From an uncultured Ruminococcus sp. (GTDB lineage Bacteria; Bacillota; Clostridia; Oscillospirales; Acutalibacteraceae), in contig CACYWT010000017.1 in NCBI GenBank assembly GCA_902778175.1, forward strand, positions 1 through 47,126: a DNA stretch of 47,126 nt, read 5' to 3'. This document shows positions 1-47,126 of this stretch, piece by piece. The notes beneath the pieces were generated by a model that saw only the letters and a list, made by a program, of their open reading frames with translations, was not told the origin of the DNA and made no database searches. Position 1 is the stretch's first letter; each line of letters starts with the position of its first letter. Both the position numbers and the translations under genes were made by a program.

Positions 1-2
1 TT

Positions 3-25
3 TTTGCGGCTTTCCCGCTTTTTCC
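3..25 (+). terminator. Short hairpin at the window edge, possible terminator
   Basis: A GCGG-CTTTC-CCGC hairpin is followed by five T, which could end a gene entering from the left on the + strand. The stem has only four pairs and the window cuts off the context, so this is weak. Confidence 0.3.
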
Positions 26-166
26 TTGCATTTATTATACCATATTTCACGCGTTCTGTCAGTATTTATCGGAGATTTGAGGTTGTTCAGTTTACATTAT
101 ATAGATTTTTCCGGATACCTGTGCTAAAATAAATCCGGAAGGAAAAAATTATCCGGAGGGATCAGT

Positions 167-856
167 ATGAAAAAAGCAGGACTTATCGGCGGTATGGGAC
201 CCGAATCGACTATACCCTACTATCACGATATCGTATACGGAGTACATAAGCGCTGCGGCAGCTTTCCTGAGCTGACGATAGAAAGCGTAAACGTTTTCAG
301 GGTATTGCAGCTTTGCTCCGAACAGAAATATGATGAGCTGACAGAATATCTGATGAAGGCGATAAACAATTTAGCCTCGTGCGGCGCGGATTTTGCCGCC
401 CTGACCGCAAATACGCCGCATATCGTTTTTGACAGATTAAAGGAACGGTCGCCGATCCCGCTCATCAGCATAATCGAAGCGACGATTGAGGACAGCAAAA
501 AACGCGGATATAACAGACTCGCCCTGTTCGGCACGATCTTTACCATGACAGGCGAATTTTACAGAAAGCCCTTTACAGACAACGGCATTGAGATCATCAT
601 ACCGACAGGATCCGAAATGCAGTTCATCAACGAGAAAATATCCACCGAGCTGGAGCTTGGCATAAAGCGCTCGGACACTTTAGCGTCATTACAGAAAATA
701 ACCGCAAGAATGAAAACCGAAAACAAAGCGGAGGCAGTCATACTCGGCTGTACCGAACTTCCGCTGATACTTGACGACGATGTTTCTTTTCTTCCGTGTC
801 TTGATACGATGAAAATACATATAGACGCGATCGTCAATGCCATTACGGAAGAATGA
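167..856 (+). CDS. Aspartate/glutamate racemase family protein (RacX-like)
   Basis: The 229-residue protein opens with the family's LIGGMGPEST motif and carries the second catalytic block VILGCTELPLIL near residue 192, whose Cys is intact. The first catalytic position, usually Cys or Thr just before the NT(A/M)H motif, is Ala here (LTANTPH, around residue 82). Cofactor-independent family members invert Asp or Glu with two acid/base residues, so this one may be a one-cysteine variant with altered activity; substrate cannot be told from sequence. Length is normal. The ATG is preceded by a good ribosome site (ATCCGGAGGGATCAGT). No strong sigma-A promoter is visible; an extended -10 (TGC-TAAAAT, 122-130) lacks a good -35. 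A small hypothetical gene follows 33 bases later and is probably co-transcribed. Confidence 0.85.
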   Translation: MKKAGLIGGMGPESTIPYYHDIVYGVHKRCGSFPELTIESVNVFRVLQLCSEQKYDELTEYLMKAINNLASCGADFAALTANTPHIVFDRLKERSPIPLISIIEATIEDSKKRGYNRLALFGTIFTMTGEFYRKPFTDNGIEIIIPTGSEMQFINEKISTELELGIKRSDTLASLQKITARMKTENKAEAVILGCTELPLILDDDVSFLPCLDTMKIHIDAIVNAITEE

Positions 857-889
857 CAACGCGCTTTTGTATGTAACAGAGGTATGCCT

Positions 890-1240
890 ATGAGAAAATA
901 TGCTTATCTGAAAAAACCGCTGCCGTGCAGTGATTCCGGGCTTATCTATAAAATAATGCTGTATCAGACCGCGCCCGACGAGATATATCTTTTTGAATAC
1001 TGTGCCAGGGACGCCGTTATGTCCTCATATGATCTGTATTATACAGATATCAGCGATCTGTACGACGAATGGAACGATAAGACTGACGAAAACGGATGGA
1101 CAGATATCGACGATCCTCTGCCCGACTGTCAGCATGACGCATTTCTGCCGATACGAATAAAGGGGCGCAATACCGGAAAGCCCGAATGGGGCAGCTTCGA
1201 GATACTCAAAGACGGGAAATGGACGGATTTCATACAGTGA
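890..1240 (+). CDS. Hypothetical protein, about 116 aa
   Basis: I do not recognise this protein. It is acidic and rich in Tyr and Asp, with no signal peptide or membrane segment, and looks like a compact soluble domain. Two in-frame ATGs exist, at 884 and 890. The ribosome site AGAGG (878-882) is only one base from the first but seven from the second, so the start at 890 (MRKYAYLKKP) is preferred. It lies close behind the racemase on the same strand and faces the end of the V-ATPase operon. No function is inferred. Confidence 0.6.
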   Translation: MRKYAYLKKPLPCSDSGLIYKIMLYQTAPDEIYLFEYCARDAVMSSYDLYYTDISDLYDEWNDKTDENGWTDIDDPLPDCQHDAFLPIRIKGRNTGKPEWGSFEILKDGKWTDFIQ

Positions 1241-1381
1241 CAGTTACCATTTGAATTAATATATCCGTCCCCGCGTCCCCGATAAAAACAAGCCGGAAAT
1301 TCTATTAACATAACTATCACCTTCCGTTTATTTCAGTATGGATATATTACCCGATAGCATTTTTGTCAATATAAAATCACA

Positions 1382-1410
1382 TCAGCCGCTGTCAAACAGA
1401 CAACGGCTGA
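1382..1410 (-). terminator. Hairpin downstream of the V-ATPase operon
   Basis: An 11-pair stem with one internal mismatch (TCAGCCG-c-TGTC against GACA-a-CGGCTGA, loop AAACA) lies seven bases past the atpD stop. On the minus strand it is followed by TGTGATTTTATATTG, a modest T-rich tract, so termination is plausible but not textbook. Confidence 0.6.
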
Positions 1411-1416
1411 ATTTAT

Positions 1417-2049
1417 TTATTCTTCTTTTTTGCTTTTTTTCTCTTTCTGCGCCTTTATGACTTTCAGACGGGAAAATTCCTCCCTGTCCTTTTCGTCCAG
1501 CGCCTCGGATATGAACTTGACTCCCTGTTCAAAACGGGGGATCATGATATTTTTCAGCGCATTAGCCCTTTTCTGCGTTTTCTTTATCGAATCCGCAAGA
1601 CGGTATACGCTGTTCTCCACCTCCGCAAGATCCGCCGTCAGCGTCTTTACCTCACGGAAACAGGCATATGCCTCGTCCAGTGCAGGCGAGGTCATCTGTA
1701 AGCCGTAGCAGATCTCAGGCTGCTGATCCTTGTCTATCGTTACGATCGGGATCTCTACGCCCATGACGCTGCGGTAGCTGAGCCGCAGGGAATTTTCTTC
1801 GGGAACGGATTTTGCGATATCATCAATAAAGCCCATTGCGATATTTGCCTTCTGCAATGCAAGATATGCCTTACTGTATGTAATATCTATCTTATCCTGT
1901 ATCTCGCTCGCCCTGTCTATCAGGGTCATCATTTCACGCACGAGGATATTACGTTTCTTGTCAAGAAGTTCATAACCGGTCCTGGCAAGCGTAAGAGATT
2001 TTTTGTAGGCTATCAGGTTGCCTTTCGTGGGGACTGCTCCGACTGCCAT
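1417..2049 (-). CDS. atpD: V-type ATP synthase subunit D
   Basis: At 210 residues this matches the central-stalk subunit D of bacterial and archaeal V/A-type ATPases, the long coiled coil that rotates inside the A3B3 head. The N-terminus (MAVGAVPTKGNLIAYKKSLTLA) fits the family's conserved P-T-K-x-x-L-x-x-x-K/R-x-x-L motif, and the C-terminal part (VYRLADSIKKTQKRANALKN, then IPRFEQGVKFI) is the second conserved helix. The tail is very Lys/Glu rich. It is the last gene of the operon, 19 bases after atpB, and a hairpin follows its stop. Confidence 0.95.
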   Translation of the reverse strand: MAVGAVPTKGNLIAYKKSLTLARTGYELLDKKRNILVREMMTLIDRASEIQDKIDITYSKAYLALQKANIAMGFIDDIAKSVPEENSLRLSYRSVMGVEIPIVTIDKDQQPEICYGLQMTSPALDEAYACFREVKTLTADLAEVENSVYRLADSIKKTQKRANALKNIMIPRFEQGVKFISEALDEKDREEFSRLKVIKAQKEKKSKKEE

Positions 2050-2068
2050 TATCCGTCACCTCCGGTCA

Positions 2069-3511
2069 TCATTCCTCTTCGTCATTTCCGTCGTCATGCT
2101 TTTCTCCGCCGAGATCGTCAAAGGATATCATTTCGCTGTCCTCGATATAATGCTGATCCAGCAGAGCGTCGTCAACTCTGTCAAGTTCGGTGCGCGGCAG
2201 GGTCGAAAGCAGCTTCCAGCCGAGGTCGATACTCTGTTCGACAGTTCTGTTTTCGGTATAGCCCTGATTTACAAAATACTGCTCAAAGAGCTTTCCGAAG
2301 GTAATATATTTCTTGTCTATGGGAGAAAGCTCCTCCTCGCCGATAACGCTCGCAAGCGAACGTGCGTCCTGTACCCTTGCATAAGCCGCAAAGAGCTGGT
2401 TTGCAAGCGGCTGGTGGTCGCTTCTCGTATAGCCCTCTCCGATGCCGTCCTTCATCAGACGGGACAGCGACGGAAGTACTGCAACAGGCGGATATATTCC
2501 CTGACCCTCAAGCGCACGGTCAAGAACTATCTGTCCCTCGGTTATATATCCGGTAAGGTCGGGGACAGGGTGGGTAATATCGTCATTCGGCATTGTCAGT
2601 ATCGGTATCTGGGTAACGGATCCGGTGCTGCCCTTTACCATTCCTGCGCGCTCATAAAGCGACGCAAGGTCGGAATAAAGATAACCCGGGAAGCCCTTTC
2701 TTCCGGGGATCTCACCCTTTGAGGACGAAAACTCACGCAGAGCCTCGGCATATGAAGTCATATCCGTCATTATTACCAGAACGTGCATATTGCACTCGAA
2801 CGCAAGGTATTCCGCTGCGGTAAGAGCGCACCGCGGAGTAAGGGTACGCTCGATGATCGGGTCGTTCGCAAGGTTCAGGAACATTACAACCCTCGAAAGA
2901 ACGCCGCTTTCGTCAAAGCTGCGGCGGAAATAATCCGCTACGTCATTTTTAACGCCCATCGCGGCGAAAACAACGCAGAAGTTATTGTCCTCGCTGTCGG
3001 ATATTTTAGCCTGTCTTACTATCTGCACCGCAAGCTCGTTATGCTTCATACCTGATCCCGAGAAGATCGGGAGCTTTTGTCCGCGGATAAGAGTAGTAAG
3101 GGTATCAATTGTCGAAATACCTGTATTGATATAGTTTCTCGGATAAATACGGGACACCGGGTTCATCGGAGTACCGTTGATATTTGCCCTTTTGACGGGA
3201 TAGACCTCGCCAAAGCCGTCAATAGGTCTGCCTGCGCCGCTGAATACTCTTCCGAGTATTTCGGGAGAGAGCGCAAGCTCCATCGGACGGGCTTTCAGTC
3301 TTGTGCGCGTATTGTCGAGGGAGATAGATTTTGTTCCCTCAAAGACCTGTACTACCACACGTCTGCCGTCTATCTGAACTATTCTGCCATGGCGGCAGCT
3401 TCCGTTATCCAGACGGATATCCACCATTTCCTCATATGATGCACCCTCAACGTCGTCCAGAACGATAAGAGATCCGTTTATCTCTTTAACGCCGACATAA
3501 TCGAGAATCAT
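2069..3511 (-). CDS. atpB: V-type ATP synthase subunit B
   Basis: This 480-residue protein is the non-catalytic B subunit of the A3B3 head. It carries the RASF-fold beta barrel (residues 1-70), the nucleotide-binding domain with [21 protein letters not shown] where a degenerate SGSGMKHN replaces a Walker A loop, the [11 protein letters not shown] block and the [19 protein letters not shown] segment. Length is typical. It sits 33 bases downstream of atpA, 19 upstream of atpD, and would be made in equal numbers with A. Because the head lacks a P-loop here, hydrolysis depends on atpA. Confidence 0.97.
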
Positions 3512-3544
3512 TCTTTACACCCCTTTTATTGCATAATGCCCGTA

Positions 3545-5311
3545 TCACGCCTGATCAACCGAAAGAGTTGCAAGCGACTTGTCGATTTCGGCGATAAGAT
3601 CGTCGAAAAGCTCAAGCTTATCGTTCGGGATATCGTATTTCATTTTGGCGAGCTTCTCGAACAGTCCCAGCGAGGTAATGCTTGAGATCGGGATAGCCGC
3701 CGCGATAATATGCTTTGCTTTATTATAAAGATGAAGTATCGCCTTCATCATCAGCTTCTGCTTTTCAAGCGGAACGAAGGTATCGTCCGGGTGGAAGGCG
3801 TTCTGCTGCAAAAAGCCCACGCGGATCGCCTTTGCCGTTTCTATGACCAGCTTCTGTTCATCGGGAAGAACGTCCGAGCCTATAAGCTTTACTATCTCCA
3901 TAAGGGAGCTTTCCTCGTGGAGCAGAGCCGTGATCTTATTACGGTATTTAATGAAATCCTCACCGAGGTTTTCTCTGAACCACGGGTCGAGATCGGTAAA
4001 ATATTCGCTGTAGCTGTCCATCCAGTTGATAGCCGGATAATGTCTTGCATAGGCAAGGGATTTATCGAGAGCCCAGAAACAGCGTGTGAAACGCTTTGTA
4101 TTCTGTGTTACCGGCTCGGAGAAATCCGAACCCTGCGGAGAAACAGCGCCGATTATTGTTACAGAGCCTTCGCTGCCGCTGAGAGTATCGACACGTCCTG
4201 CTCTTTCATAGAACTCGGAAAGTCTTGACGGCAGATAAGCCGGGAAACCCTCCTCCGCCGGCATTTCCTCCAGACGGCCGGATATCTCACGCAGAGCCTC
4301 AGCCCAGCGCGATGTCGAATCCGCCATTATAGCAACATGGTAGCCCATATCGCGGTAATACTCAGCCAGCGTCAGACCGGTATAAATTGACGCCTCACGC
4401 GCCGCAACAGGCATATTTGAGGTATTTGCGATAAGCACTGTTCTGTCTGTCATAGGTCTGCCGGATTTCGGGTCGATAAGCTCGGAAAACTCGTCAAGCA
4501 CCTGGCTCATTTCATTTCCGCGCTCACCGCAGCCGACATATACGATTATATCTGCGTCGCACCATTTTGCAAGCTGGTGCTGGTTCATTGTCTTACCCGT
4601 ACCGAAGCCGCCGGGGATAGCCGCCGTACCGCCCTTTGCGATCGGGAACATAGTATCCATCACGCGCTGTCCGGTAATAAGCGGGATATTTGCAGGCAGA
4701 CGCTCAGCGCAGGGCCGCGCCTGTCTTATAGGCCATTCCTGACAGAGAGTAAGCCCATGTTCTCTGCCCCTGCTGTCCTCTATTGTTACTATAGTATCTT
4801 TAAGCTTATATTTACCGCTCGGCTGTACTTTTGTTACCGTACCGCTGAGCGAAGGCGGAACCATAAAGCGGTGCTCGATGATAGCCGTTTCGGGGCAGGT
4901 CGCATAGATCATGCCGCCCTCAAGCTTATCGCCGGGCTTTACTTTTATTCTTACGTTCCAATATCTGTTAAGGTCAAGCGGAGAAACGCTTGCGCCTCTG
5001 GAGATAAACGAGCCGCTCTGTTCCTCGATAGCCTTCAGCGGACGTTCTATTCCGTCGAAGATATTGTCGATAATACCGGGGCCGAGCAGGACATTCATCG
5101 GCGCGCCTGTTCCGTAAACAGGATCTCCGGGTTTCAGACCTGTAGTTTCCTCATATACCTGAACGGTCGTGAACTGATCGTTTATACCGATGATCTCACC
5201 GACAAGGCGTGATTTTCCGACATACACCATTTCCATCATGGAAAAGCTTCTTGTATTCCTGACGGTGACAACAGGACCGTTTATTCCGTAAATAACGTCA
5301 TTTGTTTCCAT
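3545..5311 (-). CDS. atpA: V-type ATP synthase subunit A (catalytic)
   Basis: The catalytic subunit of the V/A-type ATPase hydrolyses or makes ATP at the A/B interface. The Walker A loop GGFGTGKT falls about residue 234, followed by the DSTSRWAEALREISGRLEEMPAEEG segment and the GSVTIIGAVSPQGSDFSEPVTQ block of this family; the roughly 90-residue non-homologous insertion typical of A subunits lies at about 110-200. The open frame begins with TTG at 5320, but that codon abuts the purine-rich AAGGATAGGA. The ATG at 5311 (METNDVIYGINGPVV) leaves nine bases between AGGA and start and matches family N-termini, giving 588 residues. It follows atpE by 22 bases. Confidence 0.96.
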   Translation of the reverse strand: METNDVIYGINGPVVTVRNTRSFSMMEMVYVGKSRLVGEIIGINDQFTTVQVYEETTGLKPGDPVYGTGAPMNVLLGPGIIDNIFDGIERPLKAIEEQSGSFISRGASVSPLDLNRYWNVRIKVKPGDKLEGGMIYATCPETAIIEHRFMVPPSLSGTVTKVQPSGKYKLKDTIVTIEDSRGREHGLTLCQEWPIRQARPCAERLPANIPLITGQRVMDTMFPIAKGGTAAIPGGFGTGKTMNQHQLAKWCDADIIVYVGCGERGNEMSQVLDEFSELIDPKSGRPMTDRTVLIANTSNMPVAAREASIYTGLTLAEYYRDMGYHVAIMADSTSRWAEALREISGRLEEMPAEEGFPAYLPSRLSEFYERAGRVDTLSGSEGSVTIIGAVSPQGSDFSEPVTQNTKRFTRCFWALDKSLAYARHYPAINWMDSYSEYFTDLDPWFRENLGEDFIKYRNKITALLHEESSLMEIVKLIGSDVLPDEQKLVIETAKAIRVGFLQQNAFHPDDTFVPLEKQKLMMKAILHLYNKAKHIIAAAIPISSITSLGLFEKLAKMKYDIPNDKLELFDDLIAEIDKSLATLSVDQA

Positions 5312-5333
5312 ATAATTCAATCCTATCCTTATA

Positions 5334-5975
5334 TTATTCGGTCACCCTCAGACCCGAATTTTCGCAGAACCAGCCGTGCTGTTCTTCAAGTCTGCTGTCG
5401 AGTGTTTCATCGACGAGAAGTCCGAGTTTTTTACTAATGCCGATCATACCGCCGATCATGATCTCATCTGATTCCTCGACCCGGCAGTTTCTTGTCAGAG
5501 CCGATTTCAGATCCTTGCTTACCACGTCGTCCTTTTTGAAGATCAGCTTCAGTTCATTGCCGAAATGCATATCTTCTTTTCTGAGGTATATTACGACGTC
5601 ATCAGCTTTAAGGACAGACGCGATCTGCTGCGCGCTTTTTTTCAGAGCAGCGGCATATTCAGGAGTTTTGGTATATTCGCGCAGTTTCTTTTTTGCCTCT
5701 GAGAATACTTCCTCCTCGATCTCCTGTCTGCGCGCAAAGATTTTCTTTCTGCTTGAATTTTCCGCGCGTGAAAGACCTGACGCGATCTCTGCCTTGATAT
5801 CGTTCATTTTCTTCTGGATAAGGATATATGCTTCTTTCAGACCCTCATCCTCAGCCTTGCTGAGTTCCTTTTTCTTAAAATCCTCGGCTTCGGACTGTAT
5901 TCTGGAACGCTGCTGTTCAGCGTATTTTTCTATTGCCTTTAAAAAGTTGTCTGTTTTGCTTACAGTTTCCGGCAT
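5334..5975 (-). CDS. atpE: V-type ATP synthase subunit E
   Basis: This 213-residue protein has the layout of subunit E, the peripheral-stalk partner of subunit G/H: a long N-terminal charged coiled coil (about residues 10-110) and a globular C-terminal domain that contacts the head. The end of the protein (IMIGGMIGISKKLGLLVDETLDSRLEE) fits the family's GG-hydrophobic, D/N-T-(L/F)-x-x-R-(L/I) signature. It lies 20 bases after atpF and 22 before atpA. Confidence 0.9.
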   Translation of the reverse strand: MPETVSKTDNFLKAIEKYAEQQRSRIQSEAEDFKKKELSKAEDEGLKEAYILIQKKMNDIKAEIASGLSRAENSSRKKIFARRQEIEEEVFSEAKKKLREYTKTPEYAAALKKSAQQIASVLKADDVVIYLRKEDMHFGNELKLIFKKDDVVSKDLKSALTRNCRVEESDEIMIGGMIGISKKLGLLVDETLDSRLEEQHGWFCENSGLRVTE

Positions 5976-5995
5976 AATGCCACCTCCGAAGGCTT

Positions 5996-6304
5996 TTAAA
6001 TCTTAACGCCGATCGCTTCCCTGACATAGCGTGTGATAGAGTCTTTAGCTCTTCCGCTTCCGTGTCTGTCGGGTATCTCGACGATCAATGGCTGTTTGCG
6101 GTTCAGTTTCAGATCATATACAAGCTCCGGACAAAGCTGCACGAGCCTTTCCGTCATCAGTATGACCGCAACATCTTCCATTTCCATTGCTTTGGTCAGT
6201 GCCTCCCTGACCTCTTTTTCTTCATGGACAACAACTCCGTTTATCCCTGCAAGATGCATTCCCATCATCGTGTCCACGTTATCACTTATCAGATAAAACT
6301 TCAT
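5996..6304 (-). CDS. atpF: V-type ATP synthase subunit F
   Basis: A 102-residue protein (MKFYLISDNVDTMMGMHLAG...) with the small alpha/beta fold of subunit F, the central-stalk regulator that binds subunit D. The stretch VAVILMTERLVQLCPELV fits the family pattern I-x-I-T-E-x-(I/V/L)-A. The open frame extends upstream to 6490, but those 62 extra codons are translated GC-rich repeat (MPRAEPEAQRQTRIA...) and should not be annotated. The ATG at 6302-6304 has an AGGAGG ribosome site ten bases upstream, at the edge of the repeat. Separation from atpK is 324 bases, unlike the 12-70 base gaps elsewhere in the operon. Confidence 0.92.
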   Translation of the reverse strand: MKFYLISDNVDTMMGMHLAGINGVVVHEEKEVREALTKAMEMEDVAVILMTERLVQLCPELVYDLKLNRKQPLIVEIPDRHGSGRAKDSITRYVREAIGVKI

Positions 6305-6590
6305 ACCTTCCCTCCTCGCCCGGGCTGCCGCCCGGATCCTCCCGGGCTGCCGCCCGGACCTGCCCGGGGCGTTGCCCCGGACCCCACCAAAGGCTCTGCC
6401 TTTGGGATCCGGCAGGGAGCAAGCTCCCTGCACCCGCGCACTTCGTGCTATTCGCGTTTGTCGCTGCGCCTCCGGCTCCGCTCTGGGCACAGGGCGGTAG
6501 TTCTTTTGCCGCGGTTTTTACTAACTGACAATCGCGGCTTCAATAGCAACGAGCTATAATTACACGGAGCGTAAGCGGAGTGTGACAATA
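6305..6590 (-). repeat. Hairpin-rich dispersed repeat inside the V-ATPase operon (atpF leader)
   Basis: The gap between atpK and atpF is filled by a GC-rich mosaic also present at 21906-22140 and partly at 26653-26770. It contains, in + coordinates, stacked CCGGGC-type hairpins (6314-6380), CCAAAGGC-TCT-GCCTTTGG (6387-6405), GCAGGGAGC-AA-GCTCCCTGC (6412-6431), a GCAC-TTC-GTGC hairpin (about 6439-6449) and a conserved block with CGCTGCGCCTCCGGCTCCG followed by a GGTTTTTACTAACTGACAA segment (6451-6540). In gene direction the GC module ends against the atpF ribosome site. Lying within the operon, it must be transcribed between the membrane and head subunit genes. Confidence 0.8.
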
Positions 6591-6625
6591 ATTCCACATT
6601 CCACATTCCACACTCCACACTCCAA
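6591..6625. repeat. 8-bp tandem repeat (ATTCCACA/CTCCACA type)
   Basis: About four copies of an 8-base unit (ATTCCACA drifting to CTCCACAC) end three bases before the atpK stop codon. Function unknown; this looks like a slippage-prone microsatellite next to the larger repeat. Confidence 0.75.
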
Positions 6626-6628
6626 ACT

Positions 6629-7057
6629 TTACTGTGCGATTATGAGGATCGAAACGAGAAGACCGTAAAGAGCAACACCTTCACCGAGTGCAACGAAGAT
6701 AAGTGCCTTACCGAATGCCTTGGGATCTTCGCTTGTAGCGCCGATAGCTGCCGGAGCTGCGCCGCCTACTGCAATACCGCCGCCGATACCGGAAATACCT
6801 GTTGCAAGAGCTGCGCCGATCATTGAAAGACCTTTGTTCAGATCGCCGGCAGGCGCTGCTGCGGCAGGATTTTCACCGGCAGCCATAACTGCCATTGATG
6901 TAATAAGACAGAATGTTCCGACAATTGCAAATGATGCGATCTGTCTGAGAACTGCGGTTTTGCGGGATTTCTTGTTAAGAGCAACGCTCTTGTAAGCGTA
7001 GTATACAGACGCTACCAGAAAAATAACGGGTACTGCAAGTAAAATATATGTCAGCAT
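6629..7057 (-). CDS. atpK: V-type ATP synthase subunit K (proteolipid ring)
   Basis: The 142-residue membrane protein forms the ion-translocating rotor ring. Four hydrophobic segments are visible (about 2-21, 40-60, 78-100, 117-140). The second hairpin has the glycine-rich helix ATGISGIGGGIAVGGAAPAAIG and the ion-binding Glu in VALGEGVALYG (about residue 127). The first hairpin has no equivalent acidic residue, so each protomer probably contributes one ion site. The residue after the Glu is Gly, not the Thr of the Enterococcus Na+ enzyme (ETY); that hints at protons but does not settle the coupling ion. It lies 25 bases after atpI. Confidence 0.93.
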   Translation of the reverse strand: MLTYILLAVPVIFLVASVYYAYKSVALNKKSRKTAVLRQIASFAIVGTFCLITSMAVMAAGENPAAAAPAGDLNKGLSMIGAALATGISGIGGGIAVGGAAPAAIGATSEDPKAFGKALIFVALGEGVALYGLLVSILIIAQ

Positions 7058-7082
7058 AATTTATTCCTCTTTCTTTTTTTAA

Positions 7083-9029
7083 TTAATGATTCTGCTCAGT
7101 CCGTCTTGCGCGTATCGGATTGAACTGACGTCCCTCACCGATATAGAAACGGCTGAATATTTCATAATAATCAAGCCTCAATACCTGTATCGCAACAAGC
7201 AAAGCTTCAAGTGCCATTACAACTCCGTTGCCGACAATGACTATTATCGTATAGCCTACTGCGCCGCCTACCATATTCGCAAGCGTGAATACGACCATCA
7301 TCATACCTGCATGAACAAGTATGTATGCGCCGACTCTCAGGAAGGACATCGTATTGGTAACATAGCTCAGGCACATTTCAAACAGCTCAAAAAAGCTCTG
7401 TGTGCAATATTCGCCCCATTTTTCGGGCTGCCATTTTTTCTTTTTGCTGCAAAGCCTGCCCAGAGGTTCACGCATGAACATCAGTATCAGCGGCACAATA
7501 ATAAGCCCTATGACATATGCCGTATTCATTATCGGTATATTAAGGAACATTGTGCATACAAGTCCTGCAACAAGCGAAACATAAAAGACAAAACCCGATA
7601 TACTGTTCGGTCCGAAAAACGCGCTTTCGTAATCACGCCGTTTCAGGGACGATATAAGATTGAGTATCATTGATATGACTATCGTTGCAACGCCGAGTCC
7701 GACGGAAGCGTAGATTATCATATTGATAGTATCTGCCTCCATGACCTCCATAAGCTTGCCCTGTGTGCCGAACAGCGCATGGTGTACCGGATCGAGAACG
7801 TGCTCGAAACCGAATACCGACCCGTACAGGAACCCGAATATCATACCCGATATTCCGCATGGGATGAGTATCCGCCCGATCTCCATTTTCTTGAGTTTCC
7901 ACATCAGGAAACCCACAAGCGCGACCACAAAGCCCTGACCCATATCACCGAACATTATTCCGAAGAACAGCGTATATGTGAAAGCGACTATCGCGGTAGG
8001 ATCCACCTCATTGTAATTCGGCAGACCGTACATATTTACATAAAATTCATACAGGCGTATGAACGGGGGATTTTTCAGTATTACAGGCGGAGAATTTTTC
8101 ATTTCCTCCTTGCCGTCGCTGATGGAATACTCAATGCTCGATATCTTGTCGAGATTCTCGGTGAAGTATTTCTCCTTATCGGCAGGGATCCAGCCTGCAA
8201 GGATAAAGTTCTTGTGATACTTGTATACATACCGTCTTATAGCGTGGAAGGTATCAAGCTCCTCCAGCTTGGTATAGTATCTCATGCATTTATCCTTTTC
8301 GGCGCTCCAGAACGCCGAGATCTCCTTTTCGAGCCTTTTGCTTTCGGAATCAAGCTGTTCAAGCTGTTTTTTAAGCTGCTCTATACAAGCCTCCGGCGTA
8401 CCCGCGATATCGGGGATATCCAGCCGTTCAAAATAAAGCGAGGAGAATATCCTGTCTACCTCGTGGCACTTCTCTATCGGGGCGAAATACGCGCCCCAGC
8501 AGTGCGTTTCATCATTTGTACACGGGAAGAACAGTATGTACGGATTATCTATTCTGGAGATCTTATCCATACTTTCCTTCGGGAGCCGCCCGAATGCAGG
8601 GGTAATATATTTGCACTTGCTGATCTCGGTAAAGTCAAGACCATTCCCGACAAAATGCCCCACCTGTTCGATTTTTCTCAAGCAGGAATCCTTTTCCTGT
8701 TTGCAGCGCAGTCTGTCATTGACCATTTTCTCGAGCTTTGATATTAGAAATTCAACATATTCAACGACTTCTCCGTCATTTGCGTCGAAATCCTCAAGCC
8801 CGGTAAATTTCAGCTCAAAGCCTGCCATATCCGCTGCGCTCCTCAGACTCTGCAAAGGGGCAGAATACGGATTTTTCACATTAAGCGGAATGAAATTCCT
8901 GGTATTGGAATAAAAGGACATCGCGTCGTCCGGGTGGAATACCTGGGATTCACCGCAGAACTGTATGACCTTATCAAGCTCAGGCATCAGACCGATAATG
9001 CTTATGGCTTTGACCGGTTTCACAGACAT
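7083..9029 (-). CDS. atpI: V-type ATP synthase subunit I (stator membrane subunit)
   Basis: This 648-residue protein is the a-type stator subunit. The N-terminal 330 residues form the soluble arm with coiled-coil stretches (about 90-120 and 215-250). The rest holds about seven or eight membrane segments, starting at TAIVAFTYTLFFGIMFGDMGQG, the family's hallmark FGxMxGDxGxG region. The helix with FLRVGAYILVHAGMMM carries the essential Arg that faces the proteolipid Glu. Normal length for bacterial NtpI. The start at 9029 has AAGGAGG about five bases upstream, and atpC ends 12 bases before it. Confidence 0.95.
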   Translation of the reverse strand: MSVKPVKAISIIGLMPELDKVIQFCGESQVFHPDDAMSFYSNTRNFIPLNVKNPYSAPLQSLRSAADMAGFELKFTGLEDFDANDGEVVEYVEFLISKLEKMVNDRLRCKQEKDSCLRKIEQVGHFVGNGLDFTEISKCKYITPAFGRLPKESMDKISRIDNPYILFFPCTNDETHCWGAYFAPIEKCHEVDRIFSSLYFERLDIPDIAGTPEACIEQLKKQLEQLDSESKRLEKEISAFWSAEKDKCMRYYTKLEELDTFHAIRRYVYKYHKNFILAGWIPADKEKYFTENLDKISSIEYSISDGKEEMKNSPPVILKNPPFIRLYEFYVNMYGLPNYNEVDPTAIVAFTYTLFFGIMFGDMGQGFVVALVGFLMWKLKKMEIGRILIPCGISGMIFGFLYGSVFGFEHVLDPVHHALFGTQGKLMEVMEADTINMIIYASVGLGVATIVISMILNLISSLKRRDYESAFFGPNSISGFVFYVSLVAGLVCTMFLNIPIMNTAYVIGLIIVPLILMFMREPLGRLCSKKKKWQPEKWGEYCTQSFFELFEMCLSYVTNTMSFLRVGAYILVHAGMMMVVFTLANMVGGAVGYTIIVIVGNGVVMALEALLVAIQVLRLDYYEIFSRFYIGEGRQFNPIRARRTEQNH

Positions 9030-9041
9030 AAGATCACCTCC

Positions 9042-10091
9042 TTATCTGACGAGCATTTTTTCCTTCTCGTCCGACGACAAGCCGTAGCGTGTCGCCTCTA
9101 TTATATTTACTATATTTGCAAGCTCTATTTCCTTGAGATAATAATATGATATCATTACTATCGTCGGATTAGGCGAAAGCCTCAGATGGTGCTTGCAGTA
9201 CATACTCAGCAAAGCATTCGCAAGCTGGGATACGTCATTATACTGAAGTCTTGATATCTGCTTTCCGAGATAAGTCGAATTTGCCATATCAAAGACCTCG
9301 TTCACGCTGCTTGCCTCGCAGATCTCGTCCCTTGTCTTTTCGGAAAGTCTGCCGTAGGGTATCAGCAGGGGGATTATACGTTCCTTGTCATAGTGATAAT
9401 ATTTTTTCAGTCTTATGATACGCGAAATATTGCGGAAATCAAGCATTGCCGTGATCATATTCAGAAGATCGTCCCTGTCCTTGCCGCTTCTTGTGGTCCT
9501 GATAGCCTCGATAACGGTAGCGAAATTATGGTTATTCAGCTCCGCCTCCAGCAGCGCGATATTGATCCTTTCCCCGTCCTTGGGGCGGAATTTCCTGATC
9601 GTCGGAGCATATTTTGTTCCTGCGAGGGCGGAGATCATATCGTCATACGACCGCACCTGAACGAACTTTCCGATATCTATTTTTGTCATTTTTGCAAGCT
9701 TTGAGGGCATAGTGTAGATATATTCCTCAGGCTTGCCGATATTGACAAGGGTAAGACATCTGATTATCTGATCTATTTCCGTCTGGGAAATAATAAAATC
9801 GGTAAACGTAAGGGATTTATCCATCGCATAGCGCGACAGCGCAAATATATCATAATATATCGTCTGCCTGAGTATAGGCTCAAGCTGACCTCTGTGGACT
9901 TCGTTTTCATTCAGTCCCGTAAGCGCGTCCTTATAATTTGTTCTTGTTTTCAGATAAGCCGCTACCTCGGACACATTCCTGCAGTCCATAAGCTGCTTGT
10001 AATCTGTTTCGCTGAGGCTTTTTCCGTACATCGCCCTTGCCTTGGCAAGTATAGCGTTTGACGCCATTGATGATACCATTGATAAAGCCAT
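9042..10091 (-). CDS. atpC: V-type ATP synthase subunit C (AC39 family)
   Basis: A 349-residue all-helical protein matching subunit C/d, the funnel-shaped socket joining the central stalk to the K ring. Landmarks are the N-terminal AILAKARAMYGKSLSETDYKQL, the internal repeat of SLSRYAMDKS/TYLGKQISRLQYND type, and the C-terminal HHLRLSPNPTIVMISYYYLKEIE followed by the IVNIIEATRYGL block. The ATG is preceded by GAGGTGAGAAAACA. It is 68 bases from the subunit G/H gene and 12 from atpI. Confidence 0.92.
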   Translation of the reverse strand: MALSMVSSMASNAILAKARAMYGKSLSETDYKQLMDCRNVSEVAAYLKTRTNYKDALTGLNENEVHRGQLEPILRQTIYYDIFALSRYAMDKSLTFTDFIISQTEIDQIIRCLTLVNIGKPEEYIYTMPSKLAKMTKIDIGKFVQVRSYDDMISALAGTKYAPTIRKFRPKDGERINIALLEAELNNHNFATVIEAIRTTRSGKDRDDLLNMITAMLDFRNISRIIRLKKYYHYDKERIIPLLIPYGRLSEKTRDEICEASSVNEVFDMANSTYLGKQISRLQYNDVSQLANALLSMYCKHHLRLSPNPTIVMISYYYLKEIELANIVNIIEATRYGLSSDEKEKMLVR

Positions 10092-10159
10092 TGTTTTCTC
10101 ACCTCACTTACAGAGCTTCCGCGCGCAGCAGCACGGGAAAGATATGCGGCACAGGGCGC

Positions 10160-10477
10160 TTAATTCTGTCCGCTTATCACTCTCTGTACGATCTCATTGA
10201 CCCAGCGGTCACGATTTTCCTTATATTCACTGTCGAGATGATCTATAACGACAGCGTTTTTCTTTTCCAGAGCGGCGAGTTTTTCGTCCGCGTCCTTCTG
10301 CGCCGATCTTGTATTGATCTTTATTCTTTCATTGGCTCTTTCAAGATAATCGTTTTTTATTTTCTCCTTGGTACGGATTATTTCCTTTTCATAATCGGCC
10401 TTGCTCTGCACAGCCGCATCTGTAAGGTCACGGGCTTTTTTATCCATATCGAGGATTTTAGAGATCATATCCTCCAA
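10160..10477 (-). CDS. V-type ATP synthase subunit G/H (peripheral stalk)
   Basis: The first gene of the V-ATPase operon encodes a 105-residue, highly charged coiled coil (Lys/Glu/Ala heptads from about residue 10 to 85) with no membrane segment. Size, composition and first place in the cluster fit subunit G/H (NtpF/AhaH), which pairs with subunit E to form the peripheral stalk. Sequence similarity in this family is low, so identification rests partly on context. AGGTGTGA lies a few bases before the ATG. Confidence 0.8.
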   Translation of the reverse strand: MEDMISKILDMDKKARDLTDAAVQSKADYEKEIIRTKEKIKNDYLERANERIKINTRSAQKDADEKLAALEKKNAVVIDHLDSEYKENRDRWVNEIVQRVISGQN

Positions 10478-10593
10478 AGTATCACACCTCCCGGAGATCC
10501 GTTATGGAAACTGCAAAGACAGCGCGGCGCAGTACTGCGAAGATCAGCGCCGTGTTCCGGAATATGCTCCGGAATACGTCTTTACATTAATAG

Positions 10594-10622
10594 ATTATAC
10601 TACCGTATAATTTCTTTTTCAA
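10594..10622 (-). promoter_or_regulatory. Sigma-A promoter of the V-ATPase operon
   Basis: On the minus strand, TTGAAA (10617-10622), a 17-base spacer and a perfect TATAAT (10594-10599) lie about 117 bases before the first start codon. The 5' leader contains an imperfect repeat of TTCCGGA/CTCCGGA units (10555-10575) of unknown role. Confidence 0.8.
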
Positions 10623-10646
10623 GCGACAAATGCCGCATTATGTTGT

Positions 10647-10669
10647 AAAAAAACTGCCGGTCAGTTTTT
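10647..10669 (-). terminator. Intrinsic terminator of the UPF0210 operon
   Basis: The stem AAAAACTG/CAGTTTTT with a five-base loop overlaps the stop codon at 10661 and is followed on the minus strand by a T run. It sits between this operon and the V-ATPase promoter. Confidence 0.75.
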
Positions 10670-12019
10670 CAGGCTCTGCATCGGAGCAGGTATCCTGCCT
10701 CCGCGTGAAATGAATCTTGCCGGAGATTTCGGATTGACGTCCATTATCGGACCGCTGCCGAGCAGACCGCCGAAATCCAGCTCCTCTCCCGCCGATCTTC
10801 CGATAGCAGGTATAAGGCGCACCGCCGTAGTCTTTGAATTGACCATGCCGATAGCAGCCTCGTCCGCGATTATGCCGGAGATGACCTCGGCAGGCGTATC
10901 GCCGGGAATAGCGATCATATCCAGACCGACTGAGCATACCGCAGTCATAGCCTCAAGCTTTGTCAGGGTAAGAGCCTTGCTTCTTGCGGCGTCGATCATG
11001 CCGGCGTCCTCGGTAACGGGGATAAATGCGCCCGAAAGACCGCCGACGTGGGACGAAGCCATGACTCCGCCCTTCTTAACCGCGTCATTGAGCAGGGCAA
11101 GGCAGGCGGTGGTACCGTGTGCGCCGCACTGTTCAAGACCCATTTCCTCAAGTATATGGGCAACGCTGTCACCGATCGCAGGCGTCGGGGCAAGAGAAAG
11201 GTCAACGATACCGAACGGTACGCTCAGCCTTTTTGAAGCCTCTTTTGCAACGAGCATACCGGCGCGGGTGATCTTGAAGGCGGTTTTCTTCACGATATCC
11301 GCAACCTCGGTGATATTGCAGTCGCCTGCCTTTGCGAGAGCAGCCCTTACAACGCCCGGACCGGAAACGCCGACATTGATAACGCTGTCCGGTTCGCCCG
11401 GACCGTGGAATGCGCCTGCCATAAAGGGGTTATCCTCCGGGGCATTGCAGAATACGACAAGCTTTGCCGCGCCGATACAGTCGCGGTCGGCTGTAAGCTC
11501 TGCGCTGCGGCGTATGACCGCGCCCATTTTTGCCACGGCGTCCATATTGATGCCTGCCTTTGTGCTGCCGATATTAACGGACGAGCAAACCCTTTCGGTG
11601 CAGGAGAGCGCCTCGGGGATACTTTCGATCAGGGCGTAATCTCCCTGAGCAAAGCCCTTATGCACAAGCGCGCTGTAGCCGCCGACAAAATTGACTCCGA
11701 TCTGCATTGCAGCCTTGTCAAGTATCTTTGCGAATTTGACGGGACTTTTTGTGGGGCAGGCAGCCGCGAGCATTGCCACGGGAGTAACGGAGATACGCTT
11801 ATGTATTATCGGGATACCAAGCTCCTTGCTGATATCCTCGCCGGTTTTCACAAGATCGCCGGCATAGCGGCATATTTTGTCATAGACCTTGCCGCACGCC
11901 TTGTCTATATCTTCGTCGATACAATCAAGAAGTGAAATACCCATAGTAATGGTTCTCACATCAAGATTTTCGTTGTCGATCATATTGATCGTTTCGAGTA
12001 TGTCATGTGAATTGATCAT
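10661..12019 (-). CDS. UPF0210 family protein (PFL-like fold)
   Basis: This 452-residue protein matches the UPF0210 family throughout: the N-terminal [25 protein letters not shown], the [11 protein letters not shown] block, [30 protein letters not shown], the ISGPG-like [29 protein letters not shown] and the closing [12 protein letters not shown]. Members resemble pyruvate formate-lyase-type structures, but no reaction is established to my knowledge, and there is no glycyl-radical motif. It is almost always paired with a small ACT-domain protein, as here (45 bases downstream of it). AAGGA precedes the ATG by eight bases. Confidence 0.93.
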
Positions 12020-12064
12020 GATTCCTTATTCCTTTCAGATAATGTACAGAACGCAGACGGTCTG

Positions 12065-12334
12065 TCAGATCGTGTGCATTGCGTTGAAGATATCCTCGTG
12101 CATAACATGGATCTTCACGCCCATTTTTTCTCCTGTTCCGGTAAGGCTGTCTACGAGTGAAGAGAAAGGCACTGTGCATCCGCTTATATCCACATACATT
12201 ATCATAGCGAAAAGCCCCTGAAGAACAGACTGGGTGACCTCGATTATATTGACGCCCACCTGTGCGCACTCATTGGAAACCTTCGCCAGTATTCCGACAT
12301 TATCCTTTCCGATTACTGTAATAACTGCATTCAT
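12065..12334 (-). CDS. ACT domain-containing protein (UPF0237)
   Basis: An 89-residue single ACT domain: the first strand and turn VITVIGKDNVGILAKVS, an amphipathic helix, then VNIIEVTQSVLQGLFAMIMYVDIS. ACT domains usually bind amino acids at a dimer interface. This UPF0237 type is the standard partner of the UPF0210 gene downstream, suggesting a regulated two-part enzyme, but the ligand is unknown. It has a strong AGGAGG ribosome site and is the first gene of the two-gene unit. Confidence 0.92.
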   Translation of the reverse strand: MNAVITVIGKDNVGILAKVSNECAQVGVNIIEVTQSVLQGLFAMIMYVDISGCTVPFSSLVDSLTGTGEKMGVKIHVMHEDIFNAMHTI

Positions 12335-12366
12335 TCAAAAAACCTCCTGAAAAACATTATATATTA

Positions 12367-12395
12367 ATTATCCTATTTTCTTCCGTCATTGTCAA
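12367..12395 (-). promoter_or_regulatory. Sigma-A promoter of the ACT/UPF0210 operon
   Basis: On the minus strand TTGACA (12390-12395), 17 bases, then GATAAT (12367-12372), about 32 bases before the ACT gene start. Confidence 0.75.
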
Positions 12396-12403
12396 GAAAA
12401 AGC

Positions 12404-12455
12404 TTAATCTAATTCATAATCTAATTCATAATTCATAATGCATAATGCATAATGA
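12404..12455. repeat. AT-rich tandem repeat (CATAAT units)
   Basis: Repeats of CTAATTCATAAT pass into ATTCATAATGCATAATGCATAATG, the reverse reading of the ATTATGCATT decamer seen at five other places in the window. It marks the left edge of an AT-rich accessory patch. Confidence 0.8.
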
Positions 12456-12652
12456 ATGTGAAACCTGCAACTGCGAACGGTCATTTTTCGTGACTGAACG
12501 GTCAGAAATTGGCAGTAAACGACAATTGTGATTTATCTTGTGCATAATCTCTAAAAACATAATCAATAGTTTGTGACAAAAATCAATAGTAATCTCATAT
12601 ATAATGTGATATACTATTTGTAAGAAAAATTAATCATAAATCGGCATAGTGA
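12456..12652. other. Intergenic stretch without a gene
   Basis: No credible reading frame. It contains two copies of AACGGTCA (from about 12477) around a TTTTTCGTGACTG segment and two copies of AATCAATAGT 20 bases apart (about 12560-12590), then a TATATAATGTGATATACT region that could supply a -10 for the genes to the right. No convincing -35 goes with it. Confidence 0.4.
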
Positions 12653-12874
12653 ATAAAAACGAGGTTTGATAAACTTGATAAAGATGAACTGTTCCGTATT
12701 GATTATGTAACTGTATGCTGCAATGTCTATAATGATATTGAGTTTGTTATGACTGATGAAGAAAGGAATGAATTGAAGGATTTTCTGTCAAAAGTATATC
12801 CTAAGTTCAAAGAGATCTATATTAAAGATAAACCGCTTGAAGATGTTGTAGCCTTGTTGGAAAGAACAATATGA
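12653..12874 (+). pseudogene. Remnant of a small ORF (74 codons, no start)
   Basis: A frame of 73 sense codons ends at TGA 12872-12874. Codon use is clearly coding-like (FDKLDKDELFRIDYVTVCCN..., then DIEFVMTDEERNELKDFL, ending VVALLERTI), but it is closed upstream by TGA at 12650 and has no ATG, GTG or TTG before an internal ATG at 12749 that lacks a ribosome site. It reads as the 3' part of a decayed gene. The sequence after its stop (ACTGCCGCCCCT) also follows the next gene's stop, where it opens a terminator. I do not recognise the protein. Confidence 0.5.
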
Positions 12875-12949
12875 CTTCTCACTGCCGCCCCTTATAGTAA
12901 TTACGATTTATATGTTATGTTTTTTGATTTTACTTAGGAGGAGATAATT

Positions 12950-13561
12950 ATGTCAAAGAAAATTTGGATAGCGGCAATTTCAGCAGTACTTATAGTTGGT
13001 GTAGGCGTCGGTTCTGTAATAGCAGTTGGTTCAGCTAATAAAGGCGATAGCAGTAATCAAAATTCTGTCACTCAAGAAGATCATGACAAAGTGAAAAAAG
13101 AAGTATGGAAAAGTTATACAGAACTTGTTGCTGAATATCGTGAAGAGTTAAAGAAAACCGGAAATTATAACGGATCGGGTGATGCCGCTATAGATGATTC
13201 CGTACTTGAATCCGATGCAGAAATAAAGGCAAACATTGACTTTGAAAAGATCTTGCTTGATCTTCTGAAAAAGAAAAATCTTATCAGTAAGAGTATCACA
13301 CATGAAAGTCTTGATGATCTGGAGACATATCATGAATTTATAAGCACTTTATGTAAGCTTTACAATGATTCAGATATATCTCTCACAACAGAGGAAATGG
13401 TCAGGATAGAATTGCGGCTCGAAGAAGCATATTCTTCACTTTTTAATGAAAAAATAATTGCAGGTGACAATTATAATGAGGAAGAAGTGTTACAGCTTCA
13501 AAAAACCATAAGGGATACGATAGGACTTGAAGAACCCGATCCAAATATAACCCACGAATAA
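12950..13561 (+). CDS. Membrane-anchored extracytoplasmic protein of unknown function
   Basis: The 203-residue protein has one N-terminal hydrophobic segment after a KK start (MSKKIWIAAISAVLIVGVGVGS, about residues 5-27) with no lipobox Cys, so it is either an uncleaved anchor or a signal peptide. The rest is acidic and helical (DHDKVKKEVWKSYTELVAEY..., ITHESLDDLETYHEFISTLCKL). No catalytic motif is visible. The start has a strong TAGGAGGAGATAATT ribosome site. The gene is clearly more AT-rich than its neighbours and has no partner apart from a broken ORF upstream, which suggests transfer. I do not recognise the family. Confidence 0.75.
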   Translation: MSKKIWIAAISAVLIVGVGVGSVIAVGSANKGDSSNQNSVTQEDHDKVKKEVWKSYTELVAEYREELKKTGNYNGSGDAAIDDSVLESDAEIKANIDFEKILLDLLKKKNLISKSITHESLDDLETYHEFISTLCKLYNDSDISLTTEEMVRIELRLEEAYSSLFNEKIIAGDNYNEEEVLQLQKTIRDTIGLEEPDPNITHE

Positions 13562-13569
13562 TCAGACTG

Positions 13570-13592
13570 CCGCCCCTCCTCGGGGCGGTTTT
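13570..13592 (+). terminator. Intrinsic terminator of the orphan gene
   Basis: CCGCCCC-TCCTC-GGGGCGG followed by TTTTGCTCTT, starting nine bases after the stop codon. Confidence 0.85.
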
Positions 13593-13604
13593 GCTCTTAA
13601 TAAC

Positions 13605-13649
13605 AAAAAACTCCCTCAGCCGCCGTCAGGCAGACCGTGGGAGTTTTTT
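13605..13649. terminator. Bidirectional terminator
   Basis: AAAAAACTCCC pairs with GGGAGTTTTTT around a 23-base interior. The A and T runs on either side would let it work for the + gene to the left and for queH arriving on the minus strand. Confidence 0.75.
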
Positions 13650-13680
13650 CATTATGAATTATGCATAGAATCAATGCCGC

Positions 13681-13794
13681 GAAAAACGAACTATCGCCTT
13701 GAGTTCAGAGCGGAACTTCGTTCCGCGACCAGCTCGAATCGACACCGGCGGCACGCCGGTCATTATGCATTATGCATTATGCATTATGCATTGG
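13681..13794. repeat. Hairpin mosaic and ATTATGCATT tandem repeat
   Basis: Contains GCGGAAC-TTC-GTTCCGC (13710-13726) and CCGGCG-GCA-CGCCGG (13745-13759), then four copies of ATTATGCATT ending at the queH stop codon. The first two are members of the TTC-loop and TGC/GCA-loop hairpin classes found elsewhere in the window. Confidence 0.75.
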
Positions 13795-13795
13795 A

Positions 13796-14434
13796 TTAAG
13801 TTTTCTCTCGTGTACTGCTCTTGGAAAAAACGCATCCGCAGTAATTCTGACGGTAAAGACTGAACTGCGCCGAAAGCTCTATCGAACGCTTGTAGCCGCC
13901 GCGCTTTTTGAAATCGGAAAACAGATACGGTATCCCGTATTTTTCGCTTACGCTTTTTCCTATGGCGTTGAGTACCGCGCTGTCCTTCTGCGGAGATATC
14001 GAAAGCGTGGTCGTGAAATAATCGCTCCCGAGGCGCAGAGCCTCCTGCGCACTTTCCTCAAGCCGCATACGGTAGCATTTGCGGCACCTTGCTCCGCGTT
14101 CGGGTTCATGCTCAAGCCCCTTTGCCATTTCAAAGAATCTTTCGGGGTCGTACCGTCCTTCGGAGAAAGCTACTGCCGGACACATCTCCGAGATAAGTCT
14201 TTTCACCTCGGAAACACGGTATCTGTATTCCTTTTCGGGAGAAATATTCGGATTATAATAAAACAGCGTTATATCAAAATATTTCGTCAGATATTCCAGC
14301 ACATAGCTGCTGCACGGAGCGCAGCAGGCATGAAGCAAAAGAGCGGGACGTCTGTTTTCTTTGACGATATTTTCCAGGGTCTTGTCGAGGATAAGCTGAT
14401 AATTCACCCTCGGCGTCTGTTTTTCACCGTTCAT
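13796..14434 (-). CDS. queH: Epoxyqueuosine reductase QueH
   Basis: QueH reduces epoxyqueuosine to queuosine in tRNA, replacing the cobalamin enzyme QueG. The 212-residue protein has the family signature HACCAPCSSYV (Cys 37, 38, 41), then FYYNPNISPEKEY, RCRKCYRMR (about 115) and the C-terminal YCGC, which supply the ligands of the Fe-S cluster and redox disulfide. The open frame runs up to 14527 inside aguB, but MNGEKQTPRVNYQL at 14434 has an AGGGG site and lies four bases after the aguB stop, so it is the likely start. It is the third gene of the agu operon, a context with no clear metabolic link. Confidence 0.93.
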   Translation of the reverse strand: MNGEKQTPRVNYQLILDKTLENIVKENRRPALLLHACCAPCSSYVLEYLTKYFDITLFYYNPNISPEKEYRYRVSEVKRLISEMCPAVAFSEGRYDPERFFEMAKGLEHEPERGARCRKCYRMRLEESAQEALRLGSDYFTTTLSISPQKDSAVLNAIGKSVSEKYGIPYLFSDFKKRGGYKRSIELSAQFSLYRQNYCGCVFSKSSTREKT

Positions 14435-14438
14435 AATA

Positions 14439-15320
14439 TCAGCCCCTGTCCGTGATCGGCGTATATAATTCCGGTCTGCGGTCACGGAAAAGTCCCCAGC
14501 TGAAACGCATATCGTGTATCGCATCAAGATCGAACTCCGCCGTCAGCACACATTCGCTTTCCCTGTCGGCGCTTTCGATGATATTTCCGGTTTCGTCGGT
14601 AATAAAGGACGAGCCGTAGAAATTCAGCGCGGAACACTGATTATTATTGTTCTCATCGGGAGTGACCGCCTCTGTGCCGACGCGGTTCGCGGCGATGACG
14701 GGGATTATATTCGCCGCGCTGTGTCCCTGCATACATCTGCGCCAGTGCGGCATACTGTCCACATCAAGTATCGGTTCGCTGCCTATCGCCGTCGGATAGA
14801 GAAGAAGCTCCGCGCCCATCAGCGCCATACATCTTGCAGCCTCCGGGAACCACTGATCCCAGCAGATACCGACTCCTATTTTTCCGAATTTCGTATCCCA
14901 TACTTTAAAGCCCGTATCTCCGGGAGTGAAATAGAATTTCTCCTGATAGAAATGGTCGTCGGGGATATGGGCTTTGCGGTATATTCCCATAATGCTGCCG
15001 TCCGCGTCTATCATAGCAACGGTATTGTATACGGAATTGATATGCTTTTCGTAAAAGCTTACCGGAAGGACAACTCCAAGCTCTGCCGCAACCTCACGGA
15101 AACGGCGCACTGCCGGATCATTTTCTGTTTCACAGGCGAGCTTATAGTAACCGTAATTTCTTTCCTGACAGAAATACAGGTTTTCAAACAATTCCGGAAG
15201 AAGGATAATATTTGCTCCGTCCGCTGCCGCGATACGCACCAGCTTTTCCGCATTGCGGATATTCTCGTTTCTGTCCGCAGTCATTGTCATCTGTACGGCT
15301 GCCGCCTTTATTTTTCTCAT
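14439..15320 (-). CDS. aguB: N-carbamoylputrescine amidase
   Basis: AguB, a nitrilase-superfamily enzyme, hydrolyses N-carbamoylputrescine to putrescine, CO2 and ammonia. The Glu-Lys-Cys triad is visible: LLPELFEN (Glu 43), YRKAHIPDDH (Lys) and GVGICWDQWFPE (Cys). The FYQEKFYFTPGDTGF segment and the C-terminal RPELY are typical of AguB. The frame is open to 15338, but the ATG at 15318-15320 overlaps the aguA stop (ATGA) and has AGGAGG eight bases upstream, giving 293 residues and translational coupling with aguA. Confidence 0.95.
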   Translation of the reverse strand: MRKIKAAAVQMTMTADRNENIRNAEKLVRIAAADGANIILLPELFENLYFCQERNYGYYKLACETENDPAVRRFREVAAELGVVLPVSFYEKHINSVYNTVAMIDADGSIMGIYRKAHIPDDHFYQEKFYFTPGDTGFKVWDTKFGKIGVGICWDQWFPEAARCMALMGAELLLYPTAIGSEPILDVDSMPHWRRCMQGHSAANIIPVIAANRVGTEAVTPDENNNNQCSALNFYGSSFITDETGNIIESADRESECVLTAEFDLDAIHDMRFSWGLFRDRRPELYTPITDRG

Positions 15321-16426
15321 ACTGACGCCTCCTGCCATTTCGGTATCTGTTGGGTGATGCAGTGGATATTTCCGCCGCCGATAAGTATATCCCTTGAGCC
15401 GGAAAGACCGGTCACGGTTCTTGTCGGGAAAAGGCGGCTGAGGATCTCCACTGCTTTTTTATCATTTTCGTCCCCGAACTGAGGAACGATAACGTCCTTG
15501 TTTGAAATATAGAAATTAACATATGAAGCCGCAAGTCTTTCTCCGGGGATCCTTGTAGGTTCTCCGTCCATATCGTCAAGACCCATACATTCCTCTGCGG
15601 TGATATGCACCGGCGACGGCAGGGGAAGCTTATGAACCTTGATCCTTCTCCCTTTTGCGTCAACTGCGGATTCAAGTATTTCAAGACATTCGGCTGATAT
15701 TTCATACTGCGGATCATTTTTATCGTCAGTCCATGCAAGCACCGCCTCGCCGGGAGAAACAAAGGCGCAGATATTGTCGATATGACCGTTAGTTTCGTCA
15801 TGATATATTCCGCGTTTCAGCCAGATGATCTTTTTCACTCCAAGACAGCGGCAAAGCTTTTCTTCTATTTCCTGCTTTGACATATCGGGATTTCTGCCCC
15901 TGCCGAGCAGACATTCCTCCGTTGTAAGCAGAGTACCCTCGCCGTCGGTATGTATCGAACCGCCCTCCAGCACGAAATCCCTTTGGTCATAGCAGTCCTT
16001 ATCGAGGAGATCGCAGAGCTTTCTTGCCATTTTATTATCCTTGTCCCAAGGGAAATACAGTCCGTCATGCAGACCGCCCCATGCATTGAAGCCCCAGTCT
16101 ATGCCGCGTATTTCTGTCCCGTTTGTAACGAAAGTGGGGGCAACATCTCTTGCCCAACTGTCATCGCTGCTCATTTCGACAACCCTTACCCTATCGGGCA
16201 GAGCCTTTCTTGCGTCGTCGTAATCCTCATATCTTGCGCAAACTATGACCTTTTCGGAACGGGAGATTATTTTTATCAGTTCCGCAAAAGCCTGTCTTGC
16301 CTTATACGCGCCGTTCTGCCACGAATCGCGGCGGTGCGGCCAGATCAGGATACAGCCGTAATGCGGCGAATATTCCGCAGGCATATAGTAGTTTTCTTTA
16401 TCGGGCAGATCTTTTATTATTTTCAT
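15317..16426 (-). CDS. aguA: Agmatine deiminase
   Basis: AguA converts agmatine to N-carbamoylputrescine and ammonia. The 369-residue protein shows the pentein-fold landmarks: MPAEYSPHYGCILIWPHRRDSW, DDSWARDVAPTFV, GFNAWGG, VLEGGSIHTDGEGTLLTTE, HDETNGHIDNICAFV and the nucleophile loop GGGNIHCITQQ (Cys about 357). With aguB it forms the agmatine route to putrescine; the arginine decarboxylase that would make agmatine is not in this window. The ATG follows AAAGAGGAAAGAT, and that ribosome site lies at the end of a tandem-duplicated structured leader (16433-16574). Confidence 0.97.
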   Translation of the reverse strand: MKIIKDLPDKENYYMPAEYSPHYGCILIWPHRRDSWQNGAYKARQAFAELIKIISRSEKVIVCARYEDYDDARKALPDRVRVVEMSSDDSWARDVAPTFVTNGTEIRGIDWGFNAWGGLHDGLYFPWDKDNKMARKLCDLLDKDCYDQRDFVLEGGSIHTDGEGTLLTTEECLLGRGRNPDMSKQEIEEKLCRCLGVKKIIWLKRGIYHDETNGHIDNICAFVSPGEAVLAWTDDKNDPQYEISAECLEILESAVDAKGRRIKVHKLPLPSPVHITAEECMGLDDMDGEPTRIPGERLAASYVNFYISNKDVIVPQFGDENDKKAVEILSRLFPTRTVTGLSGSRDILIGGGNIHCITQQIPKWQEASV

Positions 16427-16432
16427 ATCTTT

Positions 16433-16574
16433 CCTCTTTCTTTATTGCTTTTCTGCCTTGCGGCAGAAAGATCAGTTCGTGGAGGAACTAAACAAGGGGA
16501 CGCCCTCTTTCTTTATTGCTTTTCTGCCTTGCGGCAGAAAGATCAGTTCGCGGAGGAACTGAACAAGGGGACGC
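16433..16574 (-). repeat. Tandem 71-bp leader units ahead of aguA
   Basis: Two copies with period 71 bases, differing at a few positions. Each unit, read on the minus strand, has AGTTC-CTCC(G/A)C-GAACT and TTCTGCC-GCAA-GGCAGAA hairpins, then AATAAAGAAAGAGG. In the last copy this GAGG is the aguA ribosome site; in the first it runs on into the next unit's GCGTCCCC. A third partial start of the unit is seen at the right window edge. Confidence 0.85.
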
Positions 16575-16626
16575 CCTCTTTCCCAGGGCGTCCCCTCTTA
16601 AAAAAAGCCCCACCGGGGCTTTTTTT
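16566..16626. terminator. Double hairpin, second one a bidirectional intrinsic terminator
   Basis: AGGGGACGCCCT-CTTTCCC-AGGGCGTCCCCT (16566-16596) is followed by AAAAAAAGCCCC-ACC-GGGGCTTTTTTT (16600-16626), with A and T runs on both flanks. It separates infB from aguA. An almost identical pair in opposite orientation is at 47051-47112. Confidence 0.85.
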
Positions 16627-16848
16627 AATTCACCCCTTGCGGAGGGATTGTCGCTTGGAGTATTTCGCCGACTGCGGTCGGCGACGAGGGCGCTGCCCTC
16701 GACCTGCAAGCCTTTAAAAAGGCTTGACCTAAACTTTCCGTTCTGTTTCCCATGAGTTTCTTCCCGGCGCGAGTTACGAAGCTTCCCAACGTGCCCAGAG
16801 CGGAGCGCAGCGAGCGACCAACGCGAATTGAGAGCGCAGGCACTGCGC
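16627..16848. repeat. Dispersed hairpin element, copy A
   Basis: Aligns over its length with the reverse complement of 46801-47050. Conserved flanks enclose GCCGAC-TGCG-GTCGGC (16667-16682), GAGGGC-GCT-GCCCTC (16686-16700), AAGCCTTT-AA-AAAGGCTT (16708-16725) and GCGCAG-GCA-CTGCGC (16834-16848). The corresponding stems in the other copy differ but still pair. A long shared stretch (16726-16800, with CCATGAGTTTCTTCCCGG) is unstructured. It lies downstream of infB and upstream of the aguA leader. Confidence 0.85.
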
Positions 16849-16849
16849 C

Positions 16850-16921
16850 ATTATGCATTATGCATTATGCATTATCAAAGTTATGCATTATCAAAGTTAT
16901 GCATTATCGAAGTTATGCATT
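16850..16921. repeat. ATTATGCATT decamers merging into 16-bp repeats
   Basis: Two and a half ATTATGCATT units pass into three 16-base units of GCATTATCAAAGTTAT (one with CGAAG). The block ends about 12 bases past the infB stop. Confidence 0.85.
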
Positions 16922-16933
16922 AAGATAGAAGTA

Positions 16934-19453
16934 TCACTCCGTGATCTGCTCCATCTCGTAAACCTCGAAAATGTCGCCTTCCTTTATGTCACTGTATTTG
17001 TCAAGCGTGATACCACATTCAAATCCCTGCGCAACTTCCTTTACACTGTCTTTGAACCTCTGTAACGACGCAATAGTGTCATCTGCTATGATGATGCCAT
17101 CTCTTACAACTCTGCACTGCGCTCCGCGTACAACCTTTCCGGTCAGTACATAGGATCCGGATACAAGCCCGACATTCGTGATCTTGTAGGTCTGACGTAC
17201 TTCGACCTTGCCAAGAAGATTCTCCCTGAACTTCGGCGCAAGCATTCCTTTCATCGCGGCTTCGATCTCTTCAATGCAGTCGTAGATTATGCGGTACAAA
17301 CGCATATCAACTCCGTCACGCTTTGCGTTTTCCTCCGCAACAGCGTCAGGCCGTACATTGAATCCTACTATTATCGCATTCGACGCCGATGCAAGCATTA
17401 CGTCGGATTCGCGTATCGCTCCGACAGCACTGTGTATTACATTTACCCTTACTTCTTCATTGGAGAGCTTCTCAAGCGACTGCCTTACGGCTTCTACAGA
17501 ACCCTGTACGTCTGCCTTGACTATGATCTTCAGCTCCTTCATTTCGCCAAGCTTCATCTGGTCAAACAGATTGTCAAGCGTTACCTTCGTCCTTGCATTG
17601 AAACGCTCTTCCTTCTCGGCGTCGCGTCTTTGGGCTACAAGCTCCCTCGCAAGACGCTCATCAGATACGGCGTTGAAAATATCACCGCCTGTCGGAACAT
17701 CGTCAAGACCCGTGATCTCTACCGGAACGGACGGACCTGCCGCCTTGACCTTTGCTCCCTTGTCATTGGTCATCGCTCTGACTCTGCCGACCGTTGTTCC
17801 TGCGACAACTATATCGCCGACATTCAGCGTACCGTTCTGTACAAGCATCGTCGCAACAGGACCTCTGCCCTTGTCAAGACGCGCTTCAATGACAGTACCC
17901 TTTGCGGCTCTGTCGGGATTAGCTTTAAGCTCCTTCATATCCGCAACAAGAAGTACCATCTCAAGAAGATCGTCAATACCTTCCTTTGTATGCGCGGAAA
18001 CAGGGATAACCGGAATATCTCCGCCCCATTCCTCAGGCACAAGCTCATGCTCGGTGAGCTGTGATTTTACTCTTTCAACATCTGCGCCGGGCTTGTCTAT
18101 CTTGTTTACCGCAACGATAATGGAAACTCCGGCAGCCTTCGCATGGTGTATAGCCTCGATCGTCTGCGGCATGATACCGTCGTCTGCGGCTACAACGAGA
18201 ATTGCGATATCCGTTACCTGTGCGCCTCTTGCGCGCATAGTCGTGAATGCTTCATGACCCGGCGTATCAAGGAATGTGATATCACGCTTGTTGATATTGA
18301 CTCTGTATGCGCCGATATGCTGTGTAATGCCGCCTGCCTCTGTCGCAGTAACGTGGGCATGACGTATAGCGTCAAGGAGCGATGTCTTTCCGTGGTCAAC
18401 ATGACCCATTACAACTACAACGGGCGCACGTTCAACGAGGTTCTCATCATCGTCCTCGCTGTCGTCGATGATCTTTTCCTCAATGGTTTCAATGACCTCT
18501 TTTTCAACCTTGGCATGAAATTCCATAGCCGCGAGAGACGCCGTATCGAAATCAATAACGTCATTCACGCTTGCCATAACGCCGAGCATCATAAGCTTTT
18601 TGATGACCTCGGCAGCGGTAGCCTTCAGACGGAGAGCAAGCTCACCGACTGTGATCTCATCAGGGATCTGTACCGTGATCGGTTTGTTCTTGCGGTCGTT
18701 AGCGATCCTGCGCAGACGCTCAGCCTCAGTTTCCTTGCGCGAATTGCGCGGCTTGCCCTTCTGCTGTGAGCGCTGGTTGATCTTCTGTTTCTGGTTAGTC
18801 GGCTCCTTGTGGAGCTTTTCGCTTGCAAGACGATCATACTTTTCGTTATATTTATCTATGTTGATATTGGACGCACGGGTATTGATGACCTTGCCCCTGT
18901 TTTCGCTCACCTTGGAGTTATCCTCAGTCACCGCCTCGCTGCGGTCAAGCTTTTTGCCGGTAAGGATATGAGTTTCCTGCTTGGGTCTTGCCAGCGCAGG
19001 CTGTTTCTGTTTTTTCTGTTTCTTATCCTTAGCCTGCTGAGCCTGCTTTTTCTGTTCAGGCTGCTGCTGGGGCTGAGTCTGAGCCTGTTTTTTCTGCTCA
19101 GACTGAGGTTTCTTTTCGGTTTTTGGTGCAGCCGGCTGATCGGTTTTTTTCTGCTGCGCAGTCTTGGCGCTGTCGGCTTTCGGCTGTTTATCCTTTGTTT
19201 TTTCTTCCTTTTTCGCCTTGGCAGCCGGAGCAGGCTTTTCCTCTGTCGGTTCATTGGCGCTTGCATAATATTCGTTAAGATCCGGAAGCATTGTCTTATG
19301 GGTAAAATACTCAAATATGATATTGAGCTCCTCGCTTGTCAGCACAGCTCCGGATTTTTTATTTACATTAAGGTAGGTTTTCAGTACCTCTGAAACCTCC
19401 TTACTGGTAACATTCAGATTTTTTGCGATCTCACTGAGTTTATATTTTATCAT
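16934..19453 (-). CDS. infB: Translation initiation factor IF-2
   Basis: IF-2 is the GTPase that brings initiator tRNA to the 30S subunit and promotes subunit joining. The 839-residue protein has an N-terminal IF2_N domain (1-50), a long Lys/Gln/Glu/Pro-rich low-complexity linker (about 65-245), a second IF2_N-like domain (about 258-308), then the G domain with GHVDHGKT (350-357), DTPGHE and NKID, and the C-terminal domains II-IV ending in [24 protein letters not shown]. It is last in the rimP-nusA-ylxR-ylxQ-infB operon, 20 bases after ylxQ. rbfA, which often follows infB in Firmicutes, is absent here. Confidence 0.98.
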
Positions 19454-19473
19454 ATAATCAATTCCTCCTGTCT

Positions 19474-19776
19474 TTATTCGCCGCAGAGCGTTTTCATTTT
19501 TTCGGCAAAGCCCTTATCATTCACCGCGACTATGCCTGTCAGCTTTCCGACAGAAGCGCCGAGCGTTTCCATCGGTATATTCAAAACGATCGTCCGTACC
19601 TGAGAGTCCCCGGATATTCTCATTGCGCTGCGCTTTGTGCGTTCCGAAAGGTCGCTTGCAAGCAGCAGCAGTCTGCATTTTCCGCTGCGCATCGAATCCG
19701 CTGCAGCGTCGAAGCCGAGGGATAGTTTTCCCGCGCGCCTCGCAATTCCAAGTAACGGCAGCAGCTTTTCATTCAT
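19474..19776 (-). CDS. ylxQ: L7Ae/L30e-family RNA-binding protein YlxQ
   Basis: A 100-residue protein with the L7Ae-like fold: [17 protein letters not shown] near the start and [16 protein letters not shown] in the centre. YlxQ proteins are kink-turn-type RNA binders encoded between nusA and infB in Firmicutes; their target here is unknown. It lies 83 bases after ylxR, the largest gap inside the operon. Confidence 0.9.
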
Positions 19777-19859
19777 TTTGACTGATCACTCTTTCCGGAC
19801 TAACCGATTATTTTTATTATCCGAAGGATATCCTCCGCCGAAAACGGGGGATCCTTTTT

Positions 19860-20144
19860 TTATTCAGCGGCAAGCTCCCTTCCGAGCTGTTCATACACCT
19901 CGTCGGGGATACTGCACGAAAACGCTTTTTCAAGTCTGCGGGCTTTTTTTGCCTTTGCCAGACAGTCGGGATCCTTACACAGATATGCTCCGCGTCCGGG
20001 CTTTTTGCCTGTCAGGTCTACCGATATTTCTCCGCTGTTTTCAGCGTTTTCGGGTGCTTTCACGATTCTGACAAGCTCTCGTTTTTCCTTCATTTCCGCA
20101 CAGCCCGTACATTTTCTCATCGGTATTTTTTTCTGATGCATCAT
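19860..20144 (-). CDS. ylxR: YlxR family RNA-binding protein
   Basis: A 94-residue basic protein with the YlxR signature: PMRKCTGCAEMKEKRELVRIV, DLTGKKPGRGAYLCKD and CLAKAKKARRLEKAFSCSIP. YlxR has the DUF448 fold and is proposed to bind RNA or act as a nucleoid-associated regulator. Two adjacent ATGs start the frame; GGAGG is three bases from the first and six from the second (20141), so the second may be used. It lies 42 bases after nusA. Confidence 0.92.
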   Translation of the reverse strand: MMHQKKIPMRKCTGCAEMKEKRELVRIVKAPENAENSGEISVDLTGKKPGRGAYLCKDPDCLAKAKKARRLEKAFSCSIPDEVYEQLGRELAAE

Positions 20145-20186
20145 GTTCCTCCCGGTTTCCTTTTTGCTCGCAGTCAGGTAATAATG

Positions 20187-21410
20187 TTATTCCTCTTCTG
20201 CGCTCTGTTCTTCCGGTATGATTTCCCCGGCAGTTTCATCTCCGGCGGATACTTCTTCTGTTTCAGCGCCGGTATCCTGCTCCCCGATCTCCCCGGCAGA
20301 GTCGTCTTTCTTTTCCTCAGCCGCAGGGAAATCGTCCTCCTCATCTTCTCCGAAGAAACCGCTTTCGGGGCGGATATCTATTTTCCAGCCCGTAAGCTTT
20401 GCGGCAAGACGGACATTCTGTCCCTTATTGCCTATTGCAAGTGAGAGCTGGCTGTCGGGTACAGTAGCCTTACATACTTTTTCTCCGCTCGGATCAAGCG
20501 CCACCTTGACAACATCAGCAGGCGAAAGCGCCTTTTTGATAAATTCAACGGGATCCTCGCTGTATTCGATTATATCTATTTTCTCACCGCCGAGCTGGCT
20601 CACTATCGTGCTTACTCTCTGACCCTTGGGGCCTATGCACGCTCCCACAGCGTCTACCTCGCTGTCATTGCTGAACACAGCGATCTTGGTTCTGGAGCCT
20701 GCTTCTCTTGAGACCGACTTGATCTGTACAGTTCCGTCGAATATTTCGGGTACCTGTTCCTCGAAAAGTCTTTTCACGAGATCGGGGTGTGTGCGCGAGA
20801 TGATCGCTCTCGGACCCCTGTCGCCGGTCTTTACGTTTACTACATATACTTTGATAAGATCGCCCACATTCAGCACCTCGCCTGCGACCTGATCGTTTTT
20901 CGGCAGTACTGCTATAGCCTTGCCGAGGCGGAGCATCGCATTTCCCGTATTGGGATCGACCTGTTCAACGGTTGCCGTAACTATATCCTGCAGCTTGCTC
21001 TGATATTCGGAGAGTGCCTGTTCCTTCTCTCCGTCGCGTATACCCTGACGGATCATATTTCTTGCAGTCATAACGGCTATTCTTCCGAAATTCTTCGGAT
21101 CGAGCGCGATCCCGACCTTATCGCCTATTTCTGCGGAGGCGCTGATCTTTCTTGCCTGTTCGAGAGATATCTCGCGGTTTATATCGGTTACCTCCTCGCA
21201 GACAGTCTTGTTGAGTCTTGCCTGGAGCTTTCCGGTATCTTTGTTGAATTCAACGGTAACGTCGTCGTTTCCGCCGTAGGAATTTTTGCAGGCTGTTACT
21301 ATCGCCTTGCTTATCTGAGATATCATAAATTCGGCTGGTATGCCCTTTTCCTTTTCGATAAGCTTCAGAGCCTCAAACAGATTCTCTTCCGGTTCTTTAT
21401 TTTTTTTCAT
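20187..21410 (-). CDS. nusA: Transcription termination/antitermination factor NusA
   Basis: NusA binds RNA polymerase and stimulates pausing and intrinsic termination. The 407-residue protein has the N-terminal polymerase-binding domain (1-130), the S1 domain (about 135-200, GDLIKVYVVNVKTGDRGPRAIISRTHP), KH1 (CIGPKGQRV) and KH2 (AIGNKGQNVRLAAKLTGWKIDIR). An acidic Glu-rich tail of about 60 residues follows, and the AR repeats of proteobacterial NusA are missing, as is normal in Firmicutes. GGAGG lies upstream of the ATG, and rimP ends 23 bases before it. Confidence 0.97.
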   Translation of the reverse strand: MKKNKEPEENLFEALKLIEKEKGIPAEFMISQISKAIVTACKNSYGGNDDVTVEFNKDTGKLQARLNKTVCEEVTDINREISLEQARKISASAEIGDKVGIALDPKNFGRIAVMTARNMIRQGIRDGEKEQALSEYQSKLQDIVTATVEQVDPNTGNAMLRLGKAIAVLPKNDQVAGEVLNVGDLIKVYVVNVKTGDRGPRAIISRTHPDLVKRLFEEQVPEIFDGTVQIKSVSREAGSRTKIAVFSNDSEVDAVGACIGPKGQRVSTIVSQLGGEKIDIIEYSEDPVEFIKKALSPADVVKVALDPSGEKVCKATVPDSQLSLAIGNKGQNVRLAAKLTGWKIDIRPESGFFGEDEEDDFPAAEEKKDDSAGEIGEQDTGAETEEVSAGDETAGEIIPEEQSAEEE

Positions 21411-21433
21411 TTTCCTTATGCCTCCGTTTATTA

Positions 21434-21904
21434 TTAAATATTGAAGTCGTCCAGTTTAATATATACTGTGTCTTTCTTTTTTATGACGGTTTCTTCTCCC
21501 TGCTCCGACATGATCTCCACTGTTTCCTTATCGTGGGCGATCAGAGTTCCTTTTATATCCCTGTTTCCTGATCCGTCGGGGCGTATAAGCTTTATCATGA
21601 CGGGCGCGCCGATAAATCGGTCAAAATGCCGGTCGAGCAGCAATTCTCTTTCTATCCCCGGCGACGATACTTCCAGTATGTAGTTGCCCTCTATGGGGTC
21701 AAGCTCATCAAGCGGCGCATCTATCGCCCTTGTGACCGTTTCGCAGTCCTCTATGGTAACTCCCTCGTCTTTGTCTATGTATATCCTCAGATACCACAAA
21801 GCTCCTTCTTTTACATACCTCACGTCCCACAGCGTAAGCCCCAGCCCCTCGACTATCGGCTCCACTAACTCCGTCACTTCCGCTACTGTATTCTTCTTTG
21901 CCAA
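21434..21904 (-). CDS. rimP: Ribosome maturation factor RimP (TTG start)
   Basis: RimP helps assemble the 30S subunit. The 156-residue protein has the VEPIVEGLGLTLWDVRYV start of the N-domain, LRIYIDKDEGVTIEDCETVTRAIDAPLDE and the hallmark YILEVSSPGIERELL. The open frame continues upstream to 22090, but the extra 62 residues (MYSERSRRRSDQRE...) are translated dispersed repeat. The TTG at 21902-21904 has GGGAGGATCAAA immediately upstream, and LAKKNTVAEVTEL matches family N-termini. First gene of the nusA-infB operon. Confidence 0.93.
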   Translation of the reverse strand: MAKKNTVAEVTELVEPIVEGLGLTLWDVRYVKEGALWYLRIYIDKDEGVTIEDCETVTRAIDAPLDELDPIEGNYILEVSSPGIERELLLDRHFDRFIGAPVMIKLIRPDGSGNRDIKGTLIAHDKETVEIMSEQGEETVIKKKDTVYIKLDDFNI

Positions 21905-22285
21905 TTTGATCCTCCCTCTCCCCGGCTGCCTCCCCGGACTGCCCTTCCCGGGCTGCCCTTCCCGGGCTGCCGCCCGGACCTGCCCGGGGCTCCTCGCCCC
22001 GGACCCTCGGCAGGGAGCAAGCTCCCTGCACCCACGCACTTCGTGCTTTTCGCGTTGGTCGCTGCGCCTCCGGCTCCGCTCTGAATACAAGGCGGCAGTT
22101 CACTGGTCGCGGTTTTTACTAACTGACAACCACAGCTTTATAGTCGGATCCCGACAGAACTGTCAACGCGAACTGACACCGGCGGCACTCCGGCGCGAAC
22201 TGAGAGCGCAGGCACTGCGCTCTTTAAAAAGGCTTGACCTAAACTTTCAGTTCTGTTTCCCATGAGTTTCTTCCCGGCTCCGCCG
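21905..22285 (-). repeat. Hairpin-rich dispersed repeat forming the rimP leader
   Basis: Read toward rimP, the GC-rich part (22029 to 21910) has GCAGGGAGC-TT-GCTCCCTGC (22010-22029), a GGGGC-GAGGA-GCCCC hairpin, CCGGGC-GGCA-GCCCGG and two 14-base GGGAAGGGCAGCCC-type units, ending at the ribosome site. Upstream are the shared CGGAGCCGGAGGCGCAGCG block and TTAGTAAAAACCGCG segment (22049-22139), GTCGG-ATC-CCGAC (22143-22155), GACAG-AA-CTGTC (22153-22164), a damaged CCGGCG-GCA hairpin (22179-22193), GCGCAG-GCA-CTGCGC (22206-22220) and a fragment (22213-22275) matching 16714-16770 of copy A. The gap contains no gene. Confidence 0.82.
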
Positions 22286-22287
22286 CC

Positions 22288-22336
22288 ATTATGCATTATG
22301 CATTATGCATTATGCATTATCAAAGTTATGCATTAT
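22288..22336. repeat. ATTATGCATT tandem repeat
   Basis: Three to four decamers followed by a CAAAGTTATGCATTAT unit, the same order as at 16850-16921. Confidence 0.85.
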
Positions 22337-22352
22337 ATATGGATTGTATATA

Positions 22353-22384
22353 AGTAAAAGAGTGGGTCGCCCCACTCTTTTACT
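22353..22384 (-). terminator. Perfect 14-bp hairpin downstream of rmuC / at the start of the rimP leader
   Basis: AGTAAAAGAGTGGG pairs perfectly with CCCACTCTTTTACT; the minus-strand loop is GCGA, a GNRA tetraloop. The 3' side ends in CUUUUACUUAUAU. It may terminate rmuC transcripts, but it also lies just inside the transcript of the promoter at 22407-22435, where it could act as an attenuator. Confidence 0.7.
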
Positions 22385-22406
22385 AACCTCCATAATTACT
22401 TTACAT

Positions 22407-22435
22407 ATTTTAGCATACAAAAATAAAATATGCAA
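22407..22435 (-). promoter_or_regulatory. Extended -10 promoter facing rimP-nusA-infB
   Basis: On the minus strand TTGCAT (22430-22435), 17 bases, then TGC-TAAAAT (-10 at 22407-22412). It points to rimP, whose start is about 500 bases away through a hairpin and the repeat block. Confidence 0.7.
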
Positions 22436-22475
22436 GTGTTTTTTGGGTTTTGATCAAAAATATCCCGTAAAAAAA

Positions 22476-23588
22476 TCATTCGCCCTCCGGGAGTTCAAGT
22501 TCTTCAAGCTTTCTGAGCTGTTTGTTCATCTGCCTCGTCCGTACACCGACAAGCGTTTCCAGACTTATCTGGGTCTTTTCAAGATTACTCTGCGTTTCTC
22601 CGAGAACTTCCGCAAATGTCGCAAATTCCTTTTTGATATTGCCGAGAATATCCCATATCTCATGGCTGCGCTTCTCTATCGCAAGCGTCTTGAAGCCCAT
22701 CTGCAATGCATTGAGTATCGCGGACATCGTTGACGGTCCTGCAATACTGACGTGATATTCGCGCTGCACACTGTCCACAAGTCCGCTGTTCACTACCTCG
22801 GCATATAAACCCTCGAACGGAATGAACATTATCCCGAATTCCGTCGTGTCCGGCGGTGAAATATATTTTTCGCTGATATCCTTTGCATTCTTTTTTATCG
22901 CGTTTTCAAGCTCATTCCACGCTTTCGCCGCCTGCTTCTTATCGCCTGTTTCATACGCCTCCTGCAAGGCTGTGTATTTGTCGGCATTGAATTTTGAATC
23001 TATCGGAAGATAAATATACTCTCCCTCGCCGCCGCCCGGCAGCTTTACGGCAAATTCGACCCTGTTTCTGCTTCCGGGAACTGTTGCGACGTTTTCCTCA
23101 TACTGTCCCGGCGAAAGAATATCGCTGAGTATCGCGCCGAGCTGTATCTCTCCGAAAATACCCCTCTTCTTGACGTTCGACAGGACGTTTTTGAGATCGC
23201 CTACTCCCTTTGCAAGCTCCTGCATTTCTCCGAGTCCGCTGTATACCGCCTTCAGACTGTCATTGACCGTCTTGAAGGATTCGTTTATCCTTTTGTCAAG
23301 CGTTTCCTGCAGCCTGACGTCCACCGTCCCTCTGATTTCGGCAAGCTGTCTGTTGTTGTCCTCGCGCAGCCTTTCAAGCTCACGCTTCATAGCTTCTATC
23401 TCCCTGACCTGGACGTCGCCCGTCAGCTTCTGGGATTCCCTCAGTCCGTCGCCGAGAGCCTTGACATTGCTGTTGATATTATTATTTATCTCCTGCCTGA
23501 GATCACTCTGCGATCTCAGCAGAAGTACAAGTATTATAAGCAGAAGAATAAGCGATGCCGCGGCAGTGATCATTATGACCGTTTCCAT
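22476..23588 (-). CDS. rmuC: DNA recombination protein RmuC
   Basis: RmuC is a membrane-anchored coiled-coil protein with a nuclease-like core that limits DNA rearrangement; its mechanism is not settled. The 370-residue protein has an N-terminal membrane segment (about 4-25), a coiled coil (25-115) and the RmuC core: NVKKRGIFGEIQLGAILSDILSPGQYEENV, YIYLPIDSKFNADKY, KYISPPDTTEFGIMFIPFEGLYAEV and AGPSTMSAILNALQMGF. Length is at the short end of the family. It follows clpB by 13 bases and is probably co-transcribed. Confidence 0.94.
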   Translation of the reverse strand: METVIMITAAASLILLLIILVLLLRSQSDLRQEINNNINSNVKALGDGLRESQKLTGDVQVREIEAMKRELERLREDNNRQLAEIRGTVDVRLQETLDKRINESFKTVNDSLKAVYSGLGEMQELAKGVGDLKNVLSNVKKRGIFGEIQLGAILSDILSPGQYEENVATVPGSRNRVEFAVKLPGGGEGEYIYLPIDSKFNADKYTALQEAYETGDKKQAAKAWNELENAIKKNAKDISEKYISPPDTTEFGIMFIPFEGLYAEVVNSGLVDSVQREYHVSIAGPSTMSAILNALQMGFKTLAIEKRSHEIWDILGNIKKEFATFAEVLGETQSNLEKTQISLETLVGVRTRQMNKQLRKLEELELPEGE

Positions 23589-23601
23589 CTGAGATCACCC
23601 C

Positions 23602-26211
23602 TTACCCGTTCGGAGTTTCAAGCGTTACCGTCAGCGCATTGTCCTCCATATCAACGACCAGTGTTGTTTCGGGAGCAGGATCCTCCGCTATTATCTTGCG
23701 CGCAAGAAGTGTTTCGACATGGGACTGCAAATATCTTTTCAGCGGTCTTGCGCCGTAGATCGGATCATATCCGTTATCGGCAATATACGCCTTTGCCTCG
23801 TCCGTAACGCGGATACTGAGCTGCTTGTCCGCAAGACGTTTGCCCAGCTCCTTTATCAGCAGATCGAGTATTCCGAATATATTGTCCTTCGTGAGCGGCT
23901 TATAGAATACCGTTTCGTCCAGACGGTTAAGAAATTCCGGACGGAAACTGCGTTTCAGTATATTTGTAACGCCTTTGCGGGCATCCTCGTTTATCTCGCC
24001 GTTTTCGTTGATGCCGTCAAGTATAAGATCAGAACCGAGATTAGATGTAAGAATGATTATCGTATTCTTGAAATCAACGGTTTTTCCCTGACTGTCGGTA
24101 ACTCTGCCGTCATCAAGCACCTGTAAAAGCACATTGAATACATCGGGGTGCGCTTTCTCGACCTCATCAAAAAGGATAACGGCATAGGGTTTTCTGCGCA
24201 CAGCCTCGGTAAGCTGACCGCCCTCGTCATAGCCGACATATCCGGGAGGCGCTCCGATAAGTCTTGATACGGAATGTTTCTCCATATATTCGCTCATATC
24301 AAGACGGATCATATTATGCTCGTCATCAAACAGCGCCTCGGCAAGCGCCTTGGCAAGCTCTGTCTTTCCGACGCCGGTAGGACCGAGGAACAGGAACGAA
24401 CCGATCGGTCTTTTCGGATCCTGTATTCCTGCGCGTGAACGAAGTATTGCGTCGGAAACCTTTTCGACAGCCTCGTCCTGACCGATAACTCTCTTGTGCA
24501 GGGTATCTCCGAGATGCAGCAGCTTTTCCCTTTCGCCCTCCATCAGCTTTGCAACGGGGATTCCCGTCCAGCGCGCAACGATACGGGCGATCTCCTCCTC
24601 TGTCACGCGGTCGCGCAGAAGAGTATTCTTATTATTTTCCGCGATCTTTTCTTCCTCTTCAAGAGCCTTCTGCAGCGGCGGCAGCTTGCCGTATTTCAGC
24701 TCGGCAGCCTTTCCGAGATCATATTCGTTCTGAGCCTTTTCTATTGCGGCATTAGTCTGTTCTATTTCCTCGCGGAGTTTCTGTACCTTTTCGATAGCCT
24801 GTTTTTCGTTATCCCATTTTGCCTTCATGCCGTTGAATTTATCGCGCAGATTTGCAAGCTCCTCGCGTATCTGCGAAAGATGCTCTGCGGAGAGCTTATC
24901 TGTTTCCTTTTGCAGACCTGCCTCTTCTATTTCAAGCTGCATGATCTTATGCGAAATAGAATCCATTTCCACGGGCATACTGTTTATTTCCGTCTTGATA
25001 AGCGCGCAAGCCTCGTCAACGAGGTCGATAGCCTTATCCGGCAGGAAACGGTCGGAGATATATCTGTCCGAAAGCACAGCCGCGGCGATAAGCGCCTGAT
25101 CCTGTATTTTTACGCCGTGATAGACCTCATATCTTTCTTTCAGACCGCGCATGATAGAGATACAGTCCTCGACCGTGGGTTCATCGACAAGAACCGGCTG
25201 GAAACGTCTTTCGAGAGCAGGATCCTTTTCTATATACATATGATATTCGTTGAGTGTAGTTGCGCCTATGCAGTGCAGTTCTCCGCGCGCAAGCATAGGC
25301 TTGAGCAGATTGCCTGCGTCCATTGCGCCGTCGCTTTTGCCTGCGCCGACAATGGTATGAAGCTCGTCGATAAAGAGAATGATATTGCCGTCGCTCTTTT
25401 TTACTTCATTGAGCACAGCCTTGAGTCTTTCCTCAAATTCGCCGCGGAATTTTGCTCCTGCGATAAGCGCGCCCATATCGAGAGAGAAGAGCTTGCGGTT
25501 TTTCAGATTATCCGGAACATCTCCGCGGACTATACGCAGCGCAAGAGCCTCTGCAATAGCGGTCTTACCGACGCCGGGTTCACCGATAAGGCAGGGATTA
25601 TTTTTTGTTTTACGGGAGAGAATACGGATAACATTGCGTATTTCGTCATCTCTGCCGATAACAGGGTCAAGTTTTTGCTGACGGGCAAGCTCAACGAGAT
25701 CCTGACCGTATTTTTGCAGCACGTTGTAGGTTTCCTCGGGGTTATCCGTTGTAACGCGCTGATTGCCGCGGACATCTTTCAGGGCTTCGAGGAAAGACGC
25801 GGAGGATATACCGCTGTCCTTCAGCACTGATCTGATATTATCCTGCGGCTTTTCGAGTATGCCGAGGAAGATATGTTCGACGGAGATATAATCGTCGTGC
25901 ATATTCTGCGCAATTTTTTCCGCCTCTTTGAAAGCGTTATCCGTTTCCTGAGAGATATAGATATTGTTTGCGCTGTAGCCGCTGCCGCTGATCTTAGGCA
26001 GCTTATTGATCTCGTCCTCAAGACGTTTTGAAAGAGCCTGAGCCGATACGTTCATTTTTTTCAGCATTTCCGCGATAAGTCCGTCCGGCTTACCGACGAG
26101 GGCGGAGAGGATATGCTCCTGTCTTATCTGCTGATTACCGTTTTCGGCGGACAGAGCCTGGGCATCTTTCAGAGCCTCGATACTTTTCTGTGTAAATTTC
26201 TGAAGATCCAT
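23602..26211 (-). CDS. clpB: ATP-dependent chaperone ClpB
   Basis: ClpB is the disaggregase that works with DnaK (encoded about 7 kb away). The 869-residue protein has the double Clp N-domain (1-145), AAA-1 with GEPGVGKTA (about 205), the coiled-coil middle domain (about 405-525), AAA-2 with GPTGVGKTE (about 605) and the C-terminal D2-small domain with [20 protein letters not shown]. No IGF/IGL ClpP-binding loop is seen, as expected for ClpB. No CIRCE or CtsR box is visible upstream; a sigma-A promoter is present. Confidence 0.98.
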
Positions 26212-26244
26212 AGAAATTACCTCTTTCCTTTAATAATCATTTAT

Positions 26245-26273
26245 ATTCTATCACTATTTTTCAAAACTATCAA
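26245..26273 (-). promoter_or_regulatory. Sigma-A promoter of clpB-rmuC
   Basis: Minus-strand TTGATA (26268-26273), 17 bases, TAGAAT (26245-26250), 33 bases before the clpB start. The -35 overlaps an imperfect inverted repeat (TCAAA at 26261, CAATATTG centre, TTTGA at 26281) that could be an operator; no known heat-shock operator matches it. Confidence 0.7.
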
Positions 26274-26311
26274 TATTGTATTTGACAGAAGAAAAAACAT
26301 ATAATATTATT

Positions 26312-26345
26312 ATAATGCATAATTCATAATGCATAATGCATAATG
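26312..26345. repeat. ATTATGCATT-type tandem repeat (reverse reading)
   Basis: CATAATTCATAATGCATAATGCATAAT immediately abuts the hairpin array to its right. Confidence 0.8.
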
Positions 26346-26575
26346 TCGCCGGCGTGCCGCCGGTGTCAATTCGCGGCGCAGTGCCTGCGCTCTCAATTCG
26401 CGGTGCGTGCCCGCACTGGGCAATTCGCGTTGGTCGCTGCGCCTCCGGCTCCGCTCTGAATACAAGGCGGTAGTTTACTGGTCGCGCCGGCGTGCCGCCG
26501 GTGTCAATTCGCGTTGGTCGGTAGTTTATTGGTCGCGGTTTTTACTAAAAACAAATTGCGGATTTATCATTTGGT
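26346..26575. repeat. Array of TGC-loop hairpins with a constant spacer
   Basis: Hairpins CCGGCG-TGC-CGCCGG (26349-26363), GCGCAG-TGC-CTGCGC (26376-26390) and GTGCG-TGCC-CGCAC (26403-26416) are each followed by (C)AATTCGCG; a fourth, identical to the first, is at 26487-26501. Between the third and fourth, and again after the fourth, are partial copies of the GTTGGTCGCTGCGCC / GGTCGCGGTTTTTACTAA segment shared with 6451-6540 and 22049-22139. No gene is present. Confidence 0.82.
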
Positions 26576-26652
26576 AAAGAGTGACAGCGGAAAGATACTG
26601 AGGCGGCAGGAAGAAACAGAGAAAATGAAGAAAGCTGCGTACCCATAATATG
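26576..26652. other. Non-repeat spacer between two repeat blocks
   Basis: An AT-richer stretch (AAGAGTGACAGCGG...) with no reading frame, recognisable promoter or hairpin that I can support; it probably holds the pdxY promoter unless transcription enters from the repeats. Confidence 0.3.
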
Positions 26653-26772
26653 CGGGTGCAGGGCGGTCGACCGCCCTGCCGAGGGTCCGGGGCGAGGAGC
26701 CCCGGGCAGGTCCGGGCGGCAGCCCGGGAAGGGCAGCCCGGGAAGGGCAGCCCGGGAAGGGCAGCCCGGGAA
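26653..26772 (+). repeat. GC-rich hairpin module forming the pdxY leader
   Basis: Reading toward pdxY: GCAGGGCGGT-CG-ACCGCCCTGC (26658-26679), GGGGC-GAGGA-GCCCC, CCGGGC-GGCA-GCCCGG, then four copies of the 14-mer AGCCCGGGAAGGGC (starts 26721, 26735, 26749, 26763). The last copy ends six bases before GGAGG of pdxY. It has the same order and orientation relative to the gene as the leaders of rimP and atpF. Confidence 0.88.
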
Positions 26773-26786
26773 ATGGAGGAAGAAAG

Positions 26787-27608
26787 ATGGATAGGCAAAA
26801 GAGGATAGCGGTGGTGAATGATTTTTCGGGGTTCGGGAGATGTTCGCTAACGGTGTCGATACCGATAATATCGGCGTCGGGGATACAGTGCTGTGCGCTG
26901 CCGACAGCCGTACTGTCGAATCACACGGGATATGAAGATTACTTTTTTGACGACTATACGGACAAAATAAAGCCGTACTACATGAAATGGGAAAAGCTGG
27001 GGCTTGGTTTTGACGGGATATATACGGGCTTTCTCGGATCGGAAAGACAGGTCGATATTATCGCGGATTTCCTGAGAAGATTTACCGGGGAAAAAACTGT
27101 GCGCATAATAGATCCTGTGATGGGCGACAACGGACGAACATATGCCACGCTGACAGGATCACTGTGCAGAAGGCTAAGACACCTTGCGGAAAAAGCCGAC
27201 ATACTTACCCCGAATGTGACAGAAGCCTGTATACTCACCGGTACGCCGTACTGCGACGCCCCCGACAGCGCGGTGATAACCGAAATGGGGCGCAGACTGC
27301 GCAGGGCAGGCAGCAGAAACGTAATAATTACCGGAGTAAACGACGGAAATACGATAAGCAACTACATTTTTCAGGAGAACGGGAAATTCTCGGTGCAGAC
27401 TTCGCCGGCTCTCGGAAGCGCACGGGCAGGAACAGGCGACGTATTCGCCTCGGTGATAGCCGCCGACGCAGTAAACGGTCTTTCACTCGAAGAATCCGTC
27501 AGCCGCGCGGCAGGCTTTGTGTCAAAGGCTATAGAAATATCAGAAAAACGCGGCATACCCGAACAGGACGGGCTTTGCTTTGAGGATCTGCTTGGAATAA
27601 TGATATAG
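26787..27608 (+). CDS. pdxY: Pyridoxal/pyridoxamine kinase
   Basis: The enzyme phosphorylates pyridoxal, pyridoxine or pyridoxamine with ATP in the B6 salvage pathway. The 273-residue ribokinase-superfamily protein has VVNDFSGFGRCSLTVSIPIIS at the start, ALPTAVLSNHTGY, IIDPVMGDNGRTY, LTPNVTEACILTG and the ATP/anion-hole loop ARAGTGDVFASVIAAD with the catalytic Asp. This resembles the Firmicute pyridoxamine kinase branch rather than ThiD. GGAGGAAGAAAG precedes the ATG. It is divergent from clpB and monocistronic. Confidence 0.93.
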   Translation: MDRQKRIAVVNDFSGFGRCSLTVSIPIISASGIQCCALPTAVLSNHTGYEDYFFDDYTDKIKPYYMKWEKLGLGFDGIYTGFLGSERQVDIIADFLRRFTGEKTVRIIDPVMGDNGRTYATLTGSLCRRLRHLAEKADILTPNVTEACILTGTPYCDAPDSAVITEMGRRLRRAGSRNVIITGVNDGNTISNYIFQENGKFSVQTSPALGSARAGTGDVFASVIAADAVNGLSLEESVSRAAGFVSKAIEISEKRGIPEQDGLCFEDLLGIMI

Positions 27609-27649
27609 CCATAATAGACATTAAATTTATTTCAAGTTGCGAGTATATT

Positions 27650-27689
27650 GTAAAATCGCAGAAAAACTGAGTAAAATCGCAGAAAAACC
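27650..27689 (+). promoter_or_regulatory. Two 18-bp direct repeats upstream of the heptad-protein promoter
   Basis: GTAAAATCGCAGAAAAAC occurs at 27650 and 27671, 21 bases apart, that is two helical turns. The second copy ends 11 bases before the -35 hexamer at 27699, the usual place of an activator or repressor site. Confidence 0.55.
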
Positions 27690-27698
27690 AACTTTTTC

Positions 27699-27728
27699 TT
27701 GTCAAACAGCGTCGGTTTGTGATATCAT
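27699..27728 (+). promoter_or_regulatory. Sigma-A promoter of the heptad-repeat membrane protein
   Basis: TTGTCA (27699-27704), 18 bases, TATCAT (27723-27728), about 38 bases before the start codon. Confidence 0.6.
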
Positions 27729-27766
27729 ATACTCGGTCAATTTTAGTCCGAAAGGATCGTAATATT

Positions 27767-28828
27767 ATGAAAATAACCCGCACAGCCGCAGCTTTGCTGA
27801 CAGGTATGCTTATATCGGCAGCGGTGCTGCTGCCTACGGCAGCTGTAAGCGCAGCGCCTGATGACGATACTCCCGACGAACCCGGTACGGCTTATTCCGA
27901 AAATCAGGACGAGGAACCCACATACGAAGACCCCGAACCGGAACCGTCCTACGAGGAACCGGAACAGTCCTACGAGGAGCCGGAACAGTCCTATGAGGAA
28001 CCGGAATATTCCTACGAGGAACCCGAACCGTCCTACGAGGAACCGGAACCGTCCTATGAGGAACCGGAACCGTCCTATGAGGAACCCGAATATTCCTACG
28101 AGGAACCGGAGTATTCCTATGAGGAACCGGAATATTCCTATGAGGAGCCTTCCTACTACTATTATGAGGACTCCAGCATTTACGGCGAGGAAAACAGCTC
28201 CTTCTGGGGAACGGAAGAACAGTCAGATATAGTCGAACCTTCCCTCACATCTCAGACAAGCACCGCCGAAAGCTCTATGGAAAATTCGGTGCTGACATCT
28301 GAGGACTGGAAGGAACTGCAGAAAAGTATGGCTCCGGAATCCGGCTCGTCAGGCGGAACTTCAAGCAAGTCGGCAACCGGCAGCGGCGGCAGCAGCGATT
28401 TCGATAAAATAAAAAGCGACAAAAGCAGAATGAACGACGCATGGGTGTATCTTGCGATAGGTATTCCGCTTATCGCCCTCGGCGCAGGACTTATCGCGGC
28501 AGTCGTTATCGTCAATAAACGCGCCAACAGACAGCTCCTGCCGGACGGCGCAGAAACAGACGGCATAGAGACAGACAGCAAAACCCCTGCTGAAAACAAT
28601 ACGGACAAAACAGAAACAAAGGAAAATGAATATACCGATATGAATTCCTTCAAGCCGTCCGACGATGAAAAAATGATACCCTCGGCAGACGCCTTCCGCG
28701 CAGTAAAAGAAGCAAGGGCGGCAAAAATTTCCGCCAAGGCAGAAAAAGCAAACGAGCTTGCCGATACTCTCGAAAAACCGCTCGTCATAAAAAAAGAAAC
28801 ACCGCAAAAAGATAATTCCGGAGAATAA
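27767..28828 (+). CDS. Type I membrane protein with SYEEPE heptad repeats
   Basis: I do not recognise this 353-residue protein. It has a signal peptide (1-29, cleavage near AVSA-AP), an acidic outer region with ten seven-residue units SYEEPE(P/Y/Q) at 61-129, a Tyr patch (SYYYYED), a Ser/Gly-rich linker, one membrane helix (226-249, LAIGIPLIALGAGLIAAVVIV) followed by NKR, and a charged cytoplasmic tail of about 100 residues. The regular Tyr/Glu/Pro repeats suggest an extended surface stalk or a cation-binding region. The frame opens 16 codons earlier, but ATG 27767 has AAAGGATCG upstream. The 21-bp DNA repeat (27947-28153) makes length changes likely. The stop TAA lies in a target duplication of a MITE-like element. 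Confidence 0.8.
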   Translation: MKITRTAAALLTGMLISAAVLLPTAAVSAAPDDDTPDEPGTAYSENQDEEPTYEDPEPEPSYEEPEQSYEEPEQSYEEPEYSYEEPEPSYEEPEPSYEEPEPSYEEPEYSYEEPEYSYEEPEYSYEEPSYYYYEDSSIYGEENSSFWGTEEQSDIVEPSLTSQTSTAESSMENSVLTSEDWKELQKSMAPESGSSGGTSSKSATGSGGSSDFDKIKSDKSRMNDAWVYLAIGIPLIALGAGLIAAVVIVNKRANRQLLPDGAETDGIETDSKTPAENNTDKTETKENEYTDMNSFKPSDDEKMIPSADAFRAVKEARAAKISAKAEKANELADTLEKPLVIKKETPQKDNSGE

Positions 28829-28978
28829 AGGCAATACCGCACAAAGATAGTGCCGCAGATGCGCCGCTAATTTTTTCGTCAGAATGTGCAAAACGAGCGC
28901 AGTTAACCTGACGGTTATCAAGCGAGAAGCATATGTGGTGCTAAGCCGTAAGGCGTTCTTTGTGAGGTGTTGCCTAAA
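28826..28978. mobile_element. MITE-like element with TAAA target duplication
   Basis: A 145-bp element (28830-28974) with inverted ends GGCAATACCGCACAAAGA and TCTTTGTGAGGTGTTGCC (16 of 18 positions pair), flanked by TAAA on both sides (28826-28829 and 28975-28978). It has no coding capacity. A shorter relative is at 32164-32231. The left TAAA contains the stop codon of the upstream gene. Confidence 0.75.
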
Positions 28979-28996
28979 ATTTTTTGTTCCGGATTA

Positions 28997-29025
28997 TTGA
29001 ATAAAACGGGCGGTTATGTTATTAT
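28997..29025 (+). promoter_or_regulatory. Sigma-A promoter of the transketolase genes
   Basis: TTGAAT (28997-29002), 17 bases, TATTAT (29020-29025), 62 bases before the start. The MITE-like element ends 19 bases upstream of the -35. Confidence 0.65.
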
Positions 29026-29086
29026 CTAACTGTAGGTATATAAACCGTTTCGTAAATAAACTTTGAATCGGAGGATTAAGAACAGA

Positions 29087-29929
29087 ATGGATAAGTCAGA
29101 GCTTTTGGAACTGAAAAAAACAGCCTGCAAGGTCAGACTGTGGACCATCGAGGGTGTGTTCAATGCAAAATCGGGTCATCCCGGCGGATCGCTCTCCGCA
29201 GCGGATATCATGACCTACCTTTATTTCAAGGAAATGAACATTGATCCCAAAAACCCCAAGGATCCCGACCGCGACCGCTTTGTACTGTCAAAGGGTCACT
29301 GCTGTCCCGCACTTTACGCCGCGCTTGCGCTCAGAGGATATTTTCCGACCGATGAGATCAAATCGCTCCGTCATATCGGCGCAATGCTCCAGGGACACCC
29401 GGATATGAAGGGCACTCCCGGTATAGATATGAGCTCAGGCTCTCTCGGACAGGGTATTTCCGCTGCCTGCGGAATGGCTCTCGCAGCGAAGATCAGCGGC
29501 AAGGATTACCGCGTATACGCTATGCTCGGCGACGGCGAATGTGAAGAGGGTCAGGTATGGGAGGCTGCAATGTTCGCATCTCACTATAAGCTTGACAACC
29601 TCGTTGCGATCGTTGACTACAACGGTCTTCAGATCGACGGAAACGTAATGGACGTTGCCGGACTTGACAAGCTTGAGGAAAAATTCACCGCCTTCGGTTT
29701 CGAGGTATTCACAATGGACGGACACGATTTTGAACAGATCGCTGAAGTCCTCGATAAAGCAAAAACAGTCAAGGGCAAGCCCACAGCGATCATAGCAAAA
29801 ACGATCAAGGGCAAGGGCGTTTCATATATGGAGGATCAGGTCGGCTGGCACGGCAAGGCTCCGGATGCCGATCAGTATAAAACAGCTATGGACGAGCTGA
29901 ACGCTCAGCTTAAAGCATTGGAGGCGTAA
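29087..29929 (+). CDS. Transketolase, N-terminal subunit
   Basis: This 280-residue protein is the thiamine-diphosphate-binding half of a split transketolase. Visible are GHPGGSLSAADIMTYLYF, DRFVLSKGHCCPALYAALA, MSSGSLGQGISAACGMALA and the ThDP/Mg motif GDGECEEGQVWEAAMFASHYKLDNL. It acts with the C-terminal subunit encoded two bases downstream in the non-oxidative pentose phosphate pathway. The frame opens at TTG 29063, but ATG 29087 with GGAGG 12 bases upstream is preferred; the TTG lacks a site. Confidence 0.95.
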   Translation: MDKSELLELKKTACKVRLWTIEGVFNAKSGHPGGSLSAADIMTYLYFKEMNIDPKNPKDPDRDRFVLSKGHCCPALYAALALRGYFPTDEIKSLRHIGAMLQGHPDMKGTPGIDMSSGSLGQGISAACGMALAAKISGKDYRVYAMLGDGECEEGQVWEAAMFASHYKLDNLVAIVDYNGLQIDGNVMDVAGLDKLEEKFTAFGFEVFTMDGHDFEQIAEVLDKAKTVKGKPTAIIAKTIKGKGVSYMEDQVGWHGKAPDADQYKTAMDELNAQLKALEA

Positions 29930-29931
29930 TC

Positions 29932-30876
29932 ATGGCAGAAAGCAAAAAAATCGCAACAAGAGAAAGCTTCGGCATGGCTCTTTGTGAGCTTGCCGCAGAG
30001 CATGACGATATAGTTGTTCTGGACGCAGACCTCGCGGCTGCAACAAAAACGGAGATCTTCAAGAAAGCATATCCCGACCGCTTCTTCGACTGCGGTATCG
30101 CTGAGGGAAATATGATCGGAACTGCGGCAGGTCTTGCAGCAGCAGGCAAGGTTCCCTTTGCGGCGTCTTTCGCAATGTTCGCTACGGGCAGAGCATATGA
30201 GCAGGTCCGCAACAGCGTCGGCTATCCCCACCTTAATGTGAAAATAGCCGGATCTCACGCAGGTATCACCGTCGGTGAGGACGGCGCAACTCATCAGTGC
30301 TGCGAGGATCTCGCGCTAATGAGAACGATCCCCGGCATGGTAGTGCTCAACCCTGCCGATCATTATGAAATGATCGCTGCGACAAAGGCTGCATACGAAT
30401 ATAACGGTCCGGTCTATATCAGACTCGGCAGACTTGCAATAGACAGCTTCAACGATCCCGATAATTACAGCTTCGAGATCGGCAAGGGCATCACCCTTGA
30501 GGAAGGTACAGAGGCAACCGTTATCGCAACGGGTCTGGTAGTATATGAAGCTCTCAAGGCTGTCCGCGCACTGAAGGAAAAGGGCGTAAGCGTAAGACTT
30601 GTCAATATGCACACCATCAAGCCTATAGACAAGGATATCATCATAAAGGCTGCAAAGGAGACCGGCAGGATCATTACCGTTGAGGAACACAATATCATCG
30701 GCGGTCTTGGCGAAGCTGTTGCCGCTGTAACTGCGGAATCCTGCCCCGTTCCCGTAACACGCATAGGCGTTGAGGATACATTCGGCCACAGCGGTCCGGC
30801 AGTCGGACTTCTTGCGGAATTTGGTCTTGACGCCGCAGGTCTTGAAAAGAAGATCTCAGAGATACTCGGCAAATGA
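29932..30876 (+). CDS. Transketolase, C-terminal subunit
   Basis: The 314-residue partner supplies the pyrimidine-binding (PYR) and C-terminal domains. Motifs are RESFGMALCELAAEHDDIVVLDADLAA, FDCGIAEGNMIGTAAGLAAAGKVPF (with the cofactor-activating Glu), GITVGEDGATHQCCEDLALMRTIPGM and VYIRLGR. It starts two bases after the N-subunit stop, so translation is coupled, and an intrinsic terminator follows. Confidence 0.95.
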   Translation: MAESKKIATRESFGMALCELAAEHDDIVVLDADLAAATKTEIFKKAYPDRFFDCGIAEGNMIGTAAGLAAAGKVPFAASFAMFATGRAYEQVRNSVGYPHLNVKIAGSHAGITVGEDGATHQCCEDLALMRTIPGMVVLNPADHYEMIAATKAAYEYNGPVYIRLGRLAIDSFNDPDNYSFEIGKGITLEEGTEATVIATGLVVYEALKAVRALKEKGVSVRLVNMHTIKPIDKDIIIKAAKETGRIITVEEHNIIGGLGEAVAAVTAESCPVPVTRIGVEDTFGHSGPAVGLLAEFGLDAAGLEKKISEILGK

Positions 30877-30888
30877 TTAAAAAATATT

Positions 30889-30927
30889 TTCCGTCTGCGT
30901 TCCAAAAAAACGCAGGCGGTTTTTTTT
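30889..30927 (+). terminator. Intrinsic terminator of the transketolase operon
   Basis: CCGTCTGCGTT-CCAAAAA-AACGCAGGCGG followed by eight T, about 15 bases past the stop. Confidence 0.9.
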
Positions 30928-31054
30928 ATCGGCGGCAGATGAATGTCCGGCAGAATATATTAATGTCTGCGAACAATAATATATATATATAGCAGCGCCG
31001 GGAGCGTATGCGAATTGTTTTTCAGATAAAATTGGAAAAAATCGGAATTTAATA

Positions 31055-31083
31055 TTGACAATTCCGGATAATAGTGATACATT
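31055..31083 (+). promoter_or_regulatory. Sigma-A promoter of hrcA-grpE-dnaK-dnaJ
   Basis: Consensus TTGACA (31055-31060), 17 bases, TACATT (31078-31083). The CIRCE operator begins nine bases after the -10, covering the start of transcription. Confidence 0.85.
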
Positions 31084-31092
31084 ATAAGTAGA

Positions 31093-31119
31093 TTAGCACT
31101 CGGAGCATGAGAGTGCTAA
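31093..31119 (+). promoter_or_regulatory. CIRCE operator
   Basis: A perfect inverted repeat TTAGCACTC-N9-GAGTGCTAA, the binding site of the HrcA repressor encoded just downstream; HrcA bound here would block the promoter until heat shock. Confidence 0.97.
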
Positions 31120-31135
31120 CAGAGAGGTGGCTTGA

Positions 31136-32167
31136 ATGGAACCGACTCAGAGAAAAATGAAAATACTCGAAGCGGTTGTGGAAGCTTATATCAGAACAGG
31201 TGAGCCTGTCGGCTCAAAGACACTTTGCGATGCGCTCGACTTTACGGTTTCGTCCGCAACAATAAGAAACGATATGGCTGAGCTTGCCTCCCTCGGATTG
31301 CTGGAACAGACTCATACCTCGTCAGGAAGGATCCCGACAGAGCTTGGCTACCGCATATATGTGGATAAGCTGATGAAAACGGTGCCGCTGACGAAATATG
31401 AAAAAAACGGTCTTGATGATATCCTCTATCTCAGCGCCGACGCACCGGAGCATCTGCTCGAGGGCGCTGCCGCAATGCTTTCGGGCATGACCGGCTGCGC
31501 TGCAATAGCGGCGTCCCCGTCTGCGGATAAGTCAGTGATCCGGAGGATACGCTTTGTTCAGACCGGAAGCTGTACCGCAATGACGGTGCTCATTACCTCA
31601 ACAGGCTCGGTCAAGACCCGGCTGTTCCGGTGCGATTTCGTTATCACTCCGCAGCTTCTCGAAAAGCTGGAAACAACAGTGAACGAACGATTCGCGGAAA
31701 TGCCCGTAAACGCCGTTACCCCTGCTTTCATGCAAAGTACGGCGGCGGCTCTCGGAGAAATGTCGATGCTTATGGCAAACGCCCTGATGTCAGTTCAGGA
31801 CGCCGCCGCGGAGGCTGCTTCGACGGGAGTGTTCATAAAGGGACAGTCCAATCTCTTTACCATGCCTGAATTGGCTTCGGCAGACGCAAAACGAGTAATG
31901 GAGCTGCTCGGACATACCGGCGAGCTTTCCAGACTTATCAATGCGACGGGAGATAAAGTATCGATCCTTATCGGGAGCGAGATACATCACCCTGCGCTGG
32001 CAAGACTGAGCATAATAGCTTCGCATTATACCGCCGCGCCCGACTGTACGGGAGCTATCGTACTGATAGGCCCCGTAAGAATGGATTATCCCAAGGTCAC
32101 GGCAACACTCGGCTATACGGCTGAATCCGTAGGCGCGCTGCTTACGGGTCTGCTTGAAGTTGATTAA
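31136..32167 (+). CDS. hrcA: Heat-inducible transcription repressor HrcA
   Basis: HrcA binds CIRCE and represses class I heat-shock genes; GroEL normally helps it fold. The 343-residue protein has the N-terminal winged helix (ILEAVVEAYIRTGEPVGSKTLCD, SSATIRNDMAELASLGLLEQTHTSSGRIPTELGYRIYVD) and the GAF-like core with GQSNLF and SILIGSEI. It is first in its operon, 16 bases after the operator, so it controls its own synthesis. GAGAGGTGG precedes the ATG. The stop codon lies in the TAAA flank of a short MITE-like repeat. Confidence 0.97.
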   Translation: MEPTQRKMKILEAVVEAYIRTGEPVGSKTLCDALDFTVSSATIRNDMAELASLGLLEQTHTSSGRIPTELGYRIYVDKLMKTVPLTKYEKNGLDDILYLSADAPEHLLEGAAAMLSGMTGCAAIAASPSADKSVIRRIRFVQTGSCTAMTVLITSTGSVKTRLFRCDFVITPQLLEKLETTVNERFAEMPVNAVTPAFMQSTAAALGEMSMLMANALMSVQDAAAEAASTGVFIKGQSNLFTMPELASADAKRVMELLGHTGELSRLINATGDKVSILIGSEIHHPALARLSIIASHYTAAPDCTGAIVLIGPVRMDYPKVTATLGYTAESVGALLTGLLEVD

Positions 32168-32231
32168 AGGCAATACCGCACAAAGATAGTGCCACAGATG
32201 CGCCGTCAATTTTTTCGGTATTGCTCTAAAA
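32164..32231. mobile_element. Short MITE-like relative
   Basis: Shares about 45 bases with the left part of the element at 28830 (GGCAATACCGCACAAAGATA onward) and ends with CGGTATTGC, complementary to its own left end, then TCTAAA. The left TAAA holds the hrcA stop codon. It is an internal-deletion form lying between hrcA and grpE in the heat-shock operon. Confidence 0.65.
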
Positions 32232-32254
32232 GCCCTGAAAGGAGAGAATAAATC

Positions 32255-32821
32255 TTGGCAAAAAAGAAAACTGCTAAGACGGCAGATGCTAAAAAAACAA
32301 CTGAAACCGAACAGACAGCAGAAACTGCGGAAGTTACCGAAACAACTGATACTGCTGCGTCCGGCGAAACAGTAAGCAAGGAAGAATACGATAAGCTCAA
32401 AGCGGAATTTGATTCACAGAAGGAACAGTTCCTGCGTATGGCTGCGGAATATGACAACTTCCGCAAGAGGACCGAAAAGGAAAAGCTCCAGACATTCGAT
32501 AATGCGCTGGCTACAACAGTAGAGGCGTTCCTTCCGGTCGCGGATAATTTCGCGCTGGCTCTTGCGTCGGGTACGACCGAGGGCGAGGATTTCCGCAAGG
32601 GTATAGAAATGATCGAAAAGCAGCTCGATACAGCCTTTGAAAAGCTCAATGTCGTAAAATTCGGTGAAAGAGGCGAGGACTTTGATCCGCTGCTCCACGA
32701 CGCCGTATCAAGAGTCGATGACGAGGAGCTTGAAGAAGACAAGATCGCAGGCGTACTCCAGAAGGGCTTTAAGATAGGCGACAAGATCATTCGTCACGCA
32801 ATGGTCCAGGTATCAAATTAA
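32255..32821 (+). CDS. grpE: Nucleotide exchange factor GrpE (TTG start)
   Basis: GrpE releases ADP from DnaK. The 188-residue protein has a low-complexity Lys/Thr/Glu N-terminus (1-45), a long coiled coil (EEYDKLKAEFDSQKEQFLRMAAEYDNFRKRTEKEK) and the C-terminal beta domain with FGERGEDFDPLLHDAV and VLQKGFKIGDKIIRHAMVQV. The start is TTG, with AAAGGAGAG nine bases upstream; no ATG is available nearby. The 87-base gap from hrcA is mostly the MITE-like repeat. Confidence 0.95.
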   Translation: MAKKKTAKTADAKKTTETEQTAETAEVTETTDTAASGETVSKEEYDKLKAEFDSQKEQFLRMAAEYDNFRKRTEKEKLQTFDNALATTVEAFLPVADNFALALASGTTEGEDFRKGIEMIEKQLDTAFEKLNVVKFGERGEDFDPLLHDAVSRVDDEELEEDKIAGVLQKGFKIGDKIIRHAMVQVSN

Positions 32822-32898
32822 CGATTTGTTCTGCAGCATAATAAGCTGTGTTTACAGAATAAAAATTCAAACAAAAAATCATATTGGAGGAATTTATT

Positions 32899-34716
32899 AT
32901 GGCAAAGACAATCGGTATCGATCTCGGTACAACAAACTCATGCGTAGCAGTAATTGAAGGCGGTGAGCCGGTAGTAATCGCAAATGCAGAAGGCTCAAGA
33001 ACAACTCCGTCTGTTGTAGCATTTGCAAAGAACGGCGAAAGACTCGTAGGTCAGGTTGCTAAGCGTCAGGCAGTTTCAAACCCCGACAATACTATCGCTT
33101 CCATAAAAAGACATATGGGCTCCGCATATAAGGTAAATATCAGCGGCAAGGAATATACTCCCCAGGAGATCTCCGCTATGATACTCACAAAGCTCAAAAA
33201 GGACGCTGAGGCTTATCTCGGAGAAACAGTAACACAGGCAGTTATCACAGTACCTGCTTACTTTACCGACGCTCAGCGTCAGGCTACAAAGGACGCAGGC
33301 AAGATCGCAGGACTTGATGTAAAGAGGATCATCAACGAGCCTACGGCTGCTGCTCTTTCATACGGCATTGACAAGGAAAATGACCAGAAGGTAATGGTAT
33401 ATGACCTCGGCGGCGGTACATTCGATGTATCCATCATCGAAATGGGCGACGGCGTTCAGGAGGTACTCGCAACAGCCGGCAACAACAAGCTCGGCGGCGA
33501 CGACTTCGACCAGAAGATCATCGACTGGCTCGTACAGAGCTTCCGCAATGATAACGGCATCGACCTTTCAGGCGACAAGACAGCTATGCAGCGTCTGAAG
33601 GACGAGGCTGAAAAGGCTAAGATCGAGCTTTCGGGCATCACCACAGCTCAGATCAATATCCCCTTTATCACAGCAGACGCCACAGGCCCCAAGCACCTTG
33701 ACTATACTCTTACAAGAGCCAAGTTCAACGAGCTTACTGCTGATCTCGTAGAAAAGACAATGGGTCCGGTTCGCCAGGCTCTTGCTGATTCCGGTCTGAA
33801 TATCAGCGAGATCGACAAGGTTCTCATGGTCGGCGGTTCTTCAAGAATCCCCGCTGTTCAGGAGGCTGTAAAGGGTCTTATCGGCAAGGAGCCCTTCAAG
33901 GGCATCAACCCCGATGAATGCGTCGCTATCGGCGCTGCTATCCAGGCAGGCGTACTCGCAGGCGACGTTCAGGGTCTGCTCCTCCTCGATGTTACTCCGC
34001 TTTCACTCGGCGTTGAAACACAGGGCGGCGTAATGACAAAGATCATCGACAGAAATACAACTATCCCGACAAAGAAGAGCCAGATCTTCTCGACCGCAGC
34101 CGATAACCAGACTCAGGTAGAAGTAAATGTTCTTCAGGGCGAAAGAGAATTTGCAAGAGATAACAAACAGCTCGGTCTGTTCAAGCTCGACGGTATCGCT
34201 CCGGCAATGAGAGGCGTTCCGCAGATCGAGGTAACCTTTGATATCGACGCAAACGGTATCGTTAATGTATCAGCTAAGGATCTCGGCACAGGCAGAGAGC
34301 AGCACATTACGATCACCTCCAGCACAAATATGAACAAGGACGATATAGAAAAGGCTATCAAGGACGCAGAGCAGTATGCTGCTGAGGATAAGAAGCGCAG
34401 AGAAGAAGTCGATAAGCGCAACGAGGCTGAAAACCTTGTTTATGCTGTCGAAAAGCTCCTCACAGAAAACGGCGACCATATCTCCGACGAAGACAAGGGC
34501 AATCTCGAAACAAAGGTTGCTGCTGTCAAGGCTGCTCTTGCAGGAACAGATATGGATGTTATCCAGTCCTCAAAGGACGAGCTGCAGAAGGCTATGTATG
34601 CAGTATCCGAAAAGCTCTATCAGGATGCGGCAGCTCAGGGCGCAGCATCTCAGCAGGCTCCCGACAGCAGCGAGGGCGGCGTATATAACGCAGATTTCAC
34701 AGACGTAGACGAATGA
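32899..34716 (+). CDS. dnaK: Chaperone DnaK (Hsp70)
   Basis: The 605-residue Hsp70 has the phosphate loops [14 protein letters not shown] and [30 protein letters not shown] in the ATPase domain, the linker [16 protein letters not shown] and the substrate-binding domain (about 370-480) plus helical lid. The tail ends [13 protein letters not shown] rather than the EEVD of eukaryotes. Like other Gram-positive DnaK, it lacks the 24-residue insertion of the proteobacterial type. The ATG has TTGGAGGAATTTATT upstream, so the frame's earlier TTG at 32884 is not used. Confidence 0.98.
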
Positions 34717-34900
34717 TGACCGCGTAATTTACAGCCGGAGGGAAAGCCGTTGTACGGTTTTCCCTTTCGGTGATTGACAGATACCGCAGCACAACCGCAG
34801 TTTTTTTCTGCGGCGGCAGGTATTTATCAAAAGCTCTGCTTTCAGCAAGCAGGGGCAAGCGCAGGCTTGCACGGTTATCTTTACATTGGGGTGGTATTAA
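34717..34900. other. Gap between dnaK and dnaJ with hairpins and a repeat relic
   Basis: Contains GGAAAGCCGT-TGT-ACGGTTTTCC (about 34741-34763) and CCGCAG-T7-CTGCGG (about 34795-34813). At 34829-34871 is a relic of the 96-bp repeat found at 39156 and 42229, with its first two stems kept through paired changes. No terminator with a strong T run and no new promoter is visible, so dnaJ is probably read from dnaK. Confidence 0.55.
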
Positions 34901-36049
34901 TTGGCAGATAAAAGAGATTATTACGAAGTACTCGGTCTGCAAAAGGGTGCTTCTGAGGATGAGATAAAAAAAGCCTTCCGCAAGCAGGCGAAGCAATATC
35001 ATCCCGATCTTAATCCCGGAAACAAGGAAGCCGAAGCAAAATTCAAGGAAATAAACGAGGCATACGAGGTGCTTTCCGACAAGGACAAGCGTTCTCGATA
35101 TGACAGATTCGGATTTGCGGGAGTTGACCCGAATTACGGGGCAGGCTCCACCGCATACGGCGGCGGCAATCCCTTTGGTCAGGATATTGATATCGGGGAT
35201 ATTTTCAACAGCTTTTTCGGAGGCTTCGGAGGACGAAGCCCCAGAAATCAGAACGCACCGCGAAGGGGTTCGGATGTCGAAGCGTCTATCACCATTACCT
35301 TTGAGGAAGCAGCAAAGGGCTGCAAGAAAGAAATAACATATCAGAATGTCGAAACCTGTAAGGATTGTAAGGGTACGGGTGCTGCCGAGGGCAATAATAT
35401 GAAAAGCTGCCCCGAATGTCGCGGCACGGGTACCGTAACCGTCCAGAAGCGTACTCCTTTCGGTGTTGTACAGACAAGCCAGTCATGTGAAAAATGCCGC
35501 GGAAAGGGCAAGATCATTGAAAAGCCCTGTCCGAAATGCTCAGGCGTCGGCAGGATACGTTCTTCAAGAACTGTCACAGTCACCGTACCGGCAGGCATCA
35601 GCCAGGATCAGATACTCAATATCACAGGTCACGGCAACAGCGGCTACAACGGCGGTCCGGCAGGTGATCTGCACGTATATGTAAATGTCAAAAAGCATGA
35701 TATATTCGAGCGCAAGGGCGACGACGTATGGTGCGAGATCCCCATCACCTTCACCCAGGCGGCTATCGGACACGAGGTCATTGTTCCGACGCTCGACGGC
35801 AAGGCAAGCTATACCGTACATCCCGGTACCCAGCCCGGCGATATCTTCAAGCTCAAGGGCAAGGGTATTCCTCACCTCAATTCCAGAGGACGCGGCGATC
35901 AGTATGTCAAGGTCACGGTCGAGGTACCCAGAAACCTCAGCGAGGAACAGAAAAAGATACTCTCGCAGTTTGACAAGACCTGCACGACCAAGAATTATCA
36001 GAAGCGTTCCGGATTCTTCGACAAGGTAAAGAATCTTTTCAAGGACTGA
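34901..36049 (+). CDS. dnaJ: Chaperone DnaJ (TTG start)
   Basis: DnaJ delivers substrates to DnaK and triggers ATP hydrolysis. The 382-residue protein has the J domain with YHPDLNPG, a Gly/Phe-rich linker, four CxxCxGxG zinc-binding repeats ([32 protein letters not shown]) at about 150-215 and the two C-terminal client-binding domains. The start is TTG ([13 protein letters not shown]) behind GGGGTGGTATTAA. It is last in the heat-shock operon. Confidence 0.96.
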
Positions 36050-36107
36050 TATGAGCAAGGAAAATTCTCTTTTTTTAAAATACAGAAAAGATGTAAGCAA
36101 AAAAATC

Positions 36108-36139
36108 ACGCAGCAGTCGCAAAACTGCTGCGTTTTTTT
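36108..36139. terminator. Terminator shared by dnaJ and the convergent lipoprotein gene
   Basis: ACGCAGCAGT-CGCAAA-ACTGCTGCGT followed by seven T on the + strand and preceded by a run of A, so it can act both ways. Its right end touches the lipoprotein stop codon. Confidence 0.85.
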
Positions 36140-36551
36140 ATTTGCGCTCATAAACCGTTTCATTCCCGAAGGAATCCTTGATAATCAGTAAGTCGCCCCT
36201 GAATCCATAACCGAGAACCGTTTCTGTTTTATTTCCCTTATAAAGAATACGGAGCCTATTATCATTCAGCTTATAGGTGAATTTCATTTTTTTCCCGGAA
36301 ACATCATATTCTCCGGTGCCGTCCTGCCGGAAGCTATAAGAGAAAGACCCGGATCCGTCGCTCCAGCTGCCGGTTATTTTCTGCAATTCGTCATTTACAT
36401 TTTCCTGACCGTCCCCTGCCGCGGCGGAAACACCGCCTCCTGCGAATGAAGCGCTGTCAGTTTCATTATCCCCCCGGCATCCGCCAAATGCGGAGAGCAT
36501 CATGACCGATAAAATAACGGCAGTCATTTTCTTTACGGATTTTCTGTTCAT
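36138..36551 (-). CDS. Small lipoprotein
   Basis: The 137-residue protein has a basic start, a hydrophobic signal and the lipobox LSAFGGC (Cys 25), so it should be a lipid-anchored surface protein. After a Ser/Gly-rich linker comes a compact beta-rich domain (ITGSWSDGSGSFSYSFRQDGTGEYDVSG...LRILYKGNKTETVLGYGFRGDLLII). The pattern resembles small lipocalin-like lipoprotein domains common in Clostridia (DUF5640-type), but that is a resemblance only. GGAGAGGATCGT precedes the ATG. Confidence 0.75.
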   Translation of the reverse strand: MNRKSVKKMTAVILSVMMLSAFGGCRGDNETDSASFAGGGVSAAAGDGQENVNDELQKITGSWSDGSGSFSYSFRQDGTGEYDVSGKKMKFTYKLNDNRLRILYKGNKTETVLGYGFRGDLLIIKDSFGNETVYERK

Positions 36552-36578
36552 ACGATCCTCTCCGGAATAAACAAGCTG

Positions 36579-37541
36579 TCAGACGTCCATAGCAAGCAGA
36601 GTTTCAACTTCGCTTTCCGTCATATCAAACATTTCGGACAGCTGCTTTATTGAATTTCCGAGCGCCTGCAGCTTTTTCAGTATTTTTGCCTCACCCTTGG
36701 CAATGCCTTCTGCTCTGCCTTCTGCTCTGCCTTCTGCTCTGCCCTTGGCAATGCCTTCTGCTCTGCCTTCTGCTCTGCCCTTGGCAATGCCTTCTGCTCT
36801 GCCCTTGGCAATGCCTTCTGCTCTGCCTTCCGCCATTGCTTCGATTTTTGCTTCGTTAATATCCTGTTCGGTGATCTTCATATTAAAATACTCCCTTTCT
36901 CTGATATTATTAAAATCTGTCTGTCCCAACGCGCATCTGTAAAGCGTTATCAGTCTTTTTCCTGTTTCGGTGCCGGAATAGCTGTCGCAGAACCTTTTCA
37001 TATCATCATATGTCCTTACGGAGAAAAAATCCGAAAAGATCCTTATATCCGACGAAACATTTTCACTGATAACGGACGGTGTATAGACATTATAAAGCGT
37101 AAGCAGATCCGAATAGATCTCGTTATTCTGATTGCAAAGATGTATTATCTCTACGGGCGGAGAATTTTTCACCGACGTCATAATAAACGAGATGACGACC
37201 TTATTCAGCTTATCATATTTACCCTTTTCGACAGTCTGTCCGCTGAGAGCGCGGCAGGCATAATATATAGTCCTGTTTTTGATAAGCATCTCGCTGTAAG
37301 TATTCTGCATATCAATACTGTAGACTGTTCCGTTTTCATCCTTTGCAAAGGTATCAAAGCGGATATAATTATGCTCCACATTATCCGGTCTGACATTTGC
37401 CTGTGAAATTATTTCCTTTGCTTTCAGGGTATGTCCGGTGATCGCCTTGACCATTGACGCAAAAAGCGTATAATCGCCGAACATTATTGAGAAAACAATA
37501 TCATTTCTCGGAGGATAATCCTCCCTGAACGGTATATCCAT
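36579..37541 (-). CDS. Rpn-like PD-(D/E)XK nuclease family protein with C-terminal tandem repeats
   Basis: The N-terminal 240 residues match the PD-(D/E)XK family often annotated as Rpn recombination-promoting nuclease or putative transposase: RNDIVFSIMFGD, then RFDTFAKDENGTVYSIDMQNT, where the usual ExQ catalytic motif is DMQ. From about 245 to 292 come AEGRAEGIAKGR repeats and a helical tail ending in MFDMTESEVETLLA. The DNA repeat (36692-36838) is a 12-bp unit prone to slippage. The frame opens at GTG 37565, but ATG 37541 (MDIPFREDYPP) with GGAAGGAAGG upstream is preferred. No inverted repeats or target duplications surround it, so it is not shown to be mobile. Confidence 0.8.
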   Translation of the reverse strand: MDIPFREDYPPRNDIVFSIMFGDYTLFASMVKAITGHTLKAKEIISQANVRPDNVEHNYIRFDTFAKDENGTVYSIDMQNTYSEMLIKNRTIYYACRALSGQTVEKGKYDKLNKVVISFIMTSVKNSPPVEIIHLCNQNNEIYSDLLTLYNVYTPSVISENVSSDIRIFSDFFSVRTYDDMKRFCDSYSGTETGKRLITLYRCALGQTDFNNIREREYFNMKITEQDINEAKIEAMAEGRAEGIAKGRAEGIAKGRAEGRAEGIAKGRAEGRAEGRAEGIAKGEAKILKKLQALGNSIKQLSEMFDMTESEVETLLAMDV

Positions 37542-37608
37542 CGGCAGGCACCTTCCTTCCGCCACAGGAACGTATATCGCGGAAACACGGTTTTATCCGG
37601 CATTTCCT

Positions 37609-37644
37609 TGTTTATATCCTTACTTATGTTTATATCCTTACTTA
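37609..37644. repeat. Perfect 18-bp tandem duplication
   Basis: TGTTTATATCCTTACTTA occurs twice in a row, followed by TATTATAATATAG. On the minus strand the TATAAT-like sequence lies just upstream of the duplication, in the 5' region of the Rpn-like gene. Confidence 0.7.
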
Positions 37645-37723
37645 TATTATAATATAGGACGCAGATATTTTCAAGCCGAAGCAAATGATTACACAAAAAT
37701 CTTTTTTGCACCGCAAGTTCTTC

Positions 37724-37762
37724 GGGGGAAACCCTTTTCCGGCGGAAAAAGGGTTCTCCCCC
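37724..37762 (-). terminator. Long GC/A-T hairpin downstream of ychF
   Basis: GGGGGAAACCCTTTTCC pairs with GGAAAAAGGGTTCTCCCCC with one bulge. It lies about 70 bases past the ychF stop. There is no T run directly after the stem on the minus strand, so it may be a processing or repeat hairpin instead. Confidence 0.5.
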
Positions 37763-37832
37763 GGACCCCTTTCCTAAAACCGCTGGATTTTTGTCATACT
37801 ATGATTCAAGAGAATCCGATCCTGCAAAAGAA

Positions 37833-38930
37833 TTATACATTGAATCTGAACAGTACGATATCTCCGTCCTGCATTACATATTCCTTGCCCTCGCTGCGGA
37901 CAAGACCCTTTTCCTTTGCGGCGTTCATGGATCCGCATTCCATCAGATCATTATACGCCACGACCTCTGCGCGGATAAAGCCGCGCTCAAAATCCGTATG
38001 TATTTTTCCGGCAGCCTGCGGAGCTTTTGTTCCCTTTCTGATCGTCCATGCCCTTACCTCCTGCTTTCCGGCTGTAAGGTATGAGATAAGACCGAGAAGG
38101 TCATAGCAGGCGTTGATAAGTCTGTCAAGACCGGATTCGGAAAGTCCCATCTCAGAGAGGAATATCTCCTTTTCGTCAGGCTCCATGCCCGATATTTCGG
38201 CTTCGACCTCGGCGCAGATCGGAAGCACCGCTGCGTGTTCGCTGTCCGCGATCTCCTTTACCATATCGAAATATTTATTTCCCTCAACCTTGCCGTCGGC
38301 AAAATCGCTGTCGCTGAGGTTTGCGGCATAGATTATCGGCTTATTGGTGAGCAGCGCCACGCTTTCAAGCAGCTCAGCCTCCTCCGGCGTACATTCAACG
38401 GAACGCGCAGCCCTGCCCTCGTCGAGTGCCTCTTTGACGCGCCTGAAGAAATCCAGATCAGCCTGATATTTCTTATCGCCCTTTATAAGCTTCTGTGTCT
38501 TTTCTATTCTTCTGTCGATCATTTCGATATCCGAGAGGATAAGCTCGACATTAATGGTATCTATATCGCGCTTAGGGTCGATACTGCCGTCAACATGGAT
38601 AATATCGTCGTTTTCAAAGCAGCGTACCACATGGACGATCGCGTCAACCTCGCGGATATTCGCAAGGAATTTATTTCCCAGACCCTCGCCCTTGGACGCG
38701 CCCTTTACAAGACCTGCGATATCGACGAACTCGATCGTTGCAGGAGTATACTTTTCCGGGTCATACATTTCGGCAAGCTTGTCAAGACGCTTATCCGGAA
38801 CTGCGACTACGCCGACATTCGGCTCTATCGTGCAGAACGGATAATTCGCTGACTGTGCGCCTGCATTTGTTATAGCGTTAAAAAGTGTGCTTTTGCCGAC
38901 ATTCGGCAGACCTACTATTCCTAATTTCAT
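37833..38930 (-). CDS. ychF: Redox-regulated ATPase YchF
   Basis: YchF (OLA1 family) is an Obg-related P-loop protein that prefers ATP and binds ribosomes. The 365-residue protein has [18 protein letters not shown] at the start, [20 protein letters not shown], the altered G4 motif in AANLSDSDF (no NKxD, consistent with ATP preference), and the C-terminal TGS domain with [37 protein letters not shown]. The frame is open into the upstream ATTATGCATT repeat (MHYELCI...), but ATG 38930 with GGAGATCGGAAAA is the true start. Confidence 0.97.
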
Positions 38931-38953
38931 TTTTCCGATCTCCAATCGTAATT

Positions 38954-38986
38954 TAATGCATAATTCATAATGCATAATGCATAATT
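38954..38986. repeat. ATTATGCATT-type tandem repeat in the ychF leader
   Basis: TAATGCATAATTCATAATGCATAATGCATAAT lies between the ychF promoter and start; it is part of the transcribed leader. It adds the spurious MHYELCI residues to the open frame. Confidence 0.8.
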
Positions 38987-39031
38987 ATTTGCCCCGCACC
39001 TGCAAAAAAGCATGGTTCCATAGCAATTATA

Positions 39032-39060
39032 AGTATAGCACAAATGAGGACACGGCTCAA
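39032..39060 (-). promoter_or_regulatory. Sigma-A promoter of ychF
   Basis: Minus-strand TTGAGC (39055-39060), 17 bases, TGC-TATACT (-10 at 39032-39037). Confidence 0.7.
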
Positions 39061-39118
39061 TATTATTTTTGATATTTATTACACGCTGCCTCAAACGGCT
39101 GTCTTTTGGCTGCATAAC

Positions 39119-39152
39119 AAAAAAGCGCAGCTGCTGCTAAACTACTGCGCTT
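39119..39152 (-). terminator. Intrinsic terminator for the asnB-tcdA direction
   Basis: On the minus strand AAGCGCAG and CTGCGCTT pair around a 14-base interior and run into six T. It lies about 310 bases beyond tcdA, past the 96-bp repeat. Confidence 0.7.
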
Positions 39153-39155
39153 GAT

Positions 39156-39251
39156 ATTAAAAGCTTTGCTTTCAACAAGCAAAGGCAAGCCGTAGGCTTG
39201 CTGTCGTTCAGTGGGAGATTTTTACTCCCACTGAACGGATATATGGCACCC
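39156..39251. repeat. 96-bp dispersed repeat, copy 1
   Basis: Identical over 96 bases to 42229-42324. It folds into CTTTGCTT/AAGCAAAG, GCAAGCC-GTA-GGCTTGC and GTTCAGTGGGAG-ATTTTTA-CTCCCACTGAAC. The two copies bracket tcdA and asnB in direct orientation. Confidence 0.9.
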
Positions 39252-39460
39252 GCGTGCCGCCGGTGTCAATTTCGCGATGGTAGTTCTTCCGTTACCTGAC
39301 ATCAAAGCCGCGGCTGTTACTTTCTTCCGTCCGCGAGTTAGAAAGTTATGCCTTGCAAGAACTAAGGGCGCGTAATAGGGAGCGCAGGCTCTGCGCCGGG
39401 GGACATACTTTGCGGTTATTAAGGCAACACCGCTCCGGGGGCAAATCCCGTTATTTTATA
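39252..39460. repeat. Degenerate hairpin mosaic downstream of tcdA
   Basis: Contains a damaged TGC-loop hairpin (39249-39263, one mismatch) followed by GGTGTCAATTTCGCG, GCGCAG-GCT-CTGCGC (39382-39396) and, at 39419-39432, TTAAGGCAACACCGC, resembling one end of the MITE-like family. No gene is present. Confidence 0.6.
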
Positions 39461-40174
39461 TTATTTTATATTTATAAGATCCCTTATGACTTCGCCTGCA
39501 AGTATAAGTCCGGCGGCGGAGGGAACAAACGCTATGCTCGCCGGAGTGACCTTTCCTGTTACGGGATCGGTCAGCACCTCGGCAGGACGGCGCGGTTCTT
39601 CCTTGGAATATACTACCTTCAGCTTTTTCACTCCGCGCTTTTTCAGCTCGCGGCGCATCACCCTCGCCAGAGGACATACCGACGTCGAATATATATCCGC
39701 TATCTCAAACATTTCGGGGTGCAGCTTGTTTCCTGCCCCCATCGAGGATATCACCGGCACGCCGCATTTCTGCGCCTGCGTGACAAGCCCGATCTTCGCG
39801 CTTACCGTATCCACCGCGTCAACAACATAATCATATAGCGAAAAATCAAATTCTCCGGCGTTTTCGGGCGTAAAGAACACATTGTACGCATTGACCTTTA
39901 TTTCCGGATTGATCTGTCTTGCCCTTTCTGCGGCAGTTTCAGCCTTATACTGTCCTACCGTGTTTTCCAGAGCGATTATCTGCCTGTTGATATTGCTCGC
40001 GGCGACCGTGTCTCGGTCGATAATATCCAGTTCACCGACTCCGCTTCTTGCAAGGGCTTCGATAACATATCCCCCGACTCCTCCTGCGCCGAAAACCGCA
40101 ACGCGGCATTTTTTCAGACGGTCAAGGGCTTGCTGTCCTATCAGCAGCGCTGTTCTTGAAAATCTTTCGTCCAT
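39461..40174 (-). CDS. tcdA: tRNA threonylcarbamoyladenosine dehydratase TcdA
   Basis: TcdA (CsdL), an E1-like enzyme, uses ATP to cyclise t6A37 in tRNA. The 237-residue protein has ERFSRTALLIGQQALDRLKKCRVAVFGAGGVGGYVIEAL, GVGELDIIDRDTVAASNINRQI, VVDAVDTVSAK, the Cys of STSVCPLARVMRRELKKRG and VPSAAGLILAGEVI, all typical. The longer open frame reads into the end of asnB; ATG 40174 with AAGGA 11 bases upstream is the start, 13 bases past the asnB stop. Confidence 0.94.
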   Translation of the reverse strand: MDERFSRTALLIGQQALDRLKKCRVAVFGAGGVGGYVIEALARSGVGELDIIDRDTVAASNINRQIIALENTVGQYKAETAAERARQINPEIKVNAYNVFFTPENAGEFDFSLYDYVVDAVDTVSAKIGLVTQAQKCGVPVISSMGAGNKLHPEMFEIADIYSTSVCPLARVMRRELKKRGVKKLKVVYSKEEPRRPAEVLTDPVTGKVTPASIAFVPSAAGLILAGEVIRDLINIK

Positions 40175-40187
40175 AGTTTTTTCCTTA

Positions 40188-42041
40188 TCAGTCGGGTCTG
40201 TTGACCTTATCCCCGTCACCAAAATATATATCGTACCATACAAGGAAAACATAAATAGTCCAGACCTTGCGGCTGTTGTCGTCCCTGCCGTTGAAGTGAT
40301 CGTCAAGATATGACACTATCAGATCGGTATTGAAGAATTTCTTTGCTGTTTCCGAGGTAAATGCTTCCTTTACCTTATTGTAATACTTTTCGTCCTTGAG
40401 CCATACTCTCGTCGGGACCGGGAATCCGAGCTTCGGTTTCTGCGCCGTAGCCTTCGGCAGATGACGGAGCGCCGCCTGACGCATTGCATATTTAGTCGTA
40501 CCGTGAGCTATCCTCAGCTTTGTCGGTATAGTGCGCGCTACCCTGAAAACCTCTTTATCGAGGAAAGGCACTCTCAGCTCCAGAGAATTTGCCATACTCA
40601 TTCTGTCCGCCTTGAGCAGGATATCTCCGACCATCCAGAGATTGATGTCAAGATACTGCATCTTTGTAACATCATCATAGCCCTTTACCCTGTCATAATA
40701 CTTCCGGCAAAGATCCTGCGGTCTTGTAACAATAGAATTATCCTTCAGTATAAGCTTTTTTTCCTCATCATCATACATGAAAGCGTTTCCGATGAATTTA
40801 TCCTCGGTTTTTCTTGCGCCGCGAAGAACATATCCCCTGCCCTTGATATGCGGCCATTTCCTTGCCTTTTTAGCAAGCGCATATCTCACCTTTTCGGGCA
40901 GTATTTTCTGATAGAATCTGAAAACATGAGGTTCGTTATATATCGTATAGCCGCCGAAAAGCTCATCTGCTCCCTCGCCCGAAAGCACGACCTTGACATA
41001 CTGGCTTGCAAGCTTTGATACAAAATAAAGCGCGATGCATGACGGATCGGCAAGGGGCTGATCCATCTGATACTGTACCTTGGGAACGGCAGTCCAGAAT
41101 TCCTCTGAACCGATAAGGTGGGTATGATGCTCAACGCCGATCTCCTTTGACAGACCCTCCGCCCAGCTTATCTCATTATATCTTTCACCGAAATCAAAGC
41201 CGACGGTAAAGGTTTTCTGATCGGCAAAGTATGTTGAAACATAGCTGGAGTCAACTCCGCTGGAAAGAAAGCAGCCGACCTCGACGTCGCTGATCTTATG
41301 AGTATTGACGGAATCCTCGAATGCAGATTCGATCTTATCAACCGCCTCCTTTTCTGTCAGGCTGTAATCCGGGTCAAAGGTTGCCTCGAAATATCTGGTT
41401 ATTTTTATTTCGCCGCTGCGGAACCACATATAATGTCCCGGCAGCAGGCAGTAAATATCCTTGAAGAAGGTTTCCGGCGGAACGACATACTGGAACGAAA
41501 GGTAATTATCCAGAGCCTTGTAATTGAATTTCTTGACATATTTAGGGTGTTCGAGGATACTCTTGATCTCCGAGCCGTAGATAAGATCTCCGTCGATAAG
41601 GGCATAATGCATAGGCTTTATACCGAAGAAATCCCTTGCGATAAAGACAGATCCGTCCTTTGTATTATATATAGCGAAGCCGAACATACCGCGAAGTCTG
41701 TTAAGGAGTTTTTCGCCCCACTGTTCAAAGCCGTGAACAAGAACCTCGGAATCGGTATTGGTATAGAAAATATGTCCGTTTTGTTTTAATTCATCTCTGA
41801 GTGATGCATGGTTATAGATCTCCCCGTTAAACATCAGCACGAGGGTCTTATCCTCGTTATAGATAGGCTGATGACCGCCGTCGAGGTCAATAATACTCAG
41901 GCGGCGGAAGCCCATAGATATTCTGTCGTCGGTAAAATAGCCGACGCTGTCGGGACCCCTATGAGTAATAACATCGGTCATTGTTTCAAGGACCTTATCC
42001 CTATCCTGCACATTACCTGTAAAACCGCATAATCCGCACAT
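40188..42041 (-). CDS. asnB: Asparagine synthase (glutamine-hydrolysing)
   Basis: AsnB makes asparagine from aspartate, glutamine and ATP. The 617-residue protein starts MCGLCGFTG with the class II amidotransferase nucleophile Cys 2, followed by HRGPDSVGYF and the YNGEIYNH-like MFNGEIYNHASLRDEL. The synthetase domain has the pyrophosphatase loop LSSGVDSSYV, KVVLSGEGADELFGGY and ADRMSMANSLELRVPFLD. Length is usual for the bacterial asnB type. It is first in a two-gene operon with tcdA. Confidence 0.97.
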   Translation of the reverse strand: MCGLCGFTGNVQDRDKVLETMTDVITHRGPDSVGYFTDDRISMGFRRLSIIDLDGGHQPIYNEDKTLVLMFNGEIYNHASLRDELKQNGHIFYTNTDSEVLVHGFEQWGEKLLNRLRGMFGFAIYNTKDGSVFIARDFFGIKPMHYALIDGDLIYGSEIKSILEHPKYVKKFNYKALDNYLSFQYVVPPETFFKDIYCLLPGHYMWFRSGEIKITRYFEATFDPDYSLTEKEAVDKIESAFEDSVNTHKISDVEVGCFLSSGVDSSYVSTYFADQKTFTVGFDFGERYNEISWAEGLSKEIGVEHHTHLIGSEEFWTAVPKVQYQMDQPLADPSCIALYFVSKLASQYVKVVLSGEGADELFGGYTIYNEPHVFRFYQKILPEKVRYALAKKARKWPHIKGRGYVLRGARKTEDKFIGNAFMYDDEEKKLILKDNSIVTRPQDLCRKYYDRVKGYDDVTKMQYLDINLWMVGDILLKADRMSMANSLELRVPFLDKEVFRVARTIPTKLRIAHGTTKYAMRQAALRHLPKATAQKPKLGFPVPTRVWLKDEKYYNKVKEAFTSETAKKFFNTDLIVSYLDDHFNGRDDNSRKVWTIYVFLVWYDIYFGDGDKVNRPD

Positions 42042-42100
42042 ACTTTACTCCCCTTTTAAGCACCGGAAAACAACCGATGAACCCTGATATTAACAAATTG

Positions 42101-42129
42101 ATTTTAGCACAACGGAGATAATTTTGCAA
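42101..42129 (-). promoter_or_regulatory. Sigma-A promoter of asnB-tcdA
   Basis: Minus-strand TTGCAA (42124-42129), 17 bases, TGC-TAAAAT (42101-42106), about 60 bases before the start. Confidence 0.75.
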
Positions 42130-42228
42130 GAATTTCGACTAAAGATATTCAAAAATTTAATTTCATTCTCTGTTTTATAGAATCATTTCCGAAAAAACGC
42201 AAGATAATATAGTAAAAAATGCATATTT

Positions 42229-42324
42229 ATTAAAAGCTTTGCTTTCAACAAGCAAAGGCAAGCCGTAGGCTTGCTGTCGTTCAGTGGGAGATTTTTACTC
42301 CCACTGAACGGATATATGGCACCC
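42229..42324. repeat. 96-bp dispersed repeat, copy 2
   Basis: Identical to 39156-39251. Its right end joins the decayed mnmG fragment through a short ACCCATGGCACCC stretch. Confidence 0.9.
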
Positions 42325-42339
42325 ATGGCACCCGCCGCC

Positions 42340-42596
42340 TTAGAGGGCGCGGGTGTCCGGTGGACACCTCTCAGCCGCCTTGCCCATTTCACCGCCGAGC
42401 GCGTCGATCTCGCGCACGAGATCTCCCTTCGCCGTTCCGCTGATGGACGGGTTGCACGGGCAGTTGCCCACGGCGTCCATATTTATCGTAAATACGCCCG
42501 TCTTGCAGCCGAGCCTTGCGCTTGCAAGACCAGCCCCAATACCGGCTGACCCGCGCCGATAACGGCAACGTCAAATTCTTCTGCTAAAAATTTCAC
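42340..42596 (-). pseudogene. mnmG: Decayed N-terminal fragment of mnmG (gidA)
   Basis: From a GTG at 42594-42596 with an AGAGGAATCGGAAA ribosome site, the first frame reads [16 protein letters not shown], the FAD-binding start of MnmG. A deletion/frameshift then moves the similarity to another frame: [40 protein letters not shown] and [14 protein letters not shown], all MnmG hallmarks. It ends near 42373 in unrelated sequence and a stop at 42340-42342. About 75 of some 625 residues remain, so no function is expected. The functional mnmG must be elsewhere; this is a duplicated stump beside a dispersed repeat. Confidence 0.85.
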
Positions 42597-42807
42597 TTTC
42601 CGATTCCTCTCTTTGTTCCTTTATGCAATATATATTATAAAACAAAATTTCCCGAATGTACAGATAAAGGTCTATTTTATTTTGGTCTGATGACAAAAGT
42701 ATATCCCCGTACAGCGAGATACCGTACGGGGAATGCGTCCCAAAGGTTATCAGTTTAATATCGTACCGGCTGTTTATCGTAAATTGTTTTACATAAAACA
42801 TTTCCGT
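42597..42807. other. Gap between the mnmG fragment and the anti-sigma gene
   Basis: AT-rich with no credible gene. CCCCGTACAGCGAGATACCGTACGGGG (42704-42731) is a hairpin that could end the sigma/anti-sigma transcript, though no T run directly follows on the minus strand. Confidence 0.45.
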
Positions 42808-44109
42808 TCATTCGCCGTATACCGTGATACCGTTGATAACGACCCGGGAAATATTTTCAGGGTCGACGGAGTAAAGCTTTTTGTCGAAATTATTTGAAAG
42901 GCTTTTGTTCGGGAAAAGCTTGTAATTGCAGCTCATGAAAACGAAATCTTCGGAATACGAACAACCGTCCGCGCAGATATAATACTTCTTTCCGTCTTTG
43001 GTGGAAACAAACCAGTTTGTCATATCGGGGAGATCGGAAACTCCCTGCGTTCCGGCATAGAGCGCGATCCCCGCAGGACAGATATAAAGCCTGCCGTTTT
43101 CTGCTTTCTGTCCGAAAATGCCGGTCAGGGTATCGTCCCCGATATCGTAAGCTTTTCCCGATATATCGCAGTCCATGGTAAAACTCAGCTCGAACGGCAG
43201 ACTGAAAATCTTGCTCCTCGCCTTTACGAGTTCAAATCTGTCATTATTATATATCACGCCGGTGTAATAATAACTGTTGGTAAAAATATCATACGGGATA
43301 ACCGAACGGTTATTTTCCTCAAGCGTATGCAGCTCTGAAATATTGCCGTCATTTATTTCTTCATAGCCTGCGATCACCGAATCTATTCCCGATGCAACGT
43401 AGCTGTTGCTTCTGACGATAATCTTTTTGCCCGTCAGGCTTTTTCCGTATACGTCTTTTCCGCTGCTGTCGTGCGCCGTTACGTTGACACGAATCAGGAT
43501 ACGCAGCGTCTTTCCTTCGTTTTCCGTTCCGTACAGCGCATCGTATCCCATGCCGTCTGTAACGAGCTTATCATCACCCGACGCCCCGACGATCATTTCA
43601 AGATCGTGCTTAGTACCCGCTGCCGGATCGCTTTCGTTTGAAAACCATGCCGAAAAATCCCCGCGCTGTATAATATTGAAGGTGTTATCCGTAAAAGCGC
43701 CGCCGCTCTTTTTCGACAGGCGGATATCAATGAAATCGCTTGTCCCCTCATAGCTGCTCACCTGTAAGGATTCAAGCTTCAGATCAGGATCGTAAAATTT
43801 CACCTCTGCGTTTTTTACGTTTGTAAAGTCTCCGGTATAGCAGTCGCCGCCGACAATGCTGCCGTACAGAACGTAAAGATTCTCCGCAACAACGGGTAGA
43901 CTGAATATGCAGATAAGTATGACCGCCGCCGCAGCGGCAGCAATAAGTCTGCGCACGGGTCTGCGCTTTTTCTTTTTTCCGATCGAAGAATAAACTCTGC
44001 TCAAAACCGCATCAACATCGGCTTTCGTGTTTTCCGCAACGGACGCTTCGTCAATAACCGGATCCGTGGCGGGTAACACAGTCATATCATCAAAAATGTT
44101 CTTATCCAT
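42808..44109 (-). CDS. Putative anti-sigma factor (DUF4179-like), membrane protein
   Basis: The 433-residue protein has a 55-residue acidic cytoplasmic N-terminus (about 25-45: NTKADVDAVLSRVYSSIGKK), a basic KKKKRRPVRR stretch, one membrane segment (about 56-76) and a long beta-rich outer domain. This layout and its place after an ECF sigma gene fit anti-sigma proteins of the DUF4179 type, which hold the sigma factor until an outside signal. The frame opens at TTG 44115, but ATG 44109 with GAAAGGGG upstream is preferred, overlapping the sigma gene by eight bases. The signal is unknown. Confidence 0.75.
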   Translation of the reverse strand: MDKNIFDDMTVLPATDPVIDEASVAENTKADVDAVLSRVYSSIGKKKKRRPVRRLIAAAAAAVILICIFSLPVVAENLYVLYGSIVGGDCYTGDFTNVKNAEVKFYDPDLKLESLQVSSYEGTSDFIDIRLSKKSGGAFTDNTFNIIQRGDFSAWFSNESDPAAGTKHDLEMIVGASGDDKLVTDGMGYDALYGTENEGKTLRILIRVNVTAHDSSGKDVYGKSLTGKKIIVRSNSYVASGIDSVIAGYEEINDGNISELHTLEENNRSVIPYDIFTNSYYYTGVIYNNDRFELVKARSKIFSLPFELSFTMDCDISGKAYDIGDDTLTGIFGQKAENGRLYICPAGIALYAGTQGVSDLPDMTNWFVSTKDGKKYYICADGCSYSEDFVFMSCNYKLFPNKSLSNNFDKKLYSVDPENISRVVINGITVYGE

Positions 44110-44662
44110 TATCAAAACCCCTTTCCGATAGTTTTTTCTTTATTTTTGCTCTTGCCCTGTGAAGTCTGACTTTGACGCTATCGGTAGTCATTCCCATTGC
44201 CCCGGCTATTTCGGATATGCGCTGGTAGTAATAATAGTATCGCATTACGATCTCGCTGTCGGGCTGTCCGAGAGAATCCACAATATCACCCAGAACACGG
44301 TTGATCTCTTTTTGCTCGACAAATCCCGAAAGGGAAAAATCATCGGCGGGATCAATTTCGTCAATATCCGAAGTGTTTTTGTTTCCGGCAGATGCGAGCT
44401 TGTCGAAGGTCTTTGTTTTTGCGATACAGCAGATATATCCCTTCAGACTCTCGTCCCGTACCTTTCCGGAATTCTTCCACAGGGTGATAAACGTGTCTGC
44501 ACAGACTTCCTCGATATCTTCCTTGCAAAGACTGCCTCTGCCAACGTTATATATAATTGTTGACACAAGCGGCATAAACTTCCTGATCACTTCCTCAAGC
44601 GCCGATTCGTCTTTTTTTCTGAGCCTTGACGCAAGACTGCCGTATTCTTTCAAAGCCGTCAC
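44102..44662 (-). CDS. ECF-type RNA polymerase sigma factor
   Basis: The 186-residue protein has region 2 (LVSTIIYNVGRGSLCKEDIEEVCADTFITLWKN) and region 4 (LGQPDSEIVMRYYYYYQRISEIAGAMGMTTDSVKVRLHRARAKIKKKLSERG) of extracytoplasmic-function sigma factors, without regions 1 and 3. It should recruit polymerase to a small regulon, held in check by the overlapping downstream membrane protein. The target promoters are unknown, and I see no obvious self-promoter in the 70 bases upstream. Confidence 0.92.
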   Translation of the reverse strand: MTALKEYGSLASRLRKKDESALEEVIRKFMPLVSTIIYNVGRGSLCKEDIEEVCADTFITLWKNSGKVRDESLKGYICCIAKTKTFDKLASAGNKNTSDIDEIDPADDFSLSGFVEQKEINRVLGDIVDSLGQPDSEIVMRYYYYYQRISEIAGAMGMTTDSVKVRLHRARAKIKKKLSERGFDNG

Positions 44663-44734
44663 TTCCTTTCTATTCCGACCGGTCTGTATATTATAACGCC
44701 GATAAAGGTAAAACGGTTACATAATAAATTCATC

Positions 44735-44763
44735 TTGACAAATAACAAAACGGTGTATATAAT
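44735..44763 (+). promoter_or_regulatory. Consensus sigma-A promoter of leuA
   Basis: Perfect TTGACA (44735-44740), 17 bases, perfect TATAAT (44758-44763). Such a strong promoter fits control by attenuation downstream. Confidence 0.92.
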
Positions 44764-44769
44764 AATAGT

Positions 44770-45036
44770 ATAACCTATCTTGTAAAGACTGTGAAGGAAA
44801 ATAAGATACTGCTGGATGCGCAAAGAGAGCTGCCGGTCGGTGTAAGGCAGCTGCAAAGGCTGTATGTATAGCTCGTTCCGGAGTTGACCGTCTGATATGT
44901 AGGACGGTACGCAGGGCTGCGTTAAAGGCCGGGGTCTTGTCAGAGATCGCTGAGAGATGCTTTGCATCTGAAAATAGGGTGGTACCGCGAGCATTATGCC
45001 CGCCCCTTGTCCGTATCGGACAATGGGCGGTTTTTT
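44770..45036 (+). ncRNA. Leucine T-box leader
   Basis: The T-box sequence AGGGTGGTACCGCG is at 44976-44989, upstream of leuA. Stem I has an AGAGA motif and a GCTGCC/GGCAGC distal stem with a GGTCGGTGTAA loop. The specifier is read as CTC (44872-44874), followed by GAGTTGACC as in Firmicute leucine leaders. The T-box can pair in an antiterminator with uncharged tRNA-Leu(GAG); otherwise the terminator CCGCCCCTTGTCCG/CGGACAATGGGCGG followed by six T (to 45036) forms. Confidence 0.95.
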
Positions 45037-45108
45037 GTGTTGTACGATCGCTTTTACGGAATTTACAGTTAAATAGGGTCCCTTATAATTGAACGGAGGT
45101 TTTTTATC

Positions 45109-46806
45109 ATGGAAAAGGGTTATAAAAAGTATATTCCTTTTGAACAGATCAAAATGGAAAAAAGACAGTGGCCGGATAATACTATCACTAAAGCACCGAT
45201 ATGGTGCAGCGTTGACCTGAGAGACGGAAATCAGGCTCTCGTTACTCCCATGAATATGGAACAGAAACTTGAATTTTTCCACGCGCTCGTCGATATGGGC
45301 TTTAAGGAAATAGAAATAGGCTTTCCGTCAGCAAGCGAAACTGAATATGAGATCTGCCGCGAACTGATCGAGGGCGGCCATATCCCCGATGACGTTACTA
45401 TTCAGGTTCTCGTTCAGGCAAGAGAACATCTTATCCGCAAAACCTTTGAGGCAGTAAAGGGCGCTAAAAATGTTATCGTGCATTTCTATAATTCTACGTC
45501 CGTGCTGCAAAGAAAGGTCGTTTTCAAAAAGGATATGCAGGGCGTAATAGATATAGCAGTCGAGGGCGCAAAGCTTATCAAGGAACTGATCGACGGCTAT
45601 GAGGGAGATACAAATTTCCGTCTGGAATATTCCCCCGAAAGCTTCTCCGGCACGGAAGTCGATAATTCCGTTAAGATCTGCGAGGCTGTAATGGATACGG
45701 TCGGCGCAACAAAGGAAAATCCGATCATACTCAATCTGCCGAATACGGTCGAAATGTGTACGCCGAATACCTATGCGGATCAGGTAGAATATTTCATTAC
45801 CCATATAAAAAACCGCGAGGCTGCCATCATCAGCGTTCATCCCCATAACGACAGGGGTACGGGCGTTGCCTGCGCAGAACTTGCTCTGCTTGCCGGCGCG
45901 GAAAGAATAGAGGGTACTCTGTTCGGCAACGGCGAACGTACAGGCAACCTTGATATCGTGACTGTCGGTCTGAATATGTATACCCAGTGCGTAGATCCCT
46001 GTCTGGATTTCAGCAACCTGCCGAAATATAAGGAGATCTATGAGAGATGTACGAATATGAAGATCGGTGAGCGCCAGCCCTATGTCGGTGATCTGGTATT
46101 TACCGCCTTCTCCGGATCGCATCAGGACGCTATCAAGAAGGGCTTTGATTATGTAAAGCAGACAAACAGCGATAAGTGGGAGATCCCGTATCTGCCGATC
46201 GACCCGGCTGACGTCGGCAGGGAATATGAGGCGATCGTGCGCTATAATTCCCAGTCTGGCAAGGGCGGCGCGGCTTTCATTATGGAAAATGTTTTCGGTT
46301 ATGAGCTTCCCAAGCGTATGCATCCGGAATTTGGCGCGCTTGCCAAGGCTGAAAGCGACAAGCTCGGCAAAGAGCTTTCTCCTGCGGATCTGATGGAGGT
46401 ATTCAACAAGAACTATATCGACATTGAACAGAAGATATGGCTTGTAAAGCATATTGTCAAGAATATCGGTGAGAACGAGGCTACATTCAGCGGAACCGTT
46501 CATCTTGTCAAGGCGGACAAGGACGTAGATATCTGCGGCGAGGGCAACGGACCTGTTGACGCTCTTGTAAATGCGCTGCGTTCAGTGGGGATCGTCGGTT
46601 TTGAGATAGAAAAATATAAGGAACATTCCATTTCTCAGGGATCGGATTCAAAGGCTATCTGTTATATGCAGGTCAAAGATCCCGACGGAAGAACAGTTTT
46701 CGGCGTAGGCATTTCACACGGTATATTCAAAGCGTCCGCAAGAAGTCTTTTCTGTGCGATCAACCGTTCCGAATGTGAGCTGCGCGTTAACGGCGAGATC
46801 ATCTGA
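45109..46806 (+). CDS. leuA: 2-isopropylmalate synthase
   Basis: LeuA joins acetyl-CoA and 2-oxoisovalerate, the first step of leucine synthesis. The 565-residue protein has CSVDLRDGNQALVTPM at the start, the metal-binding HPHNDRGTGVACAELAL, GNGERTGNLDIV and the C-terminal regulatory domain (about 430-565) that normally binds leucine. It belongs to the longer type typified by actinobacterial LeuA, rather than the shorter IPMS type. Control is therefore likely double: tRNA-Leu charging through the T-box and feedback by leucine. The ATG has GGAGGTTTTTTATC upstream. Confidence 0.97.
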   Translation: MEKGYKKYIPFEQIKMEKRQWPDNTITKAPIWCSVDLRDGNQALVTPMNMEQKLEFFHALVDMGFKEIEIGFPSASETEYEICRELIEGGHIPDDVTIQVLVQAREHLIRKTFEAVKGAKNVIVHFYNSTSVLQRKVVFKKDMQGVIDIAVEGAKLIKELIDGYEGDTNFRLEYSPESFSGTEVDNSVKICEAVMDTVGATKENPIILNLPNTVEMCTPNTYADQVEYFITHIKNREAAIISVHPHNDRGTGVACAELALLAGAERIEGTLFGNGERTGNLDIVTVGLNMYTQCVDPCLDFSNLPKYKEIYERCTNMKIGERQPYVGDLVFTAFSGSHQDAIKKGFDYVKQTNSDKWEIPYLPIDPADVGREYEAIVRYNSQSGKGGAAFIMENVFGYELPKRMHPEFGALAKAESDKLGKELSPADLMEVFNKNYIDIEQKIWLVKHIVKNIGENEATFSGTVHLVKADKDVDICGEGNGPVDALVNALRSVGIVGFEIEKYKEHSISQGSDSKAICYMQVKDPDGRTVFGVGISHGIFKASARSLFCAINRSECELRVNGEII

Positions 46807-47050
46807 ACACACCGCCACCGGCGGCGGAGTGCCTCCGCGGTCAATTCGCGTTGGTCGCTGCGCCTCCGGCTCCGCTCTGGGCACATCGGGAAGCTTCGTA
46901 ACTCGCGCCGGGAAGAAACTCATGGGAAAAAGAACGGAAAAGTTTCGCCCGCCTTTTCAAAGGCGGCAGTTTCCAAAGGCAGAGCCTTTGGTCGCGCTCC
47001 GCAGAGCGCGAAACACTCTTGCATGAGAATCCCTCCGCAAGGGGTGAATT
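46807..47050. repeat. Dispersed hairpin element, copy B (opposite to copy A)
   Basis: Stems GCGGAG-TGC-CTCCGC (46824-46838), CCGCCTTT-TC-AAAGGCGG (46949-46966), CCAAAGGC-AGA-GCCTTTGG (46973-46991) and GCGCTC-CGCA-GAGCGC (46994-47009) lie between flanks shared with 16627-16848. It directly follows the leuA stop. No gene is present. Confidence 0.85.
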
Positions 47051-47112
47051 AAAAAAAGCCCCGGTGGGGCTTTTTTTAAGAGGGGACGCCCTGGGAAAGA
47101 GGGCGTCCCCTT
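47051..47112. terminator. Bidirectional terminator and second hairpin at the window end
   Basis: AAAAAAAGCCCC-GGT-GGGGCTTTTTTT (47051-47077) then AGGGGACGCCCT-GGGAAAG-AGGGCGTCCCCT (47081-47112). It would end leuA transcripts. The following TGTTTAGTTCCTCC begins the unit that forms the aguA leader, so a similar leader may lie just outside the window. Confidence 0.85.
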
Positions 47113-47126
47113 GTTTAGTTCCTCCA

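What the first reader, a model, noticed from the sequence alone, without database searches (positions are those of the whole stretch)
21905..22140. A multi-hairpin GC-rich module sits against the ribosome site of three unrelated genes in the same orientation
The leaders of rimP (21905-22140), atpF (6305-6545) and pdxY (26653-26772) share one ordered module in gene direction: GGGTGCAGGG-stem hairpin, GGTCCGGGGC...GCCCCGGGCAGG, CCGGGC-GGCA-GCCCGG, then zero to four 14-mers, then the Shine-Dalgarno within about 20 bases of the start. Random insertions would not keep position and orientation relative to three start codons. The sequence shows the arrangement; a role as a shared post-transcriptional leader or a mobile 5'-UTR cassette is inference. 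I know of no described RNA family of this form.
Basis: partly seen in the sequence, partly recalled or inferred. Interest (0 to 1): 0.8.

Follow-up and report, generated by a model that had tools for sequence, protein, structure and literature searches.

The report
Hairpin repeats hugging gene edges
A gut-type bacterium carries about 26 copies of a short DNA repeat that folds into a row of hairpins and usually sits, same end first, right against the start or the end of otherwise different genes; it looks like a self-spreading, BOX-like repeat rather than a shared genetic switch, but why it lands so precisely is unexplained.

Summary
The window has three copies (rimP, V-type atpF, pdxY); the genome has 26 loci. 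The order is hp1-hp2-hp3 plus a variable tail of 14/22-mers. Stems differ between nine genomes yet stay complementary, while GAGNA (hp2) and GGCA (hp3) loops recur. The hp3 end is the near end: 24 of 26 own copies have it within 45 nt of a gene boundary (20 starts, 6 stops among the 26), and it is the closer side in 75 of 81 copies from ten genomes. Neighbour genes are mostly housekeeping with no evident common pathway. Presence is patchy: at pdxY, rimP, plsX and the rpoC end the model finds the module only in the own genome (1 of 30 fetched loci each), and 4 of 7 sites shared with the closest relative found are broken or collapsed there. At rimP and rpoC, native promoter/leader or terminator sequence survives outside the module, so it probably lies inside the mRNA. 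Best reading: a new composite, BOX-like interspersed hairpin repeat with polar placement. A common regulatory leader is not supported but not excluded. No RAYT link; no Rfam match; mobilising machinery unknown; no expression data.

The parts
22010..22029 (-). rimP copy, hp1 (GCAGGGAGCTTGCTCCCTGC)
21982..22004 (-). rimP copy, hp2 (GTCCGGGGC-GAGGA-GCCCCGGGC)
21962..21977 (-). rimP copy, hp3 (CCGGGC-GGCA-GCCCGG)
21919..21961 (-). rimP copy, degenerate 14-mer array running up to the Shine-Dalgarno (21911-21916); start codon TTG at 21904
   Evidence: (TRF 21914-21971)
22355..22382 (-). rimP leader hairpin TAAAAGAGTGGGGCGACCCACTCTTTTA, as in relatives, kept outside the module
   Evidence: read by eye
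22407..22435 (-). promoter-like TTGCAT-17-TAAAAT, same arrangement as in relatives (read by eye; not listed by the consensus scan, which lists another site on this strand at 22323-22295 inside the heptamer repeats)
6412..6431 (-). atpF (V-type) copy, hp1
6387..6405 (-). atpF copy, extra hairpin CCAAAGGCAGAGCCTTTGG between hp1 and hp2
6362..6382 (-). atpF copy, hp2
6319..6357 (-). atpF copy, hp3 and a second 22-mer hairpin unit abutting the Shine-Dalgarno; start codon at 6304
26658..26679 (+). pdxY copy, hp1 (GCAGGGCGGTCGACCGCCCTGC)
26685..26707 (+). pdxY copy, hp2
26712..26727 (+). pdxY copy, hp3
26718..26772 (+). pdxY copy, 14-mer array GGCAGCCCGGGAAG (3.9 copies); Shine-Dalgarno 26775-26779, start codon 26787
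26282..26310 (+). promoter-like TTGACA-17-TATTAT upstream of the repeat-filled pdxY leader

Best explanation
It is a non-coding, composite small interspersed repeat: a polar array of self-complementary hairpins (hp1-hp2-hp3-tail repeats), amplified separately in different species of one gut/rumen Clostridia genus, presumably moved in trans by machinery that was not identified. SHOWN by sequence: many copies; conserved order and complementary stems that differ between genomes; hp3 end nearest to a gene boundary; patchy presence between species; nested insertion, truncation or collapse at shared sites. INFERRED: that copies move; that in the own genome they settle between native promoter/leader and Shine-Dalgarno, or between stop codon and native terminator (seen at rimP and rpoC only); and that there the array folds on itself, leaves the ribosome site about as open as without it, and has a mild effect on expression. 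The polarity most likely reflects how it inserts (a directional target) rather than selection, because the hairpins are palindromic and would serve a purely structural role either way round.
For: Copy number: 29 CM matches in the own genome; 38 of 61 genus genomes searched match, with 49, 30, 29, 24 and 19 copies in G342, G331, G339, G318 and G350. Structure: 3 or 4 stems found in 88 of 106 copies; 13 different fully complementary hp1 arm pairs and 3 with one mismatch, in nine genomes, with recurring GAGNA and GGCA loops. Placement: 24 of 26 own copies within 45 nt on the hp3 side; d3/(d3+d5) median 0.11, below 0.5 in 75 of 81 copies over 10 genomes, p=3e-16 if copies are independent. Neighbours of many kinds. 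Patchiness: R1 finds the module at pdxY, rimP, plsX and the rpoC end in 1 of 30 fetched loci each, the own genome. Decay at shared sites. Inside the message: rimP and rpoC; gap to the start of at most 42 nt at 19 of 20 start-type copies leaves no room for a promoter downstream. Ribosome site: SD-start unpaired 0.68 observed, 0.60 with shuffled module, 0.66 without module.
Against: No transposase, target-site duplication or exact empty site was shown; movement is inferred from distribution. G342 breaks the 'edge of the translated region' rule: d3<=45 nt in 10 of 36, and its copies and those of G347 (2 of 3 below 0.5, median 0.39) are less polar. Polarity of the other repeat families in the same intergenic regions was not tested, so it might be a general feature of these genomes. 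Recurring loops with changing stems would also fit selection for an RNA function. Two of 7 shared copies are identical in both species (78/78 and 77/77), and the end of one gene carries a copy in both G350 and G331, which could reflect selection or old insertions.
Confidence: 0.62

Rival explanations
1. A shared cis-regulatory RNA leader (riboswitch- or protein-binding type) that controls translation or mRNA decay of a regulon.
For: SD-proximal position at 19 of 20 start-type own copies; complementary stems with recurring GAGNA and GGCA loops; at least four neighbours concern translation (RimP, formyltransferase, alanyl-tRNA synthetase, EF-Tu-like GTPase; enrichment not tested).
Against: Many other neighbours do not; 6 of 26 copies face a gene end; module not found at pdxY, rimP and plsX in the 29 other loci fetched for each, although some pdxY loci have little upstream sequence; 4 of 7 shared copies broken or collapsed in G342; no Rfam match to the module at gathering score; predicted SD pairing about the same with and without it.
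Confidence: 0.13
2. Originally mobile, now kept as protective or insulating hairpins at mRNA ends (hp1 outermost facing exonucleases, SD left open).
For: Own copies lie just outside the translated region on either side; very stable predicted folds of -44 to -128 kcal/mol that leave the SD accessible.
Against: Palindromic hairpins would protect in either orientation, yet polarity is strong; decay at shared sites; copies followed by promoter-like sequence in G342 (by eye).
Confidence: 0.15
3. A REP/REPIN family mobilised by a RAYT (Y1 transposase).
For: Palindromic, extragenic, high copy; one Y1_Tnp match in the own genome.
Against: Four of the 7 genus genomes with 10 or more CM matches (G342, G331, G339, G350; drafts 76-93% complete) have no Y1_Tnp match; no module in the 12 Y1_Tnp loci fetched, of 38 matches listed.
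Confidence: 0.04
4. Transcription terminator or attenuator units.
For: Hairpins; hp1 often has an A-tract outside it, i.e. a T-tract on the other strand (by eye).
Against: No terminator-like site inside the module in the four places scanned (rpoC, rimP, pdxY, atpF); the stem to T-run spacing is about 7 nt; a terminator hairpin outside the module is kept at rpoC (the scan lists it on the opposite strand only).
Confidence: 0.05

Closest known systems
BOX elements of Streptococcus pneumoniae (PMC3049150; abstract, section 6 and passages read)
   Same: Composite repeat with fixed outer modules and a variable number of tandem inner units; predicted to fold if transcribed; intergenic; no clear link to gene function; almost absent from most other streptococci; judged likely parasitic by its authors.
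   Different: BOX distance to the nearest gene follows the general decay of intergenic lengths and BOX is over-represented between convergent genes; here copies abut a gene boundary with strong polarity and starts predominate. Here the array is GC-rich, all hairpins, with tail units at one end only. No sequence comparison with BOX was made.
REP/REPIN with RAYT (PMC3116915; passages read)
   Same: Palindromic, extragenic, amplified within a genome.
   Different: No RAYT association found; a single polar array of different hairpins rather than paired inverted REPs.
Stem-loop repeat families of bacteria (PMC2267715; passages read)
   Same: Intergenic repeats sharing a common secondary structure.
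   Different: No family from this genus appears in the table passages I saw; architectures were not compared.

Membership tests
Small interspersed structured repeat (BOX-like, as a kind) | Tens of dispersed, non-coding, intergenic copies in one genome | tested here: met
   26 loci plus 3 matches in one array
Small interspersed structured repeat (BOX-like, as a kind) | Composite build with variable number of tandem units | tested here: met
   variable number of 14-mers or 22-mers after hp3
Small interspersed structured repeat (BOX-like, as a kind) | Lineage-restricted, patchy presence at orthologous sites | tested here: met
   a looser hp1-like pattern does occur in other phyla
BOX element proper (S. 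pneumoniae) | Sequence relation to boxA/boxB/boxC | not tested
   no BOX sequence was compared
REP/REPIN | RAYT (Y1_Tnp) present in genomes carrying the repeat | tested here: not met
   no match in 4 of 7 genomes with 10 or more CM matches (drafts of 76-93% completeness)
REP/REPIN | Repeat flanks the transposase gene | tested here: not met
   0 modules in the 12 Y1_Tnp loci fetched of 38 matches
MITE | Terminal inverted repeats shared with an IS | not tested
   no IS end comparison was run
MITE | Target-site duplication | tested here: inconclusive
   no clean empty site; plsX and rimP flanks differ too much by eye
Cis-regulatory RNA leader | Conserved at orthologous genes | tested here: not met
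   4 sites tested in 30 loci each; 7 sites are shared with G342 only
Cis-regulatory RNA leader | Compensatory stems with conserved unpaired positions | tested here: met
   (GAGNA and GGCA loops recur; common descent not excluded)
Cis-regulatory RNA leader | Regulates the downstream gene | not testable with these tools
   no expression data
Intrinsic terminator | T-tract directly after a stem of the module | tested here: not met
   four places scanned

The most novel reading that the evidence does not exclude
A mobile hairpin array whose unknown mobilising machinery reads the edge of a gene's translated or transcribed unit, placing its hp3 end against the Shine-Dalgarno, the stop codon, or (in G342) the -35 region with fixed polarity; that would be a class of mobile DNA with functional-boundary targeting.
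Probability: 0.2. Interest if true: 0.85.

Novelty: new variant of a known kind. Interest (0 to 1): 0.55.

Why it matters
Small interspersed repeats are usually thought to settle where they do least harm. Here one family sits directly against ribosome sites and stop codons with strong polarity, in several species that each amplified their own version. It offers a natural series for asking how a repeat can be targeted to gene boundaries, and how genes tolerate about 100 nt of GC-rich hairpins in front of the start codon. It also warns against reading such leaders as riboswitches.

Tried and rejected
Rfam at gathering score over the window and by E-value around the pdxY copy: two chance-level matches only, far below their gathering scores. 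Y1/RAYT mobiliser: not linked. Phage origin: no match in the phage records; 0 exact matches in IMG/VR for one sub-variant pattern. Plasmids: one partial 50-nt, 86% match in a Pseudomonas aeruginosa plasmid record, not followed. Terminator reading: not met. A fixed-column count on the MAFFT alignment A2 was not run because varying loop lengths put hp2 and hp3 out of register; stems were read per sequence instead, where the finder accepts at most one mismatch (so complementarity of found stems is partly by construction) and mis-registered some hp2/hp3 stems. Distances: starts at pdxY and the FtsW/RodA-like gene use the first in-frame start codon (17 and 9 nt); the gene caller alone put them at 83 and 90 nt. 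Literature: seven searches of the PMC open library (two of them empty) listed no paper that by title or abstract describes this element; listings were capped and subscription papers are not held.

Full report
OBSERVATION. The three copies are in the window as described. In gene direction each reads hp1, hp2, hp3, a tail of repeats, Shine-Dalgarno, start codon. An 87-nt stretch of the rimP copy is 98% complementary to the pdxY copy, that is, shared in inverse orientation (I2). The atpF copy has an additional hairpin between hp1 and hp2.

GENOME-WIDE. A covariance model from 22 own copies (A1, R1) finds 29 matches at E<=0.01 in the own 2.69-Mb draft: 26 loci, and 3 weaker ones in the array on contig C11. 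An exact composite pattern is found 13 times in the own genome and in none of the other 299 family genomes drawn. With the model, 38 of 61 genus genomes match, with very uneven copy numbers. I fetched 80 further copies from nine relatives, mostly the best-scoring of those listed; for G342, 36 of 49 matches.

STRUCTURE. Over 106 copies a mechanical stem search found 3 stems in 81, 4 in 7, 2 in 16 and 1 in 2. Genomes tend to have their own stem sequences (for example GCAGGG..CCCTGC against CCAGGG..CCCTGG in hp1; CCGGGC, CAAGGGC or CCAAGGGGC in hp2; CCGGGC, CTGGGC or TTGGGGC in hp3): 13 fully complementary hp1 arm pairs and 3 with one mismatch in nine genomes. The hp2 loop is often GAGNA (in copies with the extra hairpin it is AAA, AAC or AGC) and the hp3 loop often GGCA or a short purine loop. 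The change is compensatory; recurring loops fit a strand-specific role or common descent.

PLACEMENT. On the hp3 side a gene on the same strand necessarily shows its start and a gene on the other strand its stop; in the own genome these are 20 and 6 of 26. What is not trivial is the distance: 24 of 26 lie within 45 nt. The exceptions are the trigger-factor gene (165-180 nt, with promoter-like sequence between, by eye) and the C11 array. Over 81 copies in 10 genomes with genes called on both sides, d3/(d3+d5) has median 0.11 and is below 0.5 in 75; own genome 21 of 22, G342 21 of 24, G339 10 of 10, G350 9 of 10, G347 2 of 3. The p-value (3e-16) treats copies as independent, which shared sites are not. 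G342 is looser in distance: d3<=45 in 10 of 36, often with promoter-like sequence after the module by eye. The polarity of other repeat families was not tested. Neighbours by Pfam include biotin carboxylase, an EF-Tu-like GTPase, an FtsW/RodA protein, DNA polymerase III alpha, a topoisomerase A subunit, a formyltransferase, alanyl-tRNA synthetase, a PlsX-type and an aconitase-family protein at starts, and glutamine synthetase, pyruvate kinase, SpoIIE and RNA polymerase beta' at ends. A few concern translation; no enrichment test was made.

INSIDE THE MESSAGE. At rimP, 15 of 15 relatives printed have a promoter-like element followed by a hairpin of the GAGTGGG..CCCACTC type close to rimP (by eye). 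The own genome keeps both, but about 440 nt, mostly repeats and ending with the module, now separate the hairpin from the Shine-Dalgarno; a second promoter-like site lies within those repeats. At pdxY a TTGACA-17-TATTAT site lies 343 nt before the module. At rpoC the module lies between the stop codon (3 nt away) and a terminator-like hairpin (listed by the scan on the opposite strand only). For 19 of 20 start-type copies the gap to the start codon is at most 42 nt, too short for a promoter and a ribosome site.

HISTORY. R1 (E<=0.1) finds the module in 1 of 30 loci each for pdxY and rimP, plsX and the rpoC end, the own genome each time. Limits: in G342 the pdxY contig ends at the gene start and the rpoC contig 97 nt after the stop; some other pdxY loci have only 150-400 nt upstream. 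Six sites are shared with G342 by protein match of the neighbour: biotin carboxylase and a DUF2229 gene with identical modules, pyruvate kinase with small changes, and the EF-Tu-like GTPase, trigger factor and alanyl-tRNA synthetase genes with nested insertions or truncation in G342. At plsX G342 keeps only a remnant (by eye). The end of one gene carries copies of different subfamilies in G350 and G331. So copies arise and decay while the genes persist.

RIBOSOME SITE. Folding 19 own leaders, the SD-to-start region is unpaired 0.68 on average, against 0.60 with the module dinucleotide-shuffled (higher in 17 of 19, p=4e-5) and 0.66 without the module (p=0.14). In silico the array folds on itself and is nearly neutral for initiation.

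MECHANISM. The most economical account is a composite interspersed repeat like the pneumococcal BOX element (PMC3049150: abstract, section 6 and passages read), spread in trans by unknown machinery, with a directional insertion preference. Selection alone does not readily explain polarity because the hairpins are palindromic. RAYT mobilisation is disfavoured. Regulation as a common leader is disfavoured but not excluded.

NOVELTY. No Rfam match to the module and, in seven searches of the open PMC library, no listed paper that by title or abstract describes it. I file it as a new variant of a known kind; the unusual part is the polar abutment to gene edges.

Noticed in passing
L354, L359, L362, L365, L367, L368 (G342), L139 (G318), L170, L176, L054 (own genome): A second element of about 58-64 nt, GGGTGTCC..GGACACC-hairpin-GCGCCGACCGAGCCGGCAGGCGAGAC: 10 distinct copies in the loci fetched, most within or next to hairpin units and several, by eye, in the loop of a module hairpin; in ten loci (nine of them among these) no Rfam family reached its gathering score.
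   Followed up: partly
window 22355-22435 (-): Conserved rimP leader of the genus: TTGCAT-type promoter-like site followed by hairpin TAAAAGAGTGGGGCGACCCACTCTTTTA, in 15 of 15 relatives printed; the Rfam scan of the window at gathering score listed only a T-box.
   Followed up: partly
Genome-contig loci L162-L241: hp1-like GGGTGCAGGG..CCCTGCCGNGG, often followed by a second GC-rich hairpin, occurs in several phyla (Roseomonas, Sandaracinobacter, Desulfovibrio, Chloroflexi, Kiritimatiellaeota, Synergistaceae, Selenomonadaceae); common origin, convergence or chance not resolved.
   Followed up: partly
window 44782-45010 (+): T-box leader (RF00230, 111 bits).
   Followed up: no
window 39155-39251 and 42228-42324: Identical 97-nt repeat, two copies.
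   Followed up: no
window 16433-16652 and 47025-47126: 71-bp tandem repeat and a 101-nt inverted copy at the contig end; the contig may break in this repeat.
   Followed up: no
window 12405-12455, 13761-13803, 16849-16923, 22287-22336, 26303-26345, 38944-38985: ATAATGC/CATTATG heptamer arrays, together with other hairpin repeats upstream of the modules.
   Followed up: no
L052 (G000:C11:60395-60641): A local tandem array of about 43-nt hairpin units resembling the module next to a membrane-transport gene.
   Followed up: no
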